A stretch of DNA of 64,000 bases from Mesotoga infera (GTDB taxonomy: Bacteria; Thermotogota; Thermotogae; Petrotogales; Kosmotogaceae). This document shows positions 1 through 64,000 of the stretch, in pieces. A program made the translations under genes and the position numbers. The stretch lies in NCBI RefSeq assembly GCF_900157305.1, contig NZ_LS974202.1, positions 2,108,001-2,172,000 on the forward strand, in the 5' to 3' direction. The number at the start of each line of letters is the position of its first letter. The first letter of the stretch is position 1. The notes under the pieces were generated by a model. That model had not been told where the DNA came from. It was given only the letters and a program-made list of their open reading frames with translations, and ran no database searches.

Positions 1-1476
1 GGTTCCAGTATCCTGTACAACATACGTCAGGTTTGAAGCGTCATAATTGACGATTATGGATACATAGCCTTGATTGGTGAATTTCAAACCATTGGAAACC
101 AGATTGGTAAGTACCTGACGTACCCTGAATTCGTCCCCGTCCACAAAATCCGGTACATTTTCAGTTAAGCTGTAAGCGAGATGGAGTCCTTTAGAGTAGG
201 CCATAGGCAAATACGTTTCGACTATCTCTTTCACCAGTTTCGAGGGATTGTATGGAGCTATGAAAAGTTCCAGCCTAGCCGCTTCTATCTTCGAGAGGTC
301 CAGAACATCGTTTATCAGGCTTAGAAGATGTTCACCGCTCCTGTAAATGGTTTTAAGGTATTTCAATCTCTCAAGACTGCCTTCATCGCTCATCAGCAGT
401 TCGGTAAAACCAAGTATCGCATTCATTGGCGTCCTCATTTCATGGGACATGTTGGCGAGAAACTCCGATTTCATCTTGCTGGCCTGCTGGGCTTCTCTGG
501 ATACCTTTCTGAGTAATTCGTTGGAATTTTTAAGTCTGTCGAGGGTTCTCTCTATGAATACCATCGTGTCGTTGAGACCGGAAGCTATCTCGCCTAATTC
601 ATCATCTGATTTCAAGGTTACCCTCGAGAAAGAACCCTTTTTGATCGACTCGAAACCCTTAAGAAGCTCTGAGAGGGCCCTAGATATGTAAGAATTTAAG
701 GATAAAGAGAGCAAGAAAGAAAATGCGAAGACCCCTGCAACAACGAGAATTAGAATCGGTAGAACTCTGTTTTTAAGAAGTACGAGCAATCCCTCCGACT
801 GGAGGACATATATAGTGGCACCGCCAATGGAAACCTTATCGACTAGAAAGAGCGAGCCGGAATTCAAGAAACTGAAGGCCGGACGCACCTCGCTGACAGT
901 GAAAGGAATCTCTTTAGACCAGTTCTCTTCATCGAGAACGGTTCTAACATACAGACCTGAATCGGAAAACTCCTTCGGAATAACGAAGTGTTCTTCCATG
1001 AGCAGAAAGGCTATCGCATCCTGACCAAGAAAACTCGAGAGGCTTTCTATCTCGGCGTTGTCAAAAGTTATACCGATGATGTATTGGATATCGTCACTGA
1101 CCATTGTGGAGTAATAAATAAGCTGATTGTTGAACATCTTGAATCCGTTTCCCGCACTCGCCATATCGTTCAAAGAATCCTGCAGGAGTCCCGGCCTATT
1201 GCGGAGGATAACCACGCTTTCGCCCTTTTCAATCAACAGGTCAACAGCGTTGTCTATGTAATTATCCATTGAGTATCTATCCACATAAGATTTGAAATCG
1301 CGTCTCAAGTCTATAAACCATCTATAAACCGACTGTTTTTTGGATTCTAGATAGCTCGTATATTCATCGGTGGCGGCTTTGACAAATATCACCGAGAGGA
1401 GAACTATAAGAACAACCAGAACCGCCAGAACAAAAACAAAAAACTGCAGGGATATCTTTCTGCTTAATCTTTTCAT
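1..1476 (-). CDS. Membrane sensor histidine kinase (C-terminus beyond window)
   Basis: Reading inward from ATG 1476 (GGAGGG just upstream) gives 492 codons with no stop before the window edge. A membrane segment near residues 9-29 and a second near 236-258 enclose an extracellular sensor domain of about 200 residues. A HAMP-like stretch follows, then a HisKA dimerisation/phosphoacceptor domain with the motif SHEMRTPMN (phospho-His 345), then the start of the HATPase domain (N-box Asn 462, G1-box Asp 489, where the window ends). Family knowledge: such kinases autophosphorylate on the His and pass the phosphate to a response regulator. The M-R-T-P-M-N version of the H-box is common in hybrid kinases, so a receiver domain may follow outside the window. 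It is co-directional with and 48 bp downstream of the small secreted-protein gene at 1525-2028. The ligand is unknown. Confidence 0.93.
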   Translation of the reverse strand, partial: MKRLSRKISLQFFVFVLAVLVVLIVLLSVIFVKAATDEYTSYLESKKQSVYRWFIDLRRDFKSYVDRYSMDNYIDNAVDLLIEKGESVVILRNRPGLLQDSLNDMASAGNGFKMFNNQLIYYSTMVSDDIQYIIGITFDNAEIESLSSFLGQDAIAFLLMEEHFVIPKEFSDSGLYVRTVLDEENWSKEIPFTVSEVRPAFSFLNSGSLFLVDKVSIGGATIYVLQSEGLLVLLKNRVLPILILVVAGVFAFSFLLSLSLNSYISRALSELLKGFESIKKGSFSRVTLKSDDELGEIASGLNDTMVFIERTLDRLKNSNELLRKVSREAQQASKMKSEFLANMSHEMRTPMNAILGFTELLMSDEGSLERLKYLKTIYRSGEHLLSLINDVLDLSKIEAARLELFIAPYNPSKLVKEIVETYLPMAYSKGLHLAYSLTENVPDFVDGDEFRVRQVLTNLVSNGLKFTNQGYVSIIVNYDASNLTYVVQDTGT

Positions 1477-1524
1477 GGTCCCTCCAACCTGAAAAGAAGC
1501 GTCTACTCCGAATTCTTTATGAGA

Positions 1525-2028
1525 TCAATGAACGCTCTTTTGCCCGGCATCGAACTCCCAAGATACACTTCCAGATGGATGTTTCAGAGTTAAACTGTAC
1601 CGGCTCCCTGTATCTATGTAAGCGGATAAAGCCAGTATAAGTCTTCCTGAACTTACCACGATGAGAGGATTATATCTAACGGTTTGTACGATTAAACCCT
1701 CGCCAATCAAAAAAAGATCGGCCCACGAGTCTTCGACCGGCTGTCCACGCTTGCATTTACCGCTCACTGATATGTATTCAAAATCGACCCGACTCAGTTC
1801 TGGCGGTAGCTTGAAGATCATCAGGCCTATCAAGTTTTCAATTCCAATTTCCAATCCATTCAACGCGGAGAGCGGGATAACCGTGACAGAAACCTGAAAA
1901 CCTGTCGAAGTGATGATCCTCTCTAGAGACGGATCCGTATCCAACGAAAGAATATAATCGACAAAAACTACGCCGAAAATGTTTGTGATAAGTACTATAA
2001 AAAGAGCTACTGTCGAGATTCTCTTCAT
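1525..2028 (-). CDS. Small secreted or membrane-anchored protein of unknown function
   Basis: This 167-residue protein starts at ATG 2028 after a good GGAGGT site. Residues about 5-25 form one hydrophobic segment with a short positive N-terminus, so it is either a signal peptide or a membrane anchor. The remainder looks like a soluble beta-rich domain, with alternating hydrophobic strands ending in a Ser-Leu-Thr-Leu repeat-like C-terminus. I do not recognise the family. It is the first gene of a reverse-strand pair with the histidine kinase 48 bp downstream. The pairing suggests, without proving, an extracytoplasmic accessory of the kinase, such as a ligand-binding or periplasmic modulator. 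Replies to other possibilities, for example a pilin-like protein, would need structure prediction. Confidence 0.75.
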   Translation of the reverse strand: MKRISTVALFIVLITNIFGVVFVDYILSLDTDPSLERIITSTGFQVSVTVIPLSALNGLEIGIENLIGLMIFKLPPELSRVDFEYISVSGKCKRGQPVEDSWADLFLIGEGLIVQTVRYNPLIVVSSGRLILALSAYIDTGSRYSLTLKHPSGSVSWEFDAGQKSVH

Positions 2029-2087
2029 GAATACCTCCGCAAATTCCGAAAGGTATCGTAGAGTATTACCCCTCCGGGGTCATATAG

Positions 2088-2117
2088 ATTATATTATCTT
2101 TCGAATCATTCTCACAA
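2088..2117 (-). promoter_or_regulatory. Promoter for the secreted protein/histidine kinase pair
   Basis: On the reverse strand TTGTGA (2117-2112) lies 18 bp from a perfect TATAAT (2093-2088), about 60 bp upstream of ATG 2028. A short hairpin, ACCCC-TCC-GGGGT, lies in the leader near 2067-2080. Confidence 0.55.
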
Positions 2118-2197
2118 TCCAAATGCAACTTGTGAGTTTCCAGTCAAGTAAACTCGTAGTTACCCACTAAATTACTAGTCAGTCTGCAATCAGTTGA

Positions 2198-2344
2198 TTT
2201 TATCTCTGGCTCCTATTAAGAAAGGCTGTTGGTTGCTGTGTAGTAGTTGGTAAAAGCACAAGAGAAAGAGTTCTTAGAGAGTCCGCTCACGAGAAGGCAA
2301 GAATTCTCGGTGAATACCGAAATCGGGTGATTTTAACTGTATAA
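2198..2344 (+). pseudogene. Startless 48-codon reading frame, possible gene remnant
   Basis: An open frame without any start codon runs from just after a TGA at 2195 to TAA 2342-2344. Its composition is protein-like (charged helix with several Glu-Arg pairs, then a hydrophobic strand). The tail ARILGEYRNRVILTV resembles the motif near the N-terminus of DUF1694/YueI proteins, but this is only a visual similarity. It may be the debris of a deleted gene or chance. The remainder of the 2041-2363 gap holds the reverse promoter and, near 2340, a TATAAT-like box for the downstream PAS gene. Confidence 0.2.
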
Positions 2345-2375
2345 TATTACTGATGTTTTTTGTTTGGGGGAAGCT

Positions 2376-3434
2376 ATGGAAACGATTAAGGTTTATATTG
2401 TGGACAATGGCTCTGCGGAGTTAAACTCGGTCTTCAGAAAGATCTCCAAGATCAAAGGAAACATTCATGTCGCCCTTTTGACTGAGGAGCCGGTAAATAA
2501 AAACAATCTTCAGATCGATCGTTGCGAAAGGTTGAACAACCTTCTCAAGACGAAGTACGAGGGTTTTTCGAACCTCATCGAAGATCTCATCTTTCTTGTG
2601 AAACTGGACGATCCAGTTAATCCGGGAAAGATAGTCGAAATTAACAACAGGGTTGTTGAAAAACTTGGCTACTCTTATGAAACGCTTTTAGGTAAGAACT
2701 TTTATTCGCTGATGAGTGATCCCGACAGTTATTTTGGCACAATAAGGGCCGATCTTATGTTGAAAGGAAGATGCAATTTCAATTCATCTCTGATAGGCAA
2801 CAATGGCTCGGTTTTGCCCGTAGAAATTTGGATGAAGGTGCTGGATCTTCAGGGAGATATAGTTACCATGGTTGTCGCCAGAGATCAGAGTTCTTATGAA
2901 AAGATACAGGCTGAGCTGCGGTGGCGGCTCGAATTCGAAAAGGTGATATCAAATGTATCGGGAATTCTAAAGAACTACGAAGATATAGATAGGGCTATCG
3001 ATAAAGCACTCGCAGAGCTTTGTCGTTTGACCGGGGCCGACAGATCTTACGTATTTCTCTTCGATAACGAATCAGATTTCATGAGTAACACTCATGAATG
3101 GTGCCGAGAAGGCGTCGAATCGGAGAAAGAGGCCCTTCAGAAACTTCCTTTAAGCGATTACCCCTGGTGGATGAAAGAGCTTCAAAAGGGTGAGGTTATG
3201 AACATAATAGTAGATGAACTTCCTGAGGATGCGAAGCCGGAAGCGGAGATTATGAGAAGGCGTAAAATACAGTCTCTGGTGGTGGTTCCGATCTTCACCA
3301 GGCAGAAACTGGTAGGTTTCGCCGGTTTAGACAGCCTGGAAGGCTACTTCAAATGGAACGAAGCCGATATAGAGCTTCTGAAGGTCTTCGTGTCTCTTAT
3401 ATCGGAAGTTGTAGGCTTTTCGCTTTTGACCTGA
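2376..3434 (+). CDS. PAS-GAF sensory protein without an output domain
   Basis: The protein has 352 residues from ATG 2376, preceded four bases upstream by GGGGGA; an in-frame TTG at 2364 is less well placed. An N-terminal ~50-residue alpha/beta stretch (VYIVDN start) resembles the first strand of a receiver fold but lacks the acidic pocket. A PAS domain covers roughly 55-172 (ending with a strand and Ala-Arg-Asp-Gln linker), followed by a short coiled linker and a GAF domain about 190-350. There is no HisKA, GGDEF, EAL, HD-GYP or DNA-binding domain after the GAF, so it is either a partner protein for another regulator or has lost its effector. The next 72 bp lead directly into a nested insertion-sequence block. 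Signal and partner are unknown. Confidence 0.85.
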   Translation: METIKVYIVDNGSAELNSVFRKISKIKGNIHVALLTEEPVNKNNLQIDRCERLNNLLKTKYEGFSNLIEDLIFLVKLDDPVNPGKIVEINNRVVEKLGYSYETLLGKNFYSLMSDPDSYFGTIRADLMLKGRCNFNSSLIGNNGSVLPVEIWMKVLDLQGDIVTMVVARDQSSYEKIQAELRWRLEFEKVISNVSGILKNYEDIDRAIDKALAELCRLTGADRSYVFLFDNESDFMSNTHEWCREGVESEKEALQKLPLSDYPWWMKELQKGEVMNIIVDELPEDAKPEAEIMRRRKIQSLVVVPIFTRQKLVGFAGLDSLEGYFKWNEADIELLKVFVSLISEVVGFSLLT

Positions 3435-3497
3435 GATAAAACCTCCCTAATAAGAAAATCAATAGCCTCTGTACCCATTCAAAGGACATTAACCCCG

Positions 3498-3506
3498 AAT
3501 GGAAAG
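3498..3506. repeat. Left 9-bp target duplication of the outer IS
   Basis: AATGGAAAG is repeated exactly at 6547-6555 immediately outside the two inverted-repeat ends of the outer insertion sequence. Confidence 0.8.
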
Positions 3507-3880
3507 CACCGTATCCAATAAACAAATCAGCAACAATTGAGGTAATCCAGAATAGGGTCATTAAGCACGAACTTCGAGAAGGCAAGAGTAACAACCGTTA
3601 GAAATAGTGCCGTTACTCTGGACAGGAGATCATCTCTGCCCCCTTTTCTGGGAATCTCCACTCTGAACACCTCTTTCATTTTCTGGAAAAGCCTCTCTAT
3701 CTTCCATCGCTTTGAATATGTCTGTGAGTGCTTCTCCTTGAAGCTCGAGTCCTTCTTTCTCGATTTCGGTCTCACTATGGCACGTAGATCGCCTTCTTTG
3801 GTGAATTGGGACAAGAAGCTCCCTTTGAAGTAACCCCTATCGGCTATAATCAGACCATTGAGATTGTCGAGCATCTCCTT

Positions 3881-3885
3881 TCCAA
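3881..3885. repeat. Left 5-bp target duplication of IS21
   Basis: TCCAA immediately precedes the TG end of the IS21 element and is repeated at 5939-5943 after its CA end. Confidence 0.75.
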
Positions 3886-3996
3886 TGTCGACATCAACAG
3901 TAAAATAAGAAAAACGCCGGTAGAAAATGTGAAAAAGCATCGGGAGAAATTGTGGACTAACATTTGAATATTCTCAGGCAAAAAGGGGGTATTCAG

Positions 3997-5088
3997 ATGT
4001 TGGGAGAGAAGCAGGTCATTGAAATAAGAATACTTAGCAAGAGGGGAATTACAAACAGAGAGATAGCCAGAGAAATGGGCTGCCATGAAAACACAGTCAG
4101 CAAGTATTTGAAGGAGGATTGGAAGAAGATGAAGGGTATTTCAAAACTGGATCCTTACAAAGAGCACATAATCAAAAGGCTAGAAGAGTATCCGTCAATA
4201 AAAGCCACAGTGTTGTTCAAAGAGATAAAGGCTCAAGGTTACACCGGAGGAATGACGATAGTTCGGATGTATGTGCACTCCATACGTCCGGAGGATGAAA
4301 TTGAGAGCACAAGATTTGAGACAGCTCCGGGCAGGCAATTCCAGGCCGATTGGGGAGAGGGTGAGACCAGGATAGGTGGAAAGTCGGTGGTGATAAAGTT
4401 CTTCACCATGGTCCTAGGATACTCGCGAATGTTGTATGCCCAGATAGTCAATGACGAGAAGCTTGAGACACTTCTTCAAGCTCATAACAAGGCATTCGAA
4501 TACTTCGGAGGTTATCCACATGAAGGGCTGTACGACAACATGAAAGCCGTGGTCAAGTCTCTTGAGAGGAAGAAAGAATACAATGCCAAGTTCACAGACT
4601 TCGCAGACTTCTATGGCTTCAGGATAATAACTCATCGTCCATACAACCCGAAGGCCAAAGGGAAGGTTGAGAGGATGGTTCCGTATGTGAGAAACAACAT
4701 ACTGTATGCTCAGAGCTACTCAAGCCTCTCTGAATTAGAGAACACTCTTCTCGATTGGTTGGTCATTGCCAACCAGAGATTACATTCTTATCTAAAAGAA
4801 ACCCCTCTCGAGAGGTTCGAGAGGGAAAAGGAACATCTGAATAAACTAACTAGATTCTATCCCTTGAGGAGATTAAACACAAGGCTGGTAAGAGAGTCCG
4901 GACAGGTCATTTACAAAGAAAGAGCTTACAGGGTACCTGAGAAATACACCGGCAAGAAAGTCAACCTGCAAACGGAAGGTCAGATGCTGAAGATTTATTG
5001 TGAAGATGATCTGATCAACAGCCAGCCACTCAAAGACCAGGTTGAAGTAAGGTCCTTGAAGGAATACCAGAAACTGGTGGGGGCATGA
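3997..5088 (+). CDS. istA: IS21-family transposase IstA
   Basis: The transposase has 363 residues from ATG 3997, preceded by AAGGGGGT; an earlier in-frame TTG at 3964 lacks a site. Residues about 8-37 form a helix-turn-helix (RGITNREIAREMG...HENTVSKYLK) that recognises the element ends. The RNase H-like catalytic core has Asp in FQADWGEGE, Asp in GLYDNMKAVV and Glu in NPKAKGKVERMV, the DDE triad expected of IstA. A C-terminal beta-rich domain follows. IstA performs strand cleavage and transfer with the ATPase IstB, whose gene begins two bases after the istA stop. All key residues are present, so the enzyme is probably active. Confidence 0.95.
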   Translation: MLGEKQVIEIRILSKRGITNREIAREMGCHENTVSKYLKEDWKKMKGISKLDPYKEHIIKRLEEYPSIKATVLFKEIKAQGYTGGMTIVRMYVHSIRPEDEIESTRFETAPGRQFQADWGEGETRIGGKSVVIKFFTMVLGYSRMLYAQIVNDEKLETLLQAHNKAFEYFGGYPHEGLYDNMKAVVKSLERKKEYNAKFTDFADFYGFRIITHRPYNPKAKGKVERMVPYVRNNILYAQSYSSLSELENTLLDWLVIANQRLHSYLKETPLERFEREKEHLNKLTRFYPLRRLNTRLVRESGQVIYKERAYRVPEKYTGKKVNLQTEGQMLKIYCEDDLINSQPLKDQVEVRSLKEYQKLVGA

Positions 5089-5089
5089 A

Positions 5090-5866
5090 ATGGCGTACGA
5101 AAGAGTGAGAGAGTTAATGGAATCGCTCAAGCTTACCGGAATGATGAACTCGCTGGATTTCTCTCTACACAATTGGGGCAAAGGAGAGAAAGATGTAACC
5201 GAGCTCTTGGAAGAATTACTGCTGGCTGAAGTAAAGGAGAAGAGTGAAAGAAGATATCTCACAGCTCTCAAATACAGTGGACTTCCATTTCACAAAACAC
5301 TCGAAGAATTCGACTTCTCCTTTCAGCCTTCAATAGACAGGAAACAGATAATGGAACTGAAGAGCTTGAGATTCCTGTACGAAAAAGAGAATGTCGTTCT
5401 GCTTGGACCTCCCGGGGTTGGAAAAACACATCTGGCAGTAGCCCTGGGAATGGAAGCGCTCAGAGAAGGGAAGAAAGTTTACTTTGTGAATGCAATATCG
5501 CTTGTGGACAAACTGAAGAAGGCCTTTTCTGAAAGACGGTTTGAAAAGACGATAGGTTACTTCAAATCGATTGAGCTACTCATTGTAGACGAGTTGGGGT
5601 ATCTCCCACTTGAAAATGAAGGTGCAAAGCTCTTCTTTGAACTGGTGAGTGAGAAATACGAAAAGGGAAGCATAATTCTTACTTCAAACAGAGGCTTTGC
5701 AGAATGGAACAGAATCTTTGAAGACGAGATACTCGCAACAGCCGTTCTTGACAGACTATTGCATCACTGTACCATTGTCAACATACGAGGAAAGAGTTAC
5801 AGGCTTAGAGAGAAACAGAAAACCGGTCTTATTGGTACACAATTGATTAGTTCGCCTGGTCATTGA
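5090..5866 (+). CDS. istB: IS21-family helper ATPase IstB
   Basis: The protein has 258 residues and starts at ATG 5090, one base after the istA stop; GGGGG just upstream serves as ribosome site and coupling is likely. An N-terminal helical domain leads to an AAA+ core related to DnaC/DnaA: Walker A GPPGVGKTHLA near residues 105-115, Walker B LLIVDELGYLP near 165-175, and a sensor-1 Asn in LTSNRGF. IstB assembles on target DNA and delivers it to IstA. Length matches the family. Confidence 0.95.
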   Translation: MAYERVRELMESLKLTGMMNSLDFSLHNWGKGEKDVTELLEELLLAEVKEKSERRYLTALKYSGLPFHKTLEEFDFSFQPSIDRKQIMELKSLRFLYEKENVVLLGPPGVGKTHLAVALGMEALREGKKVYFVNAISLVDKLKKAFSERRFEKTIGYFKSIELLIVDELGYLPLENEGAKLFFELVSEKYEKGSIILTSNRGFAEWNRIFEDEILATAVLDRLLHHCTIVNIRGKSYRLREKQKTGLIGTQLISSPGH

Positions 5867-5882
5867 TTTCACAAAAATCGTT

Positions 5883-5938
5883 GATGTTTTTCCACATTTC
5901 CGATCGATGTTTTTTCACATTTCCGATTGATGTTGACA
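5883..5938. repeat. Tandem terminal repeats at the IS21 right end
   Basis: Two ~23-bp copies with consensus GATGTTTTTYCACATTTCCG (5883-5905 and 5906-5928) precede the terminal GATGTTGACA. A diverged inverted copy lies at the left end around 3915-3950. Such multiple terminal repeats are the IstA binding sites in this family. Confidence 0.75.
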
Positions 5939-5943
5939 TCCAA
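5939..5943. repeat. Right 5-bp target duplication of IS21
   Basis: TCCAA follows the CA end; deleting the element plus one copy restores the interrupted transposase frame. Confidence 0.75.
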
Positions 5944-6546
5944 CTCTAGCATCGTCTTCGTTGGCCTGAGTCAACCTGAACTTAACAGGTATCCCTTCTT
6001 CAGTAATTATGAAATGTCCCTTCTTTCCCCAAAAGAATCCGTCCCTGTTCTTGCCAAACTTCAGATTCTTACACTTTTTTATCCCCTGACTTGTGATGTC
6101 CTTTATCGGTGTCGAGTCAATTATGTATGTTCCGCCTTTTATGCTTTCTATGATCCTCCTGCTTATCGCTTCAATATCTAGCCTTCTCAATCTATATGAT
6201 AATGTCTGCCTGGACGGAAGCTCACCTATCACTTTCAGCAGCCTCTTCTTTCCTTCGATCATTTTGTACATCTCAACGATTGAGCTGTAACGGAAAAGTA
6301 TGAAAATCACATACAACAACACTATCGTTCTGTCCGAGTATTCTCTGGGTCTTCCTTTAACCTGCCTGTGTGCAGGTATTATCTCTCTCACCGCTTCCTT
6401 CACTTTTCTTATGTCCTTTGGTGTTATCATTTCTTCGGGACTCTCTCCTTTCGTTTTGTTTTTCATACACAAAAAACATTCTATATGGAGTTGAGTCCCT
6501 TTTCTTTCGCCTTATTCCTTTCTTCGCCTATTTATTGGATACGGTC

Positions 6547-6555
6547 AATGGAAAG
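6547..6555. repeat. Right 9-bp target duplication of the outer IS
   Basis: AATGGAAAG matches 3498-3506 exactly and abuts the right inverted repeat of the outer element. Confidence 0.8.
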
Positions 6556-6797
6556 ACCTATCTTCGATATGTTACCGAATATCCACCCTTTGTTGCACTT
6601 GTTTACAGTAAATTCTTCTCCTTAATGCTAATATTCCAGCAATACAAAAAAACTCGCAAATCACAGCATAAGTGTACATGGAGTCATTTTACAGCGTTTA
6701 TTGACTTTAGATGACTCTAAAAGCGCCTAGCGTCACTTGAAAATCAGTTTTGGGTTAGTCTCATTTACTTATCACCACTTCAGGAGGAGGTAAAAGT

Positions 6798-7901
6798 ATG
6801 AGAAAACTCGTTCTTATTGTACTGGTCGTCTTTCTTTCCATTTCCGCATTCTCAACAATCAAAGTTGGGGCTATACTTCCGATGACGGGTGGGGTAGCTG
6901 CCTTCGGACAGATGATCTGGCAGGGTGTTAAGCTCGCAAATGAACTCTTCCCACAGGTTTTAGGACAGGATATCGAAATTGTTCTTCTCGATAACAATTC
7001 CGATAAAGTCCAGGCTGTAAACACAACCCGTCGCGCCATTGAACAAGACAAGGTCGTAGCCATCATCGGGCAGGTGATAAGCTCAAATACCATCGCAGGG
7101 GGCGCCGTGGCTGAAGAGAATGGCGTTGCAATGGTCTCGCCGAGTTCTACCAACCCTCTCGTAACACAGGATCGTAAATACGTTTCCCGTGTCTGTTTCA
7201 GCGACCCATTTCAGGGTGTCGCAGCTGCACTGCTGGCCTTCAACAACATGGGGGCCAAAAACGTAGCCGTCTTTGTAGACGTTGAGCAGGATTACGCTGT
7301 CGGATTCGCCAACTTCTTCAAAGATACGGCAATTGAGCTCGGCGGAACAGTCTTCTACGAATACTACAAGTCGGGGGATCAGGATTTCACTGCTCAGATT
7401 TCCGATGCTCTCTCGAAGAATGCTGACGCTTTTTTCATTCCCGGTTACTACCAGGAGATAGCGCTAATCGCAATTCAGGCACGCCAGCTGGGTTTCTACG
7501 ACCCTATAATAGCCGGTGATGGAGCTGCCGTTCCTGAGACCATAGAAATTGGTGGCGCAGCCGTCAACGGTCTCTATTTCACCACACACTACGATTCTGG
7601 TAGCCCTGCGATCACAGACAACGCAAAGCTCTTCGTCGAAGCTTACACCCAAAAATATGGCGAGGCACCTGGAACTTTCACTGCGCTAGGATTCGATACT
7701 TACCTGGTAATCAGAGATGCCATCGAGCGTGCAGGGAGTACCGATCGTGAAGCGATCGCCAAGGCAGTGCGCCAGACAAAAGACTTTCCGGCCGTAACCG
7801 GTATTATCACCATCAACGAGTCTGGCGATGCCATAAAGTCTGTAGCGATTGTGAAGATAGAGAACGGTAAGTTCGTGTACGATACAACTATTAATCCGTA
7901 A
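6798..7901 (+). CDS. livJ: Branched-chain amino-acid ABC transporter, substrate-binding protein
   Basis: The protein has 367 residues with ATG 6798 after a perfect AGGAGGAGGT. It has a Sec signal peptide (residues ~1-18, MRKLVLIVLVVFLSISAFST) without a lipobox Cys, so it should be a free periplasmic protein. The mature part is a Peripla_BP_6/LIV-binding fold: VGAILPMTGGVAAFG at the start, then two Rossmann lobes with the family's VSPSSTNP ligand-loop. Family knowledge: it captures Leu/Ile/Val or related amides and delivers them to LivHM. It heads a five-gene operon and is separated from livH by a stem-loop that probably keeps its expression higher than that of the membrane parts. The 6556-6797 gap upstream shows no clear promoter hexamers. 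Confidence 0.92.
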   Translation: MRKLVLIVLVVFLSISAFSTIKVGAILPMTGGVAAFGQMIWQGVKLANELFPQVLGQDIEIVLLDNNSDKVQAVNTTRRAIEQDKVVAIIGQVISSNTIAGGAVAEENGVAMVSPSSTNPLVTQDRKYVSRVCFSDPFQGVAAALLAFNNMGAKNVAVFVDVEQDYAVGFANFFKDTAIELGGTVFYEYYKSGDQDFTAQISDALSKNADAFFIPGYYQEIALIAIQARQLGFYDPIIAGDGAAVPETIEIGGAAVNGLYFTTHYDSGSPAITDNAKLFVEAYTQKYGEAPGTFTALGFDTYLVIRDAIERAGSTDREAIAKAVRQTKDFPAVTGIITINESGDAIKSVAIVKIENGKFVYDTTINP

Positions 7902-7908
7902 TGGAATC

Positions 7909-7928
7909 GGGGGACCGTATGGTCCCCC
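7909..7928 (+). terminator. Stem-loop between livJ and livH
   Basis: A perfect 8-bp stem GGGGGACC/GGTCCCCC with a GTAT loop is followed by TTTCTCTT. The T-rich tail is weak, so partial termination or mRNA protection is likely; this arrangement is common after binding-protein genes. Confidence 0.7.
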
Positions 7929-7979
7929 TTTCTCTTCGCTCTCTTCATTCGGACAGAACGCGCAGCCGGAGGTGTAATT

Positions 7980-8921
7980 TTGGATCCAAAGACCCTTCTT
8001 CAAAATCTAGTTAACGGCCTCAGTCTCGGTTCACTTTATGCGTTGATAGCGATCGGTTATACCATGGTCTATGGTATTTTGAGACTCATCAACTTCGCTC
8101 ACGGTGACATATTCATGATGGCCGCTTACTTCACTTTTTTCTTTGTCACACTAATCCAATTGCCTTGGTATTTTGCAGCCATTTTTGCGATAGCCAGTGC
8201 TGCATTACTTGGATTTGGCGTTGACAGAATCGCATATAAGCCGATAAGAAAAGCTCCGAGAATATCGGCTTTAATAACGGCAATCGGTGTTTCCTTCTTT
8301 CTGGAGAGTCTAGCCGTTGTTATATTCTCCGGTATTCCCAGATCCTTCAGAACCATTTTTCCACAGTTCCTGAACGAAATGATAATTCTCGGCGGTCACA
8401 TGGAAATAAAGTATGGACAGGAAGTAATCTTGGGGGGTATCAGGTTCCCAATAATCTCCGTTGTCACGCTCGTTGTAACTGCAATCGCCATAATATTCTT
8501 GTGGTGGTTTATCTACAAAACGAAGATCGGAATGGCGATGAGATCTGTTTCGGTTGATATACCTACGACTTCGCTGATGGGAGTCAACGTCGATAGAGTC
8601 ATAGGCATGACTTTCGCTCTTGGTTCGGCACTGGCCGGGGTAGGAGGAATACTCTGGGCGGTAAGATATCCTCAGGTATGGCCATATATGGGCTTTTTAC
8701 CGGGTATGAAGGCTTTCGTTGCCGCAGTCTTTGGTGGTATTGGTTCCGTACCAGGCGCGGTTGTGGGCGGTCTTGTACTCGGCATAACCGAAGTGATGAT
8801 GGTCGGTCTTTTCCCCGGAGCTGCCGGATACAGAGACGCGTTTGCCTTTTTCATACTCATAATAATTCTCTCGGTCAAACCTTCCGGTCTCCTCGGAAAA
8901 CCAGAGCTAGTAAAGGTGTGA
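7980..8921 (+). CDS. livH: Branched-chain amino-acid ABC transporter permease LivH
   Basis: The permease has 313 residues and starts at TTG 7980, six bases after GGAGGT; no in-frame ATG sits as well. It is a polytopic inner-membrane protein with about eight membrane segments. The N-terminal GLSLGSLYALIAIGYTMVYGI and the following RLINFAHGDIFM are the classical LivH signature. The cytoplasmic loop GVNVDRVIGMTFALGSALAGV contacts the ATPases LivG/LivF. It forms the channel heterodimer with LivM, whose gene begins four bases later. Confidence 0.93.
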   Translation: MDPKTLLQNLVNGLSLGSLYALIAIGYTMVYGILRLINFAHGDIFMMAAYFTFFFVTLIQLPWYFAAIFAIASAALLGFGVDRIAYKPIRKAPRISALITAIGVSFFLESLAVVIFSGIPRSFRTIFPQFLNEMIILGGHMEIKYGQEVILGGIRFPIISVVTLVVTAIAIIFLWWFIYKTKIGMAMRSVSVDIPTTSLMGVNVDRVIGMTFALGSALAGVGGILWAVRYPQVWPYMGFLPGMKAFVAAVFGGIGSVPGAVVGGLVLGITEVMMVGLFPGAAGYRDAFAFFILIIILSVKPSGLLGKPELVKV

Positions 8922-8925
8922 TGAG

Positions 8926-9972
8926 ATGACCGTAAAGAAGAGGATTGTTTTAACCGCTGTAGCGATTATCTGTCTGTTCGTTATTCTGTACCTCTCTCAG
9001 GAGTTCATGGGCAGTTATTATTCGAGGATAATCACGCTAATAGGAATTTACGGAATAATGGCGGTAAGCCTGACCCTCGTGAACGGTATATCCGGTGTTT
9101 TCTCGCTTGGACATGCCGGATTCATCGCAGTCGGAGCCTACACATCGGCTCTACTAACTTTGTCTCCTCAACAGAAAGAGATAACCTTTATCATAGAAAA
9201 ATTGGTATGGCCTTTCAACTCTATTCAACTTCCCTTCTTCTGGGCGACTCTGATCGGAGGGATCGTTGCTGCGATCTTTGCGCTTGTCATAGGCTGGCCT
9301 TCGCTTCGCTTGACAGGCGATTACTTTGCTATTGCGACTCTGGGCTTCGCCGAAATCATAAGGATCTTCGCGCTGAACATGAACTCGCTTACCAACGGTG
9401 CTCTTGGATTGAAGGCCCTTCCCGACCACACCAACATCTGGGCGTCTTGGGGTTGGCTGTTGGTAACGGTTGCATGTGTGACGAGTCTGGCATACAGTTC
9501 CTTTGGCAGGGCCTTGAGGGCGATAAGAGAGGACAGGGTGGCGGCTCAGGCGATGGGTATAAACGTCTTCAAGCACCAGCTTATGGCCTTTGTTGTGGGA
9601 GGTTTCTTTGCGGGTATATCTGGTTCTCTCTACGCTCACTGGCTGAGTACTATAGATCCCAGAACGAATACAATAGGTATTATGCTAACGTTCAACGTGT
9701 TGATCATGATAGTTCTCGGCGGCCTAGGGAGCATCACCGGAGCTATAATCGGCGGGGCCCTTTTCGCTTTCCTGAGCGAATGGTTGAGATTTCTGGAAGG
9801 TCCGATGAACATTCTCGGTTTCAAGATAATGGGTATAACCGGTCTTAGAATGCTCGTATTTTCAAGCCTTTTCGTCGTGATAATGATTTTCTGGCCCAGG
9901 GGGATTATGGGAAGACGTGAGTTTTCCTGGGACGGTCTCGCTTCCCTCTTCAAAAGGAGGGATAGAAAATGA
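8926..9972 (+). CDS. livM: Branched-chain amino-acid ABC transporter permease LivM
   Basis: The permease has 348 residues from ATG 8926. An N-terminal membrane helix is followed by the LivM signature [21 protein letters not shown], a second helical bundle and the cytoplasmic coupling loop [16 protein letters not shown]. It pairs with LivH in the transport channel. Its stop overlaps the livG start by four bases (ATGA), so translation is coupled. Two long frames inside it (reverse 9154-9639, forward 9207-9848) are shadows. Confidence 0.93.
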
Positions 9973-10763
9973 GAGTTCTGTCGCTTGAGGGTATTACCAT
10001 GCAGTTTGGTGGCCTAACGGCCGTTGGAGACGTCAGCTTCGAGGTCAAAGAGGGCGAATTGTTCGGCTTGATAGGACCTAACGGAGCCGGCAAAACCACT
10101 GTTTTCAACATGATAACGGGCCATTACAAACCGACCAGGGGAAAGATATATTTCAAGGAGATGGAGATTACAGGGTTAGTACCCGACAGGATAACCAGGA
10201 TGGGTATAGCAAGGACCTTTCAAAACATTCGTCTCTTTCAGGATTTGACGGTTCTTGAAAACGTTATGGTCGCCCAGCATCATAATATATCCAGTGGCGG
10301 ACAGGCTGCAAAATGGTTCTTAAAAAGTGTTACCAGGATCGGCTACGCCGCCAAAGAAAGGGAAATGAAAGAGAAGGCAATGAGTCTTTTGAATGTGCTT
10401 GGCATAGAAGGATTGGCGAACGATAAGTCTGGTTCACTGTCTTACGGTGCACAGAGACTGCTCGAAATCGCTAGGGCAATGGCCACCGGAGCATCGCTTC
10501 TCCTCCTAGACGAGCCCGCAGCCGGCATGAACGCTTCGGAGACTGCTCAGTTGGTTCACACAATACGGAAGATAAGGGACGATTTCAGTTTGACCGTCCT
10601 ACTCATAGAGCACGACATGAAACTGGTGATGGGACTTTGCGAAAGAATAATGGTGCTGGATTATGGAAGAACTATAAGCGAAGGTGATCCGGCATATGTT
10701 CAAAAAGATAGGAAGGTCATAGAAGCTTACCTGGGGAAGGAGTGGGTTACAATTGGAAGATGA
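9969..10763 (+). CDS. livG: Branched-chain amino-acid ABC transporter ATPase LivG
   Basis: The ATPase has 264 residues from ATG 9969 with AAAAGGAGGG eight bases upstream. It has Walker [13 protein letters not shown] (about residues 36-47), the LivG-type signature [14 protein letters not shown], Walker [13 protein letters not shown] and the switch His in IEHDM. The LSYGAQ form of the ABC signature separates LivG from LivF. It powers import together with LivF. Confidence 0.94.
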
Positions 10764-11469
10764 AATCCTGAAAATAGAAAATCTCCAGGTCAACTACGGC
10801 TCGATTAAAGCCGTGAAAGGCATCTCTATTTCTGTTCAGAAGGGTAGTATCGTGACGATCATAGGTTCGAACGGGGCCGGAAAGAGCACCACTCTGGGAG
10901 CGATAAGCGGATTGACCAGACCTTCGGGAGGAAAGATCATTTTCAGGGATAGAGATATAACCCGTTTGGGTGCCGCCAAGACCAGTCAGCTAGGTATATC
11001 GCTCGTACCGGAAGGCCGAAGAATCTTCCCGAATTTGACTGTGCGGGAGAACATGATGATGGGCGCCTATAACAGAAAGAACAAGGAAGAGGTTCAGGAG
11101 AACTTTAAGACGGTCTTTACGTTGTTTCCAAGATTGAAGGAGAGGTTAAAACAACCGGGCGGGACTCTCTCGGGTGGTGAACAACAGATGCTCGCCATAG
11201 GCAGAAGTCTGATGGCCAATCCCGATCTCATAATGATGGATGAGCCTTCGCTCGGATTGGCTCCGATCGTGGTTGAAGAGGTCTTCAAAGCGATACAGTC
11301 TCTCAACAGCAAAGGTGTCACGATACTGCTGGTGGAGCAGAACGCTGCGAAGGCTCTAGAAATATCCCGGTATGCTTATGTTCTGGAAACCGGATGCGTG
11401 ACACTGCAGGGGGATGCAAAAAAGCTCCTCGAAAGTGAAGAGGTTCGAAAGGTTTACCTGGGTATATGA
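10753..11469 (+). CDS. livF: Branched-chain amino-acid ABC transporter ATPase LivF
   Basis: The ATPase has 238 residues and starts at TTG 10753, inside the last codons of livG (11-bp overlap), after GGAAGGAG. It has Walker A GSNGAGKSTTL, ABC signature LSGGEQQMLAIGR, Walker B LIMMDEPSLGL and an EQNAAKAL H-loop region with Gln in place of the switch His, as is usual for LivF. It is the last gene of the operon, ahead of an intrinsic terminator. Confidence 0.94.
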   Translation: MEDEILKIENLQVNYGSIKAVKGISISVQKGSIVTIIGSNGAGKSTTLGAISGLTRPSGGKIIFRDRDITRLGAAKTSQLGISLVPEGRRIFPNLTVRENMMMGAYNRKNKEEVQENFKTVFTLFPRLKERLKQPGGTLSGGEQQMLAIGRSLMANPDLIMMDEPSLGLAPIVVEEVFKAIQSLNSKGVTILLVEQNAAKALEISRYAYVLETGCVTLQGDAKKLLESEEVRKVYLGI

Positions 11470-11476
11470 AAGAGAA

Positions 11477-12118
11477 TCACCCTTGAGCCCCTTCGGTGGG
11501 GCTCCTTTCTTTTTTCTTCCTTCTAATATAGGCTTTTAGACCTGTTTCTTTTCCACTTGATATTCTGTGAAGGTTTTCTAGATTCCTGGAGATCATTATC
11601 GTTGCGATAGGAAGAAGCATCAGCGAGATTCCCCAACGGTAACCGAATATCCTGAAAAGAAAGATCATAACCGAAGATACGGCTATCACTCCGGGAGCAG
11701 AATAATCGGTAATGGCTATGAATATCAGCAGTATGGTCATACAGATCAAGGCTACCTGGTAGTCGAGACCTATCAATCCTCCAGCGAGCGTGGCCGTTCC
11801 CTTCCCGCCTTTGAATCCCAAGAAAATCGGGTACATATGCCCGATAGTCGCAAAGGTTGAAGCCACAAATAGCATCTGATAAGTCCAGTTCGGATCAACC
11901 CCTTTGATTATTAGAATAGTTCCCATACCCTTCATGAAATCTATCGCCCCGGTAAGAATGCCAATCTTCCAGCCCATAACGGAAACCATGTTTGACGCGC
12001 CCATGTTACCTGTTCCCCTCTTTCTGATATCGAACCCGAAAAAAACTCTCCCGATCAGGTAGGCAGTGGGTATGGAACCGATCATATACGCGAAGACCGC
12101 AGAGTATATAAGCTTCAT
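11477..12118 (-). CDS. plsY: Acyl-phosphate:glycerol-3-phosphate acyltransferase PlsY
   Basis: The enzyme has 213 residues. It is an integral membrane protein with about five helices and contains the PlsY signatures: GSIPTAYLIGR, RKRGTGNMGASN and the substrate loop FLGFKGGKGTAT. It transfers the acyl group from acyl-phosphate to glycerol-3-phosphate, forming lysophosphatidic acid, the first membrane-lipid step. It is the last gene of a reverse operon after the FakAB-like fusion and a DUF1295 protein (13-bp gap). The charged C-terminal tail (KKKERSPTEGAQG) is encoded across the converging liv terminator and may have been extended at some cost to conservation. Confidence 0.95.
   Translation of the reverse strand: MKLIYSAVFAYMIGSIPTAYLIGRVFFGFDIRKRGTGNMGASNMVSVMGWKIGILTGAIDFMKGMGTILIIKGVDPNWTYQMLFVASTFATIGHMYPIFLGFKGGKGTATLAGGLIGLDYQVALICMTILLIFIAITDYSAPGVIAVSSVMIFLFRIFGYRWGISLMLLPIATIMISRNLENLHRISSGKETGLKAYIRRKKKERSPTEGAQG
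11485..11504 (+). terminator. Intrinsic terminator of the liv operon
   Basis: A 7-bp stem GAGCCCC/GGGGCTC with a TTCGGT loop is followed on the plus strand by CTTTCTTTTTT. It lies within the last codons of the convergent plsY gene (11477-12118). Confidence 0.88.
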
Positions 12119-12131
12119 CTCATCTCACCCG

Positions 12132-12899
12132 CTACTTTTTCGGAAACCATGGAATGAAAGAGTTGGTTTCTTTCATATATTCCGTGAATTTCGGGTATTG
12201 TCGGTATTTTCTTTCAAGGTAAGGAACACCCGAAACGAACCTCAAGAGGAATGTTATTAAAATAGGGCTAATAATGGCCAACCATCCATCCTGCAATGAA
12301 AGCGCGACTATGAAAATGCCCCACCATTGAACGGCTTCACCGAAGTAATTGGGGTGTCGGGAATATCTCCAGAGGCCGCTCTTCATTATATCGCCAGGCT
12401 TTTTGGTTTTTACGAACTTTTTCAGCTGATTATCGGCGATTGCTTCGAAGAGGAAACCTGCGAACCAGATCGACAGTCCCAGAAGATCCAGCCAGCCCAA
12501 GGATGGACCGGATGTGCTGTTCACAAGCATAACAGGATACGCTACAATGAGCATGAAGAAACCCTGAAGGACATATATCTGGAGGAAAGAGCGTATCAAA
12601 ACGTATCTTCCCCAATTCTCTCTCATAGCCGCGTATCTAAAATCTTCGCCCCTGCCTCTGTTTCGCCTGAAAATATGGATTGCCAGTCTCAACCCCCAGA
12701 GAGTTACGACGGCAGTCACCAGTAGCTGTCTGAGATTGAATTCTCCGAAGGAGAGAAGGGTGAAATAGCCGATCAAGACAAACCCCGTTCCCCAGGCGAC
12801 GTCAACAATCGAATTATCCTTCCTGATCGAGGCTATCAAGAAGAAAATACTCATATAGACGAGAACCACAAGAGTGCTAAACATAGCAACTTCGATCAT
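12132..12899 (-). CDS. DUF1295 membrane protein (steroid-reductase/ICMT fold)
   Basis: The protein has 255 residues from ATG 12899, after GAGGAGG. It is a polytopic protein with six or seven helices. The C-terminal motif SGLWRYSRHPNYFGEAVQWWG is the cofactor-binding signature shared by DUF1295, 5-alpha-reductase-like and isoprenylcysteine methyltransferase-like enzymes. The N-terminal VDVAWG and ..LWGLRLAIHIFRRN.. stretches also match DUF1295. The reaction is not established: either reduction of an unsaturated lipid or methyl transfer is possible. Its place between a fatty-acid kinase fusion and PlsY suggests it acts on a lipid substrate. Confidence 0.85.
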   Translation of the reverse strand: MIEVAMFSTLVVLVYMSIFFLIASIRKDNSIVDVAWGTGFVLIGYFTLLSFGEFNLRQLLVTAVVTLWGLRLAIHIFRRNRGRGEDFRYAAMRENWGRYVLIRSFLQIYVLQGFFMLIVAYPVMLVNSTSGPSLGWLDLLGLSIWFAGFLFEAIADNQLKKFVKTKKPGDIMKSGLWRYSRHPNYFGEAVQWWGIFIVALSLQDGWLAIISPILITFLLRFVSGVPYLERKYRQYPKFTEYMKETNSFIPWFPKK

Positions 12900-12908
12900 A
12901 CAGCCTCC

Positions 12909-14726
12909 TCAGCGTACTTTTATTTCTTCCGACCAGGTGTTTCTCTCACATAACACCGAAACGCTCACTGCTCCGATCCCGGCGCTTATTCCGACAACCG
13001 GGGAGACCTCCATTATGAATTCCGGTTTTTTCCCCAGTAGCTTCGTGAGGCTTTCTTCAAAAGCCTTGGCCTGCTTCGGTGCGTGGGCGTGTGTTATATT
13101 GTAATTCTCGATCCTGCACTTTCTGTTCAGTTCATCGATATAACCAAGTATCTTCTTCATATTTCCGAGTCTGCTGAAGGCCTTTCCATAAAGTTTCGAG
13201 TTGCCTTCTTCATCCACCGATACAATCGGCTTCAGGTTCATCATTTTGGCCAGCAAGCCCTTCATGGGACTGACCCTTCCGCCCTTGACCATGTATTTCA
13301 AGGTGTTAACACTGACGAAGATCCTTGAATTCTTTGTGAGCGACTCGATGGTTTTGACTATTTCGTCGTGATCCGTTCCATTCTCTATGAGCTGCGCGGC
13401 TCTCAGGACAAGCAATCCAAAGGAGCCGGAGACGTGCCTGGAATTTATTACACTGATTTTCTTTCCTTTAAGCCTTTCTGCCGCTTTCAGACTTGAATTC
13501 CAGGTACCGCTCAATTTGTCGGAAACATGGATGGCTATGACCGAATCATAGTGTGTAGCCAGAAAGTGGTAGAGGTTCTGAAAAGAGTTAATACCTGGCT
13601 GGGCCGAAACCGGATAGATATCGGTGCTCTCGAGCATCGAATAAAACTGGTCGGGCTTGATGGTTATCTTATCAAGATAATGGCTTTCCCCAAAATTCAG
13701 AAACAGTGGCACAACGTGGATTTGGTAATAATCTATGATCTCTCTCGGCAAATCGCATACCGAGTCAATAACAAGCGCGATGGGGTATTTTCGTCTCTGA
13801 CTGACTCTGTACTGCATCTCCATGTCGTCGACTTTCTGCTGCGTGATACTTCCATATTTCCCTAGCCTGTAAAAGAGATCGGCCGGCTCGTTGGTATGTA
13901 TATGAACCCTTGTACGTTTGTTGGAGCCGACTACCACAATTGAATCTCCATAAGAACCAGCATCTCTCTTCAAAGACTCTTGATCGATTCCAGTTCCCTC
14001 TATAATCGCTTCGGTGCAGTACCTGAACTGTATGTTGGTCTCATCTACATGAACATGATTGTGCAGTTCGATGTCGGGAATGACTTCGTCCTCCATTTCA
14101 ACGGTCTTTCCACTCAGAAATATCTTTATTCCCTCCACGAAGGCTACGAAACCTCGGGCTCCGGCATCCACGACACCTGCCTTTTTCAAAGCATCGAGCT
14201 TCTCTGGCGTCTCTTCAAGAGATTTCTTCGCGACCTCGTTGGATCTAGTTATCATTTCAAGAAAGGAGTTTTCGGAGCCCCCGGCAGAGTTCAACGCTTC
14301 GGCCCAATCTTTCATAACTGTAAGCATTGTTCCTTCTACTGGCGTGGTCATTGCATCGTAAGCGTAAGGGACGGCTTCCCTAATGGCCCTGGCAAAACTC
14401 CGGCTGTCAAGGCTCTCTTTGTTGCCGATCGCGTTGCTAAGTCCGTGTATGTACTGGGCGAAGATCGCTCCAGAGTTACCTCTGGCACCCATAAGAGCTG
14501 CGTCGGCGATAGATCTGGAAGTCTTGCCTATGGACTGAGACACGGCTGTCAACTCTATTATTGATTTCATCGTAGAAGCCAGGTTGGTTCCCGTGTCGCC
14601 GTCCGGAACCGGAAAGACGTTTATCTTGTTGAGGTATCCCTGCTCCTTTATAACAGCCCTGGCGCCAGAGAAAAATGCGTTGAAAAGTGTCGGTCCATCG
14701 ATTACTTTCTGAATCTTTTTCTCCAT
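12909..14726 (-). CDS. FakA-FakB-like fusion: DAK2 kinase domain plus DegV fatty-acid-binding domain
   Basis: The protein has 605 residues from ATG 14726 with AGGAGGAG. Residues ~10-205 are a DhaL/DAK2 nucleotide-binding domain (DGDTGTN at 42-48 for metal-ATP, ARGNSG at 81-86). Residues ~215-310 match the FakA middle domain, with RYCTEA (Cys 237) and RVHIHTNEP (His 275, His 277). From ~314 to the end is a complete DegV domain (ALVIDSVCDLP at the start, SAQPG loop, and a SVNTLKYMVKGGRVSP segment). Known biology: in firmicutes FakB presents a bound fatty acid and separate FakA phosphorylates it to acyl-phosphate. Here both are on one chain, and the usual FakA C-terminal domain is replaced by DegV. 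The product would feed PlsY, encoded two genes downstream. Confidence 0.88.
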   Translation of the reverse strand: MEKKIQKVIDGPTLFNAFFSGARAVIKEQGYLNKINVFPVPDGDTGTNLASTMKSIIELTAVSQSIGKTSRSIADAALMGARGNSGAIFAQYIHGLSNAIGNKESLDSRSFARAIREAVPYAYDAMTTPVEGTMLTVMKDWAEALNSAGGSENSFLEMITRSNEVAKKSLEETPEKLDALKKAGVVDAGARGFVAFVEGIKIFLSGKTVEMEDEVIPDIELHNHVHVDETNIQFRYCTEAIIEGTGIDQESLKRDAGSYGDSIVVVGSNKRTRVHIHTNEPADLFYRLGKYGSITQQKVDDMEMQYRVSQRRKYPIALVIDSVCDLPREIIDYYQIHVVPLFLNFGESHYLDKITIKPDQFYSMLESTDIYPVSAQPGINSFQNLYHFLATHYDSVIAIHVSDKLSGTWNSSLKAAERLKGKKISVINSRHVSGSFGLLVLRAAQLIENGTDHDEIVKTIESLTKNSRIFVSVNTLKYMVKGGRVSPMKGLLAKMMNLKPIVSVDEEGNSKLYGKAFSRLGNMKKILGYIDELNRKCRIENYNITHAHAPKQAKAFEESLTKLLGKKPEFIMEVSPVVGISAGIGAVSVSVLCERNTWSEEIKVR

Positions 14727-14856
14727 TTTCTCCTCCTGTCATGACACCGTTTATGAATATGTTAGCACAACGGAGATTGGAGTAAAGCTCACTGTATGTA
14801 GTGATTAGATTTTTGGGGAAAAAGAGAAAGTATCGACGGAATATTTGAAGAGAAAA

Positions 14857-14880
14857 ATCGCCCGCTTTCAAGCGGGCGAT
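14857..14880 (-). terminator. Intrinsic terminator of the cold-shock gene
   Basis: A perfect 11-bp stem (ATCGCCCGCTT and its complement) with a two-base centre is followed on the reverse strand by TTTTTCTC. It lies 24 bp downstream of the csp stop. Confidence 0.9.
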
Positions 14881-14904
14881 GGGATTGCTTATATAGACAT
14901 TCGA

Positions 14905-15105
14905 TTACTTCGCAATTCTAACTTTTGCTGCCTGAGGACCCTTTGGGCCGTCCTCAACTTCGAACTCTACTCTCTGACCTTCGTCAAGAGTCTTGAAGCC
15001 ATCCATTTCGATTGCGGAAAAGTGAACGAAGACATCCCCACCTTCGTCCTTAGTAATAAAGCCGTACCCCTTTGTTCCGTTGAACCATTTCACAGTTCCT
15101 GTCAT
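14905..15105 (-). CDS. csp: Cold-shock protein (CspA family)
   Basis: The protein has 66 residues starting at ATG 15105, eight bases after AGGAGG. It is a single five-stranded OB-fold cold-shock domain with RNP1 KGYGFI and RNP2 VFVHFSAI, which bind single-stranded nucleic acid and melt RNA structure. Length is exactly that of the family. A longer in-frame extension to 15213 would run through the promoter and is not used. The transcript has an untranslated leader of about 65 nt with small stem-loops, as is common for csp genes. Confidence 0.96.
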
Positions 15106-15174
15106 ACTTGAGTGTTCCTCCTTAAAATTACCTTGCACCACTTGCAAAGCGATAGTGTCCTTCTGGACAGATTC

Positions 15175-15180
15175 ATTATA
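15175..15180 (-). promoter_or_regulatory. Extended -10 promoter of csp
   Basis: The reverse strand reads TGTTATAAT, a perfect extended -10 element, with TTGCAT upstream at a long 19-bp spacing. Transcription should start about 60-65 bases before ATG 15105. Confidence 0.65.
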
Positions 15181-15279
15181 ACACACTAAACTCAATAAAA
15201 TGCAAGTACCCAATCTGAAAGAAAAAAATTTTTGTCAATCTTCTTGCCGAATTTTCGGTTCACTTCCTTTGATGTCTGT

Positions 15280-16638
15280 CTACTCTTTATCGAAAAGATT
15301 TCCAGTCTCTCTCCTCTGGGAAAGTTCTAACAGAAGCGAATGGAATTTCAGGCACTCTTCCCTGGAAGGATCGACCTGTCCATATTTGACAGGTACAAAA
15401 ATCGACGTAACCTCCGAGACCACTCCCCTCTTCTCCTGATCGATCTCCACCATCAATTCATTGGGCGTAAGCTGAACGTAATTCTTGAAAAAACTCATTC
15501 TCATCCATCTGTATCCATCAAGGATGAACTTTCTGTTGTATTTGAGGGGTGGTACTTCGCGGTCCAGCGGTTTTCGACTTCCTCGAGGTTCTTTATTGGG
15601 ATTTTCCATATTGCTACCGCGTCTTCGTCTCTCTACGCCGTTCGTAGTTACGAAAACAATCGCTAACGCGAGTGCGATAGATAAAATGGCTAGTGCAACT
15701 AATGAAGACCATCTAAGAGTTTCGAACAGGATCCCGGACAACGCCGACTCTTCGGAAATTATATCTCCACTCGGAGAATCCTCAACCTCTATGACGTTTG
15801 AAGACGGAGTCTGGGATTGAACTCCCCCGTCCAACGAAAACTCGACGTTTTCTGCCAGGGGAAGTGATCTTAGATACATGAATCCCCCTATTATGAATAT
15901 CAATAGAGAGATCAAAATTAGTAAAGGTGGTATCAGTCTGGCAAATCCACGCGTGATACGGAACATCTTCCAAGCTATTGAAGCCACTAAAACGAACGAA
16001 AGCGTATAAAACAGAGATATGATTATCGAGTCCACAATTCCCGTTTCCGGTTGAGCTTCGTCAACCATACCGGGGGATCGAAGCGGATTTCTCTCCATAC
16101 TCTGGGCGTCGGTCGCCGTTTGACCATCCTGGACGTACTCAAGAGGATTTTGGTTCTGAGATGATTTAGTGCCTTCGAAATGCTCCTCGCTTTCGAGGCT
16201 TCTAATAAGACCTCCAATCGGTCCTTTTGAAACAATCATGATAAGCACCGATAGTACCAGAACTGAGACAAGCAGTAGCCTGGAAAAGCCTGGTATCGTA
16301 AAAAGCCTGTAGCATACAATAAACAGAAAGACCCCAACCGCGATTTCCGTCAGTATCGGGCTGATAGAAAAGGCTACCCCCAGTATCAACAGACCTGTCA
16401 GGGCTGAATATGGGTGCCAATCCATGACTAGAATTATACCGGCTATCATCGTAACTGTGGATAAGGTGTATAAAGCGTCGACCCGGAGAATTCCGCTCAG
16501 AAGTATTATCAATGCAAAAAGAGTTATCGGTAGAATAAAATACACACTACAGCCGGTTCTGTTACTTCCGTAGACGAAAAGAAAGGCGATTATCGCTCCA
16601 CCGGCAATTGCGATCAGTAACCCGCCAGTCTGTATCAA
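15280..16638 (-). CDS. Polytopic membrane protein with C-terminal DUF4129-like domain
   Basis: The frame gives about 452 residues from TTG 16638. Around five N-terminal helices are followed by a polar loop (~155-205), two more helices, a second acidic loop, one helix near 325-350 and a cytoplasmic tail. The tail, from WMRMSFFKNYVQLTPNELM to ..FVPVKYG.., follows the DUF4129 pattern (TP-x-E ... F-x-x-x-x-Y-G). DUF4129 domains usually end the transglutaminase-like partner of MoxR-DUF58 operons; here no transglutaminase domain is seen. TTG 16638 has no ribosome site. The frame stays open upstream, and an ATA codon at 16695 lies nine bases after GGGGAGG inside the DUF58 gene, so the true start is uncertain. 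Confidence 0.7.
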   Translation of the reverse strand: MIQTGGLLIAIAGGAIIAFLFVYGSNRTGCSVYFILPITLFALIILLSGILRVDALYTLSTVTMIAGIILVMDWHPYSALTGLLILGVAFSISPILTEIAVGVFLFIVCYRLFTIPGFSRLLLVSVLVLSVLIMIVSKGPIGGLIRSLESEEHFEGTKSSQNQNPLEYVQDGQTATDAQSMERNPLRSPGMVDEAQPETGIVDSIIISLFYTLSFVLVASIAWKMFRITRGFARLIPPLLILISLLIFIIGGFMYLRSLPLAENVEFSLDGGVQSQTPSSNVIEVEDSPSGDIISEESALSGILFETLRWSSLVALAILSIALALAIVFVTTNGVERRRRGSNMENPNKEPRGSRKPLDREVPPLKYNRKFILDGYRWMRMSFFKNYVQLTPNELMVEIDQEKRGVVSEVTSIFVPVKYGQVDPSREECLKFHSLLLELSQRRETGNLFDKE

Positions 16639-16687
16639 TGCTAAGATTGCTACGGATGCGACAATGAAAGTCTGAACCTTGCCGGTA

Positions 16688-17977
16688 TTACCTATGTTTA
16701 CAAACCTCCCCGAAGGTCTCCGCCAGCGACCGATTTTCCTCCACCACCCGCACGATTATCTGCTCCTCCTCAAGAAGAGAACTCCTCCTTTTCAACTCTT
16801 CCATCGCCATGGGGAGCATCTGGTAAGACTTTCCCGGTAGTTGACCGGGCTTTCTCAAACCGAACGGCATAAGAAGCACAACGACACGACTTGCACGACT
16901 TCTGGCCTTTACGAGATCGGGGAGTACACTCTCGCCGAGGTACAGAGAGAGGACCACCACCGTTGTGGTGGGATCGTAGCGACCCATATCCCGGGATATG
17001 TATTCCGAAAACGACGGCCCTTTTTCACAACCGTGAGCCATCGAAAGCACTTCGAAAAAATCTATCCAGTCCCTGCCAGTATCATCTGTGTAACTCACTT
17101 TCTCACCCACCGTAACAAGTGTCAATCGACCGGAATCGGTTAAAATCTTTCTTATCAAAGATCCGGCAACCTCTATGGCAGTCTCCTCGTAATCTACTCT
17201 TATCCTTTCCCACACATCGCGTGCGAAGACCTCGTCAGAAAGGTTAAGATCCAGATAGAGAAAGGTCTTACTGACGGCCGTAAAGCCGAACTCCTTCGAA
17301 TAAAGTCTGCCCATTCTCGCAGAGGCTTTCCAGTGAATTCTATTGAGTGGTTCCCTGTCGTACACCCTGATCCCCCGGAAATCGGTCAGATCCTCCATTA
17401 ATTTGAAATCGCTCTCCTTTCCCGGAAGCAATTCACGTAACCTTATTGGGAAATTGCCCGGATCGGTTATTCGCGGAAGAATCAAAATCTTCTCTTTCAG
17501 AGAGTAAGTAACCATAAGGGTGAAAAGCTTCGTTGGATCCCTGTAAAGAATCTCCAGTTTTGAAATGTCCTTCTCACCATGCCTTCTGAAACTCACCGTG
17601 TATTGAAAGCTAACTGCGTGCTCGCTCCCGACTACTACTTTTTCACCCTTTGTACTGGCAAAATCATATCTGCCCACCAACGTAGGTGTAGCGATGAGTT
17701 CGAGCCGCATTGGTGACGTGGCGGAAATAGAGTATTTCAAGGTGAGATACTCACCAGGGAAAAGCCTTTCTCTGTCAATTGTTCGTATTATATTAAGTCT
17801 TTTGACAGATATTACCACGAAATAATAATGAATCCAGAGAAGGATAACCAGTGATCCGATCATCAAAGAAAAGGTATCTACCGACATAATAATCCAGACT
17901 AAGACCGCCATCGAAAACATGAAGAGTGGTCTCTTTCTAGAAATTAAGCTATCAAACCTCAATTCTCTCATTTTCAA
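16688..17977 (-). CDS. DUF58 protein (MoxR-associated, von Willebrand A-like)
   Basis: The protein has 429 residues from TTG 17977 (ATG 17971 is the alternative). Two N-terminal membrane helices (~18-60) are followed by a beta-rich region. The DUF58 signature then appears, DFRGIRVYDREPLNRIHWKA near residues 200-220, leading into a von Willebrand A-like fold. Its start overlaps the end of the MoxR gene by 26 bp. Known association: MoxR ATPases with DUF58 and vWA proteins act as chaperone-like systems for folding or metal insertion of envelope complexes. The client is not evident here. Confidence 0.88.
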   Translation of the reverse strand: MKMRELRFDSLISRKRPLFMFSMAVLVWIIMSVDTFSLMIGSLVILLWIHYYFVVISVKRLNIIRTIDRERLFPGEYLTLKYSISATSPMRLELIATPTLVGRYDFASTKGEKVVVGSEHAVSFQYTVSFRRHGEKDISKLEILYRDPTKLFTLMVTYSLKEKILILPRITDPGNFPIRLRELLPGKESDFKLMEDLTDFRGIRVYDREPLNRIHWKASARMGRLYSKEFGFTAVSKTFLYLDLNLSDEVFARDVWERIRVDYEETAIEVAGSLIRKILTDSGRLTLVTVGEKVSYTDDTGRDWIDFFEVLSMAHGCEKGPSFSEYISRDMGRYDPTTTVVVLSLYLGESVLPDLVKARSRASRVVVLLMPFGLRKPGQLPGKSYQMLPMAMEELKRRSSLLEEEQIIVRVVEENRSLAETFGEVCKHR

Positions 17978-18908
17978 GTGGAACCGGAACGGTCTGCAGA
18001 ATTTCCTCTACGACATCTCTGGCCTTTCGTCTCATCAGACGGGCTTCGGGTTTGAGCATAATCCTATGTGATAGTGCCTCCGGAGCTATTTCCTTGACAT
18101 CGTCGGGAATTACGAATCCTCTTCCCCTGAGTCCTGCCAGTGCCCTGGCCGCATCGACGATGGCGATCGAACCCCTTGGGCTAGAACCTAGTGAAAGATC
18201 CCTGTGATTCCTGGTTTTAGAAACTATCGCAACCACATACTCCAGTATCGATCTCTCTACCTTTGTTTCCTTAACTCTTTTCATTATATTCAGCAGCTCA
18301 TCTCTACTGGAGACGGCCTTGAGGCTTTCCAGTGGATGCTCGAGCAACATACCTTTCAGAAGCGCTACTTCGTATTCCTCATCTGGATATCCCATCGAGA
18401 GTGAAATAGAAAATCTGTCGAGCTGGGCTTCGGGGAGTGGAAAAGTCCCTTCGAACTCTACGGGATTCTGGGTTGCCATGACAAAGAAAGGTCTTGCCAT
18501 GAAGAAGGTCTTCCCGTCGATTGTAACCTGTCTCTCGCCCATTGCTTCGAGAAGGGCCGATTGGGTTCTCGGAGTGGTTCTGTTTATCTCGTCTACCAGA
18601 AGTACTTCCGTAAAGACAGGTCCCTTTTTGAAGATGAACTCGTTGCTTTTGATATCCAGCACATTAAGTCCCGTTACATCGCTGGGAAGAAGGTCGGGTG
18701 TACACTGTATTCTCCTGAAGTCCAGACCCAGGGAAACGGCCAAACTTCTTGCAAACACAGTCTTTCCAACGCCGGGAACATCGTTTATAAGAACATGGCC
18801 GCCACTCAGAAGAACGGCCAACGCCTTCTCTATTATCTCTTCCTTACCCACTATCACTTTGGCAATGTTCCTTTTCAGCTTTTCACCGAAGAAATCGATT
18901 TCCGGCAT
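17952..18908 (-). CDS. MoxR-family AAA+ ATPase
   Basis: The ATPase has 318 residues from ATG 18908 with GAGGTGAAGAG upstream. AAA+ core: Walker A GVPGVGKTVFA (~45-55), Walker B VLLVDEINRTTP, sensor-1 ATQNPVEFEGTFPLPEAQLDRF, and a C-terminal lid with the SPRGS motif, all diagnostic of MoxR. It heads an operon with DUF58 and DUF4129-like genes and probably remodels a membrane-associated client of those proteins. Confidence 0.94.
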   Translation of the reverse strand: MPEIDFFGEKLKRNIAKVIVGKEEIIEKALAVLLSGGHVLINDVPGVGKTVFARSLAVSLGLDFRRIQCTPDLLPSDVTGLNVLDIKSNEFIFKKGPVFTEVLLVDEINRTTPRTQSALLEAMGERQVTIDGKTFFMARPFFVMATQNPVEFEGTFPLPEAQLDRFSISLSMGYPDEEYEVALLKGMLLEHPLESLKAVSSRDELLNIMKRVKETKVERSILEYVVAIVSKTRNHRDLSLGSSPRGSIAIVDAARALAGLRGRGFVIPDDVKEIAPEALSHRIMLKPEARLMRRKARDVVEEILQTVPVPLENERIEV

Positions 18909-19469
18909 CTCTTCACCTCTGTAATTTTTACGATCTCTAAAAGTCTATCATGGATGTTTGTAGGAGCGTGAAGCAGTTATATTTTTCGACTAGAAACTCA
19001 ATAAATAATATCATTCAATAAACTCATTTTTTTGTATTACTATTCAGTTTGATCTGAATGCGGTTATTCATGAAAAGACAAAAAGCAGAAATTGGGAATG
19101 TCCCTAGCAAAGGTCTTGACTGTCCTTGCAATTTCAAACATAGTACTTGCGACCGTCAGTATAAATTCATCTCGATCTCTGAAGACATCTGGTAAAGTAA
19201 ACGCCTCCCTTTCTCTTGAGTAAGGAATGATAAATTTCATGCATCATAGAATATCTTTGTGAACAACGGCGACTGTAACTATCCTGTGAGAAACAGACAC
19301 ACTCCCCAACTGGTCATTACCGACTCAATAACGGCCTATACTATCTATGCGCTGGGGCAGTCAACCGACCTAGACCCCTTAATGGCTGCTGCCAGCACAC
19401 GTCGAAGATCTCATTTCCAGTAGGTCAGCCAGGCTGGGTCTGGCAGAAATTCAAACCTGGTAAGCAGTG
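18909..19469. other. 561-bp gap with degenerate coding traces
   Basis: AT-rich for the first 130 bp next to the MoxR start, where its promoter must lie, although no convincing hexamer pair was found. The rest carries protein-like frames broken by stops (see 19098-19423). No RNA gene or terminator was recognised. Confidence 0.4.
19098..19423 (+). pseudogene. Possible remnant of a secreted-protein gene
   Basis: ATG 19098 opens a 41-codon frame whose first 22 residues look like a signal peptide (SLAKVLTVLAISNIVLATVS), stopping at 19223. In another frame GTG 19259 to TAG 19423 encodes 54 residues with PQLVITDSITAYTIYALGQS, a beta-protein-like stretch. Together they suggest a small exported protein gene broken by frameshifts. 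No family was recognised, and neither piece has a proper ribosome site. Confidence 0.25.
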
Positions 19470-21851
19470 CTAGAACGGTATCTTACTCCCTTTTTCTTTA
19501 GCATCCGTCCTTAGAAGTGCTTTCAATATTTTATCACTAAGTCTTCGCGAGTTCAGTATGGCCGGTATAATCACCAGAGCTGCCACGGAACTGGTGGCCA
19601 TCGTGAAGGTCATAAGTATTCCAAATGCCGACACCGTAAGAAAGTTGGAAAAGGCGAGTATCGAAAAACCCGAGATGAGAGTTACTGCATTTATGAGTAT
19701 TGCGCGTCCTGCCGTACGGGACGCCTTGTTGCTGGCCCTTTCCAGAGAGTTACCCAGTTTAAGTTCGGACTTGACCCTTTCTATGAAATGTATCGAATAA
19801 TCTATTCCGACCCCCACAGATATGCTCGCCACCAGAACGGTTGCAGCATCAAGAGGTATTCCAGTTAATCCCATGATTCCCAAACTGAAAACTATCGTGA
19901 AAAGCAGTGGTAGCATGGCGATAGAACCTATGAAAATCGAAAGGAACATAAGAGAAACTATAAGCCAGACTATAATCGCCGAGAACAGGAGACTGACCGC
20001 CTGGCTCTGGGAGAAGCTCTCCATGTGTAATTGGATTACGCGCGGCGTGCCCGTGAGGGTGAGTGTGGCGCCGGCCGGTAAAAACTTTCGAAGTTCTTTT
20101 TCTACGCGAACCAGTGTTCTGGATATCTCGCGCGTACTGGTATTTCTGATATACGTGTGTATAGCGGCCTTCGAAGAATCCTTGCTAATGTACCCTTGTA
20201 CCCCCGAGCTTCCGATGCCCGATTTTATAAGCGTTATCTGTCCCTGGTTGAGTTCTCCCGGATAGATCGAACCTACCAGGCTGTAGAAAGAAGATGTTCT
20301 AGAGAGTATATCGAAACTGTCCAGCACTTTTTCCATCTCACCTAGCGCCTTCATAAAATCCACAGTCATTACTCCGCCTTCTTTTCCCGAATCGACAGCG
20401 ATTATTAATAGGGAGGAGCCGCCGAACCTCTCTTCAAAGTTGATAACACCCATGGATACGGCGCTTCCCTTTCTAAAGTATCTTGATAAATTCGATTCGA
20501 ACTGTACGTTTGTGATACCGACTACACAGACTAGGGCCACGGCTATCGAAATCAGCAACACGATCCGTCTCTTCTCCGCCACCGCCATGGAAAATCTGTA
20601 CAACAGCTTGTCCATGAAAGGTTCTTCTACGCTTCTGGAAGAGGCTATATCAACCCTGGGTGCGGGAAGCAAAGAAAGTAATGCGGGAACGGCCAGCAAT
20701 GAAAACAACATAGCGTAGATAATTCCGAAAACGCTGAAGTAGCCAAGTTCTTTCATCGGAATGATAGAAGAGAATACGAGTGAGCCAAAACCAGCAGCAG
20801 TCGTCAGCGAGGTCATAACTACCGGCAACACCAAAGAGTTAATCGATTGTGTTATCGCCTGTCTTTTCTGACTGCCACGCGAGATTTCTTCGCGGTATCT
20901 ACTGAAAATATGTATGCTGTCGGCGCTGCTCATTGCTATCAGCAAAACGGGTAAGACGGCGCTAATTATCGTGAGGGGTTTGCCGAGCGTGGCCATGAAG
21001 CCTAAAGTCACCACAACAGTAGAAAGCACAGTGATTGTCGGAGCCAGCACTCCCGCGATGCTTCTGAAGCTCAGTATTGTGACTAGAAATACAATGGCTA
21101 TGGCCAGCGGGAAGAGAGTTATCACATCCGCAACAACCGTTTTGTCGACCGAGTAGCCTAAGAAGAACTCTCCAGTGAGATAGTAGCCCCCTTCACCCCA
21201 TTCATCTTGCAGTATCTTCTGAATTTCGTCAATGGCTTTCTTTCCTCGGCTACCTAGACCGCCTCTAATGTACAGCCTCACAACGACCGCATCTTCCGAA
21301 GGACTGACGGAGAAACGGCTATCAAAACTCATGGAAAGATTATTACGGAATACTTTGAGTTCTTCTTCGTTAGAAGGAGTCGCAGAGGTTACTGGCAGGC
21401 TCTTAACACTGAAACCTTGAAGAGTCATGTAAGTCGAATCGAGAGGGCTCAAAGCACGCGCTACATTTTCTACCTTCCGCAGGTTCGCTGTTGTCAGCGC
21501 TATCCTTTGCCAGGTTTCCAGTGTTCTCGTATCACCAACGAGGACCAGATAGAGCGGTTCCCAAATTGAGAAGTCTCTCGCAGCCAGCTCTATCTCTTTT
21601 ATTTCGCTGGCCGATTTCGTCGCTAGATTGTCTATGTCCGTCTCGAATTTCAGAGAAGTTGTCTTCGTTCCAAAGAAGATCGTGAGTGCTGCAAAGAAAA
21701 TCAGTATAATCCAGGGAAACGCCACGCTGAAGGAAACGGCCTTATCGATAGCTTTCTTGAAGAGATTCGAAATTCCAGACGCGATACCCCGTAATTTCGA
21801 CTGCAGCAATCTATAGCCCTCCCAGAATAGACGTTCTTTAAAAAGAATCAT
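19470..21851 (-). CDS. RND-superfamily (MMPL-type) exporter
   Basis: The protein has 793 residues if ATG 21851 is used. A TATACT box at 21914-21909 (reverse strand) places transcription start near 21902, which disfavours a TTG there although the frame is open to it. It has two repeats, each with one helix, a large external loop and a five-helix bundle (sterol-sensing-like), typical of MMPL/hydrophobe exporters; the first bundle carries a conserved SSADSIHIFSRY and the second ISVGVGIDYSIHFIER, both with the proton-relay Asp. Substrates of this class are lipids, hopanoids or other hydrophobic molecules. It is divergent from an MFS gene with 96 bp between starts. Confidence 0.9.
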   Translation of the reverse strand: MILFKERLFWEGYRLLQSKLRGIASGISNLFKKAIDKAVSFSVAFPWIILIFFAALTIFFGTKTTSLKFETDIDNLATKSASEIKEIELAARDFSIWEPLYLVLVGDTRTLETWQRIALTTANLRKVENVARALSPLDSTYMTLQGFSVKSLPVTSATPSNEEELKVFRNNLSMSFDSRFSVSPSEDAVVVRLYIRGGLGSRGKKAIDEIQKILQDEWGEGGYYLTGEFFLGYSVDKTVVADVITLFPLAIAIVFLVTILSFRSIAGVLAPTITVLSTVVVTLGFMATLGKPLTIISAVLPVLLIAMSSADSIHIFSRYREEISRGSQKRQAITQSINSLVLPVVMTSLTTAAGFGSLVFSSIIPMKELGYFSVFGIIYAMLFSLLAVPALLSLLPAPRVDIASSRSVEEPFMDKLLYRFSMAVAEKRRIVLLISIAVALVCVVGITNVQFESNLSRYFRKGSAVSMGVINFEERFGGSSLLIIAVDSGKEGGVMTVDFMKALGEMEKVLDSFDILSRTSSFYSLVGSIYPGELNQGQITLIKSGIGSSGVQGYISKDSSKAAIHTYIRNTSTREISRTLVRVEKELRKFLPAGATLTLTGTPRVIQLHMESFSQSQAVSLLFSAIIVWLIVSLMFLSIFIGSIAMLPLLFTIVFSLGIMGLTGIPLDAATVLVASISVGVGIDYSIHFIERVKSELKLGNSLERASNKASRTAGRAILINAVTLISGFSILAFSNFLTVSAFGILMTFTMATSSVAALVIIPAILNSRRLSDKILKALLRTDAKEKGSKIPF

Positions 21852-21908
21852 ATCATGTTGAATACGCAAAGGCTCAGTCAGTACTTCAAAGTTATTACTC
21901 AAAATGGT

Positions 21909-21914
21909 AGTATA
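21909..21914 (-). promoter_or_regulatory. Candidate -10 box for the RND exporter gene
   Basis: TATACT on the reverse strand, about 58 bases upstream of ATG 21851. The same spot reads TATATT on the plus strand (21911-21916) and might serve the divergent MFS gene. No matching -35 element was found. Confidence 0.35.
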
Positions 21915-21947
21915 TTGTTAGCATATCAAACAAAAGAAGGTTGTGGT

Positions 21948-23147
21948 TTGAGGAAAAACGTTTTTCTACTCCTGATTTACACGTTCATATCAACGATAAC
22001 CATCTCCATGTACCGGGTAGTGTTTAACCTTTATCTCAGAGAATTGGGCTTTTATAACAACACCATTGGCAACATTACATCGGCCCAGCTATGGGGTTCG
22101 GCAATAATAGGTCTTATAGCTTCCGTAATTGCCGATAGGATTGGAAAGAGAAAGATACTGTTTTTTTCGGCTATCGTCGTGCCGGTTGTTGGAATCGCTC
22201 TAGCTTACATTGCCGACCCGGGTGTTATTATATTGCTTTCATTCATAAAAGGTGGCTTCACGGTGACGGTCTTTACCGTAGTGATGGCCGCTATGACCGG
22301 AGTCACGAAGACGGAAAACAGGGCGAGAATCTTTGGGTTGAACTTCGGGATAAACATGGCGAGCGGTGTTGTTGGTAATTTTGTGGGTGGCTTTTTTGGA
22401 GATCTCTTTGGATTGCAGTCGACTCTTTTGATTTCTATGCTCGGGCACTTTGTTGCCATAATTCCCGTCATCCAGTTGCAGGTAATCGATACAAAGTCGA
22501 GATTCAAAGAACTCTTCGATTTCTCGAGTTTAGAGCATGACGAAAAAAAGGTTCTAACTTACTACTTCGCATCTACGGCATTAGTAGGCTTCGGTGCCGG
22601 GCTCTTCATACATTTCGGGAATCTTATATTCAAAGATCTCTTCAATATGTCGGCCACGGGTATAGGCATAGCCCTCTCGATCGCGCAATTTGGAACGGCC
22701 GCCGGTTCAGTCATGTCTCATCGTCTGGGCAGGCGTTTTGGACCTTTGAGATTCAATCTTGCGATGCAGCTGCTGGTAGTTCCGCTTATGCTCTCTCTCG
22801 TAGTTGCGCGCGAGCCGATACTCTTCACGATGCTGTATGCCTTAAGGTTCGTGTTCATGAACATAACTAACCCTATAATGACATCCATAATCTATTCATA
22901 CGTTCCGAATTCGAAACTGTCCACAATATCCGGTCTGAACGGTTTTTTGAACAACACAGTCAGGGCTATTGCCGCGATTGTCTTCGGTTACATTGTCGGC
23001 ACATACATTAGCGGATATGGCCAGCTCTTCCTTCTTAGCACAGTATTCTACGGAATAAACTCGTTCGTGATCTTCCTCTTCTACCGAGAGTTCGGGACCA
23101 AGAACAGGGTGATGGAGCTTTACGAAGAGCGGAACTCTCGAGCGTGA
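21948..23147 (+). CDS. Major facilitator superfamily transporter
   Basis: The transporter has 399 residues from TTG 21948, preceded by AAGGTTGTGG. The frame extends to an ATG at 21855, but that would overlap the divergent promoter. Twelve membrane segments are predicted, with the MFS A-motif between helices 2 and 3 in the form ..IADRIGKRK.. and a weaker copy MSHRLGRRFG in the second half. The N-domain shows GLNFGINMASGVVGN. It is a drug-efflux-like or uncharacterised solute MFS; no substrate can be assigned. Confidence 0.85.
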   Translation: MRKNVFLLLIYTFISTITISMYRVVFNLYLRELGFYNNTIGNITSAQLWGSAIIGLIASVIADRIGKRKILFFSAIVVPVVGIALAYIADPGVIILLSFIKGGFTVTVFTVVMAAMTGVTKTENRARIFGLNFGINMASGVVGNFVGGFFGDLFGLQSTLLISMLGHFVAIIPVIQLQVIDTKSRFKELFDFSSLEHDEKKVLTYYFASTALVGFGAGLFIHFGNLIFKDLFNMSATGIGIALSIAQFGTAAGSVMSHRLGRRFGPLRFNLAMQLLVVPLMLSLVVAREPILFTMLYALRFVFMNITNPIMTSIIYSYVPNSKLSTISGLNGFLNNTVRAIAAIVFGYIVGTYISGYGQLFLLSTVFYGINSFVIFLFYREFGTKNRVMELYEERNSRA

Positions 23148-23198
23148 GAAGAGCGGTTCTTGGTTATTCGTTCTTAGTCCAGATTCCATCCTTATAAA

Positions 23199-23368
23199 GA
23201 CCCAGACCGATCAAGAACTGCTACCTGAATCCAAAAAGGCTTTTAGGGTTTCTTTCAGCGACGATTACGGCTGGAGCTGATGGGCGTATTAACCCTGGAT
23301 ATATGAAAACTCGCCTTTCTTTGTACAGGGTATTGTGCGCGATTGAAGAGAACTCCAAATACTATTGA
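23199..23368 (+). pseudogene. Startless protein-like frame between MFS gene and mntP
   Basis: An open frame between TAA at 23193 and TGA 23366-23368 encodes about 55 residues, including LLGFLSATITAGADGRINPG followed by a basic amphipathic stretch. The pattern recalls a LAGLIDADG-like segment but is too short to assign. No start codon precedes it apart from an internal ATG. The rest of the 270-bp gap shows nothing. Confidence 0.15.
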
Positions 23369-23418
23369 AAAAGGCTGATTCTCTCGTCTGTCGCCTCTTA
23401 TATTCTACCTTTGAGCGT

Positions 23419-23973
23419 TCAGTGGCTGAAAATGTGTTCTATAAGGATCTTCAATCCGATCGATACAAGCACCAGACCGCCTATCGCCTGCATCGACTTC
23501 CCGAATTTTTCGCCAAGTTTGTGCCCCCCCTTTATTCCAAGAAAGGAGAGAGAGGCCGTTACTAAACCTATAACAACGGCAGTTTCCAGAACGGGTTTCT
23601 TTAACAAAGCGAAGGCTATCCCCACAGCGAGGGCATCTATCGAAGTGGCTAAAGATAGCATTATAAGATGCACTCCTCTGGTTCTATCGAGGCACAGTCT
23701 TTCCTCTTCTTTCTTGAAGACTTCGAGAAACATCTTGCTTCCGATGAAGGAGAGGAGCGCGAAGGCTATCCAGTGATCGAAAGACTCGATGTACTTTTCG
23801 AACCTCGAACTCAGAAGCCATCCGAGTAAAGGCATCATGAACTGAAAGAATCCGAAGTGGAAAGACACCCTGAAGATCTGTCCGGGTGTGATTTTCTCCA
23901 GAGAAACACCGACACATATCGATACCGCGAACGCGTCCATTGCCAGACCAAAAGCTATAAGAATGCTTTCCAT
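23419..23973 (-). CDS. mntP: Manganese efflux pump MntP
   Basis: The protein has 184 residues, the family length. It consists of two homologous halves of three membrane helices each: the first begins with AFGLAMDAFAVSICVG and the second with LSLATSIDALAVGIAF. Each half carries the conserved Asp of the Mn(II) path (MDAFAVS and IDALAVG). MntP exports manganese to prevent toxicity. I looked for the yybP-ykoY manganese riboswitch in the leader and did not see it. Confidence 0.93.
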   Translation of the reverse strand: MESILIAFGLAMDAFAVSICVGVSLEKITPGQIFRVSFHFGFFQFMMPLLGWLLSSRFEKYIESFDHWIAFALLSFIGSKMFLEVFKKEEERLCLDRTRGVHLIMLSLATSIDALAVGIAFALLKKPVLETAVVIGLVTASLSFLGIKGGHKLGEKFGKSMQAIGGLVLVSIGLKILIEHIFSH

Positions 23974-24054
23974 TGCAAACCTCGATGCTTCAAATGTTTC
24001 TACAATGCTATCATGAATGGACGCGGCGTTCCTGAATCGATGAAAAAGTTTTGA

Positions 24055-24060
24055 TATACT
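24055..24060 (+). promoter_or_regulatory. Extended -10 promoter for the acetyltransferase gene
   Basis: TGATATACT (24052-24060) is an extended -10 element 19 bp before ATG 24079; no clear -35 box. Confidence 0.45.
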
Positions 24061-24078
24061 CTTGGGAGAGGTGGAGCT

Positions 24079-24999
24079 ATGGAGATACTGCCCTATTCGA
24101 AAGACAGACAGGAAGAGATAATGATGGTGGAAAAATTCTACGCGGAGAAGTACCCGTTCGCCGAGAGTTTTGATGTCTTAGACCTCAAGAATCCTCTCCT
24201 CAATGGAAGAAAAAATATTCTTCTCGCACTTCAAAGCGGAAAAGTCGTAGGTTTTTCGAAATTCCTTTCACGACAGAACTTCTCCAGTAAATTTTATCAT
24301 CACATATGGCTAGATATAAAAACCGTCCCCTTCAACGGGGCTCACGAAGTTATGAAAAAGCTTTTTCAAAGTTCTATCCGTCCGATAAGAGAATCCACGA
24401 AGTCTTATTTCAGGGCTGCCGGAACGAGAATCTGTGTAAAACTTCACGAAAGCGAGACGGAAAGAAGCAGGTTCTTCGAGGAGCTGGGATTCCTTCCATG
24501 GATCGATTTCTATTACATGGAAAGAGATCTCGAACTTCCGGTAATGCCTGTAAAACTTCCCGAGAGTCTGTTGGTGAAAGTCTGGAAGCCAAAGAAAGAA
24601 CCGGAGATCCTCAAATATCTGAGTGCCGAACAGTCATGTTTTCCAGATTCTCCGCTGGAATACAGGTACTTGAATTACTTTTTCCAGAGACCAGACTGGA
24701 AATCCCAAGGGGCCGTTATAGCGGTTTTTGATGGCAAAGAAAACCTTGTCGCGAGTTTAATGGTGTATCCATCGAGCAACGGCGTATATTACACCGAAGA
24801 AGTCTTCGTCGTGAACAGATGGAGGGGAAAGGGGGTGGCGAGAGCCCTGATGTCGGAGGCTCTAATCTATTTGCAGAATAGACAGGCCAGAAGCGCCCTC
24901 CTTTCCGTGACATCCGACAGGACGACGGCGTTGAAGATATACAGGGAATGCGGTTACGTGCATACTTTTACCAGAAAAGTCCTTGTCTTGCCAATATGA
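24079..24999 (+). CDS. Tandem GNAT-fold acetyltransferase
   Basis: The protein has 306 residues from ATG 24079 after GGGAGAGGTGGAG. The C-terminal half (~165-306) is a standard GNAT domain: EEVFVVNRWRGKGVARALM provides the acetyl-CoA pyrophosphate loop, and LSVTSDRTTALKIYRECGYV is the typical motif B. The N-terminal half (~1-150) resembles a degenerate GNAT repeat ending ..RFFEELGFLPWIDFYYMER, without a clear R/Q-x-x-G-x-G/A loop. Acceptor substrate unknown: small molecule or protein amine are both possible. Confidence 0.85.
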   Translation: MEILPYSKDRQEEIMMVEKFYAEKYPFAESFDVLDLKNPLLNGRKNILLALQSGKVVGFSKFLSRQNFSSKFYHHIWLDIKTVPFNGAHEVMKKLFQSSIRPIRESTKSYFRAAGTRICVKLHESETERSRFFEELGFLPWIDFYYMERDLELPVMPVKLPESLLVKVWKPKKEPEILKYLSAEQSCFPDSPLEYRYLNYFFQRPDWKSQGAVIAVFDGKENLVASLMVYPSSNGVYYTEEVFVVNRWRGKGVARALMSEALIYLQNRQARSALLSVTSDRTTALKIYRECGYVHTFTRKVLVLPI

Positions 25000-25075
25000 T
25001 GAAGATGCTCATATTAAACGTCACTAACAACATGTGATCAATAGTTTTCTCGAACGGGACTTCACAAAATCCAGC

Positions 25076-25193
25076 GTACGCAAATTTTGCGTACAATTGA
25101 TCATCAATTATAATCAAACATTATTATTGATTAATTGAATATAATCAAACAAAATAGATTTATGTTTGATTTATTTATTTTGCATGGTACAAT
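25076..25193 (+). promoter_or_regulatory. Palindrome-rich promoter/operator of the DUF2087 regulator gene
   Basis: A 19-bp palindrome with arms GTACGCAAA/TTTGCGTAC (25076-25094) is followed by AATTGAT-C-ATCAATT (25095-25109). Then come two copies of TATAATCAAACA (25109-25120 and 25140-25151) and a near-inverted copy TGTTTGATTTAT (25163-25174). The last overlaps a -35 element TTGATT (25166-25171), 16 bp from an extended -10 TGGTACAAT (25185-25193). This arrangement suggests tight repression or autoregulation at the start of the gene at 25213. Confidence 0.65.
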
Positions 25194-25212
25194 GTTCCAT
25201 GGAGGTGTAGGC

Positions 25213-25959
25213 ATGGAATTTGTGGAACTTTTCTGGAAGGCGAGTATAGAAGATCTTAAGCGTGGCTATTCACTGATCGAGAGAAATTATGTCTGCCATT
25301 ACTGTGGAATGGGCTTCGAAGAAGGAGTAGTTTACACGGTCAATGGGATTTTCTTCGATGCGAAAAAGGCCGTTGAAGAGCACATAAAATCCGTTCACGG
25401 TTCTGTTTTCGAATCCATGATGGCGAGAGAGAGAAAACACACTGGTCTGACGGAACTTCAAAGTGAGCTGATGAGTGGATTTTTCAGCGGTCTGGATGAC
25501 GGAGAGATAGCCAGGAAAATGAATATCAACCGTTCGACAGTCAGAAACCATCGGTTTCGCCTTAAAGAGAAGGCCAGACAGGCGAAAATCTTCCTGGTTC
25601 TTTTCGAGCTGATGGAAGAGAAAATCAAAGAGGAAGACAGGATGATCGGTGTTCACAGAGGCGCGACCATGATCGACGACAGATATGCAATAACCGAAAC
25701 GGAAAGGGAAGAAAAAATAAAAAAGTTCTTCGAAGAAGACGGTATTTTGAAAAGATTTCCAAAGAAGGAAAAAGACAAGCTGATTGTTCTCATGAAAATA
25801 GCCGGGGATTTCGCCAGCAACCGCATCTACTCGGAAAAAGAAGTTAATGAAATTTTGAAACGATACTACGAGGATTACGTGTTGTTGAGAAGATACCTGA
25901 TCGAATACGGTTTCATAACCCGCAAGCCCGATGGCAGTAGCTACTGGTCGATTTTCTGA
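25213..25959 (+). CDS. Zinc-finger/HTH/DUF2087 transcriptional regulator
   Basis: The protein has 248 residues from ATG 25213 after GGAGGTG; an in-frame upstream start at 25135 would run through the promoter. Residues ~30-58 hold CHYCGMGF and a downstream H-x-x-x-x-x-H pair (EEHIKSVH), a C2H2-type zinc site. Residues ~72-130 are a LuxR/sigma-4-like helix-turn-helix (TELQSELM..GLDDGEIARKMNINRSTVRNHR). Residues ~165-248 form a DUF2087 domain (..FPKKEKDKLIVLMKIAG.. to ..YGFITRKPDGSSYW). DUF2087 is found in uncharacterised ArsR-like and other regulators. The palindromic repeats upstream suggest autoregulation. The signal is unknown; zinc or redox sensing is conceivable. Confidence 0.85.
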   Translation: MEFVELFWKASIEDLKRGYSLIERNYVCHYCGMGFEEGVVYTVNGIFFDAKKAVEEHIKSVHGSVFESMMARERKHTGLTELQSELMSGFFSGLDDGEIARKMNINRSTVRNHRFRLKEKARQAKIFLVLFELMEEKIKEEDRMIGVHRGATMIDDRYAITETEREEKIKKFFEEDGILKRFPKKEKDKLIVLMKIAGDFASNRIYSEKEVNEILKRYYEDYVLLRRYLIEYGFITRKPDGSSYWSIF

Positions 25960-26193
25960 TTTTGCGCTCTCACGCCTCTCATCTTTCACTTTTAATCGAT
26001 GAAAGGTGTGTTTGTTCAGATGGAGCAGCATTCAGTACAGGCAACGGAAGACCACTCTTAATTCCTGACTTGGCAGAATGTGACAGGATAAAGACGAATC
26101 AGTCCGGATATTTCGAAACCCCATTTGTAAAAGGGGGCTGTATATGCGAAAATAAATATGGACAATTATTATCGTCATTGGGAGGTCTTTTAA

Positions 26194-26703
26194 ATGGAGT
26201 CAAACAATCAAAAGAAGGTACTTGTCGTTTATTATTCCTATGATAACAGCACGAAAACCATAGCCGAAATGATCGCCAACGAAACCGGAGCCGACCTCTT
26301 CGAGCTGGTTCCACTTGAGGAGAGCGGTGGAAAGAGAGTGAAGTATATGTGGGAGGGAGAAAGTGTGATAATGAATCCTAATCCCCGTTTGAAAGCGATA
26401 CCGGATAAAATGGAAGATTACGATCTTATATTTTTCGGAACTCCTGTTTGGGCCATGAGTTACGCTCCGCCGTTCGAAAGTCTGTTAAATTCCACTCGGT
26501 TGTATGGAAAGAACGTCGCGCTTTTCTGCACGCACGAAGGACTCATGGGAATAGTTTTTCAGGAGATGATCAACAAGCTCAAGGATAACAAGATAGTGGG
26601 AACGATCGATTTCTACGATCCGGTCGGTTCGGGAATCGAGTACGCGGCAAAAGCCGGTAGAAACTGGGCTAGACACGTCCTTAAATCGGTCATAGAACCG
26701 TGA
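26194..26703 (+). CDS. Flavodoxin-family protein
   Basis: The protein has 169 residues from ATG 26194 with GGGAGG upstream. The phosphate-binding loop YYSYDNSTKTIAE near residues 13-25 replaces the usual T-x-T-G-N-T form, as in the Flavodoxin_4 group. GTPVWAMSYAPP supplies the isoalloxazine loop and FCTHEG.. the second flavin loop. It should bind FMN and act as a low-potential electron carrier or quinone-type reductase. It stands alone between the DUF2087 regulator (235 bp upstream) and a convergent MATE gene. Confidence 0.9.
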   Translation: MESNNQKKVLVVYYSYDNSTKTIAEMIANETGADLFELVPLEESGGKRVKYMWEGESVIMNPNPRLKAIPDKMEDYDLIFFGTPVWAMSYAPPFESLLNSTRLYGKNVALFCTHEGLMGIVFQEMINKLKDNKIVGTIDFYDPVGSGIEYAAKAGRNWARHVLKSVIEP

Positions 26704-26817
26704 TAGCCCTGCACGGTAACCAAAGAAGTTATCCTTACTAGATTTGACAATATGTACCTTTGAGATGTCTAAATGAAATAGACAAGGAGTTCGCTATTCT
26801 AGTGTTTCCGGTCAGTT

Positions 26818-28194
26818 TTAATCCATCCGGACGTTCTTCACCACGACTTTACTCTTCCATCGGCCGGTGCGGTAGTAGATCAAAGTGAGTATCAATCCAA
26901 CGCTCCACGCCACGGGAATCGACCACCATATGCCGCTTTCGCCCATGAACCCCGAGAAAATCGCCGCTAGAGGCACTCTTATAAGCCAGAGCGAAAGTAA
27001 GGAGATTATCATCGGAACAAACGTATCGCCCGCGCCTCTCATCACGCCCGTTGTGATAAACATCCAGGCCACGACTCCGTAGAAGGCGCTAACGATTTTG
27101 AGGTAATTCGAACCTATTCTTACTACCTCGGGATCTGAATTGAACAGTCTTATCATGAATCCTCCGAACAGAAAGATGAAGATCGCCGTGATGAATGCAA
27201 GACTGACCGAAACCAGTAGAGTTACCCGGTGACCGCGCTTGACTCTCTCCATTTTTCCCGCGCCGAGATTCTGTCCCGCGAAGGCCGATATGGCCGCGCC
27301 GAAGCTAAATATCGGCATCGATGCGAAGGTATCAACCCGAGTCGCCGCGATGAAGCCGGCCACGGTGTTGGTGCCGAAACCATTCACTAAAAATTGCAGA
27401 GCCATCATACCCAAAGAGAAAAGCATTTGTTGAACTCCTGCGGGTAGGCCGATTCTAAGAGACTTTTTGAAGATCTCACCATCGAATCTCATTCCTTTTA
27501 GTTTGATACCGAGGAAATCGTGGTTTTTGTTCAAGTATAGGATTCCAGAGAGGAAGGAAACGCCCTGGGAGATTATGGTCGCCCAGGCAACACCGGCGAT
27601 GCCCCAGCCGAAGGTCATAACGAAAACTAGATCGAGCACTATGTTGAGGAGAGTGGCTATTATTATGAAATAGAGAGGCGTTTTAGAATCTCCAAGACCT
27701 CTGAGTATGGCGCTTATTGCATTGTAACCGAAAAGCGTAAGCATTCCTGCGAAAATTATGTTCAGATAAGTTTGCGCTTGGCCTACTATGTCCTGAGGGG
27801 TGTTCATCAATCTAAGAATTGGTCCGCTGAGAAGGACTCCAAGAATGGAAATTGCGATCGATCCAAAAAAGAGAAATATATACGTTGTATCTAGAGTCTT
27901 TTTAAGTTTTTCATAGTCCTTCGCTCCGAAGTATTGCGAAATCAGAATGGTGGCTCCCATAGTTACTCCCATTATCAGTGATAGAAGGAGGAACATGATC
28001 GGAAAGGAAGCCCCGACGGCCGCGAGTGCCTCTTTGCCCACCACATTTCCCACTATTATCGAGTCCACAGTGTTGTAAAGCTGCTGAAATACATTTCCCA
28101 GAAGCATCGGGATAGCGAATTTGACGATTAGACTGCCTTCGTTTCCACTGGTTAAGTCTTTCACGTAGTCCTCCAAAAATAAAGGTTTCTCCAT
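26818..28194 (-). CDS. MATE-family efflux transporter
   Basis: The transporter has 458 residues, the family length. Twelve helices are in two six-helix halves; helix 1 begins with IPMLLGNVFQQLYNTVDSIIVGNVVG, the MATE (NorM/DinF) signature, and the second half starts with LRIGLPAGVQQMLFSLG. It is likely a Na+- or H+-coupled multidrug or metabolite exporter. The start has only a weak ribosome site. A second, related MATE gene lies at 41439-42800. Confidence 0.9.
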   Translation of the reverse strand: MEKPLFLEDYVKDLTSGNEGSLIVKFAIPMLLGNVFQQLYNTVDSIIVGNVVGKEALAAVGASFPIMFLLLSLIMGVTMGATILISQYFGAKDYEKLKKTLDTTYIFLFFGSIAISILGVLLSGPILRLMNTPQDIVGQAQTYLNIIFAGMLTLFGYNAISAILRGLGDSKTPLYFIIIATLLNIVLDLVFVMTFGWGIAGVAWATIISQGVSFLSGILYLNKNHDFLGIKLKGMRFDGEIFKKSLRIGLPAGVQQMLFSLGMMALQFLVNGFGTNTVAGFIAATRVDTFASMPIFSFGAAISAFAGQNLGAGKMERVKRGHRVTLLVSVSLAFITAIFIFLFGGFMIRLFNSDPEVVRIGSNYLKIVSAFYGVVAWMFITTGVMRGAGDTFVPMIISLLSLWLIRVPLAAIFSGFMGESGIWWSIPVAWSVGLILTLIYYRTGRWKSKVVVKNVRMD

Positions 28195-28293
28195 ATTCTA
28201 CTCTACAATCATCTTTGAAACAACTTCCACAGTTAGATGGCGCTTTAGAAAGGGTATAATGATCTTTGAAAGGAAAAGTTGGGGGGTGGAGCA

Positions 28294-28719
28294 GTGGAAA
28301 ACCAGAGATTGCTGTACGTTCTTATCCTTGTTCAGGCGGCCTTGCTTGGATTGGTCCTTTTTTTCGGTGACAGTATTTTTCCAATTCTTGAAAAGAGCAG
28401 CTGGTCCAGAGAGATACGTCTCAGAGAGACTGCCGATAGACTGGTGTGCGAATACTTCGACCAACTCACGGGCAGGAACATGCCCGATGAAAGAAGGATA
28501 ACAGGTTATGTGATTGAAAAGCTGGAGATACTGGATCAGGACGACCTTGAATTCGCCTTTTCAGTCGAGTTCTCTGTTAAACCTTTTAACCGCGAATTAT
28601 ACTGGAATAAAAAAGATCTGGCCACTACCGATGCATGGGTGTCAGGTAAGCTGTTCTTCGTGGTCGATCTTTCCGATCCGGATAAGCCCGAAGTTATCTC
28701 TGTGGTCTCCTCGTTATGA
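28294..28719 (+). CDS. Membrane-anchored small protein of unknown function
   Basis: The protein has 141 residues from GTG 28294, five bases after GGGGGGTGGAG; a TTG at 28279 lies within that site. One membrane segment (~6-25, LLYVLILVQAALLGLVLFFG) is followed by an extracytoplasmic domain of about 115 residues rich in charged and aromatic residues. I do not recognise the family. TATAAT at 28255-28260 may be its -10 box. It is immediately followed, in opposite orientation, by a decayed GGDEF gene. Confidence 0.7.
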   Translation: MENQRLLYVLILVQAALLGLVLFFGDSIFPILEKSSWSREIRLRETADRLVCEYFDQLTGRNMPDERRITGYVIEKLEILDQDDLEFAFSVEFSVKPFNRELYWNKKDLATTDAWVSGKLFFVVDLSDPDKPEVISVVSSL

Positions 28720-28722
28720 GAT

Positions 28723-29220
28723 TCAAAAGGTTCTCAAGCAGTCCTTACTCAGTCTTTTAGCTGAATAAAATACGACATCGGCTCTGTTATCATCTTATCG
28801 ACGTCGTCCCACCGTTCCGCGACAGCATTTCAGCTCCATGCTTATGGTAACATTGACATTCTATTTTTCGTATTCGGACTTTACATGAGCCCGAATCTCT
28901 CGACGGTCATATTTGTCTTCGATCTGTCGGAGCTGGCAAGCCTCAATGTGGATTCGTCTCCTCCCCATCGCATGATCTGGTCGCTGCCGCCTATGACTTT
29001 TTTGATCTTTCTGAAAGTCCAAGAGAGTATGGAGTTGCCGTACACGTGGTCTATAGAATCGTTTATCGCTTAGAAATTGCGTTGTCTGTCATAATCGTCG
29101 AAATGTATTATCTTGTCACGGTTTTTCTTGGGAATTTCGAAGAGATCGTTTCTTTCTACACCACGGATGAGGGCTATTTCATCGGTAGCACCGTATTTGA
29201 CCATAATGTACACGCCTTTT
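28723..29220 (-). pseudogene. Decayed GGDEF (diguanylate cyclase) gene
   Basis: Reverse-strand frames line up in order with a GGDEF domain. IIHFDDYDRQ, then a stop, then AINDSIDHVYGNSILSW matches the substrate-binding D-x-x-x-x-K-x-x-N-D..G-H..G-D region. RWGGDES (near 28951-28971) is the degenerate active-site motif. VNVTIS lies in a shifted frame, then DDVDKMITE and, after another shift, ADVVFYSAKRLSKD match the C-terminal A-D-x-A-L-Y-x-A-K motif. At least two stops and two frameshifts make it non-functional. The upstream part, MVKYGATDEIALIRG.., is unrecognised. This accounts for most of the 28720-29341 gap. Confidence 0.7.
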
Positions 29221-29258
29221 GTATGGTGATTCGATGTTTTGCATATCTATGCCATCTG

Positions 29259-29298
29259 TGATTCAAGGGTTGATATGAATCAATAGAGTATGTATAAT
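29259..29298 (+). promoter_or_regulatory. Promoter with flanking inverted repeat for the LtaS-like gene
   Basis: TTGATA (29270-29275), a 17-bp spacer and TATAAT (29293-29298) form a near-consensus promoter about 44 bp before TTG 29342. The -35 hexamer is enclosed by an inverted repeat TGATTCA (29259-29265) / TGAATCA (29276-29282), a plausible operator. Confidence 0.7.
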
Positions 29299-29341
29299 TT
29301 CTCAATGGGCAAACCGGAAAAATCGATCGGGTGTGACTCGC

Positions 29342-31189
29342 TTGAAAAAAACTTATAACTGGACAGTCGAGACCGTCTCTTTACTTGCTTCAACGAGTCT
29401 GATAAAGGTTTTCTTTTTCTACATCTATACGGCTCAGACCTTGAAGCTCTCCAATATAATCGGAACGATCGTATGGTATTTCTTTCTGCTTATAATCTTT
29501 CAGGTTCTATTCAGAGGCAGGTTCTTCCTGCTTTACTGTATAGTGTCTTGTGTGCTTTTTATAGATTTCCTTTATTTCCAGTACTTCGGATTCCTACCCT
29601 CGGTGAAGGAACTTGCCCATGTTCATCAAATAGGCGGCGTGAAGAGCAGTATAATCTATGTGATGGATCCGTTGAGTTTTCTATTCATAGTCGACCTTTT
29701 TCCTGTGGGATTATATCTGAGGCGAAAACTCTCGAAAGTGAACGAGACCGGTGAAAAATCGGACAGAAGAGTGCAGTGGCTGGCCATGTTTTTAATTCTT
29801 TTTATGTCTTTGTTGCTTCCATTCATCTCTGAATCGCTGCAACCTTATTTTGTTTTCAATCGATACGGACTCTTTGCTTATCATCTGTACGATATGGCCA
29901 GGCTGGCGCTGAGTAAGATCAAAACCCCCGACCTAGATGAGAATGTTACCTATAGTGGTTATATAAACAAAATTGCTGAAAAGGGGAATTATTTTGCGGT
30001 GGCAAAAGACAGAAACATCATTCTGGTACAGCTGGAATCCTTCCAGGATTTTCTGGTTGATTTTTACTACAACGGCCAGGAAGTTACCCCGAATCTCAAC
30101 AGGCTGATTTCAAACAATTCCATCTATTTCGATGAGATCTACCAACAAGTCGGGGCAGGCAACACATCGGACGCGGAATTTGTAATAATCAATTCCATGC
30201 ACTGTCTTGGGCAGATCTCTGTCTATGAATCACATGATCAGAACAGTTTTTATAGCCTTCCGGCGCTACTGAATTCTAAGGGGTTCTACACGGTTGCATT
30301 CCACGGAAATAAAGGTTCCTTCTGGAACCGGGAGAAAGTTTATCCCTCTTTGGGATTCGACGACTTTGTGAGTCTTGAGGATATGGAAAACGACGAAATC
30401 ATAGGTTTCGGTTTGAGCGATCTCTCCTTTTTCAGGCAGGTAGTGTCGATGACAAAATCTCTACCCTCTCCTTTTTTCGCTTTCCTTGTCACACTCACCA
30501 GTCATAATCCTTACGACATTCCCGGTGAGCTTCATGAAATTAAGTTGCTTCCTGAACATGAGGGGACGCTTTTTGGCAACTATCTCCAGTCGGTCCATTA
30601 CACGGATAAAGCTCTGGGGGTTTTCATATCCGATCTGAAACGCCTTGGTCTCTATGAGAGCTCAATCGTTGCTATATACGGTGACCATTCTGGTCTCTAT
30701 CCATTCAATAAGGAGAACAGGGATATTATGACCGATCTTCTTGGTAGGCCTTACGACCTGGTTCAAGCCATGAACATACCTTTGGTTTTTCATATACCAG
30801 GTTCTAAGCTCAAGGTTGTTAACTCCATAGTAGGAGGCCAGATAGATTTTTTCCCCACTCTCCTGAACCTGATTGGCGTCGTCGAAAGAAACGGAATACT
30901 GTTCGGCAGAGACCTCAACAACTCGTCGGATGGCTTCGTATCACTGACACATTATGTGCCGGAAGGCTCTTTCATAGATAATAGAAGGATATTTATAATG
31001 TCCAGCGACGGGATTCTTCAGAACAGCATAGCCTTAGACAGAGCCACTGGAGAGGCGATCCCCCCGTTCAGCTGTCTGGATGGTTACAAAAACTCTATTC
31101 AGCAAATAGAAGCTTCGAAATATCTAATATTGAATGATTCTATTTCTCAGCTTTTAGGTCAGCACACTCTCCCAAGTACTAACCAATAA
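29342..31189 (+). CDS. LTA-synthase-like (sulfatase-fold) phosphoglycerol transferase
   Basis: The protein has 615 residues from TTG 29342, eight bases after GGGTG (a GTG at 29333 overlaps that site). Five N-terminal membrane helices (~15-195) are followed by an extracellular alkaline-phosphatase-superfamily domain. Metal and catalytic residues match LtaS: Glu 232 in QLESFQDF, nucleophile Thr 275 in GAGNTSDAEF, Asp 448 and His 449 in YGDHSGL. LtaS-type enzymes move phosphoglycerol (or phosphoethanolamine) from phospholipid to an envelope acceptor. In a diderm-like toga bacterium the product is not obvious; an osmoregulated glycan or lipid headgroup modification are alternatives to lipoteichoic acid. 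Confidence 0.9.
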   Translation: MKKTYNWTVETVSLLASTSLIKVFFFYIYTAQTLKLSNIIGTIVWYFFLLIIFQVLFRGRFFLLYCIVSCVLFIDFLYFQYFGFLPSVKELAHVHQIGGVKSSIIYVMDPLSFLFIVDLFPVGLYLRRKLSKVNETGEKSDRRVQWLAMFLILFMSLLLPFISESLQPYFVFNRYGLFAYHLYDMARLALSKIKTPDLDENVTYSGYINKIAEKGNYFAVAKDRNIILVQLESFQDFLVDFYYNGQEVTPNLNRLISNNSIYFDEIYQQVGAGNTSDAEFVIINSMHCLGQISVYESHDQNSFYSLPALLNSKGFYTVAFHGNKGSFWNREKVYPSLGFDDFVSLEDMENDEIIGFGLSDLSFFRQVVSMTKSLPSPFFAFLVTLTSHNPYDIPGELHEIKLLPEHEGTLFGNYLQSVHYTDKALGVFISDLKRLGLYESSIVAIYGDHSGLYPFNKENRDIMTDLLGRPYDLVQAMNIPLVFHIPGSKLKVVNSIVGGQIDFFPTLLNLIGVVERNGILFGRDLNNSSDGFVSLTHYVPEGSFIDNRRIFIMSSDGILQNSIALDRATGEAIPPFSCLDGYKNSIQQIEASKYLILNDSISQLLGQHTLPSTNQ

Positions 31190-31202
31190 ATTTAAATGAT
31201 AG

Positions 31203-32585
31203 TCAGCCGTTCTTCCTTCTGTAATCGATTAGTAGACCATCGATCTCTGCGGTTTTTTGAGCCTCAACCTTCCAAAAATCCTGATCCATGGTTCTATTGA
31301 GCTCTTCTACTGTCTTTCCCTGTTGTTCTACCCAGGTGTAGTACTTGAGATTGTGCCAGCGCAACCGGTTTTCCATCGTCCCCTCGAAGATCCAATCTGT
31401 CCTGGCTCCCAGTACGATTGATTCGAACCTCTGTTTGGCCTCGCCGCGGTCGAGCTTTCCGTATGTTCTGGTCATGTCTTTCATAACCGAGTGGTAGCGA
31501 TTCATGTTGTCGGTGGCAATCGTCACTATATTGTCTCTGGAGGTAAGCCGGTAATGTTTGGCTATCTTTATGGCCCCCAGAATGTTAGCAACACCCGAGA
31601 TTCCGAATATTCCTGCCATCTTCTCCACGTCTTTGTCGCTTAAAAATTCCTTCAAGAAAGATTTTCCAGACTCGTCTGTCAACATCTGGAGTACTTTCTT
31701 GCATTCGATATCATCGAGCGCCACAATAGCGTCGTTGTTGAGTACATTATGAATCCAGGTGACATGCTTGTCGCCGATTCCCTGTATGTCGTGGCCGCCA
31801 TAGCCATTCAGCGAAAGCGTTGGGCATTGAACCGGTTCGCCGGCAACTATCTTAACCTCCGGGAAGACTTCTTTCACACGGTCACCGCAGGCGATCGTGC
31901 CGGCAGAACCGACGGTCGAGACGATTGCCGATACTCTTGCGTTACCAATTTTCAACTGTTCTATCAGCTCGAGTATGGTATTTCCTGTCACATAATAGTG
32001 GAATCTGTAATTGCCGAATTCTTCGAACTGGTTGAGTATCCTCACCTTATCAGGGTCGGCAGCCTTAAGCTCTTTGGCTTTGTCGTATATCTCCTTGACA
32101 TTCGATTCGCACCCCGGTGTGGCGATCACACGGGCTCCGTACTTCCTTATGATTTCGAACCTTTCGGCCGACATCTCCTCGGGCAGGATAACTACCGAGT
32201 CGAACTTCATACGGCAGCCGACCCAGGCTCCTCCGATACCGTAGTTGCCGGTTGATGGCCATACGAGAGTGTGATAGGTTGGATCGACCTCCCCACGAAG
32301 GACTTTTTCCATAAGGATCGAGTAAGTGGCCCCGACTTTGTGGCTACCTGTGGGAAATTCTTTTCCATATAGCACCACGATATTGGCATCTACTCCAGTG
32401 AACTCTTTTGGTAAAACGTAGTAATAGATCCTGTTGTCGATGTCCCGCCACGAAATGTTGAAGAGGTTTATCGGATCTAGAGGGTCTTCGATTCGCATTC
32501 GCCAGGCTTTCTTTCGCAGGTTTTTATCGATTTTCTCTGGATGGAGCATTTCTTCAAAGGTTGGACCAAGAACAAATTTATTCAT
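31203..32585 (-). CDS. PLP-dependent enzyme, tryptophan-synthase-beta superfamily
   Basis: The enzyme has 460 residues from ATG 32585 after GGAGG; the frame continues upstream to 32720 but overlaps the neighbouring gene. The Schiff-base lysine is probably Lys 83 in PTGSHKVGATY. The Asn loop follows in PSTGNYGIG, and the phosphate-binding glycine loop is STVGSAGTIACG. This places it in fold-type II with cysteine synthase, threonine synthase and diaminopropionate ammonia-lyase; the exact activity cannot be assigned, and the chain is longer than cysteine synthases. It is the third gene after adenine deaminase and a xanthine-dehydrogenase-type subunit, so a role in amino-acid products of purine breakdown is possible. 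Confidence 0.85.
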   Translation of the reverse strand: MNKFVLGPTFEEMLHPEKIDKNLRKKAWRMRIEDPLDPINLFNISWRDIDNRIYYYVLPKEFTGVDANIVVLYGKEFPTGSHKVGATYSILMEKVLRGEVDPTYHTLVWPSTGNYGIGGAWVGCRMKFDSVVILPEEMSAERFEIIRKYGARVIATPGCESNVKEIYDKAKELKAADPDKVRILNQFEEFGNYRFHYYVTGNTILELIEQLKIGNARVSAIVSTVGSAGTIACGDRVKEVFPEVKIVAGEPVQCPTLSLNGYGGHDIQGIGDKHVTWIHNVLNNDAIVALDDIECKKVLQMLTDESGKSFLKEFLSDKDVEKMAGIFGISGVANILGAIKIAKHYRLTSRDNIVTIATDNMNRYHSVMKDMTRTYGKLDRGEAKQRFESIVLGARTDWIFEGTMENRLRWHNLKYYTWVEQQGKTVEELNRTMDQDFWKVEAQKTAEIDGLLIDYRRKNG

Positions 32586-32628
32586 TGTAAGCCTCCAGTG
32601 AGATTTTTTATGTAGTTCTATTGTATTT

Positions 32629-34938
32629 TCAATCGGTCTTTTCCTCAATGAGACCCAACACGTACTCGGGCGTGACCGGTATTTGTCTAACTCGCTTTCC
32701 GATTGCCATAGATACGGCATTAGCCACAGAAGCCGGTACTGGCATCAGGGAGGGTTCGCCTATTCCCTTGGCCCCGTAAGGTCCCTCGCGAAAGGGGTCC
32801 TCCACGATGTCTATTACCAGTTCTGGAGGGACTTCGTGGATCGTCGGAATGATATAGGTATTAAAGTTGTCGCTTACTATCTTTCCGTTCCTGAGTTTTA
32901 GATCTTCGTACAGGGCGTACCCCATACCCTGGACGAAGCCTCCCTGAATCTGGCCGATCACACCGTCGGGATTTACGGCTTTTCCGACATCGTGGGCGGT
33001 GAATCCCTTCAGAACCTTGGTGGAACCTGTCGCCATATCGACTTCAACCTGAACCACCTGGCTGGCATAAGAGTACGTCACATAAGCCTCCCCGAGCCCG
33101 TTCTCCATATCGAAGGAAAGTTTCGGGGTATCGTACCAGCCGGCTTCAAAGAGCTTCACATTCCTCACGTAAGCGGTATCGACCAGCCTGTCAAAAGAGA
33201 TCGTTCGGTCTTCTCCGTCGCTGACTTCTCCCTGGCAAAACTTCACGCTATCTGGATTCGAATTAAACAGGTCGCAGAAAACGGAAACCAATTTCCCTCT
33301 CAAGGCCATACAGGCCTGTCTGACGGCGTTGCCTGAATAGATGGTCGTCCTGGAAGCGACTGTTGGTCCGCTGTCCGGTACGAAGGCCGTATCAGGTTGG
33401 TGAACGAGAATCTTCTCAATTCTCTGACCCAACTCCTCGGCGGCTATCATGGCTATGACGGTTTTGGCACCCTGACCCATCTCCGTTCCACCTATTCTGA
33501 CCTCCACCGAACCGTCCCTGTTTATTAGCACGTGCGCACCTGACTTGTCGAGAGCCTGTCCCCCGGCTCCCAAACTAACTCCGTAGAATATATGAGAGAG
33601 GCCAGCGCCGCGTTTTTTGTCTTTGTTGATTCTGTTGAATTCGTTACACTCTCTCACCAGATCCTTCCAGTGCGACGATTCCTTAACTCTCGCCAGTGTT
33701 TCTGGGGCTCCTACACTTTCGACGATCAGATGATTTGTCGATGTTCTCGAACCGGGTCGCAAAGTGTTTTCCTCCCGCAATTCCATCGGGTCGATCCCCA
33801 GTTTACAGGCGATATCATCGATCATACTCTCAACCGCAAAGAGAACCTGCGGAGAGCCGAAACCTCTGAAAGCTCCGGGCGGAACTTTGTTCGTGTAAAT
33901 GCCATAGACATCGACGTTCACGTTTTCAATATCGTATGCACCCGCGGCGTGTACCAGCGTTCTGAACATCACAATGGGTGTAAGTGTCGCGTAGGCTCCC
34001 ATGTCCATGTATGCCTTAATCTCAATGGCTTTAATTTTCTTCCCTTCCATCGCTATGCGGTAGAAAGATTTTATCGGGTGGCGTTTGGAGGTAGTCTGGA
34101 TATCTATCTCGCGCGAATAAATGAGTCTTGCCGGTCTTTTGAGATTGAAGGCGACTACCGCTGCGTACGAGGCGACGTATGAGGGGATGTCCTCCTTTCC
34201 TCCGAAAGCCCCTCCAGTCTCGGTCTGGATGACACGTATTCTGTTTATGGGCAGTCCAAGAACGTGAGCTACGGCACTCTGAACGTAATAAGGGCATTGC
34301 ATAGTGCCATAGACTGTATAACCGTAATCGAAGTCGGGAACTACGGTTACACCCTGCGGCTCCATGTAGGCCTGTTCCTGGTAGTGGGCGTAGAATTCGC
34401 CTTCGAATACTTCTTTTGAGTTCTTAATGACGGTTTCTGCATCGCCCTTTCTTATACGTTTACTGACTCTCACGTTCGAACCTTCGTGTATCTGGACTTT
34501 ATCCTCCATCGCCTGTTCTATGGAAAGTACGGGCTCGAGGTCTTCTATATCGAGTCGCACGCTTTTTGCGGCGTTCTCGGCCGAGATGCGGTCTCTGGCG
34601 GCGACGATGGCCACCACATCTCCCCAGAAGCGTATCTTCTCGCCTTCCTTGACTAGACATGGCATGTCTTTTATCGCTTCACCGAGCTGGTTCTCGCCTG
34701 GGATATCCCGCCAGGTGAATATACCCTCTACCCCCTCAATTTCCGAAGCGAGAACGGTATCTATAGATCGAAGAATGCCATGCGGTTTTTCGGCGATAAC
34801 CAGTGCACAGTAGATCTGACCGTCGAAGGCGATGTCGGCCGCGAACCGGGCGCTACCGTTTACCTTCTCAAAGGCATCTACTCTTTTCATCGTTTTTCCT
34901 ACAACATTCGTCGATTCTCCGGAATTACTTCTAAACAT
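32629..34938 (-). CDS. Xanthine-dehydrogenase-family molybdopterin-binding subunit
   Basis: The subunit has 769 residues. The N-terminal Ald_Xan_dh_C domain (~15-130; KVNGSARFAADI) precedes the molybdopterin-binding domain with QTETGGAFGGKE, ..PGAFRGFGSPQ.., GGTEMGQGAKTV and the catalytic C-terminal GAKGIGEPS containing the base-providing Glu. Enzymes of this class hydroxylate purines or aldehydes and need FAD and 2Fe-2S partners. No such subunit genes are adjacent, so they must be elsewhere or the enzyme uses another electron carrier. Its start overlaps the adenine deaminase gene by 8 bp, pointing to a purine substrate such as hypoxanthine. Confidence 0.9.
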   Translation of the reverse strand: MFRSNSGESTNVVGKTMKRVDAFEKVNGSARFAADIAFDGQIYCALVIAEKPHGILRSIDTVLASEIEGVEGIFTWRDIPGENQLGEAIKDMPCLVKEGEKIRFWGDVVAIVAARDRISAENAAKSVRLDIEDLEPVLSIEQAMEDKVQIHEGSNVRVSKRIRKGDAETVIKNSKEVFEGEFYAHYQEQAYMEPQGVTVVPDFDYGYTVYGTMQCPYYVQSAVAHVLGLPINRIRVIQTETGGAFGGKEDIPSYVASYAAVVAFNLKRPARLIYSREIDIQTTSKRHPIKSFYRIAMEGKKIKAIEIKAYMDMGAYATLTPIVMFRTLVHAAGAYDIENVNVDVYGIYTNKVPPGAFRGFGSPQVLFAVESMIDDIACKLGIDPMELREENTLRPGSRTSTNHLIVESVGAPETLARVKESSHWKDLVRECNEFNRINKDKKRGAGLSHIFYGVSLGAGGQALDKSGAHVLINRDGSVEVRIGGTEMGQGAKTVIAMIAAEELGQRIEKILVHQPDTAFVPDSGPTVASRTTIYSGNAVRQACMALRGKLVSVFCDLFNSNPDSVKFCQGEVSDGEDRTISFDRLVDTAYVRNVKLFEAGWYDTPKLSFDMENGLGEAYVTYSYASQVVQVEVDMATGSTKVLKGFTAHDVGKAVNPDGVIGQIQGGFVQGMGYALYEDLKLRNGKIVSDNFNTYIIPTIHEVPPELVIDIVEDPFREGPYGAKGIGEPSLMPVPASVANAVSMAIGKRVRQIPVTPEYVLGLIEEKTD

Positions 34939-36673
34939 CTTGCCCCTCCTTTACAAAAAGGGATACGAAATCGTTCTTTTCTACATCGACTAGTCCGAGG
35001 TTGGTAAGCTTCAATTTCGGAATAACGGAGAGTTGCATGAAAGAGAGTGTCATGAAGAGATCGGGTAATTTGCTACCCATTGTCTTCGTGGCTTCTTTCA
35101 ATTCGACGAGACGTTCGGCGACCTCCTTGCTGGTCATTTCGGACATCAGGCCGGCGATCCGCAGGGGTAATTCTGAAACGATCTTACCATCTATCACCGC
35201 TACCAGACCACCGCCCATCTCCATAACTCTGTTTGCGGCGGTAACCATATCAGAATCGTTTGTTCCAAGAACACCCAGATTATGGGAATCGTGGCCAACC
35301 GAGGTTGCCACTGCGCCTTTTTTAAGGCCAGAACCGGTTGCGAAGGCCACCGACATTGATTTTCCTTCGCAGTAGCGGCAGATTGCGGCTACTTTCAAAA
35401 GATCCTTCGATGGATTGCCAACGGCCATGCCGTTTTCAATCTTCGCATCCATAACACAGCCACCTGTTAAGACTTCACTTCCGAGCAGTTCTATGGCTCT
35501 CACAAATCTGCCTTCGGCCGGCAATTCGAGGTCTTTCTCATTTATCTTCTGACACTTGAAGGTATTCACTTTCTCCTGTGGGAAGTTCTGAGAGACTATC
35601 TCGGTCACGAGTCGGCCATTTCTTGCTACGATCTTCGAATCTTTGAAGACCATGATGGGATTGAAATCTCTAAGATTATCTACCACCACCAAGTCGGCCT
35701 TATACCCCGGCGCTATGGCGCCCATAGATCTGAGGTTATAATGCCGCGCTGTGTTTATCGTCGCCGCCCTTATGGCGATTATTGGATCTATACCGTGTTC
35801 TATCGCCAGCCTAACATTGTGATCGATGTGTCCCTCACGAATTATATCGACCGGGTGTTTATCGTCGGTACAGAAGGATACGAAGGGATAAGTCTTGTCG
35901 TTTATAAGAGGTAACAACTGTACGAGGTTTCTCTCGACACTTCCCTCTCTCATAAGTATCTGCATTCCCCTGGAGAGTTTTTCACGCGCCTCCTCGACGA
36001 AGGTACATTCGTGCTCGGACCTTACGAAAGCGCTTATGTAGGCGTTCAACGGTTTTCCTAGAACGCCGGGGATATGACCATCTATCTTTTTGTATTTGTG
36101 GCGTATCAGCTCTATTTTGGCTATGGAATCGCGATCGCCGTTTATGATATCCGGAAAGTTCATCACCTCTCCCAGGCCCAGGATACGATTTTGGAACTTC
36201 TCTACGAATCCGATCATATCCATCGCGCTGATCCTGGCGCCCGAGGTTTCCATTGAAGAGGCCGGAACGGCCGAAGGGATCATTATGTAAAGATTCACGG
36301 GTATGCCTTCAGTCGAACGAATCATGTACTCGATACCGGACAGCCCCATCACATTCGCTATCTCGTGAGGATCGGCTATCGCAGTTGTAGTACCTCTGGC
36401 CAGTATCGTTTTGGCAAACTCGACCGGAGAGACCATCGAGGACTCTATATGAAGGTGGGCATCTATCAACCCCGGTACAATATAGGCACCCTCGAGGTCG
36501 ATCACTTCTCTCCCTTCGTCATAGTCACCGATCCCGGCTATTCTCTTTTTAAAAAGCGCTATGTTGCCTTTCTCTATCTCGCCGCTGAATACGTTTACGA
36601 TTCTGCAGTTCTTTAGAAGTACATCTGCCGGGTTGTCACCTCTGGAAACGGGTATTATGTCTATAATGTTCAT
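34931..36673 (-). CDS. ade: Adenine deaminase
   Basis: The enzyme has 580 residues with ATG 36673 after AAAGGAGGC. It is an amidohydrolase TIM barrel with the metal motif DAHLHIESSMV and the family's IADPHEIANVMG. The bacterial Ade C-terminal domain is present (VGHDSHNLGVLGTNDSDM). It hydrolyses adenine to hypoxanthine and ammonia using a Mn/Fe centre. It is translationally overlapped with the molybdopterin hydroxylase gene, so the pair could take adenine to hypoxanthine and xanthine. It is separated from thrS by an intrinsic terminator. Confidence 0.95.
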   Translation of the reverse strand: MNIIDIIPVSRGDNPADVLLKNCRIVNVFSGEIEKGNIALFKKRIAGIGDYDEGREVIDLEGAYIVPGLIDAHLHIESSMVSPVEFAKTILARGTTTAIADPHEIANVMGLSGIEYMIRSTEGIPVNLYIMIPSAVPASSMETSGARISAMDMIGFVEKFQNRILGLGEVMNFPDIINGDRDSIAKIELIRHKYKKIDGHIPGVLGKPLNAYISAFVRSEHECTFVEEAREKLSRGMQILMREGSVERNLVQLLPLINDKTYPFVSFCTDDKHPVDIIREGHIDHNVRLAIEHGIDPIIAIRAATINTARHYNLRSMGAIAPGYKADLVVVDNLRDFNPIMVFKDSKIVARNGRLVTEIVSQNFPQEKVNTFKCQKINEKDLELPAEGRFVRAIELLGSEVLTGGCVMDAKIENGMAVGNPSKDLLKVAAICRYCEGKSMSVAFATGSGLKKGAVATSVGHDSHNLGVLGTNDSDMVTAANRVMEMGGGLVAVIDGKIVSELPLRIAGLMSEMTSKEVAERLVELKEATKTMGSKLPDLFMTLSFMQLSVIPKLKLTNLGLVDVEKNDFVSLFVKEGQDV

Positions 36674-36712
36674 AAGAGACGCCTCCTTTCTGCCTGAGCC
36701 GGAAAGAAATAA

Positions 36713-36735
36713 AAGCCCCCGCTTCGCAGGGGCTT
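36713..36735 (-). terminator. Intrinsic terminator after thrS
   Basis: Stem AAGCCCC/GGGGCTT with an additional C-G pair, then TTTTATTT on the reverse strand. It separates ridA-thrS from the adenine deaminase unit. Confidence 0.85.
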
Positions 36736-36743
36736 AAAAAAGA

Positions 36744-38687
36744 TCATTCGAAGATACTTTTGCCTTTTCTATCTTTCACTTCTTCTGTGAGTTTGTGTAT
36801 GAAATCTTCGAGATCGATACTTCCCAGATCCTTTTCGCTTCTCAATCTGACGGAAACTTGACCGTTCTGCATCTCTCTGTCTCCGACGATCAACATGTAC
36901 GGGACTTTGTTGAGCTGGGCCTCTCTAATTTTGTAATTGGTAGATTTTTGCCTGTCATCTACTTCGGCCCTGAAACCTTTGCCACGAAGCGAGACGACCA
37001 CGGAGCGCGCGTAACTGGTGTGTCTGTCGGCGATTGGGATCACTTTCACCTGTACTGGTGCCAACCACGTCGGGAAGGCCCCGGCATAATGCTCTATCAA
37101 TATTCCCATGAACCTTTCAGTCGAACCGAAGATCGCCCTGTGGATCATTACAGGCTGGTATTCGTTGTTGTCCGGACCGATGTACTTTATCCCGAATCGT
37201 TCCGGCATCATGAAGTCGAGCTGAATTGTCGCGCATTGCCACTCCCTGCCCAAAGAGTCCTTAATATGGTAATCAATCTTGGGACCGTAGAAGGCACCAT
37301 CACCCTCGTTGACTGTGAAATCCATTTTCTTTGCCTCCAGGGAATCTCTGAGTGCCTCCGTTGCTATATCCCAGAGCTCGATCTCTCCCATGGAATTTTC
37401 CGGTCTCGTCGAAAGCTCAGCCCTGTACTGGAAATCGAAAGGTTCGTAAATCTTCTTCACGAAATTTATAACGCCGATCACTTCCTGCTGTATCTGCTCG
37501 CGTGTACAAAAGATGTGGGCGTCGTCCTGGACAAAGCCCCTAACTCTGAAGAGTCCATGTAGAACACCCGATCGCTCGTATCTGTGAACTTTTCCAAATT
37601 CGAAAATCTTCATCGGAAGATCTCTATAGCTCACCGGAGAAGATTTATAAGCGAGGATGTGACCGGGGCAGTTCATGGGTTTGACAGCGAACTGCTGTTC
37701 TTCTTTTTCCGTGAAATACATATTTTCGCTATAATGGTCCCAATGACCGGATGTTCTCCAGAGTGAGTCAGACATTATCTGGGGCGTGCTGACTTCTCTG
37801 TAGCCGTCTTCGATATGCTTTTCTCTGGAGAATTTGAGCAGTTCGTTAAGCATGTCCGTGCCCTTCGGCAGGAAGATGGGCATGCCGGGTGCATAGTCAT
37901 AATTGATCGTGAACAACCCAAGTGCGGGACCCAGCTTTCTGTGATCCCTCTTCTTGGCTTCTTCGATTTTCGCCAGGTATTCTTCCAGGTCGGCTTTCTT
38001 GGAGAAGGCAGTACCGTATATCCTCTGGAGCATCTTGTTCTTCTCGTCACCGCGCCAATAAGCACCTGAAACAGAGGTAAGTTTGAAGAATTTCACCTTA
38101 CCTGTAGAGGGTAGATGGGGTCCCCGGCAGAGGTCTATGAAATCGCCCTGTCGGTAGAAAGTTACAGACTCCGTTCCGTAATCTCTCACTAGATCTTCGA
38201 TTAGTTCAATCTTGTATGGCTGTGACTGTTTCTTCATAAGATTTATAGCCTCAGAAACTGGCAACTCGAACCTCTCGATCGGTAGATCCTCCTTTATGAT
38301 CTTCTCCATTTCGGCTTCGATTCTAGGCAGGTCTTCCTCGGTAAGTCTCACGTCGAGATCGATATCGTAGTAGAACCCGTTCTCTATTGTCGGACCGATA
38401 GCCAATTTCACCCTTTCCTCGCCGTAGAGTCTCATCACGGCCTGGGCCATTATGTGTGCCATCGTATGCCTGAAGAACACGGGAGCCTCGCTGTCCTTGT
38501 CCAGCACCAATCTGAAGTCGCAGCTAGTCTCTAGAGGTCTTCGTAGGTCCCAGTACTCGTCGTTGACTATCGCTCCTAAAGCTCTTTTGGCGAGGCCTTC
38601 AGATATATCTATTGCTATATCCAGGGGTTTTACACCCTTTTCGTACTGTTTCTTCGAACCATCGGGTAGCTTTATTTCTATACCCAT
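36744..38687 (-). CDS. thrS: Threonyl-tRNA synthetase
   Basis: The enzyme has 647 residues from ATG 38687 after AGGAGG. Domains: TGS (1-62), the editing domain with HTMAH (His 74, His 78) and its second half with ..DLCRGPHLP.., the class II catalytic core with MNCPGH (zinc Cys) and motif 2 [22 protein letters not shown], motif 3 [15 protein letters not shown], and the C-terminal anticodon-binding domain. It charges tRNA-Thr and edits mis-acylated Ser. It lies 12 bp downstream of ridA, so no T-box leader is possible directly upstream. Confidence 0.97.
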
Positions 38688-38699
38688 TTTTTCCTCCTG

Positions 38700-39074
38700 T
38701 TAAGGTATCACTGCAACGGCTTCGATCTCTACAGGGGCGTTTTTCGGGAGATTACTTACCTCTACCACGGCCCTTGCAGGCTTATGGTCTTTGAAATAAG
38801 AGGAGTATATTTCGTTGAGAATCGCGAATTTGCCCATGTCTCTGATATAGATGTTGACCTTAACCACGTTTTTCAGACTCGACCCGCCGGCAGTGACCAA
38901 TTGAAGTACATTTTCTAGCGACTGCTTACACGCAGCTTCGAACTCTGTCGCCAGCTCACCGGTCAACGGGTTGAGGGGGATCTGTCCGGAAACAAAGAGA
39001 AGACCTCCAGCAGCAATGGCTTGAGAATACGGGCCGACTGCTGCCGGCGCTTTGTCAGTACTGATAACCCTCAA
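38700..39074 (-). CDS. ridA: RidA-family imine/enamine deaminase
   Basis: The protein has 124 residues if TTG 39074 is used; GTG 39077 is nearly as good, both lying after GGGAGGTG, while ATG 39092 precedes that site. It is a trimeric chorismate-mutase-like fold with GPYSQAI at the start, LFVSGQIPLN, the invariant Arg in PARAVVEVSNLP and the C-terminal VEIEAVAV. RidA hydrolyses reactive 2-aminoacrylate-type intermediates made by PLP enzymes. It is co-transcribed with thrS, an unusual but sensible link to Thr/Ser metabolism. Confidence 0.94.
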   Translation of the reverse strand: MRVISTDKAPAAVGPYSQAIAAGGLLFVSGQIPLNPLTGELATEFEAACKQSLENVLQLVTAGGSSLKNVVKVNIYIRDMGKFAILNEIYSSYFKDHKPARAVVEVSNLPKNAPVEIEAVAVIP

Positions 39075-39194
39075 CACACTAACACCTCCCATTTTGGTTT
39101 ATTATATCACTGACCGCTCCGCGATGCTGCGCATTATCTACTATATGGGGGAAAAATGCGTGGAAGACATACTGATGTATTGTAGAATTTCTTT

Positions 39195-39926
39195 ATGATA
39201 AAAGAGATAAGAGCCACTTCGGCTTTGACCAGATCGCGAATACCGGTCGCCAGCTATACGATAAACCCCTTCGTCGGTTGCACAGTGGGCTGTAAGTACT
39301 GTTTCGCGCGCTTCATCGGGGCTTTTAAATATACCGGAGGTCTCTGGGGGCGGGACGTAGGAGTGAAGAGGAACATTGTGGAGCTCCTGAGACGCGAGGT
39401 TAATTCTCTGGGCAAAGCCACGGTCTTTCTCAGCAGCACCTGCGATCCGTACCAGCATATCGAAGAGAAGTACAAATTGACCAGAGAACTGCTGGTTACA
39501 CTCATTTCTCACAGGATACCGATCTTCGCGATGTCCAAATCCGCACTTATAAGGAGAGATGTCGATCTTTTCAAACTGGCTGGCGAAGAGGCTCGAGTGT
39601 TGATAAGTATCACCACAGATCGGGAGGACGTGAGAAAACTGCTCGAACCGGGATCGTCAACCTTCGAAGAGAGGCTGGAGACCATCGATTTCTTGAGAAA
39701 AAACTGTGTCGACGCGGGAGCCTTCGTCGGGCCGGTTCTCCCGATGAACGCGGAGCGCGTCTCCGAAGAGCTGGCCAGAAGAGTCGGAACTGTTCATCTA
39801 GACGCGCTGAACTATATTTCGCAGGTGAGACAGCTTTACCTTAAAATGGGCTGGGAGAGATGGCTTTACAGAGAGAAGTTCCAAGAAGTGCAAGCCGTGT
39901 TTGAAAGAAGGCTGACGGTTGAATGA
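39195..39926 (+). CDS. SplB-like radical SAM protein
   Basis: The protein has 243 residues from ATG 39195. The 4Fe-4S cluster motif is C29-x3-C33-x2-C36 in VGCTVGCKYCFAR. This spacing plus the following TVFLSSTCDPYQHIEEKY and later ..LEPGSSTFEERLETIDFL are typical of the spore-photoproduct-lyase-like COG1533 group found in many non-spore-formers. A true SPL role is not implied; substrate unknown. It is divergent from ridA and convergent with the oxidoreductase gene. Confidence 0.88.
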   Translation: MIKEIRATSALTRSRIPVASYTINPFVGCTVGCKYCFARFIGAFKYTGGLWGRDVGVKRNIVELLRREVNSLGKATVFLSSTCDPYQHIEEKYKLTRELLVTLISHRIPIFAMSKSALIRRDVDLFKLAGEEARVLISITTDREDVRKLLEPGSSTFEERLETIDFLRKNCVDAGAFVGPVLPMNAERVSEELARRVGTVHLDALNYISQVRQLYLKMGWERWLYREKFQEVQAVFERRLTVE

Positions 39927-39982
39927 ACATTGTCGAATAATGGCTCCCAATAATTTTAGCGACTTACAAAGCACCATGTCTG

Positions 39983-41434
39983 TCAGCGTTTTTTAAGTTT
40001 CTGGACTAATTTCTTACCTTGAACCGCTGCGGTTGCTATGCCTATAAGACCTTGGGCCCACTGACCAACCATATAGAAATCACGCAACTCCGGGAGGGTT
40101 TTGCTCAAGCCTTTCGACATGATTCTGCCGGGTTTGCTCCTGGGAGTCCACACCTGCATCCCGTGGAAATTGCCGGTGAAGCGTTCGGTAGTAATCGGTG
40201 TCGAAACATCTACAACTTCCACTTTTTCTTTAATACCGGAAATCAATCCATCCAGCCTCTCTATGACTTTTTCGGCTATCTCGCCCTTCTGATCGACATA
40301 CAGTTCCCTGTCGTTGCTAAGCTTCTTCCAATATGAGTAACTGGCCGTAAAGGGAATTCTGACAACCGATTTACCTTCGGGAACCATTTCCGTTTTCGAA
40401 TTGAAAACCTCCAGATCCATCTTTTGATAATTTCTATCCGAAAGTTCCAGCTTTTTATCCATCAGCCAGGTAACACCATGGGGAAGATCGATGAGAGGCA
40501 GATCGACACCCAGCGATACGTAGGCATTCATTTCCTGCTCGTCAGGGGGGTTGGCGTAGTATTCGTCTATCAAATCGTCTCTGTATTTGCCGTTGAGCAT
40601 TTCGTAAATAGTACTGTATCCATCGGCCGCGGAGACGACGATATCGGCGTCTGCTTTTGTTCCATCTTCAAGTATAAGACCGACAGCTCTGTCGTTTTTT
40701 ACTACGATGCCCTTTACCTTCGATCTGTAATGAATTTTGCCGCCAAGTTCTTCATATCGTTTTGCGATTCTTTTTGAAAAAGCCAGCGAACCTCCGACGG
40801 GCCATCCCATCGACCTTATTGAGCAACCGGCAAGGAAGGAAAGATGAATCATCATCGGGATTCCCTGAAAGTCGTATTGAGCCGTCGGGAAGGCCTTTTG
40901 AAGGAAGGAGTTTTTGAATCTCGAAGCGAATTGCTCGAGCGATATTGGACCCCACTTCATTATCTTGGGCAGATGTGGAATCATTGAAAATCTCTCCTTG
41001 CCTTTGCCAGCGACCATCGCGAGCAATTCGAACTTCGTGAACTTCCGTGCAGCTGTCAAGTATTGGTCTATGACTGCTTTGTCGGCCGGTGAGATTTCCA
41101 TTAGATGTTCCTTCAATCTGACGAGATCGGTGTAAAAGTTGAGCTCATTTCCGCCGGAGTCTATGGTTCTTCTCAAGATTGAATCGAACAAGATCCTACC
41201 GTCTTCGATTGCGCCGAGCTCTTTCCACATTGTGTGCAACTTCGAAGAAGGGCTCGCACCTGGAAGGTGATGAATGCAGCCATCTATGGTGTAATCCTTT
41301 CGCTTCCACGAAGTACACAATCCGCCTGGATTGTTGTGCAATTCGAAGATTTCCGTCTCGAACCCGTCCATCTGGGCATAACAACCTGCAGAGAGTCCTG
41401 CGATGCCTGCTCCAATAATAGCAATTTTCTTCAT
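39983..41434 (-). CDS. Phytoene-desaturase-like FAD-dependent oxidoreductase
   Basis: The protein has 483 residues from ATG 41434. An N-terminal dinucleotide-binding motif GAGIAGLSAGCYAQMDGFETEIFE is followed by the GGLCTSW loop. The C-terminal FAD motif is ..LRDFYMVGQWAQGLIGIATAAVQGK. Order and length match the CrtI/CrtISO/retinol-saturase group (COG1233). No carotenoid synthase genes are in the window, so desaturation or isomerisation of another polyprenoid or lipid is equally possible. It is four bases downstream of a MATE transporter gene and shares its promoter; the transporter may export the product or its precursor. Confidence 0.88.
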   Translation of the reverse strand: MKKIAIIGAGIAGLSAGCYAQMDGFETEIFELHNNPGGLCTSWKRKDYTIDGCIHHLPGASPSSKLHTMWKELGAIEDGRILFDSILRRTIDSGGNELNFYTDLVRLKEHLMEISPADKAVIDQYLTAARKFTKFELLAMVAGKGKERFSMIPHLPKIMKWGPISLEQFASRFKNSFLQKAFPTAQYDFQGIPMMIHLSFLAGCSIRSMGWPVGGSLAFSKRIAKRYEELGGKIHYRSKVKGIVVKNDRAVGLILEDGTKADADIVVSAADGYSTIYEMLNGKYRDDLIDEYYANPPDEQEMNAYVSLGVDLPLIDLPHGVTWLMDKKLELSDRNYQKMDLEVFNSKTEMVPEGKSVVRIPFTASYSYWKKLSNDRELYVDQKGEIAEKVIERLDGLISGIKEKVEVVDVSTPITTERFTGNFHGMQVWTPRSKPGRIMSKGLSKTLPELRDFYMVGQWAQGLIGIATAAVQGKKLVQKLKKR

Positions 41435-41438
41435 CTTA

Positions 41439-42800
41439 TCACGCCCTTTTCTTTTCCCATTTTCCTTTGCGGTAATAGATCAACATCACCAGTGCTTCAG
41501 TTACATCCGAGAAGACATAAGAGAGCCAGACCCAGATTATGCTGGCTTTCAAAAGGTGAACCATTATAAAAAGGATAGGAATCTGCACGAACCAGCGCGA
41601 GGTGATGCTAGATATGACGAATGGAAGGTTGTATCCCGATCCTCCGAAGACAGAGGAGAGACCGAACCCGTAGGCCAGGATAGATATCCCAAGAGAGCCA
41701 TATCTCAAAAACTCGGTGCCGTACTTTACGATTTCCGGGTCTTTGTTGAATATACCCAGGACTATTTCGCCGGCGAAAAAGGCGATCAAGACGAAGAAAA
41801 ACATGATCGAGAAACTTATAAAGGCCGTTGTTCCGGCCGTTTTTCTGGCCCTCTCGATGTTATTGATTCCCAGATTTTGACCGACCATCGCCGATCCTCC
41901 CATGTTCATTCCCACCAGCGGCATGAAGGCAAGTCCGAATAGTCTGCCGGCGACCCCTACCGCAGCCACGGCTGCAGTTCCGTAGACAGCTACGAACTTG
42001 AGTAACACCGCTCCAGACAGGTTCCTGAAGAAACTCTCCAGGCCTGTCGGTAGACCTATGGTGAGGAGCTTTTTGTCGATTTTCCAGTCAAGTTTGAAGA
42101 GTCCTTTCAGTCTGGGTTTTACACCTTCTATTCCAGAGAAGACGATGTAGAAGCCGAGTATAAAGGCCACCATCTGGGATATGATAGTCGCCACTGCCGC
42201 TCCGAACACGCCCATTCCGAAGCCCGGTATCGCAGTTCCCGGGAATTTGTCGAACATGAGCAACGGATCGAGCAGGACGTTGAGAATACTGGAAAGCATC
42301 ATTATATACATCGGTGTCTTGGCATCACCTATGCATCTCAAGGCTGTGTTGACAGAGTAAGATGAGAACATCATCGGAAGGAAGAAAAGTCTTATGTATC
42401 CATAATCGAGCGCGGCCGTAATAACATTGGGATCGTTGCTGAACAGGCTGAGCGAAGGCTTGAGAAAGAGCGCGACGAGAACTGCGGCTATTACGGCGAC
42501 GAGAAATTTGAAAGTAATTGTCTGTTCTATCGCCTTTGCCGTTCCTTCGTCGTCTTTCCTCCCGTAACTCTGTGAGATCAAGGAAATCGAACTCTGTCCG
42601 ATTATGGAGTTCAAGATCTCTACAAGCCAGAAGAGCGTCGAAAAGATCGTGACCCCGGCGATCGCCTCTCCGGATATCCTGCCTATCCAGAAGATATCGA
42701 CTATATCATAGACCATCTGTGCACTGTAACCTATCATCGTTGGTATAGACATGATGAGAAGATTCTTCAGAATGCTTCCCTGAGTAAGATCTCTTGCCAT
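41439..42800 (-). CDS. MATE-family transporter in operon with oxidoreductase
   Basis: The transporter has 453 residues from ATG 42800 after CAGGGGG; the earlier in-frame start at 42821 would leave that site unused. Twelve helices in two halves; signature near the N-terminus SIPTMIGYSAQMVYDIVDIFWIG and an internal repeat ..TIGLPTGLESFFRNLSGA... It is distantly related to the MATE protein at 26818-28194. Its pairing with a CrtI-like enzyme suggests a lipid- or isoprenoid-like substrate, but this is inference. Confidence 0.9.
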   Translation of the reverse strand: MARDLTQGSILKNLLIMSIPTMIGYSAQMVYDIVDIFWIGRISGEAIAGVTIFSTLFWLVEILNSIIGQSSISLISQSYGRKDDEGTAKAIEQTITFKFLVAVIAAVLVALFLKPSLSLFSNDPNVITAALDYGYIRLFFLPMMFSSYSVNTALRCIGDAKTPMYIMMLSSILNVLLDPLLMFDKFPGTAIPGFGMGVFGAAVATIISQMVAFILGFYIVFSGIEGVKPRLKGLFKLDWKIDKKLLTIGLPTGLESFFRNLSGAVLLKFVAVYGTAAVAAVGVAGRLFGLAFMPLVGMNMGGSAMVGQNLGINNIERARKTAGTTAFISFSIMFFFVLIAFFAGEIVLGIFNKDPEIVKYGTEFLRYGSLGISILAYGFGLSSVFGGSGYNLPFVISSITSRWFVQIPILFIMVHLLKASIIWVWLSYVFSDVTEALVMLIYYRKGKWEKKRA

Positions 42801-42885
42801 TTTCTGCCCCCTGATGTACAACCCCGTTCAGAAGATATGAATGAAGAGAAAAAAAAGAACCTGCCCTAGATAGCAAACAATAGAT

Positions 42886-42913
42886 ATTATACACTGATAC
42901 AGCCTTTTGTGAA
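42886..42913 (-). promoter_or_regulatory. Promoter of the MATE-oxidoreductase operon
   Basis: On the reverse strand TTCACA (42913-42908), 16-bp spacer, TATAAT (42891-42886), about 85 bases before ATG 42800. One mismatch from each consensus at most. Confidence 0.7.
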
Positions 42914-42922
42914 CCGTTCAAT

Positions 42923-44200
42923 TCAGGCTTTTGAGACGTCGACTGGAAAGAATTTCGAGAGCCCCTTCACGGCGATGGGGATCGTATAGATAAGCACCGG
43001 TATGAGTAGCCGTACCTCGGCTGGTCTGGCTACTATAAAGTTCATCGCGACGAAGGGAACGATCCAGAACCAGGTCTTCCTGAAGAAATCTTCCTCCCCG
43101 ATTGAATCGTAGAAGATCAACGGGATCGAAAGGAACAGAAGTGGGAAGATCCAGGACCAGGGATAGTTGAGATTATACCCAAGTTGAACGAGATCAACCG
43201 AATACTTGGCCTGCGGATATAACAAACGGCTGGAAAGTAACGTAAAAACGACAGGTATTGCGAAAGTCGCGAGTGCCTTTAAGTAGAGGAGGAATTTCTC
43301 GGACTTTCCGGAGTATCTTTCGTAATTAAAGCCGAAAAGTATCAAAGAAAGAAAAACCATGTGGTCGGCTCTGAAAGTTGACCCCAGAAGGATCACCATA
43401 CAGAGTGTGATAAAGGATCTTCTTTCGATTATCAGAAGCAGTCCCGCGAGAAAGAGTGCGGACGCGTGGAAGGTCTCCCAGCCGAAATACATGGTCGTCA
43501 GTGGCATGATCGACTGAAAAAGCAACACAGAAAAGAGTGACATCGCTGGAGTAAGAAAATGTCTTCCAAAGGCATACAACAGTAGAATAGTCAGTATATT
43601 GAAAAAAAACCTGGCCGTTATATGGCCGTTGAGTGTTCGGTTATCCTCACTGGTGAGATCGACGGCCACCCTTAAATCATCAGGTAGGTTTTCTCCAAGC
43701 AGCAGAAGGGTACTGGCCGGTTCGGTTATGTATGTCTGCCAGTTCAGGCTGCTGACCATAGCCTTGAGAGCGTTCTGCAGAAGGATACTCTTTCTGGCTA
43801 TCCTGTCTATCGCCTCGTTTATGGTCATCTCGAGGTCGGATACAATTCTTTCTCGCTCTTGCAAAGGAAAATAGGCTTCCACCATTCCTCTCGCTTCATC
43901 GGTCCAGTATTCCGTGGACAGGAGCATCTTCGATACTTCAGACGTGTTTTCATCGAGCCAGGGGATAGGAATGTATTTAAAGAAATACTCCACAAGATAG
44001 TAACTCCCGAAACGGTATTGATCGGGAGCAAAGTTCTCTCCGGAGATTACCCTTTCATGCTGGTTGATTCTGAGATATCTGGAGAGGAAGAGATACTTCC
44101 CGTCGGTACTCCAGACGGTCATGGAGGTGAAGATGTAAGAAAGTATAGTCGCAACGATCAGAAGCAGCGGCACGCTGGAGAATTTTTTTCGGTCGTTCAT
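42923..44200 (-). CDS. Polytopic membrane protein B, GT-C-like, paralogue of 44197-45510
   Basis: The protein has 425 residues from ATG 44200 after AAAAGGAGG; the frame extends to 44449 only by running through the preceding gene. About ten membrane segments are predicted. The first helix leads to FAPDQYRFGSYYLVEYFFK, a D-Q-Y-R-type loop after the first helix as seen in many GT-C glycosyltransferase-like proteins; a long external loop (~75-170) follows. Conserved with its neighbour are NLNYPWSWIFPLLFLSIPL and ARPAEVRLLIPVLIY. Its four-base ATGA overlap with the upstream paralogue indicates coupling. Probably a transferase using a polyprenyl-phosphate sugar, by inference. Confidence 0.75.
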   Translation of the reverse strand: MNDRKKFSSVPLLLIVATILSYIFTSMTVWSTDGKYLFLSRYLRINQHERVISGENFAPDQYRFGSYYLVEYFFKYIPIPWLDENTSEVSKMLLSTEYWTDEARGMVEAYFPLQERERIVSDLEMTINEAIDRIARKSILLQNALKAMVSSLNWQTYITEPASTLLLLGENLPDDLRVAVDLTSEDNRTLNGHITARFFFNILTILLLYAFGRHFLTPAMSLFSVLLFQSIMPLTTMYFGWETFHASALFLAGLLLIIERRSFITLCMVILLGSTFRADHMVFLSLILFGFNYERYSGKSEKFLLYLKALATFAIPVVFTLLSSRLLYPQAKYSVDLVQLGYNLNYPWSWIFPLLFLSIPLIFYDSIGEEDFFRKTWFWIVPFVAMNFIVARPAEVRLLIPVLIYTIPIAVKGLSKFFPVDVSKA

Positions 44201-45510
44201 GAGCCGCCTCCTTTTCTGTCTCTGTCGTAATCGAAATGACAGAGTACTTCTTTTACGCCTGCGACAACGTATGGAACGCTGTATATCAATACCGGCAGGA
44301 GGAGTCTGACCTCGGCCGGTCTTGCAAACAGGTAATTCATAACCATGAATGGCGGAACCCAGAGCCAGGTTTTTCTGAAGAAATCTATGTTCCTGATCAT
44401 CGGACTGAAGGCCAAAGGAATGGCCAGAAATATCAGGGGGTAGATCCAAGCCCAGGGGTGGTTCAGGTTATATTCGAGCTGGATGAAATCGAGGTAATAC
44501 TCCGAGCCGGCATAGATTACCTCGCTCAGTAATAACGTAGCGACCAGAGGGATAAGTACCAGCGAAAGCCCGGCCAATAGGGAGAGCCACTTTCTTCTCT
44601 TTATCGCCCCGGGTACTTTGTAGAGGAGGTATATCACACCGGCGAAAAGCGTTTGGTCTGTCCTGGCCGTGCAGCCTAGCAGAACGAGCAAAAGGAGGAG
44701 TAGATAGCTTTTGTTTTTCAGCAAAGCCACAAGAAAGCCGGCGAAGACGGTTGCCGATAGCATGGTTTCGGCTTGCATGAAGTCCTGGGCTACCATAGGA
44801 AGAAGGGCGGCAAAAAGCGACATACCCAAAAGCGACGTCAACGCGTCGGTAAACTGCGCGCACAAGAGAAAAACGAGCAGGAGAGTAGTTGCGGTGAAGA
44901 AGAATCTAAAGGTAACGTATCCATTTACCAATGCGCTCTCAGCGCTGTCTTTTTCTATCAGGACTTTGAATTCTCCGGGGATGTTCTTTCCAATGAGCAT
45001 GGTCGTCTTCTCTATATCGTTGATGTACTCTTGCCAGCCGAAAGAATCGATTGCGGCTTTCAACATGTTTCTCAAAAGCAGATTGTTTGGCGAAAACGAG
45101 TCTATGATCCTGTCTATAGTGGATTCTATCTCCTTGATGATTACGGCACGGTCCTCTTCGGGAAAGAAGAGCTCGACGCTCTTCTCTGTGCCTTCGCCCC
45201 AGCCTGTCGGATCGAGTCCCTCCGCGACGATGTCGTTGAAGACATCGTACCATCTCAATGGTATGTGTTTGAAAATATATTCGACCAGGTAATAACTGCC
45301 GAAGCGATACTGATCAGGAGCAAAGCTCTTTCCATCTATGGCTTCTCTGTGGCGCATCACTTTGCTGTAACGGGAAATAGTCAAGAACCTGCTTTCGGTC
45401 GTCCAGAGTATCATAGAAGTGAAGATGTACGAAAGAACTATCGCAATGAAAAGCACGACCAGAAAAACCTTTTTCTTCGAGCGATCGTTCGTTGTCCCTT
45501 CAAAACACAT
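44197..45510 (-). CDS. Polytopic membrane protein A, GT-C-like
   Basis: The protein has 437 residues from ATG 45510 (weak GGTGAAGAG site). The organisation matches the downstream paralogue: first helix, SFAPDQYRFGSYYLVEYIFK, long soluble loop (~80-185), then about eight helices with NLNHPWAWIYPLIFLAIPL and ARPAEVRLLLPVLIYSVPY. The two look like an old tandem duplication, diverged to perhaps a third identity by eye. The lack of a recognised Pfam signature leaves the function open. Context with a UbiA-type prenyltransferase favours a lipid-linked-sugar transferase. Confidence 0.75.
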   Translation of the reverse strand: MCFEGTTNDRSKKKVFLVVLFIAIVLSYIFTSMILWTTESRFLTISRYSKVMRHREAIDGKSFAPDQYRFGSYYLVEYIFKHIPLRWYDVFNDIVAEGLDPTGWGEGTEKSVELFFPEEDRAVIIKEIESTIDRIIDSFSPNNLLLRNMLKAAIDSFGWQEYINDIEKTTMLIGKNIPGEFKVLIEKDSAESALVNGYVTFRFFFTATTLLLVFLLCAQFTDALTSLLGMSLFAALLPMVAQDFMQAETMLSATVFAGFLVALLKNKSYLLLLLLVLLGCTARTDQTLFAGVIYLLYKVPGAIKRRKWLSLLAGLSLVLIPLVATLLLSEVIYAGSEYYLDFIQLEYNLNHPWAWIYPLIFLAIPLAFSPMIRNIDFFRKTWLWVPPFMVMNYLFARPAEVRLLLPVLIYSVPYVVAGVKEVLCHFDYDRDRKGGGS

Positions 45511-45549
45511 GCACTCTTCACCACTCTCCGAGAGATTTTTAAAACAGGT

Positions 45550-46635
45550 TTATCTGTAAGATTCCCAAAGTCTTCCCCATGGACTGTCCTTCTTCCACTG
45601 TTGGAAGATCTTTGTTCCGTGTTTCTTCCACCAGTATCTGTCGTGATACGAATCCGACGCTGCAACGAAGACTTTCACCAATGGCGTGTGAAAGAAGAGT
45701 TTCTGGAAGATCTTCAAAGGACTGAACCATAGCAGGTCACCGACTTTGCTAGCAAAGTTGTCGCCGACGTGAAACTTGAGGTTGACTTTAGAAATATCTT
45801 CACCGACCAACTCAATGTTCTCACGCTTGCCGTTTCCTAGGCCCTCCTCGTCCGCCAGCCTTATATATTTCAGGTCCATCGGGTTGAATCCCATCATTTT
45901 CGCGGCAACAGCGTCTATGGCTACCTGATCCTGGCTTGCAAGTATATAATCCGTTCTGACAGGTATCAATGTCCTCGGACCGGGACCGTTTCCCGCGGTC
46001 GTCCCGTCCATGAAGGCAAAAAGCCCGGTATGTATCTCTTTCTGTATTTTCAAAAGATCGACAAGAGTCTCGTGTATCCAGGAATGGGTGTAATGACGTT
46101 TCACGTTCAAAAGGCCTCCGAAGGCGTTCTTCATTGCCCCCGTTGTGGTCGTGTAAATATGGCACTTCATCGTAGGGAGCTGAATGATGTTCTTGCCGAA
46201 AAAGTAGTCGGGCAATCTTATTCCTTCAGGGAAAATTCTAGGAAGCACTTTGAGTTTACTTTTCGGAGTGTATTCAATCCAGTGCATATCGCTCTCTTCA
46301 AAGTTGTACAGTACGGGTATTCCATACTTGTTGTATATGATGTCGTACTTGTTCTGCTTTTCGCCATACTTGGGCCTTGTAACTACTGTTTTGTTTTCTA
46401 CGGCAACTATCTCGTTAATGCCCGCGTCCTTGAGGGCGAGGACGACTCCTTCGATCTGCCAGGGAGTACTGTTGGCGCCTGGCATCGGCAGGTGCCAGGA
46501 GATGTTGTCCTTGAGAATGGTTGTGGCTCCTCTATCGAGAAACTCCTCCATTTTCGCCATCTTCGCGAGTCTTTTATAGTCATCCAGTACACTTTCGGGT
46601 GTTGTCTTAATTACTGCTACTGTAGATTTATTCAA
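45550..46635 (-). CDS. DUF362 family protein
   Basis: The protein has 361 residues from TTG 46635, seven bases after AGGAGG; a GTG at 46644 lies inside that site. It matches DUF362, with the typical ..IIQLPTMKCHIYTTTTGAMKNAFGGLLN.. (family L-P-K-x-K-x-H..T-G-x-x-K-N..G), and later FAFMDGTTAGNGPGPRTLIPVRTD and ..AIDAVAAKMMGF... No ferredoxin-like Cys cluster is present, unlike many family members. DUF362 function is not established. It is third in the UbiA operon. Confidence 0.85.
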   Translation of the reverse strand: MNKSTVAVIKTTPESVLDDYKRLAKMAKMEEFLDRGATTILKDNISWHLPMPGANSTPWQIEGVVLALKDAGINEIVAVENKTVVTRPKYGEKQNKYDIIYNKYGIPVLYNFEESDMHWIEYTPKSKLKVLPRIFPEGIRLPDYFFGKNIIQLPTMKCHIYTTTTGAMKNAFGGLLNVKRHYTHSWIHETLVDLLKIQKEIHTGLFAFMDGTTAGNGPGPRTLIPVRTDYILASQDQVAIDAVAAKMMGFNPMDLKYIRLADEEGLGNGKRENIELVGEDISKVNLKFHVGDNFASKVGDLLWFSPLKIFQKLFFHTPLVKVFVAASDSYHDRYWWKKHGTKIFQQWKKDSPWGRLWESYR

Positions 46636-46647
46636 ACCAAACACCTC

Positions 46648-47019
46648 CTATTTCGCGATCGATATTAGCCAGATGCCCAGAGCAATAATGGCTATTCCGG
46701 CGATCTTCAACCAGCTCATCTTTTCATCGAAGAGAAAGACTGCAAAGAGAGTCACGATAACAAACCCGGCGCTGGTCATTATCGGGTACGCGATACCCAA
46801 TTTCATTTTCGTCAATACCACACTGTAAAAGATGAAAGCCACACCGAAGGAGATAAGTCCTAGCCAGACGTACACGTTGGTGATAGAGTTCAACAACATA
46901 CCCTTCAACCCTACATCAGACATTTGCTGTGTTTTTTGCATGCCGAATTTCAACAGAATATTCGCAGACGCATTAAAAACTATCGCTACAACTAGAATGA
47001 AAAAATCAATCAAATTCAA
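46648..47019 (-). CDS. Four-helix SMR/EamA-type carrier
   Basis: The protein has 123 residues from TTG 47019, eight bases after GGAGG; a GTG at 47043 makes it eight residues longer but ignores that site. Four membrane helices cover nearly the entire length: the first ends NASANILLKFGM, and the third and fourth contain LGIAYPIMTSAGFVIVTLFAVFLFDEKMSWLKIAGIAIIALG, the EmrE/ArnE-like signature. Such half-size proteins pair to export cations or, as in ArnEF, flip undecaprenyl-phosphate-sugars. Neighbouring UbiA makes the flippase idea attractive. Confidence 0.88.
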   Translation of the reverse strand: MNLIDFFILVVAIVFNASANILLKFGMQKTQQMSDVGLKGMLLNSITNVYVWLGLISFGVAFIFYSVVLTKMKLGIAYPIMTSAGFVIVTLFAVFLFDEKMSWLKIAGIAIIALGIWLISIAK

Positions 47020-47046
47020 GATCAGTTCCTCCAGTAAAGCCACACC

Positions 47047-47931
47047 CTAAAACCACATGGGCAGGTATATGATCATTACTACCGATAGAAACCACAGCAC
47101 GGTCGTCACCGCGATGCCCGTATCGCGTGTTACGACCTCTGTAGGGTCTCCCTCGCCGTCTTTGAAAAGAAGTAACATATATCTGAAAACCCCGTAGGTC
47201 ACGAACGGAACGGTGTAAACTAGCTTGTCGGTAGAGAATTTGGAAATCACCGAAGGATCCAGGCAGTAGAGAGTGTAAGAGATTACGGATATTGAGGCCG
47301 TAGAAACCATCATGTAATCAAGAAATCTAAAATCATATAGCTTGAGAACCTTTCTGTGATTATCGCTGTTCTCCTTGAATAGTAGCAACTCGTTTCTTCG
47401 CTTTCCAAAACCCATGAAGAGAGCCAGAAAAAAGGTCGTCACCAGGATCCAGCTAGTTGGGTTTACGCCTATCGCGTAAGAGCCGGCGATCACACGAATA
47501 ACGAAGCCTGCCGAGATGCAGAAGGCGTCTATCACGACCATTTCCTTTCCTCTGAGCGTATAGAAAACGTTCTCAAGCACGTAAATGAGAAGAAAAAGCC
47601 CTGCCAGGAGAGGGAGGAGAAGGACAATCACGAAAGCCAGTATGAAACAGACGATAGCCACAACGGTTGCCTCTTTGACACTTACAGCGCCCGAAGAGAT
47701 CGGTCTGTTTTTCTTTCGCCAGTGATGCCTGTCGCTTTCCAGATCGTTGATATCGTTGAAAATATAAACGCCGCTCGAAGCGAAACAGAAGGCAATGAAA
47801 ATGAGAAGTGAGTTCAACATCATATCAACTCTGAAAAGACTGGCCGAAAATATTAGAGGGGCAAAAACGAAGAGATTCTTCAACCAGTGCCTGACTCTCA
47901 TAAGCCTTACATATGTACCGATCTCCTTCAT
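47047..47931 (-). CDS. UbiA-family prenyltransferase, decaprenyl-phosphate phosphoribosyltransferase-like
   Basis: The protein has 294 residues from ATG 47931; the frame continues to 47970 without a site. Nine helices, first Asp-rich motif NDINDLESDRHHWRKKNRPIS (N-D-x-x-D-x-x-x-D) and the N-terminal RVRHWLKNLFVFAPLIFS, which are both characteristic of the branch that includes mycobacterial DPPR synthase rather than quinone-type UbiA enzymes. That enzyme joins PRPP to polyprenyl phosphate, giving a lipid-linked ribose-phosphate. It leads a five-gene reverse operon with a flippase-like protein, DUF362 and two polytopic proteins, all within a few bases of each other. Confidence 0.88.
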   Translation of the reverse strand: MKEIGTYVRLMRVRHWLKNLFVFAPLIFSASLFRVDMMLNSLLIFIAFCFASSGVYIFNDINDLESDRHHWRKKNRPISSGAVSVKEATVVAIVCFILAFVIVLLLPLLAGLFLLIYVLENVFYTLRGKEMVVIDAFCISAGFVIRVIAGSYAIGVNPTSWILVTTFFLALFMGFGKRRNELLLFKENSDNHRKVLKLYDFRFLDYMMVSTASISVISYTLYCLDPSVISKFSTDKLVYTVPFVTYGVFRYMLLLFKDGEGDPTEVVTRDTGIAVTTVLWFLSVVMIIYLPMWF

Positions 47932-48117
47932 TGCGCAACCCCGTTGAATAATCTCATATCTCTGCAGCACACCGCATAGACATGGCTAACAGGTATTATC
48001 TTAGCATAATAGATATGGTTCTCGCTCTTTCTTTCCTAGAAAGGAACTTTCCTGTTCTCTGATCTTCCTTTTCTCTTCTTTAACTGCAAGTGTATTACTC
48101 GAAATTCCGGTTCATGG

Positions 48118-48123
48118 TAAAAT
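48118..48123 (+). promoter_or_regulatory. Extended -10 promoter of the guaAB unit
   Basis: TGGTAAAAT (48115-48123) is an extended -10 element eight bases before the riboswitch P1 helix; the -35 region (TTACTC) is poor. Confidence 0.5.
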
Positions 48124-48130
48124 GCATTAA

Positions 48131-48195
48131 CCCGTATAATTCCGAGAATCGGCTGGGAAGTATCTACCAGGAAGCCTTAACTTCCTGACTACGGG
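48131..48195 (+). ncRNA. Guanine-class purine riboswitch aptamer
   Basis: P1 pairs CCCGTA (48131-48136) with TACGGG (48190-48195). The core follows the purine aptamer pattern: TATAAT after P1, a P2 hairpin CCGAGAATCGG, the J2/3 sequence GTATCTACC and a P3 hairpin AGGAAG..CTTCCT. The 3' junction reads GACTACGGG; the C in GACTA marks guanine specificity (adenine aptamers have GATTA). The next genes are GMP synthase and IMP dehydrogenase, the guanine-nucleotide branch. Confidence 0.93.
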
Positions 48196-48212
48196 GTGGA
48201 TTTTTCATACTT

Positions 48213-48236
48213 CACCCCTTGGAGGGGTGATTTTTG
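48213..48236 (+). terminator. Riboswitch-controlled terminator upstream of guaA
   Basis: Stem CACCCCT/AGGGGTG (48213-48219, 48223-48229), then ATTTTTTG and more T. GGGGTG at 48193-48198, which overlaps the P1 3' strand, can instead pair with CACCCC at 48213-48218 as an antiterminator. Guanine binding should hold P1 closed, release CACCCC and allow termination: an OFF switch. Confidence 0.88.
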
Positions 48237-48257
48237 TTTTTCGGGAGGATCGATGTA

Positions 48258-49766
48258 ATGGAAAGGATAGTGGTTCTTGATTACGGTTCACAGTACACAA
48301 TGCTGCTAGCAAGGAGAATAAGGGAGTTCGGAATTCTTTGCACGGTCGAACATCCCTCGTCGGTAGTGCTTGATAAGGATGTGAAGGGGATTGTTCTCTC
48401 GGGAGGTCCCCAGAGCGTTTATGAGAGCGGTTCGCTGGATATTCCGAAGGAGGTTCTAACTGCCGGCCTGCCGATTCTGGGAATCTGTTATGGTATGCAT
48501 TTAATGGTTAAGAACTTCGGAGGTACGGTATCCAGGGGCAAGAAGGCTGAATACGGTCTTACACCCGTATCGCTCGAAGATTCGAAGCTGTTGACAGATG
48601 TTCCAAGAACGATTACAGCTTGGATGAGCCATGGAGACGAGGTCACGACCCTTCCTCCCTGTTACAGGACGATCGCCAGGAGCGGAAACGGTGTAGTGGC
48701 AGGCATGACCGACGGCAGGAACTACGCGCTCCAGTTCCATCCTGAGGTTCACCATACACAGTGCGGTACAAAGATACTTGAAAACTTCGTTTTGAAGGTT
48801 TGTGACGTCTCGAGAAACTGGAAGATATCCGATTTCGCTTATGAGCAGGTCGAAAAAATAAGAGAGATCGTTGGTAACAAGAAGGTCATCGCCGGTCTTT
48901 CCGGTGGAGTTGATTCTACGGTGGCGGCGGTTTTGACAGCCCGGGCTATCGGCGCAAATCTGACGGGTATTTTCGTCAACCACGGATTGATGAGAAAGGA
49001 TGAGGAGTGCGAAGTCCCGGAGGTCATGAAAACTCTGGGGATAAACTTGCGGGTGGTGGATGCTTCTGACACCTTTTTCAGAAAACTTCATGGGGTGACC
49101 GACCCAGAACGCAAGAGGAAGATAATTGGCGAGACCTTCATTGAAGTCTTCGAAGGAGAGGCAAGTGATATCGATGCTGACTTCCTGCTCCAGGGAACCA
49201 TCTATTCCGACGTGATAGAATCGGCTGCTTCTTCAAGGACTTCCGACAAAATCAAAAGTCATCACAATGTCGGCGGACTTCCTGAAAACATGAAGCTGAA
49301 GCTTCTCGAACCTTTGCGGGAACTCTTCAAAGACGAGGTCAGAGCTCTTGGAAAAACCCTGGGCATAAGTTCGAAGTTCATAGACAGACAGCCTTTCCCC
49401 GGTCCGGGACTGGGAGTGAGGATACTGGGAGAGGTCGATGCTGAGAAAGCGAGAATTCTCAAAGAAGTCGATGACATTTTCCTCAAGACACTCGAGGAGT
49501 ACGGAGAGAAGGGCAAGATCTGGCAGGCCTTCGCTGTATTGTTACCTGTAAAGAGCGTCGGGGTCAAAGGTGACAGGAGGGCCTACGGTTACGTTGTCGC
49601 TTTGAGGGCCGTTCACAGCGCCGAAGGAATGACGGCCTCCTGGTACGAGATTCCTCACGCGGTCTTGAGGGAGATTTCTTCAAGAATAACCTCTCGAGTT
49701 CCAGAAGTGGGAAGGGTTACCTACGATATAACCGACAAACCGCCAGCGACCATAGAGTGGGAATGA
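48258..49766 (+). CDS. guaA: GMP synthase (glutamine-hydrolysing)
   Basis: The enzyme has 502 residues from ATG 48258 after GGGAGG; the frame extends to 48234 only inside the terminator. The N-terminal class I glutamine amidotransferase (1-190) has nucleophile Cys 77 in GICYGM and the His-Glu pair in LQFHPEVHH. The ATP-pyrophosphatase domain has the P-loop GLSGGVDSTVAA near residue 213. The C-terminal dimerisation domain ends [15 protein letters not shown], the standard GuaA end. It converts XMP to GMP. Its stop overlaps the guaB start. Confidence 0.97.
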   Translation: MERIVVLDYGSQYTMLLARRIREFGILCTVEHPSSVVLDKDVKGIVLSGGPQSVYESGSLDIPKEVLTAGLPILGICYGMHLMVKNFGGTVSRGKKAEYGLTPVSLEDSKLLTDVPRTITAWMSHGDEVTTLPPCYRTIARSGNGVVAGMTDGRNYALQFHPEVHHTQCGTKILENFVLKVCDVSRNWKISDFAYEQVEKIREIVGNKKVIAGLSGGVDSTVAAVLTARAIGANLTGIFVNHGLMRKDEECEVPEVMKTLGINLRVVDASDTFFRKLHGVTDPERKRKIIGETFIEVFEGEASDIDADFLLQGTIYSDVIESAASSRTSDKIKSHHNVGGLPENMKLKLLEPLRELFKDEVRALGKTLGISSKFIDRQPFPGPGLGVRILGEVDAEKARILKEVDDIFLKTLEEYGEKGKIWQAFAVLLPVKSVGVKGDRRAYGYVVALRAVHSAEGMTASWYEIPHAVLREISSRITSRVPEVGRVTYDITDKPPATIEWE

Positions 49767-50866
49767 TGAGCATGTTCGATAAAGCTTACACATTTGATGA
49801 CGTTTTGCTTGTTCCTGGTTACAGCGATATTCTCCCCAGAGAAGTGGATCTGAGTTCCAGGATCACAAGAAAGCTCTGGCTAAAGGTACCGTTCATATCG
49901 GCGGCTATGGACACAGTCACCGAAGCGGAAATGGCCAGAGCCATGGCACTAATGGGCGGCATGGGAGTGATCCACAAGAATCTCTCGATCGAGGGGCAAG
50001 CCGAGCAAGTAGAGAGAGTGAAGAAAGCACCCGTAGATCGTGAAAGATACCCTTTATGCTCTCTCGATTCATTCGGCAGACTCATGGTGGGAGCAGCCGT
50101 TGGCACGGGTCCGGAGACAGTGGAAAGGATCGAAGCGGTTGTAAGGGCCGGTATCGACGTGCTGGCGATTGACACGGCTCACGGTCATTCGAAAAGAGTC
50201 ATAGATCTTCTTTCTTTGGTAAGAGAGCTTTATCCTTCTCTCCAGATCATTGCCGGAAATGTGGTGACTTCCAATGGAACTCGGGCGCTCATTGAGGCTG
50301 GTGCCGATGCAGTAAAGGTTGGAATAGGACCAGGTTCCATCTGCACGACAAGAATAGTAGCGGGTGTCGGTTATCCTCAGCTTTCGGCCGTTATGGAGTG
50401 TTCGCAGGTTGCAAGAGAGAGAGATATTCCGATTATCTCAGACGGGGGAATACGGTATTCGGGAGACATAGTGAAGGCTCTCGCTGCCGGAGCCAGCAGT
50501 GTCATGATGGGAAATGTCTTCGCCGGGACGAGAGAGTGCCCCGGAAAGAGTACATTTGTAGGTGGTGGCGAGTACAAATCCTACAGGGGGATGGGCAGTT
50601 TTACGGCGATGGCTGCTGGCAGCAGCGATCGCTATTTTCAGGATGGGCAGCCAGCATGCAAACTCGTTGCCGAGGGTGTTGAAGGAATGGTCCGGGCGAA
50701 GGGGTCGGTTGAAGATGTCTTTGAACAGCTCGCCGGAGGTGTCAGATCGGGGTTCGGGTACTGTGGGGCTGAGAGCGTGGAGTTTCTACAATCGAAGAGA
50801 AAGTTCGTGCAGATCACCGCTGCAGGAATGGTCGAGTCACACCCGCACGATATCACCACCTTCTAA
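49763..50866 (+). CDS. guaB: IMP dehydrogenase lacking the CBS (Bateman) module
   Basis: The enzyme has 367 residues from ATG 49763 (ATGA overlap with guaA; ATG 49772 is also possible). IMPDHs are usually ~485-500 residues. The catalytic barrel is complete: [15 protein letters not shown] at the start, the loop [17 protein letters not shown] with the catalytic Cys, [11 protein letters not shown], ..[12 protein letters not shown].. and the flap. Between [10 protein letters not shown] and [20 protein letters not shown] only a few residues replace the ~120-residue CBS pair. It oxidises IMP to XMP, directly ahead of GuaA. Loss of the Bateman module should remove allosteric purine nucleotide control. 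Confidence 0.95.
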
Positions 50867-50896
50867 TCTCCGGTATGGTCCACAAACTAGAAAAAA

Positions 50897-50920
50897 AGAA
50901 CGTCTCATATGAGACGTTCT
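50897..50920 (-). terminator. Terminator of the tRNA transcript
   Basis: A perfect 24-bp palindrome (arms AGAACGTCTCAT and its complement) followed on the reverse strand by seven T, just after the tRNA-Gly 3' end. On the plus strand it follows guaB without a T tract. Confidence 0.88.
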
Positions 50921-50922
50921 TC

Positions 50923-50997
50923 TGGAGCGGAAGACGGGTTTCGAACCCGCGACCCCCTGCTTGGCAAGCAGGTGCTCTACCACTGAGCTACATCCGC
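50923..50997 (-). tRNA. tRNA-Gly (GCC)
   Basis: 75 nt including the encoded CCA. The cloverleaf is complete, with D-arm AGCTCAGTGGTAGAGC, anticodon loop TTGCCAA (GCC) and T-arm GCGGGTTCGAAACCCG(T). The acceptor pairs GCGGATG with CTTCCGC, leaving one U6-U67 mismatch. Confidence 0.95.
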
Positions 50998-51026
50998 ATA
51001 TGAAAGCAATAACGGCCTCCTGCACC

Positions 51027-51111
51027 TGGTGCGAGAGGAGGGACTTGAACCCTCACAGGTTACCCTACTGGATCCTAAGTCCAGCGCGTCTGCCAATTTC
51101 GCCACTCTCGC
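51027..51111 (-). tRNA. tRNA-Leu (UAG)
   Basis: 85 nt including encoded CCA; acceptor GCGAGAG/CTCTCGC, anticodon loop CTTAGGA (TAG), a long variable arm as expected for class II tRNA-Leu. It directly abuts the tRNA-Lys 3' end. Confidence 0.95.
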
Positions 51112-51187
51112 TGGTGACTCGCGCGGGATTCGAACCCGCGACCCCCTGATTAAAAGTCAGGTGCTCTACCTGCTGAGCTAGCGAGTC
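51112..51187 (-). tRNA. tRNA-Lys (UUU)
   Basis: 76 nt including encoded CCA; acceptor GACTCGC/GCGAGTC, anticodon loop CTTTTAA (TTT), standard D and T arms. It is first in the Lys-Leu-Gly transcript. Confidence 0.95.
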
Positions 51188-51226
51188 GCTCCCACTCTCC
51201 GTCTCCAGCTTGCGCTTGCAAGAAAG

Positions 51227-51255
51227 ATTATATCATCACATTTTCAGTCGATCAA
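51227..51255 (-). promoter_or_regulatory. Promoter of the tRNA-Lys-Leu-Gly operon
   Basis: Reverse strand: TTGATC (51255-51250), 17-bp spacer, TATAAT (51232-51227) with an extended TGA element. It sits 40 bases upstream of mature tRNA-Lys. Confidence 0.78.
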
Positions 51256-51357
51256 GTGGAGAGAAATATTAAAAGAATGTGAAACCGCACTACAGCGACG
51301 CAACACACGGAGATAGAACGGAATACCGCATGGTAAAATTGTCAGGGAGGCGATTAA

Positions 51358-52143
51358 ATGGAACTTCTGGCCGATATTGGTAATACTACAACTGTATTTG
51401 GATTGCAGAAAGGCGACTTGATAACCTCGATATGGAGACTACCTTCAGGGAGGCTAGAAACGGAAGACGAGCTTTTCGCGATTCTCGAAGACCTTCTCGA
51501 AAGTAAGGGTTCATCCATCGACAAAGTCGATGGCTTATGCGTTGCCAGCGTTGTACCGAGTCTAAACAGGTCGATCCAGTATTTTGCGGCGAAGTATCTT
51601 AGAGAGCCGGCTGTCTTTCTCAAGCCGGACCGGTTCGTCTCTTTGGAACTGAAGGCCGACAATCCTGGCGAGATAGGCGCCGACAGGCTAGCTAACGTGA
51701 TCGGCGCTTCAGTTCATTATGGGGCGAACGCAGTCGTCATAGATGTGGGAACGGCCATTACTATAGATGTGCTTAAGGAGAACGCCTTTGTAGGAGGTTC
51801 TATACTCCCGGGTCCTTCGACAGCGATGTCAGCCCTCTTTTCCAAAACCGCGAAACTTCCTGAAGTGGAACTATTTTTCGAAGATCATTATCTTGGAACT
51901 AACACAGAAGACAACATCAGGATCGGGATAGTTAACGGTACTTACTTTGCATTGGCCGGTATCGTCGAAAATATCCTGAAAGTCTTCGATGGCAAGGTAG
52001 ATGTGATAGGAACGGGTGGCAATGTCGAGATGTTCATGGTCGAGAATGGTTTCATAACGATCAAAGATCCCGACCTGACGCTGAAGGGAATCAAAGCGTA
52101 TTATGACAGAGTCAAGGAAAGCAAGAAGAGTACTGCTGGTTAA
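51358..52143 (+). CDS. coaX: Type III pantothenate kinase
   Basis: The enzyme has 261 residues from ATG 51358 after GGGAGG. ASKHA-fold: ADIGNTTTVFGL phosphate loop at the N-terminus, PGEIGADRLANVIG and VIDVGTAITIDVL (catalytic Asp and second phosphate motif), and a C-terminal GTGGN. It phosphorylates pantothenate, the first step of coenzyme A synthesis. Type III enzymes are not feedback-inhibited by CoA. It heads a forward run whose next gene overlaps it by 41 bp. Confidence 0.96.
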   Translation: MELLADIGNTTTVFGLQKGDLITSIWRLPSGRLETEDELFAILEDLLESKGSSIDKVDGLCVASVVPSLNRSIQYFAAKYLREPAVFLKPDRFVSLELKADNPGEIGADRLANVIGASVHYGANAVVIDVGTAITIDVLKENAFVGGSILPGPSTAMSALFSKTAKLPEVELFFEDHYLGTNTEDNIRIGIVNGTYFALAGIVENILKVFDGKVDVIGTGGNVEMFMVENGFITIKDPDLTLKGIKAYYDRVKESKKSTAG

Positions 52144-53464
52144 TCCCTGGATAGAGGATGTTTCGGCGTACGATTACTGGTTGAAGCCTGTGGGTCTGCT
52201 GTACATCTCTTCAATCCTGAGGGATTTGGGAATCGAGCCCATTCTCGTGGATTGTTTGGACAGATACGACTCGGACTTTCTCTCTTCTGGCGGAGAGAGC
52301 CAGGAGAAATACTTCGGGACAGGGAAGTTTCATGAAGTGGTAATCTCCAAGCCGGAATCCATGAAGCATATACCCAGGAAATTCAAACGTTTTGGAATAC
52401 CCGAAGAGCTGCTCAGGAGGAAGCTCCGTTCCACGGGCGAGGTGGCCGGAGTTTTCGTGACTTCGATGATGACCTACTGGTACAACGGGGCGGTCGATAC
52501 GATACGTGTGATTCGCGAAGAATTGCCGACCGCCAGGATAGTTCTGGGAGGGATCTACGCAACGCTTCTACCCGATCACGCGGCTGCCAATTGCGGTGCC
52601 GATTTCCTCTGCCCTGGAACCGGTATCGCTCCGATAAAAAAGGCGCTCGAATGTCTCGGCATAAATGCAATACCGCGCGAGGACTGGTTTACGGCGCTAG
52701 ACCCGGATTACTCCCATTACACACGCCTGCCTTACGCGGTTCTCCTGACGAGTCTCGGGTGCCCTTACAGGTGCACGTACTGTGCAAGCGGTAAACTCTG
52801 GAAGGGGTTTTCAAAGAGAGATCCTGTGGCGATAGCCGATTCGATAGAGAACCTGACCGATCGCGAGGAAACTGAAGATGTGGTTTTTTTCGATGACGCT
52901 ATACTCTTCGGTGATTTCAAGGCTCTATTGAAAGAGCTTTTGAAAAGGAAGATAGTCAGGAGGTTCCACCTGCCCAATGGCGTCCACGCGAGGCTGCTGG
53001 ATGAAGAGATGGCCGGGCTCCTCTACGACAACAATTTCAAGACGATCAAACTCGGACTTGAAACCTCGGATCCTTCGATGCAACTTTCGACTGGTGGAAA
53101 GGTGACGAACGAAGATTTTTTCAAGGCCGCGAAAAATCTAGCTAACGCGGGTTTTACGTCCCGCGAGATGAGCGCCTACATAATGCTCAACCTGCCTGGC
53201 CAGAAGGTGGAGGATGTTGAGCGTTCGCTGGAAATGTGTGGTGAGCTCGGGGTCTATCCAAGTTTAAACGAATTCACCCCGATACCTGGAACAGAGCAGT
53301 GGAAGACTCTCATCGAGGATGGCGTTTTTGATGAAGGGATCGACCCTCTGCTTCTTGACAATTCCCTGCTTCCCCACTGGTGGAAGAAAGGCATGAACGC
53401 GTCGCAGGTTCAGGCCCTGAAGGAGATGGAGTGGAAAGTGAGGAGGTCTCTCGATGGAAAATGA
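52103..53464 (+). CDS. B12-binding-type radical SAM protein
   Basis: The protein has 453 residues from ATG 52103 (41 bp inside coaX; AAGGGAATC upstream). An N-terminal Rossmann-like domain (~8-180) resembles the cobalamin-binding domain of B12 radical SAM enzymes (VLLVNPW.., VGLLYISSILRDLGI, ..IVLGGIYATLLPDHA..) but has no clear D-x-H-x-x-G motif, so cobalamin may bind base-off without a His ligand, or not at all. The radical SAM cluster is C220-x3-C224-x2-C227 (GCPYRCTYC). Substrate is unknown; members modify tRNA, lipids and antibiotics. It overlaps folK by 11 bp. Confidence 0.9.
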   Translation: MTESRKARRVLLVNPWIEDVSAYDYWLKPVGLLYISSILRDLGIEPILVDCLDRYDSDFLSSGGESQEKYFGTGKFHEVVISKPESMKHIPRKFKRFGIPEELLRRKLRSTGEVAGVFVTSMMTYWYNGAVDTIRVIREELPTARIVLGGIYATLLPDHAAANCGADFLCPGTGIAPIKKALECLGINAIPREDWFTALDPDYSHYTRLPYAVLLTSLGCPYRCTYCASGKLWKGFSKRDPVAIADSIENLTDREETEDVVFFDDAILFGDFKALLKELLKRKIVRRFHLPNGVHARLLDEEMAGLLYDNNFKTIKLGLETSDPSMQLSTGGKVTNEDFFKAAKNLANAGFTSREMSAYIMLNLPGQKVEDVERSLEMCGELGVYPSLNEFTPIPGTEQWKTLIEDGVFDEGIDPLLLDNSLLPHWWKKGMNASQVQALKEMEWKVRRSLDGK

Positions 53465-53981
53465 AATTTATCTGGGCTTTGGAAGCAACCTCGGGGATCG
53501 TCTTGAAAATTTGAAGATGGCCTTCGATGGTTTGAAAGAGTGTGGAGCGGTTTGCAAAAAGGTATCGGCGGTTTTCCTATCCTCTCCTTATGGGGGAGTT
53601 GAGCAACCGGATTTTCTCAACTGCGTCGGCAAGTTCTTTTTCTGTGGCTCTCCGTATTCTCTGCTCGATGCGATATTCCGGATCGAGGAGTCTCTGGGGA
53701 GAGTCAGGAGCGTGAGGTGGGGACCGAGAACCATAGATATTGATATTCTTCTCTACGGTGAGGAGATAATCGAAAGTAATACTCTCACTATTCCCCACAG
53801 CGATATAATAAATAGAGCTTTCGTTCTGGTTCCGCTCTTGGAAATAGACAGCGGTATAGTCGATCCCAGAAGCGGGAGACCTTACAGCGAGTTTCTGGAC
53901 AGGCTGGACCGGAGCGAATGGCCAGAGATATACATGAAAGCCGATGATTTTGCCCGTGCGGCGGGCCTGGAGGTAAAATAA
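53454..53981 (+). CDS. folK: 6-hydroxymethyl-dihydropterin pyrophosphokinase
   Basis: The enzyme has 175 residues from ATG 53454. HPPK signatures: GFGSNLGDR at the N-terminus, RWGPRTIDIDILLYG (metal-binding Asp pair) and IPHSDIINRAFVLVPL. It adds pyrophosphate to hydroxymethyl-dihydropterin in folate synthesis. The C-terminal ~25 residues exceed the core domain slightly. folP and folB are not adjacent. Overlaps of 11 bp upstream and 1 bp downstream show it is in the middle of a coupled operon. Confidence 0.95.
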   Translation: MENEIYLGFGSNLGDRLENLKMAFDGLKECGAVCKKVSAVFLSSPYGGVEQPDFLNCVGKFFFCGSPYSLLDAIFRIEESLGRVRSVRWGPRTIDIDILLYGEEIIESNTLTIPHSDIINRAFVLVPLLEIDSGIVDPRSGRPYSEFLDRLDRSEWPEIYMKADDFARAAGLEVK

Positions 53982-54490
53982 TGAGAGCGAAAATTCCTTT
54001 GATACCGGTGATGATTTTAATTGTCATGCTCCTTTTAGTATCGTGCTCGACAGCGAAAGAAGAGTTAGTTCCCGGCAGATATGCGGGGTTTAAACCGGGC
54101 GACTATATGGACCTTTCATCGAACACTTCAATTGGCGGATCGATCATGGATCTCTCCCTGGATGGCGAGACTTTGCTCCTGGAAAAGCGTTTCGCCAGGG
54201 GAATGGAAGAGTTCATAATTTACATCGCCAAGTTCACTAAATCTTCACAAACGACGAGTTTCTGGTACAACCTGATCCGCGAAGTCTCCAACGATTTCAG
54301 ATCCTTTGTTAGCGCCCTGCCATTGATATACGGAGAGTTCCAGGGCGAGGTACAGAAGGGATACATGAGGGCCTGGTTCTCAGGGAAGTGGCTTTACGTA
54401 TTCCTTGGAAAGACCAAGAGCGAGGTGAACTCGGCGGTTAAAGCCTTCAAGGAATTCGAGAAGTTGCTGGTGAAATCAATTGATTCGTAA
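53981..54490 (+). CDS. Lipoprotein of unknown function
   Basis: The protein has 169 residues from ATG 53981, sharing one base with the folK stop. A signal peptide with lipobox LLVSC (Cys 22) marks it as a lipoprotein. The mature domain (~140 residues) has the GRYAGFKPGDYMDLSSNTSIGG start and a C-terminal helix rich in Lys/Glu; no family recognised. It overlaps the next radical SAM gene by 11 bp. Confidence 0.85.
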   Translation: MRAKIPLIPVMILIVMLLLVSCSTAKEELVPGRYAGFKPGDYMDLSSNTSIGGSIMDLSLDGETLLLEKRFARGMEEFIIYIAKFTKSSQTTSFWYNLIREVSNDFRSFVSALPLIYGEFQGEVQKGYMRAWFSGKWLYVFLGKTKSEVNSAVKAFKEFEKLLVKSIDS

Positions 54491-55397
54491 GCCTTACAGA
54501 GACCTGAAAAGCTACCTCAAAGAGAGATACGGCCAGGCCGTTCAAAGGATCCCTCTGGATGCGGGATTTACTTGTCCCAACAGAGTCGGTGGGGCTGGTG
54601 GATGCATCTATTGCGATTCTACCGGGAGTGGATTCACCGTTGATTCAAGGCTCTCACTTCTCGATCAGCTCCAGAGAGGAATGGACGGGCTCAGAAAAAA
54701 AGGGCTTGGGAAGTTCATGGCCTACTTTCAAGCCAACTCGAACACCTTCGCCCCGGTAGAAAGACTCAGAGAACTCTATAAACAGGTATTGATAGAAGAT
54801 GTGGTCATTCTCGACATTTCTACCAGACCCGATCTGGTCGGCGAGGAAGTGCTCGAACTTCTTGATGAACTCTCCAGAGATATTGATGTGATACTTGAGC
54901 TGGGTCTTCAGAGTGTAAACCCCAACACGCTTAAGAAGATAAACAGGGGTCACACTCTCTCACAGTTCGTAGATGCGGCTATAAGGGCGACAAAGCACAA
55001 CATCGAGACAGTTGCACACGTCATAGTCAACCTACCTTGGGATACAATCGAAGATGTCGCGGAGGCGGCCAGACTGCTTTCTGTACTCGGTGTGAAAGGG
55101 GTAAAAATCCATTCACTTTACGTTGTCGAAAACACCGAGCTGGCCAGGCAGTATCTGGCTGGCGAGACCGTACTCACGAGCCTGGACGTTTTTCTCGAGA
55201 GGGTGGTTACTTTTTTGGAATATCTGGACGAGGATGTGGTAGTTCACAGACTGGTCGCCGATCCGCCGATCGAGGGGACGCTTTTCGGAAACTGGGGTTT
55301 TTCAAAATTACAGCTGTTGAATATGATAGAGAAAAAGATGATAATCGAAGGTAGATACCAGGGTTCGAAAGCCCTCAAAGTTAAGAGAGGAAAGTGA
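54480..55397 (+). CDS. Radical SAM protein, TIGR01212 family
   Basis: The protein has 305 residues from TTG 54480. The cluster motif C32-x9-C42-x2-C45 (FTCPNRVGGAGGCIYC) and the opening YRDLKSYLKERYG are diagnostic of TIGR01212, which is related to the Elp3-like radical SAM fold but has no acetyltransferase domain. Also present: FQANSNTFAP and ELGLQS. Its biochemical role is not settled. The stop codon lies inside the 5' strand of the RNase P RNA P1 helix. Confidence 0.93.
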   Translation: MIRKPYRDLKSYLKERYGQAVQRIPLDAGFTCPNRVGGAGGCIYCDSTGSGFTVDSRLSLLDQLQRGMDGLRKKGLGKFMAYFQANSNTFAPVERLRELYKQVLIEDVVILDISTRPDLVGEEVLELLDELSRDIDVILELGLQSVNPNTLKKINRGHTLSQFVDAAIRATKHNIETVAHVIVNLPWDTIEDVAEAARLLSVLGVKGVKIHSLYVVENTELARQYLAGETVLTSLDVFLERVVTFLEYLDEDVVVHRLVADPPIEGTLFGNWGFSKLQLLNMIEKKMIIEGRYQGSKALKVKRGK

Positions 55398-55716
55398 AAC
55401 GGGTGATCGCGGCAATGCCGAGGAAAGTCCGGACTCCATGGGCGAGGATGCTGGGTAACACCCAGGGGGAGAGATCCCCGGTAAGGGCTATAGAGAAGCA
55501 AACCGCCTACGGGCAAGGGTGGAAAGGTGAGGTAAGAGCTCACCAGCTGTCGGGTAACCGGCAGGCTTGGCAACCCCCATCCGGAGCAAGTCCAAGCAGA
55601 AAGGGTTTGAGGGCGCCCACCGAATCCCTTTCGGGTAGGATGCTGGAGGGTTATGGTAACATAACCCCGAGATAGATGATCACGCGAACAGGATCCGGCT
55701 TACGGTTTCACTTTCC
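55389..55716 (+). ncRNA. rnpB: RNase P RNA
   Basis: Universal features are present in order: GAGGAAAGTCCGGACTCC (55420-55437; P4/CR-I), AGAGAAGCAAACCGCC and GGTAAGAGCTCACC (specificity domain), GGAGCAAG, and the 3' GATAGATGATCACG with ACAGGATCCGGCTTAC (CR-V/P4 partner). P1 is a 12-bp helix GGAAAGTGAAAC / GTTTCACTTTCC at the ends, followed by a T-rich tail at 55718-55726. The RNA forms the catalytic part of RNase P, which matures tRNA 5' ends. The 5' end overlaps the preceding CDS by about nine bases. Confidence 0.97.
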
Positions 55717-55736
55717 CTTCTTTTTTGGTGTGGATT

Positions 55737-57419
55737 ATGAACATACCGATGAACAGAAAAGAAATGTTACGGCGTGGCTGGAACAATCTAGATATAATAC
55801 TGGTTACGGGAGACGCCTTCGTCGACCATCCTTCATTTGGAACGGCGTTGATCGCAAGGGTTCTCGAAGCGGCCGGCTGGAGGGTGGGAGTGATCTCCCA
55901 GCCTAACTGGAAGAACACCGACGATATTTCGGCACTCGGAAGGCCGCGCCTCTTCTTTGGTGTTACGTCCGGCAACGTTGACTCCATGGTCGCCAACTAC
56001 ACCTCCTCTGGCAAAAAAAGAAAGAGCGATGACTACACTCCCGGCGGTGCGGGCGGTGCAAGACCCGACAGGGCCGTGATCGTGTATTCGAATCTTATAA
56101 GGCAGGTCTTCAAAGATGTGAATATAGTTTTGGGTGGGGTAGAGGCCAGCCTGCGAAGATTCTCCCACTACGACTGGTGGAGTAACAAAGTAAGAAAATC
56201 CGTACTCCTCGACTCCAAGGCCGATCTTCTAGTCTATGGAATGGGAGAAAAACCGATTCTGGAGATTTCCAGTAGGATAGCTTCGGGGGAACTCCCTGCA
56301 GACGTACCAGGAACGGTCGTCTGGAGTTCGAACAGACCCCGGGGGTTGGAGCTTCCCTCTCATGATGAAGTATCGGCCGATCGCCGGAAGTATTTCGAGT
56401 CGGTAAGGCTTCTTTACGACGAAACAAACCCGGTGCGTGGACAGCTTATCTACCAGCTTCAGGACAGCCGATTTGTCATACAGAATCCTCCCCCTGGAAT
56501 AGATTCAGACGATTTGAACGGATTTTACCGTCTGCCATACACCAGGCAGGTCCACCCGGTCTGTCTGGAAAAGGGGCCGGTAAAGGCGCTAGAAACGGTC
56601 AAATATTCTATAACCACTCACAGAGGCTGTTATGGTCAGTGCAATTTCTGCGCCATAACACTTCACCAGGGGAGAACTGTGGTTTCCAGGAGCGAAGAAT
56701 CTATCATGGAGGAAGTCTCTCTGCTGGTAAAAAGCCCAGACTTCCGCGGCACCATCACAGATCTCGGTGGACCTACGGCCAATATGTACGGCTACGAGTG
56801 CCCGGTTAAGCTGAAAAAAGGTGCCTGCAAGGATAAGCGATGCCTCTTTCCGGAGGTCTGTGCCACTTTGAGACCCGACCACTCTAGATATATCAACCTG
56901 ATGGAAAAAGTCGCTTCGGTTCCCGGCGTGAAACATGTTTTCATTTCCTCGGGCATAAGGTACGATCTGATCCTCGCCGATAAGACTTACGGAAGAGAGT
57001 TTCTCAGGAGACTTATCGAGAGACACATCTCCGGTCAATTGAAGATTGCGCCGGAACACAGCAACGACAGGGTCCTCGAGCTTATGGGTAAGCCTTCTAG
57101 AGAGACTCTCGAGGAGTTCTTGCAGGAGTTCCATGAATTGTCGAAGGGCAAAAAGCGGTACGTTATAGGCTATTTCATCGCCGCCCATCCGGGATGTCGG
57201 CTGGAAGATATGGTTCGACTGAGACGATTCGTTGCCAGAGAGATGAATTACAGACCGGAACAGGTGCAGATATTCACGCCCACACCTTCGACGATCTCGA
57301 CTGCTATGTACTTCACGGAGCTGGACGGGCCTGAAGGTCGAAAGATATTCGTTGAAAAATCCTTTACCGGTAGGATGAAGCAGAAGGCTGTTCTATTGGG
57401 TAGAGAGCACCCTAAATAG
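55737..57419 (+). CDS. YgiQ-family radical SAM protein
   Basis: The protein has 560 residues from ATG 55737; a GTG at 55725 sits in the likely ribosome site. YgiQ/UPF0313 landmarks: N-terminal ..DIILVTGDAFVDHPSFG.., PGGAGGARPDRA, NIVLGGVEASLRRFSHYDWW, the cluster RGCYGQCNFC near residue 300, a GPTANMYG loop and an extra Cys group (CKDKRCLFPEVC). The reaction is unknown. It begins right after the rnpB terminator-like T tract and converges on the permease gene with an 8-bp overlap of 3' ends. Confidence 0.94.
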   Translation: MNIPMNRKEMLRRGWNNLDIILVTGDAFVDHPSFGTALIARVLEAAGWRVGVISQPNWKNTDDISALGRPRLFFGVTSGNVDSMVANYTSSGKKRKSDDYTPGGAGGARPDRAVIVYSNLIRQVFKDVNIVLGGVEASLRRFSHYDWWSNKVRKSVLLDSKADLLVYGMGEKPILEISSRIASGELPADVPGTVVWSSNRPRGLELPSHDEVSADRRKYFESVRLLYDETNPVRGQLIYQLQDSRFVIQNPPPGIDSDDLNGFYRLPYTRQVHPVCLEKGPVKALETVKYSITTHRGCYGQCNFCAITLHQGRTVVSRSEESIMEEVSLLVKSPDFRGTITDLGGPTANMYGYECPVKLKKGACKDKRCLFPEVCATLRPDHSRYINLMEKVASVPGVKHVFISSGIRYDLILADKTYGREFLRRLIERHISGQLKIAPEHSNDRVLELMGKPSRETLEEFLQEFHELSKGKKRYVIGYFIAAHPGCRLEDMVRLRRFVAREMNYRPEQVQIFTPTPSTISTAMYFTELDGPEGRKIFVEKSFTGRMKQKAVLLGREHPK

Positions 57420-58686
57420 CGAACATCACAAGGATATACCCCGTTCCCATTAATAGAGTAATGAGGGTCACGGGCAGGGAGAATTTCAAAAAATCGCTGT
57501 AAGTTAGTTTTTCCCGCGAGTTCTTTTCGATCAGTCCGACGCCGACCATGTTAGCCGCCGCTCCGGCCAGCGAGAAGTTTCCACCAAAGCACGAAGCTAT
57601 AGACACTACCCACCAGATGTCGGTGGTTATGCCGTATCTCGATATCATTCTACTGATTATCGGTATCAGGAAAGTCACTGCAGGGACGGCTCCTATGAAA
57701 CCGCTCAATAGCGACGACAACCAGAAAAGCACCAGAAAGAGAACTACTTTGTTTCCAGCCATAACTCCCAAAGCATCGGATATGAAGGCCGTGATACCGA
57801 CCTCTTGAATTGCGAAAGCGAGAACGAAAAGACCTATGAAGAAGAAAATAGTATCCCATTCGATATCTTCTGAAAGCTGAGCGAAATTCCTCCCACTGAG
57901 CAACATAGCTGCCGCGGCACCGGTAAGAGCGATTATGGAAGGCTCGATTTTCAGAAGGCCGTGGATCAGGAAGCCGATTATAATTGCCAGAAAGACCACC
58001 AGGGACTTTATAAGACCGGATCTGGACAATATCGCTTTCGATGGATCCATGCTGGCCAATCTTTGAAGCTTGTCTTCAGTATTCCTGTAGGGTTTAAAAG
58101 TTACTCTGTCCAGGTAGATCACCATTACGATGATCGCCAGGATAGATATAAGACCGTCAATCTTTATAAAATCCATGAAACCGAAACCACTGGCCGATCC
58201 AATCAATATGTTCGGAGGATCTCCGATCAATGTGGCCGTACCACCGATGTTGGCCATAAGCACTCCGGCGAGCATGAAAGCCTTCGGTGATACACCCAAA
58301 GCGTCGGCAACCAGAAAAATGACCGGAGCGAAGAGAAGTATCGTTGTCACATTGTCTAAAAAGGCCGAGAAGACCGCTATCGTTACCATGAAAAGCGTCA
58401 TCAAAAATCTTAGCCTGCCTTTTGTAAGGCGTACCACATAAACAGCCACGAACTCAAAAAAGCCTGTTGTCCTGAGGGTACCGACTACTATCATCATCCC
58501 GATCAGAATTCCGATAGTGTTGAAATCAACAAGCCTACCGATCTCCTTCATATCGAAATCGGGTATGATTTTAGAGATCAGGATCAATGTTCCGGCAGCG
58601 AATGCCACCGTAGAACGGTTTAGTTTTCCGGAGATTATCAGTATATAGGCGACAACAAAGATCGAAAGTACATAGAATAACTGCAA
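57412..58686 (-). CDS. ArsB/NhaD-type ion permease
   Basis: The permease has 424 residues from TTG 58686, six bases after AGGTGA. About eleven membrane segments are predicted. The ion-transporter superfamily repeats appear as DNVTTILLFAPVIFL followed by NIGGTATLIGDPPNILIGS, and in the second half ..GAVPAVTFLIPII.. and GGNFSLAGAAANMVGVG. It is closer to ArsB/P-protein and NhaD families than to citrate transporters. Substrate (arsenite, Na+, dicarboxylate) cannot be fixed; no ars genes are nearby. Confidence 0.88.
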   Translation of the reverse strand: MQLFYVLSIFVVAYILIISGKLNRSTVAFAAGTLILISKIIPDFDMKEIGRLVDFNTIGILIGMMIVVGTLRTTGFFEFVAVYVVRLTKGRLRFLMTLFMVTIAVFSAFLDNVTTILLFAPVIFLVADALGVSPKAFMLAGVLMANIGGTATLIGDPPNILIGSASGFGFMDFIKIDGLISILAIIVMVIYLDRVTFKPYRNTEDKLQRLASMDPSKAILSRSGLIKSLVVFLAIIIGFLIHGLLKIEPSIIALTGAAAAMLLSGRNFAQLSEDIEWDTIFFFIGLFVLAFAIQEVGITAFISDALGVMAGNKVVLFLVLFWLSSLLSGFIGAVPAVTFLIPIISRMISRYGITTDIWWVVSIASCFGGNFSLAGAAANMVGVGLIEKNSREKLTYSDFLKFSLPVTLITLLMGTGYILVMFAI

Positions 58687-58823
58687 AACTACTCACCTCG
58701 GAAAATCTCGTGCAAAAATCAACTATATGAGTATAACACTACCACAGTTTTTTTGAACCAACTAAAAGAAAGGAAAGTCATATTAACACCCGGGGTAGCC
58801 GGAAATAATAAGGAGGTCAGAGT

Positions 58824-60224
58824 ATGAGAAAAGTATTTGTAGTTGTCTTACTGGTTCTAGTATCGGTGGCTTCTCTGGCCCTGGTCAACGAAGGCTACGA
58901 AAGCCCCATAGTGAAAGTAGTGGAAACGGCCGGACCAGCGGTAGTTAAAGTTGATGTAGAAGCCACGGCAAGGTATACTCCAGACGATTTATTTGGATTC
59001 GACGAATTTTTCAGACGTTTCTTCGGCGAGATTCCCGAACAGTCGCGAAAAGTTGTGGCACTCGGTTCGGGCTTCATCTTCAACAAAGAGGGGTACATCT
59101 TTACCAACGAACATGTGGTTGCAGGAGCCGAGAAGATAACGGTCTCGCTTCTTGACGGGAGCGTTTACCCGGCCAAGTACATCGGTGGCGATGCCGATCT
59201 CGATATAGCGGTCATAAAGATAGACCCTGATGGAAGAGATCTTCCCATAGCTGAACTGGGAGATTCCGACACCCTGCGAGTTGGAGAATGGGCGATAGCC
59301 ATAGGAAATCCCCTCGGATTGAAGCACACCGTTACGGTAGGAGTAATAAGCGCGGTCGGCAGACAGATACCCAAACCCGATGGAAATAGCGTATATTCCA
59401 ATCTGATACAGACTGACGCGGCGATAAATCCTGGCAACAGCGGTGGACCCCTTTTAAACATATATGGCCAGGTTATCGGCATCAACACAGCGATAGTCGA
59501 TCCTGATGTCGGCACAACTCTCGGCTTTGCGATACCCGTGAATGTGGCCTTAAGGTTCGTAGATTCGATCATCGCGACAGGCTCAATCCAGAGGGCTTAT
59601 CTGGGAGTCTATCTCGATAATGTCACTGAATCGACAGCACGATCCCTGGGTCTAAAAATCGACAAGGGAGCTCTGGTAATGGACGTCGTGAAGGGTTCGG
59701 CTGCTGACAAAGCCGGAATAAAACCGCAGGATGTCATAGTGAAATTCCAAAATCTCGAAATCAACAATTCATCGGAACTGAGAGCTGCCATCCTCAATTA
59801 TCCAGCCGGTTCGGAAGTGTCGGTCGTGGTGAACAGATTCGGTGAAACCATAGAGCTTAAAGTGATACTGGGAACTATGCAGGAACAGGTGCAGGCGACA
59901 GCCCCAAAGGAACAGAAGCCAGCCGAGAGCAGCGTTCTTGGTATTACAGTGAACGATATAACTCCATCCGATAGAGAGAGGCTTTCTCTTCCCGAAGATC
60001 TCAGAGGCGTCATAGTCAGCGGTGTGAATACGCAGGGTATCGTCTATAGACTGGGACTAAGTATCGACGATGTGATAACCAGGATAAGTGTGAACGGAAA
60101 TCAACAGGCCATACAAGGTGTCGATGATTTCAAGAAGGTTGTCGATAGCTTGAAGAAGGGCGATTACATAGCCTTCTTTATCTATCGCGACGGAGTGAGA
60201 TTCGTAGCCTCATTCCAGTACTAA
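58824..60224 (+). CDS. degP: Periplasmic serine protease of the DegP/HtrA family
   Basis: The protease has 466 residues from ATG 58824 after AATAAGGAGG. Signal peptide ~1-20, trypsin-like domain with His 97 (TNEHVVAG), Asp 127 (ADLDIAV) and Ser 206 (NPGNSGGPL), then two PDZ domains (~240-345 and ~365-466). Length and two PDZ domains match DegP/DegQ. It degrades or refolds misfolded envelope proteins. It is a single-gene unit between a permease and the fab region. Confidence 0.95.
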   Translation: MRKVFVVVLLVLVSVASLALVNEGYESPIVKVVETAGPAVVKVDVEATARYTPDDLFGFDEFFRRFFGEIPEQSRKVVALGSGFIFNKEGYIFTNEHVVAGAEKITVSLLDGSVYPAKYIGGDADLDIAVIKIDPDGRDLPIAELGDSDTLRVGEWAIAIGNPLGLKHTVTVGVISAVGRQIPKPDGNSVYSNLIQTDAAINPGNSGGPLLNIYGQVIGINTAIVDPDVGTTLGFAIPVNVALRFVDSIIATGSIQRAYLGVYLDNVTESTARSLGLKIDKGALVMDVVKGSAADKAGIKPQDVIVKFQNLEINNSSELRAAILNYPAGSEVSVVVNRFGETIELKVILGTMQEQVQATAPKEQKPAESSVLGITVNDITPSDRERLSLPEDLRGVIVSGVNTQGIVYRLGLSIDDVITRISVNGNQQAIQGVDDFKKVVDSLKKGDYIAFFIYRDGVRFVASFQY

Positions 60225-60240
60225 GGATCGAAAGGAAACA

Positions 60241-60262
60241 CCGCCACTCTTTCGAGTGGCGG
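60241..60262 (+). terminator. Stem-loop after degP
   Basis: Perfect 9-bp stem CCGCCACTC/GAGTGGCGG with a TTTC loop 17 bp past the degP stop. No T tract follows on either strand, so it may be a weak bidirectional terminator between degP and fabZ. Confidence 0.5.
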
Positions 60263-60330
60263 CTTACCCCCGTTAACCCCTGTGCTGAATCATATGAATT
60301 ATTATAGCATAGGGGATTTTTCTTTCAAAA

Positions 60331-60741
60331 CTACGCGCGGGCAAGTAAGAGGACAGCCTCGGCTACTGGCAGTTCCTCTACGCTCGCCATCGCCTCAACT
60401 TTAACGACACCCATCTTCGTCTGTATAACTTTCACTTCATATTCAAGCACGCAAGGCGGTCTAACCTGACCCCTGAAGCGGGCTTTCTCGATACCTGCAA
60501 ATAGCGGTGTAGAACCTGGTTCCAGAAGAAGCACCCCGGCCGTCTGAGCGAGTCCTTCGATTATAAGCACGCCCGGATATATGGGGTAGTTGGGGAAGTG
60601 ACCCTTGAAAACTTCTAGTTTTTCATTGATATCTTTGAATGCTTTAATGTGAGAGGTTCCCATTTCGATAACCCCATCCACCATGAGAAAGGGGTCTCTG
60701 TGTGGGATCCTACTCATTACGAACTCTCTGTCCATTTCCAT
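60331..60741 (-). CDS. fabZ: 3-hydroxyacyl-ACP dehydratase FabZ
   Basis: The enzyme has 136 residues from ATG 60741 after AAAGGAG. Hot-dog fold with IPHRDPFLMVD (His 14), the catalytic His 48 in GHFPNYPIYPGVLIIEGLAQ and Glu 62. It dehydrates 3-hydroxyacyl-ACP in each elongation cycle. It is divergent from fabK with 132 bp between, in which I saw no FapR-like palindrome. Confidence 0.96.
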   Translation of the reverse strand: MEMDREFVMSRIPHRDPFLMVDGVIEMGTSHIKAFKDINEKLEVFKGHFPNYPIYPGVLIIEGLAQTAGVLLLEPGSTPLFAGIEKARFRGQVRPPCVLEYEVKVIQTKMGVVKVEAMASVEELPVAEAVLLLARA

Positions 60742-60879
60742 TGTTTCGTCTCCTTTCTGTACGCTTTCCAGACGACCAGTTGGAAAAACCGACCGGAAAT
60801 CGTACGTTAACTCCCTATTTTTCTATGGTATATCTTTGCTTCGAATTAGAAGCACAAAGATGCCAAAGGAGCGGTGAAT

Positions 60880-61833
60880 TTGATAGCGGCCGGAAAAAAA
60901 CTCATTGAACTTCTAGATATAGAATTTCCAATAATTCAGGGAGGAATGGCCTGGATCGCAGATCACTCATTGGCGAGCGCAGTTTCGAATGCCGGCGGGC
61001 TTGGCGTGATAGCGGCCGGAAATCTCGATTCAGAAGAACTCAGAGAGGAGATAATACGAACCAGAAGATTGACCGACAAACCCTTCGGAGTCAATATAAT
61101 GCTTCTCTCCCCGCAAGCCGGGAAACTGGTAGAAGTGGTGTGCGAGGAAAAAGTACCCGTGGTCACGACCGGTGCTGGCAACCCAGGCCCCTTCATGGAG
61201 AGATTCAAATGCCACGGAATTAAGGTCCTGCCGGTAGTTGCGTCGGCCGGTTTGGCGAGACGGATGGAGAAGCTTGGTGCCGACGCCGTGATCGCAGAAG
61301 GTATGGAGGCCGGAGGACACATCGGAAAGGTGACCACCATGACTCTAGTACCGGTCGTTGTCGATACCGTCACCATCCCGGTCGTGGCGGCCGGAGGTAT
61401 CGGAGACGGTAGGGGATTGGCGGCAGCCTTTGCACTGGGGGCCAGCGGAGTTCAGATAGGAACGCGTTTCATCTGCACTTTCGAGTGTACAGCCCACGGG
61501 AAATACAAAGAGCGGATACTCAACTCTTCCGAACTCGACCCTGTGGTCACCGGTTCATCGACGGGTCATCCTGTCAGATCGCTAAGAAACGGTCTCACCA
61601 GGAGGATAGAAGAACTAGAGAGAGAAGGGGCGGGTTTCGAAGAGATAGAGAAAATCGCTGTTGGCGCACTCAAAAAGGCCTCCAGAGAAGGGGACGTCAA
61701 CAACGGTTCTGTAATGGCCGGTCAGGTCTGTGGGATCATAAAGGAGATCAACACCGTAGAAGAGGTAATTGGAGAACTGGTGGAAGAGGCCAGAAAAACA
61801 ATCGATTCTTTGGGAGGTAAGGGTTTATGGTAG
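60880..61833 (+). CDS. fabK: Enoyl-ACP reductase FabK (flavin-dependent)
   Basis: The enzyme has 317 residues from TTG 60880, eight bases after AGGAG; a GTG at 60874 is closer than ideal. It is a nitronate-monooxygenase-fold TIM barrel: ..FPIIQGGMAWIADHSLASAVSNAGGLG.., EGMEAGGHIG, PVVAAGGIGDGRG and ALGASGVQIGTRF for FMN/NAD(P)H binding. With fabD, acpP and fabF directly downstream it should be FabK, reducing enoyl-ACP in place of FabI. It overlaps fabD by 7 bp. Confidence 0.95.
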   Translation: MIAAGKKLIELLDIEFPIIQGGMAWIADHSLASAVSNAGGLGVIAAGNLDSEELREEIIRTRRLTDKPFGVNIMLLSPQAGKLVEVVCEEKVPVVTTGAGNPGPFMERFKCHGIKVLPVVASAGLARRMEKLGADAVIAEGMEAGGHIGKVTTMTLVPVVVDTVTIPVVAAGGIGDGRGLAAAFALGASGVQIGTRFICTFECTAHGKYKERILNSSELDPVVTGSSTGHPVRSLRNGLTRRIEELEREGAGFEEIEKIAVGALKKASREGDVNNGSVMAGQVCGIIKEINTVEEVIGELVEEARKTIDSLGGKGLW

Positions 61834-62759
61834 CTTGGTTATTTCCCGGTCAGGGTAGTCAATATGTGGGAATGTGCAAAGGACTTTACGAGAGCTGCGC
61901 TTCGATAAGAGATAACCTGGAGCTTTCGGGACGGCTCCTCGGATTCGATATGGTAGATATTATGCAAAACGGTCCAGAAGAAGTGCTGAAATTGACTCAG
62001 AACGCTCAGCCGGCGATTCTGGCTCACAGCATAGCGATTTCCGATCTTCTGAGCGATTACGGCTCGAGGCCCAATATAGTGGCCGGACTCTCGCTCGGAG
62101 AGTTCAGTGCGCTGGTGGTTGCCGGATCGCTAAGTTACTCTGACGCGTTGAGACTGGTGAGGTTGAGGGGATTGGCAATGCAGGAGGCAATCTCTCCTGG
62201 AGAAGGCACTATGGCCGCGATAGTCGGTTTACCCGAAGAACTCGTAGAGAGAATCTGTGGGGAGGTTTCCCCGGAGGGAGACGTGATAGTGGCAAATTAC
62301 AACTGCCCCGGACAATTGGTCGTCTCCGGTCTGACGGCATTGGTGAGAAAAGTGGTCCTACTTGCCCAGGAGCGTGGTGCGAGAAGGACGGTCGAGCTTT
62401 CGGTAAGTGCACCATTCCATAGCAAATTCCTTCAGCCCGTCGGAGAAGTACTGAAAGAGTTTTTAAAAGGCATCCAGGTAAGGGCTCCGAAGATACCCGT
62501 CATATCCAACGTGACGGCCGAGTTCTTTCCCGACGATCCGGAAAAGATAAAGGAGCTTCTCATAGTTCAGGCCTTCAGCCCGGTGAAGTGGGAACAAACG
62601 ATCAGGAAGATGCTTTCCATCGGTGTCGACAGATTCGTGGAAGTTGGCCCTGGAAGAGTGCTCAATTCATTTGTGAAGAAGATAGACAGAAACGCACAGG
62701 TGAGTTCTACGGATGTGGAAAATCTGGCTCAACTGCGTGAGATAGAGATAAACGCATAA
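61827..62759 (+). CDS. fabD: Malonyl-CoA:ACP transacylase
   Basis: The enzyme has 310 residues from ATG 61827 (7-bp overlap with fabK). Motifs FPGQGSQ at the N-terminus, GLSLGE with nucleophile Ser 89, the substrate-binding Arg in ..VRLRGLAMQ.., and SAPFHS with the catalytic His. It loads malonyl groups on ACP. Confidence 0.97.
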   Translation: MVAWLFPGQGSQYVGMCKGLYESCASIRDNLELSGRLLGFDMVDIMQNGPEEVLKLTQNAQPAILAHSIAISDLLSDYGSRPNIVAGLSLGEFSALVVAGSLSYSDALRLVRLRGLAMQEAISPGEGTMAAIVGLPEELVERICGEVSPEGDVIVANYNCPGQLVVSGLTALVRKVVLLAQERGARRTVELSVSAPFHSKFLQPVGEVLKEFLKGIQVRAPKIPVISNVTAEFFPDDPEKIKELLIVQAFSPVKWEQTIRKMLSIGVDRFVEVGPGRVLNSFVKKIDRNAQVSSTDVENLAQLREIEINA

Positions 62760-62777
62760 TAAAAGAGGTGAATTACT

Positions 62778-63026
62778 GTGGAGAAGACTGCAAATATCAG
62801 AGAAAAGGTAATTACTATCGTAGCACAGCACTTGGGAGTGGATGCAAAAAGCGTGTGTGGAGATTCGAGATTTGTCGAAGATCTTGGAGCAGATTCGCTG
62901 GACCTTGTCGATCTCGTAATGGAGCTGGAGGATGAGTTCTCTATACAGATAAACGATAGTGAAACGGGAAAGTTCAAGACCATCGACGATGTAGTATCGT
63001 TTATAAACACGCTTGAAGAGAAGTGA
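62778..63026 (+). CDS. acpP: Acyl carrier protein
   Basis: The protein has 82 residues from GTG 62778 after AGAGGTG. Four-helix acidic protein with LGADSLDLVDLVMELE; Ser 40 in DSL is the phosphopantetheine site. It carries growing acyl chains for FabD, FabF, FabK and FabZ. Confidence 0.97.
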   Translation: MEKTANIREKVITIVAQHLGVDAKSVCGDSRFVEDLGADSLDLVDLVMELEDEFSIQINDSETGKFKTIDDVVSFINTLEEK

Positions 63027-63028
63027 AA

Positions 63029-64000
63029 ATGAAAAGAGTAGTAATCACCGGCCTGGGAGTCGTCAGTCCAATAGGCAACAATCTTTCTGAATTCTGGAAC
63101 TCTCTGAAGAACGGTAAATCGGGGATCGACTGGATAGAGGGCTTCGATACCTCCCAGTTTCAGGTTAAGATCGCCGGACAGGTGAAGAACTTCGATCCAT
63201 TGAGGTACATGGACAGAAAGGAGGTCCGAAGGAACGCAAGGTTCGTACAGCTGGCGATTGCCAGCGCACAGGAGGCCTTCGAAGATAGTCGTCTAGATGA
63301 AAGCGTATTCGACAGGGAGCGCGCCGGCGTGATCTACGGAGTCGGTCTTGGAGGGATGGATGTTTTAGAGGAGCAGCACGGACAGCTCCTATCAAAGGGG
63401 CCTGGAAGGGTCAGTCCCTTTCTAATCCCCATGACCATTGCCAACATGGCACCGGGTGTGCTGGCCATCAGGTTCGGTTTCAAGGGTACGAATTTCACGA
63501 TATCGACTGCCTGTGCCTCGAGTACGAACGCCCTGGGTGAGGCGGCCCGGCTGATAGCGGGAGGTCTTCTAGATGTGGCGATTAGTGGGGGCAGTGAAGC
63601 GACGATAACACCCCTGGCGCTTGCCGGATTTGCCAACATGACAGCCCTTTCAACAAGGGGTCCCGAAAGGGCCAGCTGTCCTTTCGACCTGAATCGCGAC
63701 GGTTTCGTTATGGCAGAAGGTTCGGCGACTCTAATTCTCGAGGAGTATGAACACGCCCTGAAAAGGCACGCAAAAATATACGCAGAAATCGTTGGCTACG
63801 GTTCGACGGACGATGCGTATCATATAACCTCGCCAGAAGAATCGGGAGAAGGTGCTTTCAGGGCAATGGTAATGGCTCTCGAGTCGGCGAGGATTGATCC
63901 AGGCGAAGTCGATTATCTGAACGCTCACGGCACTTCCACTCCCCTGAACGACATAACCGAAACAAAAGCTATCAAGAGGCTATTCGGATGCAGGCAGGAT
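63029..64000 (+). CDS. fabF: 3-oxoacyl-ACP synthase II (FabF), partial at window end
   Basis: 324 codons are visible from ATG 63029, two bases after the acpP stop. Thiolase fold with VVITGLGVVSPIGN at the start, nucleophile Cys 162 in STACASS and His 300 in NAHGTSTPLND; the second His lies beyond the window. FabF condenses malonyl-ACP with acyl-ACP. Full length would be ~410 residues. Confidence 0.96.
   Translation, partial: MKRVVITGLGVVSPIGNNLSEFWNSLKNGKSGIDWIEGFDTSQFQVKIAGQVKNFDPLRYMDRKEVRRNARFVQLAIASAQEAFEDSRLDESVFDRERAGVIYGVGLGGMDVLEEQHGQLLSKGPGRVSPFLIPMTIANMAPGVLAIRFGFKGTNFTISTACASSTNALGEAARLIAGGLLDVAISGGSEATITPLALAGFANMTALSTRGPERASCPFDLNRDGFVMAEGSATLILEEYEHALKRHAKIYAEIVGYGSTDDAYHITSPEESGEGAFRAMVMALESARIDPGEVDYLNAHGTSTPLNDITETKAIKRLFGCRQD

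Follow-up and report, generated by a model that had tools for sequence, protein, structure and literature searches.

Fatty acid kinase (Fak) has been described as a two-component enzyme in which FakB visits the kinase FakA, and a 2022 study of the S. aureus enzyme states that the active site, once formed, has not been seen in any structure (PMC9136124). FakA_N and the middle domain (FakA_L) are joined by a flexible linker of 34 residues, the Cys-His-His middle domain is specific to FakA, and the C-terminal domain, FakA_C, is a relative of the FakB fold that lacks a fatty acid tunnel (PMC9136124). The reference residues of FakA are Asn32, Asp38, Asp40, Thr41, Asn82, Asp185, Cys240, His282 and His284 (PMC9136124). 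On the FakB side, the R173A mutant of FakB1 retains fatty acid exchange but shows no activity when assayed with the kinase (PMC9136124), and Arg205 of FakB1, reported to be invariant in FakB, binds both FakA_C and the membrane, with which it makes the first contact (PMC8892158). In the S. suis FakA-FakB2 complex (PDB entry 7w7h), two chains jointly supply a kinase, a middle and a DegV part, and FakA_C serves as an additional docking domain.

The locus studied here, in Mesotoga infera, carries these three parts in a single chain that lacks FakA_C. In the window (the whole stretch of 64,000 nucleotides that was analysed), three genes follow one another on the minus strand, with intergenic gaps of 9 and 13 nt. 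The first is an ORF of 605 aa (12909..14726), a DAK2-FakA_M-DegV fusion predicted to be a single-chain fatty acid kinase from Pfam and NCBIfam matches, an AF2 model and Foldseek searches. It is followed by a gene for a DUF1295 membrane protein of 255 aa with a predicted SRD5A/ICMT-like fold (12132..12899; PF06966, 249 bits with a cut-off of 20.4), and finally by one for a PlsY-family protein of 213 aa (11477..12118; PF02660, G3P_acyltransf, 136 bits); the initial annotation had thus placed PlsY correctly, and with exact coordinates, at the end of the operon. The Pfam scores of the fusion domains and of both downstream genes are all well over the cut-offs, and the fusion and DUF1295 genes have good ribosome-binding sites. 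The three genes look like a unit of their own, because a terminator-like hairpin on the same strand (14857..14880; a 10-pair stem with a T tail) closes the preceding cold-shock gene and marks the upstream limit of the operon. A promoter scan returned sites no more numerous than in shuffled sequences.

The domain composition of the fusion agrees with the initial annotation, which had read it as a FakA-type kinase joined to a FakB-type DegV domain. The DAK2 domain (FakA_N-like, ATP-binding; residues 39-200, 14127..14612) matches PF02734 with 137 bits, the FakA middle domain (residues 233-307, 13806..14030) matches PF21645 (FakA-like_M) with 74 bits, and the DegV/FakB domain (residues 316-592, 12951..13781) matches PF02645 with 232 bits. 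The whole-length FakA models cover the fusion in part, as the NCBIfam FakA model scores 215 bits against a cut-off of 975 and the YloV model (TIGR03599) 296 against 396, and both matches end by residue 311; the NCBIfam DegV model, on the other hand, scores well over its cut-off. The fusion thus has the same DAK2 and middle domains as FakA (S. aureus FakA/VfrB; YloV), whereas a full DegV domain makes up its C-terminal third, where FakA has FakA_C. The earlier statement that the usual C-terminal domain of FakA is replaced by DegV is right by sequence, as the Pfam FakA-like_C match is weak (26 bits) and overlaps the DegV stretch. Given the kinship of FakA_C with the FakB fold, one could alternatively say that a FakB-like domain has been retained here instead of becoming degenerate. 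The AF2 model of the fusion (pLDDT 88.4, pTM 0.83) contains a single long disordered stretch, residues 210-226, which corresponds to the flexible linker between FakA_N and FakA_L. In Foldseek searches, the kinase part of the model superimposed on S. aureus FakA_N (7rzk; TMt 0.94, rmsd 1.1), the DegV part, whose fold is complete, on S. aureus FakB2 (4x9x; TMt 0.92), and the whole model matched the S. suis complex.

Every FakA residue with an established role has its counterpart in the fusion: the ATP/Mg residues N36, D42, D44, T45, N84 and D187 are all found, as are C237, H275 and H277 of the middle domain. Across the family, the equivalents of all nine FakA reference residues, including the Cys-His-His set, are kept in 40/40 clade-A rows (clade A being the group that includes the window) and in nearly all clade-B rows. 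For the DegV domain we used FakB2 numbering, taking Thr61 as the presumed anchor of the alignment; the mapping is backed by spacing, as Arg173 and Arg205 of FakB1 and the matching FakB2 arginines are both 32 residues apart. Position 61 is Ser or Thr in 79/79 fusions, position 93 is Ser in 77/79 and position 170 is Arg in 79/79; the equivalents of Thr61, Ser93 and Arg170 in the window fusion are S374, S406 and R484. The fusion DegV therefore resembles S. aureus FakB1 and FakB2 in its fold, its Ser/Thr carboxylate contacts and its catalytic Arg, but differs from them in being covalently tied to the kinase and in lacking the docking Arg (Arg202 of FakB2, Arg205 of FakB1). The latter is replaced in 40/40 clade-A and 16/22 clade-B fusions, by F517 in the window protein, whereas it is retained in 17/17 stand-alone DegVs. 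In addition, the equivalent of His266 of the carboxylate network, a position that varies across the family, is Ser581 in the window protein. By the alignments, the fusions have thus kept the residues that hold and phosphorylate the fatty acid and have lost the docking residue where the DegV domain is tethered; this loss may alter membrane contact as well.

The fusion is not confined to Mesotoga. With thresholds of 1e-90 or 1e-80, at which a few of the matches counted are partial, full-length fusions were found in 12 of 103 Thermotogota genomes (3 of 38 genera), in 29/347 genomes from the phylum of an Aminicenantes record, in 22/395 from the phylum of Marinifilum and in 26/59 in the class of a Halanaerobiales record, and also in one Clostridia and one Spirochaetales assembly. 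The nearest relative among public genomes is a Kosmotogaceae assembly, 93% identical, which shares the operon, and a Mesotoga-named assembly likewise carries the fusion. The ORF is interrupted in two of the ten genus members, both drafts. The fusion is not an assembly artefact, since most genomes of the genus, and dozens from other phyla, carry it intact. At one locus (L026) the gene is split exactly at the junction, with the kinase and DegV parts in two frames; two separate genes are disfavoured there, and a sequencing frameshift is likelier, because no start codon lies early in the second frame. In the kinase-part tree a single branch sets the fusions apart from the classical FakA proteins (support 100), and in the DegV-part tree a single branch sets them apart from the stand-alone DegVs (support 85). 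Clade A holds together as a group in the kinase tree (support 90), and clade B is the more distant remainder, delimited by score rather than by a supported branch. One permuted fusion (L085) had so extreme a branch length that it was excluded from the final trees. The trees, which are unrooted, fit one ancient fusion event that was spread through descent and transfer. When a derivation of FakA_C from the fusion DegV was considered, the FakA_C profile reached at best E 2e-4 against any DegV, and it did not clearly separate fusion from stand-alone DegVs.

In 23 genomes the fusion holds the sole DegV domain and the sole FakA-type DAK2 domain, and PlsY is found in all 23; these are largely draft or metagenome assemblies of unstated completeness, and one of them encodes an additional short DAK2 protein of DhaL size. 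Because of these genomes, the best reading of the 605-aa fusion, given the sequence and model data, is a one-chain fatty acid kinase, to which we assign a probability of about 0.78. The DegV domain would take a fatty acid from the membrane and present its carboxylate, the DAK2 domain, on a flexible linker of about 25 residues, would swing in with ATP-Mg, and the middle domain would close the site with its Cys-His-His set, giving acyl-phosphate as the product. The covalent tether would thereby substitute for the docking of FakB to FakA_C in the two-protein system. The middle domain dimerises in FakA, and phosphotransfer in the fusion could take place either within one chain or across the dimer. 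Of the intramolecular activation of fatty acids proposed in the initial annotation, a self-contained kinase in one chain is well supported, by the residues, the folds and above all the 23 genomes.

An alternative explanation is that the fusion DegV acts as a FakA_C-like docking platform, binding no substrate of its own and serving separate FakB proteins. FakA_C is indeed a degenerate FakB fold at the equal position in the chain (PMC9136124), the FakA-like_C profile gives its weak overlapping match there, and the window's genome encodes five stand-alone DegVs that could be served. However, the fusion DegV keeps S93, T61 and R170 in a complete DegV fold, and the FakA_C profile shows no clear preference for fusion DegVs over stand-alone ones. 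Furthermore, if the 23 organisms without a stand-alone DegV use Fak chemistry to convert free fatty acids to acyl-phosphate, the fusion has to rely on the DegV domain that it carries, which argues against a mere platform. We thus consider this explanation unlikely.

The situation in the window's own genome, a single contig of 2.97 Mb, is different from that in the 23 genomes. In addition to the fusion, it encodes one classical FakA, the five stand-alone DegVs and two other PlsY-family proteins, the canonical PlsY being L009; by its gene content, the fusion appears to be a second Fak-type system here. The initial annotation had seen in the locus a route for exogenous or recycled fatty acids; since a full classical Fak system is also present, it is probably not the only such route in this organism. 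In Halanaerobiia, too, classical FakA and several stand-alone DegVs coexist with the fusion, and this coexistence makes it conceivable that in such genomes the fusion could have a special substrate.

The conserved partner gene of the fusion is DUF1295, not PlsY: a DUF1295 gene lies directly downstream on the same strand in 43 of 48 distinct clade-A loci (one of the five exceptions is near a contig end) and in none of 30 clade-B loci. This middle gene, the most conserved neighbour, was passed over in the initial annotation. The AF2 model of the DUF1295 protein matched SRD5A2, PbSRD5A, a sterol reductase and ICMT in Foldseek searches, weakly as a fold match to the steroid 5-alpha-reductase family (prob 1.00, E 0.04, TM ~0.5), its profile matched SRD5A2 best, and its C-terminal N-Y-x-G-E-x3-W block aligns with SRD5A2. 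With the model resembling SRD5A-type folds and SRD5A2 as the best profile match, the protein would most likely be a membrane-bound reductase acting on a lipid, and less likely a methyltransferase; we know of no activity for any DUF1295 member of this operon type. Some clade-A loci additionally carry DUF2177, TspO, photolyase or a DUF1722 protein. In Chlamydomonas, singlet oxygen acts through SAK1 to induce a set of genes that includes those for DUF1295, DUF2177, DUF1365 and CFA synthase (PMC4067076). By analogy with the presence of DUF1295 and DUF2177 genes in this SAK1-dependent set, a role in the repair or remodelling of damaged acyl chains would be a fair idea.

PlsY, for its part, is adjacent to the fusion only in Mesotoga, Marinifilum (with DUF1295 and another ORF in between) and some clade-B genomes; of the 30 clade-B loci, 9 have it close behind the fusion on the downstream side. 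That PlsY follows the fusion in several lineages supports acyl-phosphate as the product. The operon PlsY of the window shares the family fold and the acyl-phosphate site with Aquifex aeolicus PlsY (5xj5), retaining the GGKG loop, His92, Lys104 and Asn180 (Aquifex numbering), whereas its glycerol-3-phosphate site is altered by S35T, R45S and H177N. All operon copies in the genus Mesotoga have Thr at 35, Ser, Ala or Leu at 45 and Asn at 177, and they differ in this way from nearly every other PlsY examined. Single mutants of the Aquifex enzyme retain 17% (S35T), 1.1% (R45A) and 1.7% (H177N) of the activity (PMC5700162). The operon PlsY may hence be a weak enzyme, or it may use another acceptor, which is possible because the glycerol-3-phosphate clamp is lost while the acyl-phosphate site is kept. 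The direct hand-off to PlsY that had been proposed is therefore borne out in part: the adjacency recurs in distant lineages, but the operon PlsY lacks the clamp residues, and the conserved partner is DUF1295.

With less confidence, then, the gene order suggests that the SRD5A-like DUF1295 protein of clade A would also handle the acyl-phosphate or its fatty acid, and that in Mesotoga the PlsY paralogue would pass the acyl group to an acceptor that is perhaps not glycerol-3-phosphate. Taken further, the operon could form an unusual-lipid pathway apart from ordinary phospholipid synthesis, in which the one-chain kinase activates a particular fatty acid (perhaps damaged, unsaturated or branched) as acyl-phosphate, DUF1295 modifies the chain and the clamp-less PlsY paralogue transfers it to a different acceptor; we regard this as a tentative proposal, which may well prove wrong.

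It is less probable still that the fusion is a kinase for some other hydrophobic acid or small molecule, with the reductase-like DUF1295 protein sharing that non-standard substrate. DAK2 domains are also part of dihydroxyacetone kinases, DUF1295 is the conserved partner in clade A, the acceptor site of PlsY is altered, His266 is replaced, and the window's genome already has a classical Fak system, all of which would suit such an enzyme. Against it stand the retained DegV pocket residues, the recurrent adjacency of PlsY, the many genomes in which the fusion is the sole Fak candidate, and the Cys-His-His middle domain, which is specific to FakA (PMC9136124). Finally, that the Mesotoga fusion is a redundant, decaying relic of a transfer with no present role, as its patchy presence in the phylum (12/103 genomes) and the ORFs interrupted in the two draft genomes might suggest, is very improbable, as Mesotoga copies with a sequence difference of 25% have all catalytic positions and the three-gene order in common.

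The predicted one-chain fatty acid kinase is thus a widespread form of a two-protein enzyme that is, as far as we could find, apparently undescribed, since no description of a natural FakA/FakB (DAK2-DegV) fusion was found in the open-access literature. It shows the shape that the Fak system takes when the docking step is not needed, and the tethered single-chain form is a practical target for trapping the formed Fak active site. For Bacteroidota and the Aminicenantes phylum, it suggests that fatty acid recycling via acyl-phosphate may still be open to genomes that lack a FakA/FakB pair. In addition, an uncharacterised membrane family, DUF1295, is tied to fatty acid activation, and the interest of the locus would grow if DUF1295 and the altered PlsY were found to make up an acyl-phosphate pathway of their own.

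Besides the order DAK2, FakA middle domain and DegV, a second type of fusion was found in genomes G104 and G112, in which the DegV domain is N-terminal and the DAK2 domain follows it. This permuted protein, encoded on the minus strand at locus L085 (691-3006), is a chain of 772 aa with DegV at residues 4-300 and a divergent DAK2 domain at 339-501, and its kinase part does not contain the usual GARGNSG segment. Proteins of 620-700 aa with a C-terminal DegV domain are encoded at three further loci (L158:541-2412, L160 and L175), in genomes that carry a kinase fusion as well; their residues 1 to ~300 matched no Pfam family, and by sequence this portion reads like a response-regulator receiver.

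In some draft genomes of the genus Mesotoga, the fusion gene is broken by a frame change or a stop (L019, L065 in genome G005, and G002:C342), reflecting either decay or sequencing error. The Mesotoga infera genome itself encodes a third PlsY-family protein (L011, C1:1473987-1474538), which, like the operon copy, differs from canonical PlsY; positions 35 and 180 of its G3P site (Aquifex PlsY numbering) are both Asp.

Elsewhere in the window, judged from the sequence alone, the products of genes at 60874-62759, ~46 kb away from the operon, resemble FabD and a protein of the FabK/nitronate monooxygenase type. On the same basis, two adjacent ORFs at 3964-5866 look like a transposase of the IS21 type with its ATP-binding helper; they lie upstream of an apparent branched-chain amino acid ABC transporter cluster.

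In Halanaerobiia (L139 and L141-L147), a gene encoding both a 2-thiouracil desulfurase and a DUF1722 domain is recurrent 3' of the fusion and DUF1295, and photolyase and DUF2177 genes are found at other fusion loci; together, these neighbours resemble light or oxidative-stress gene sets.
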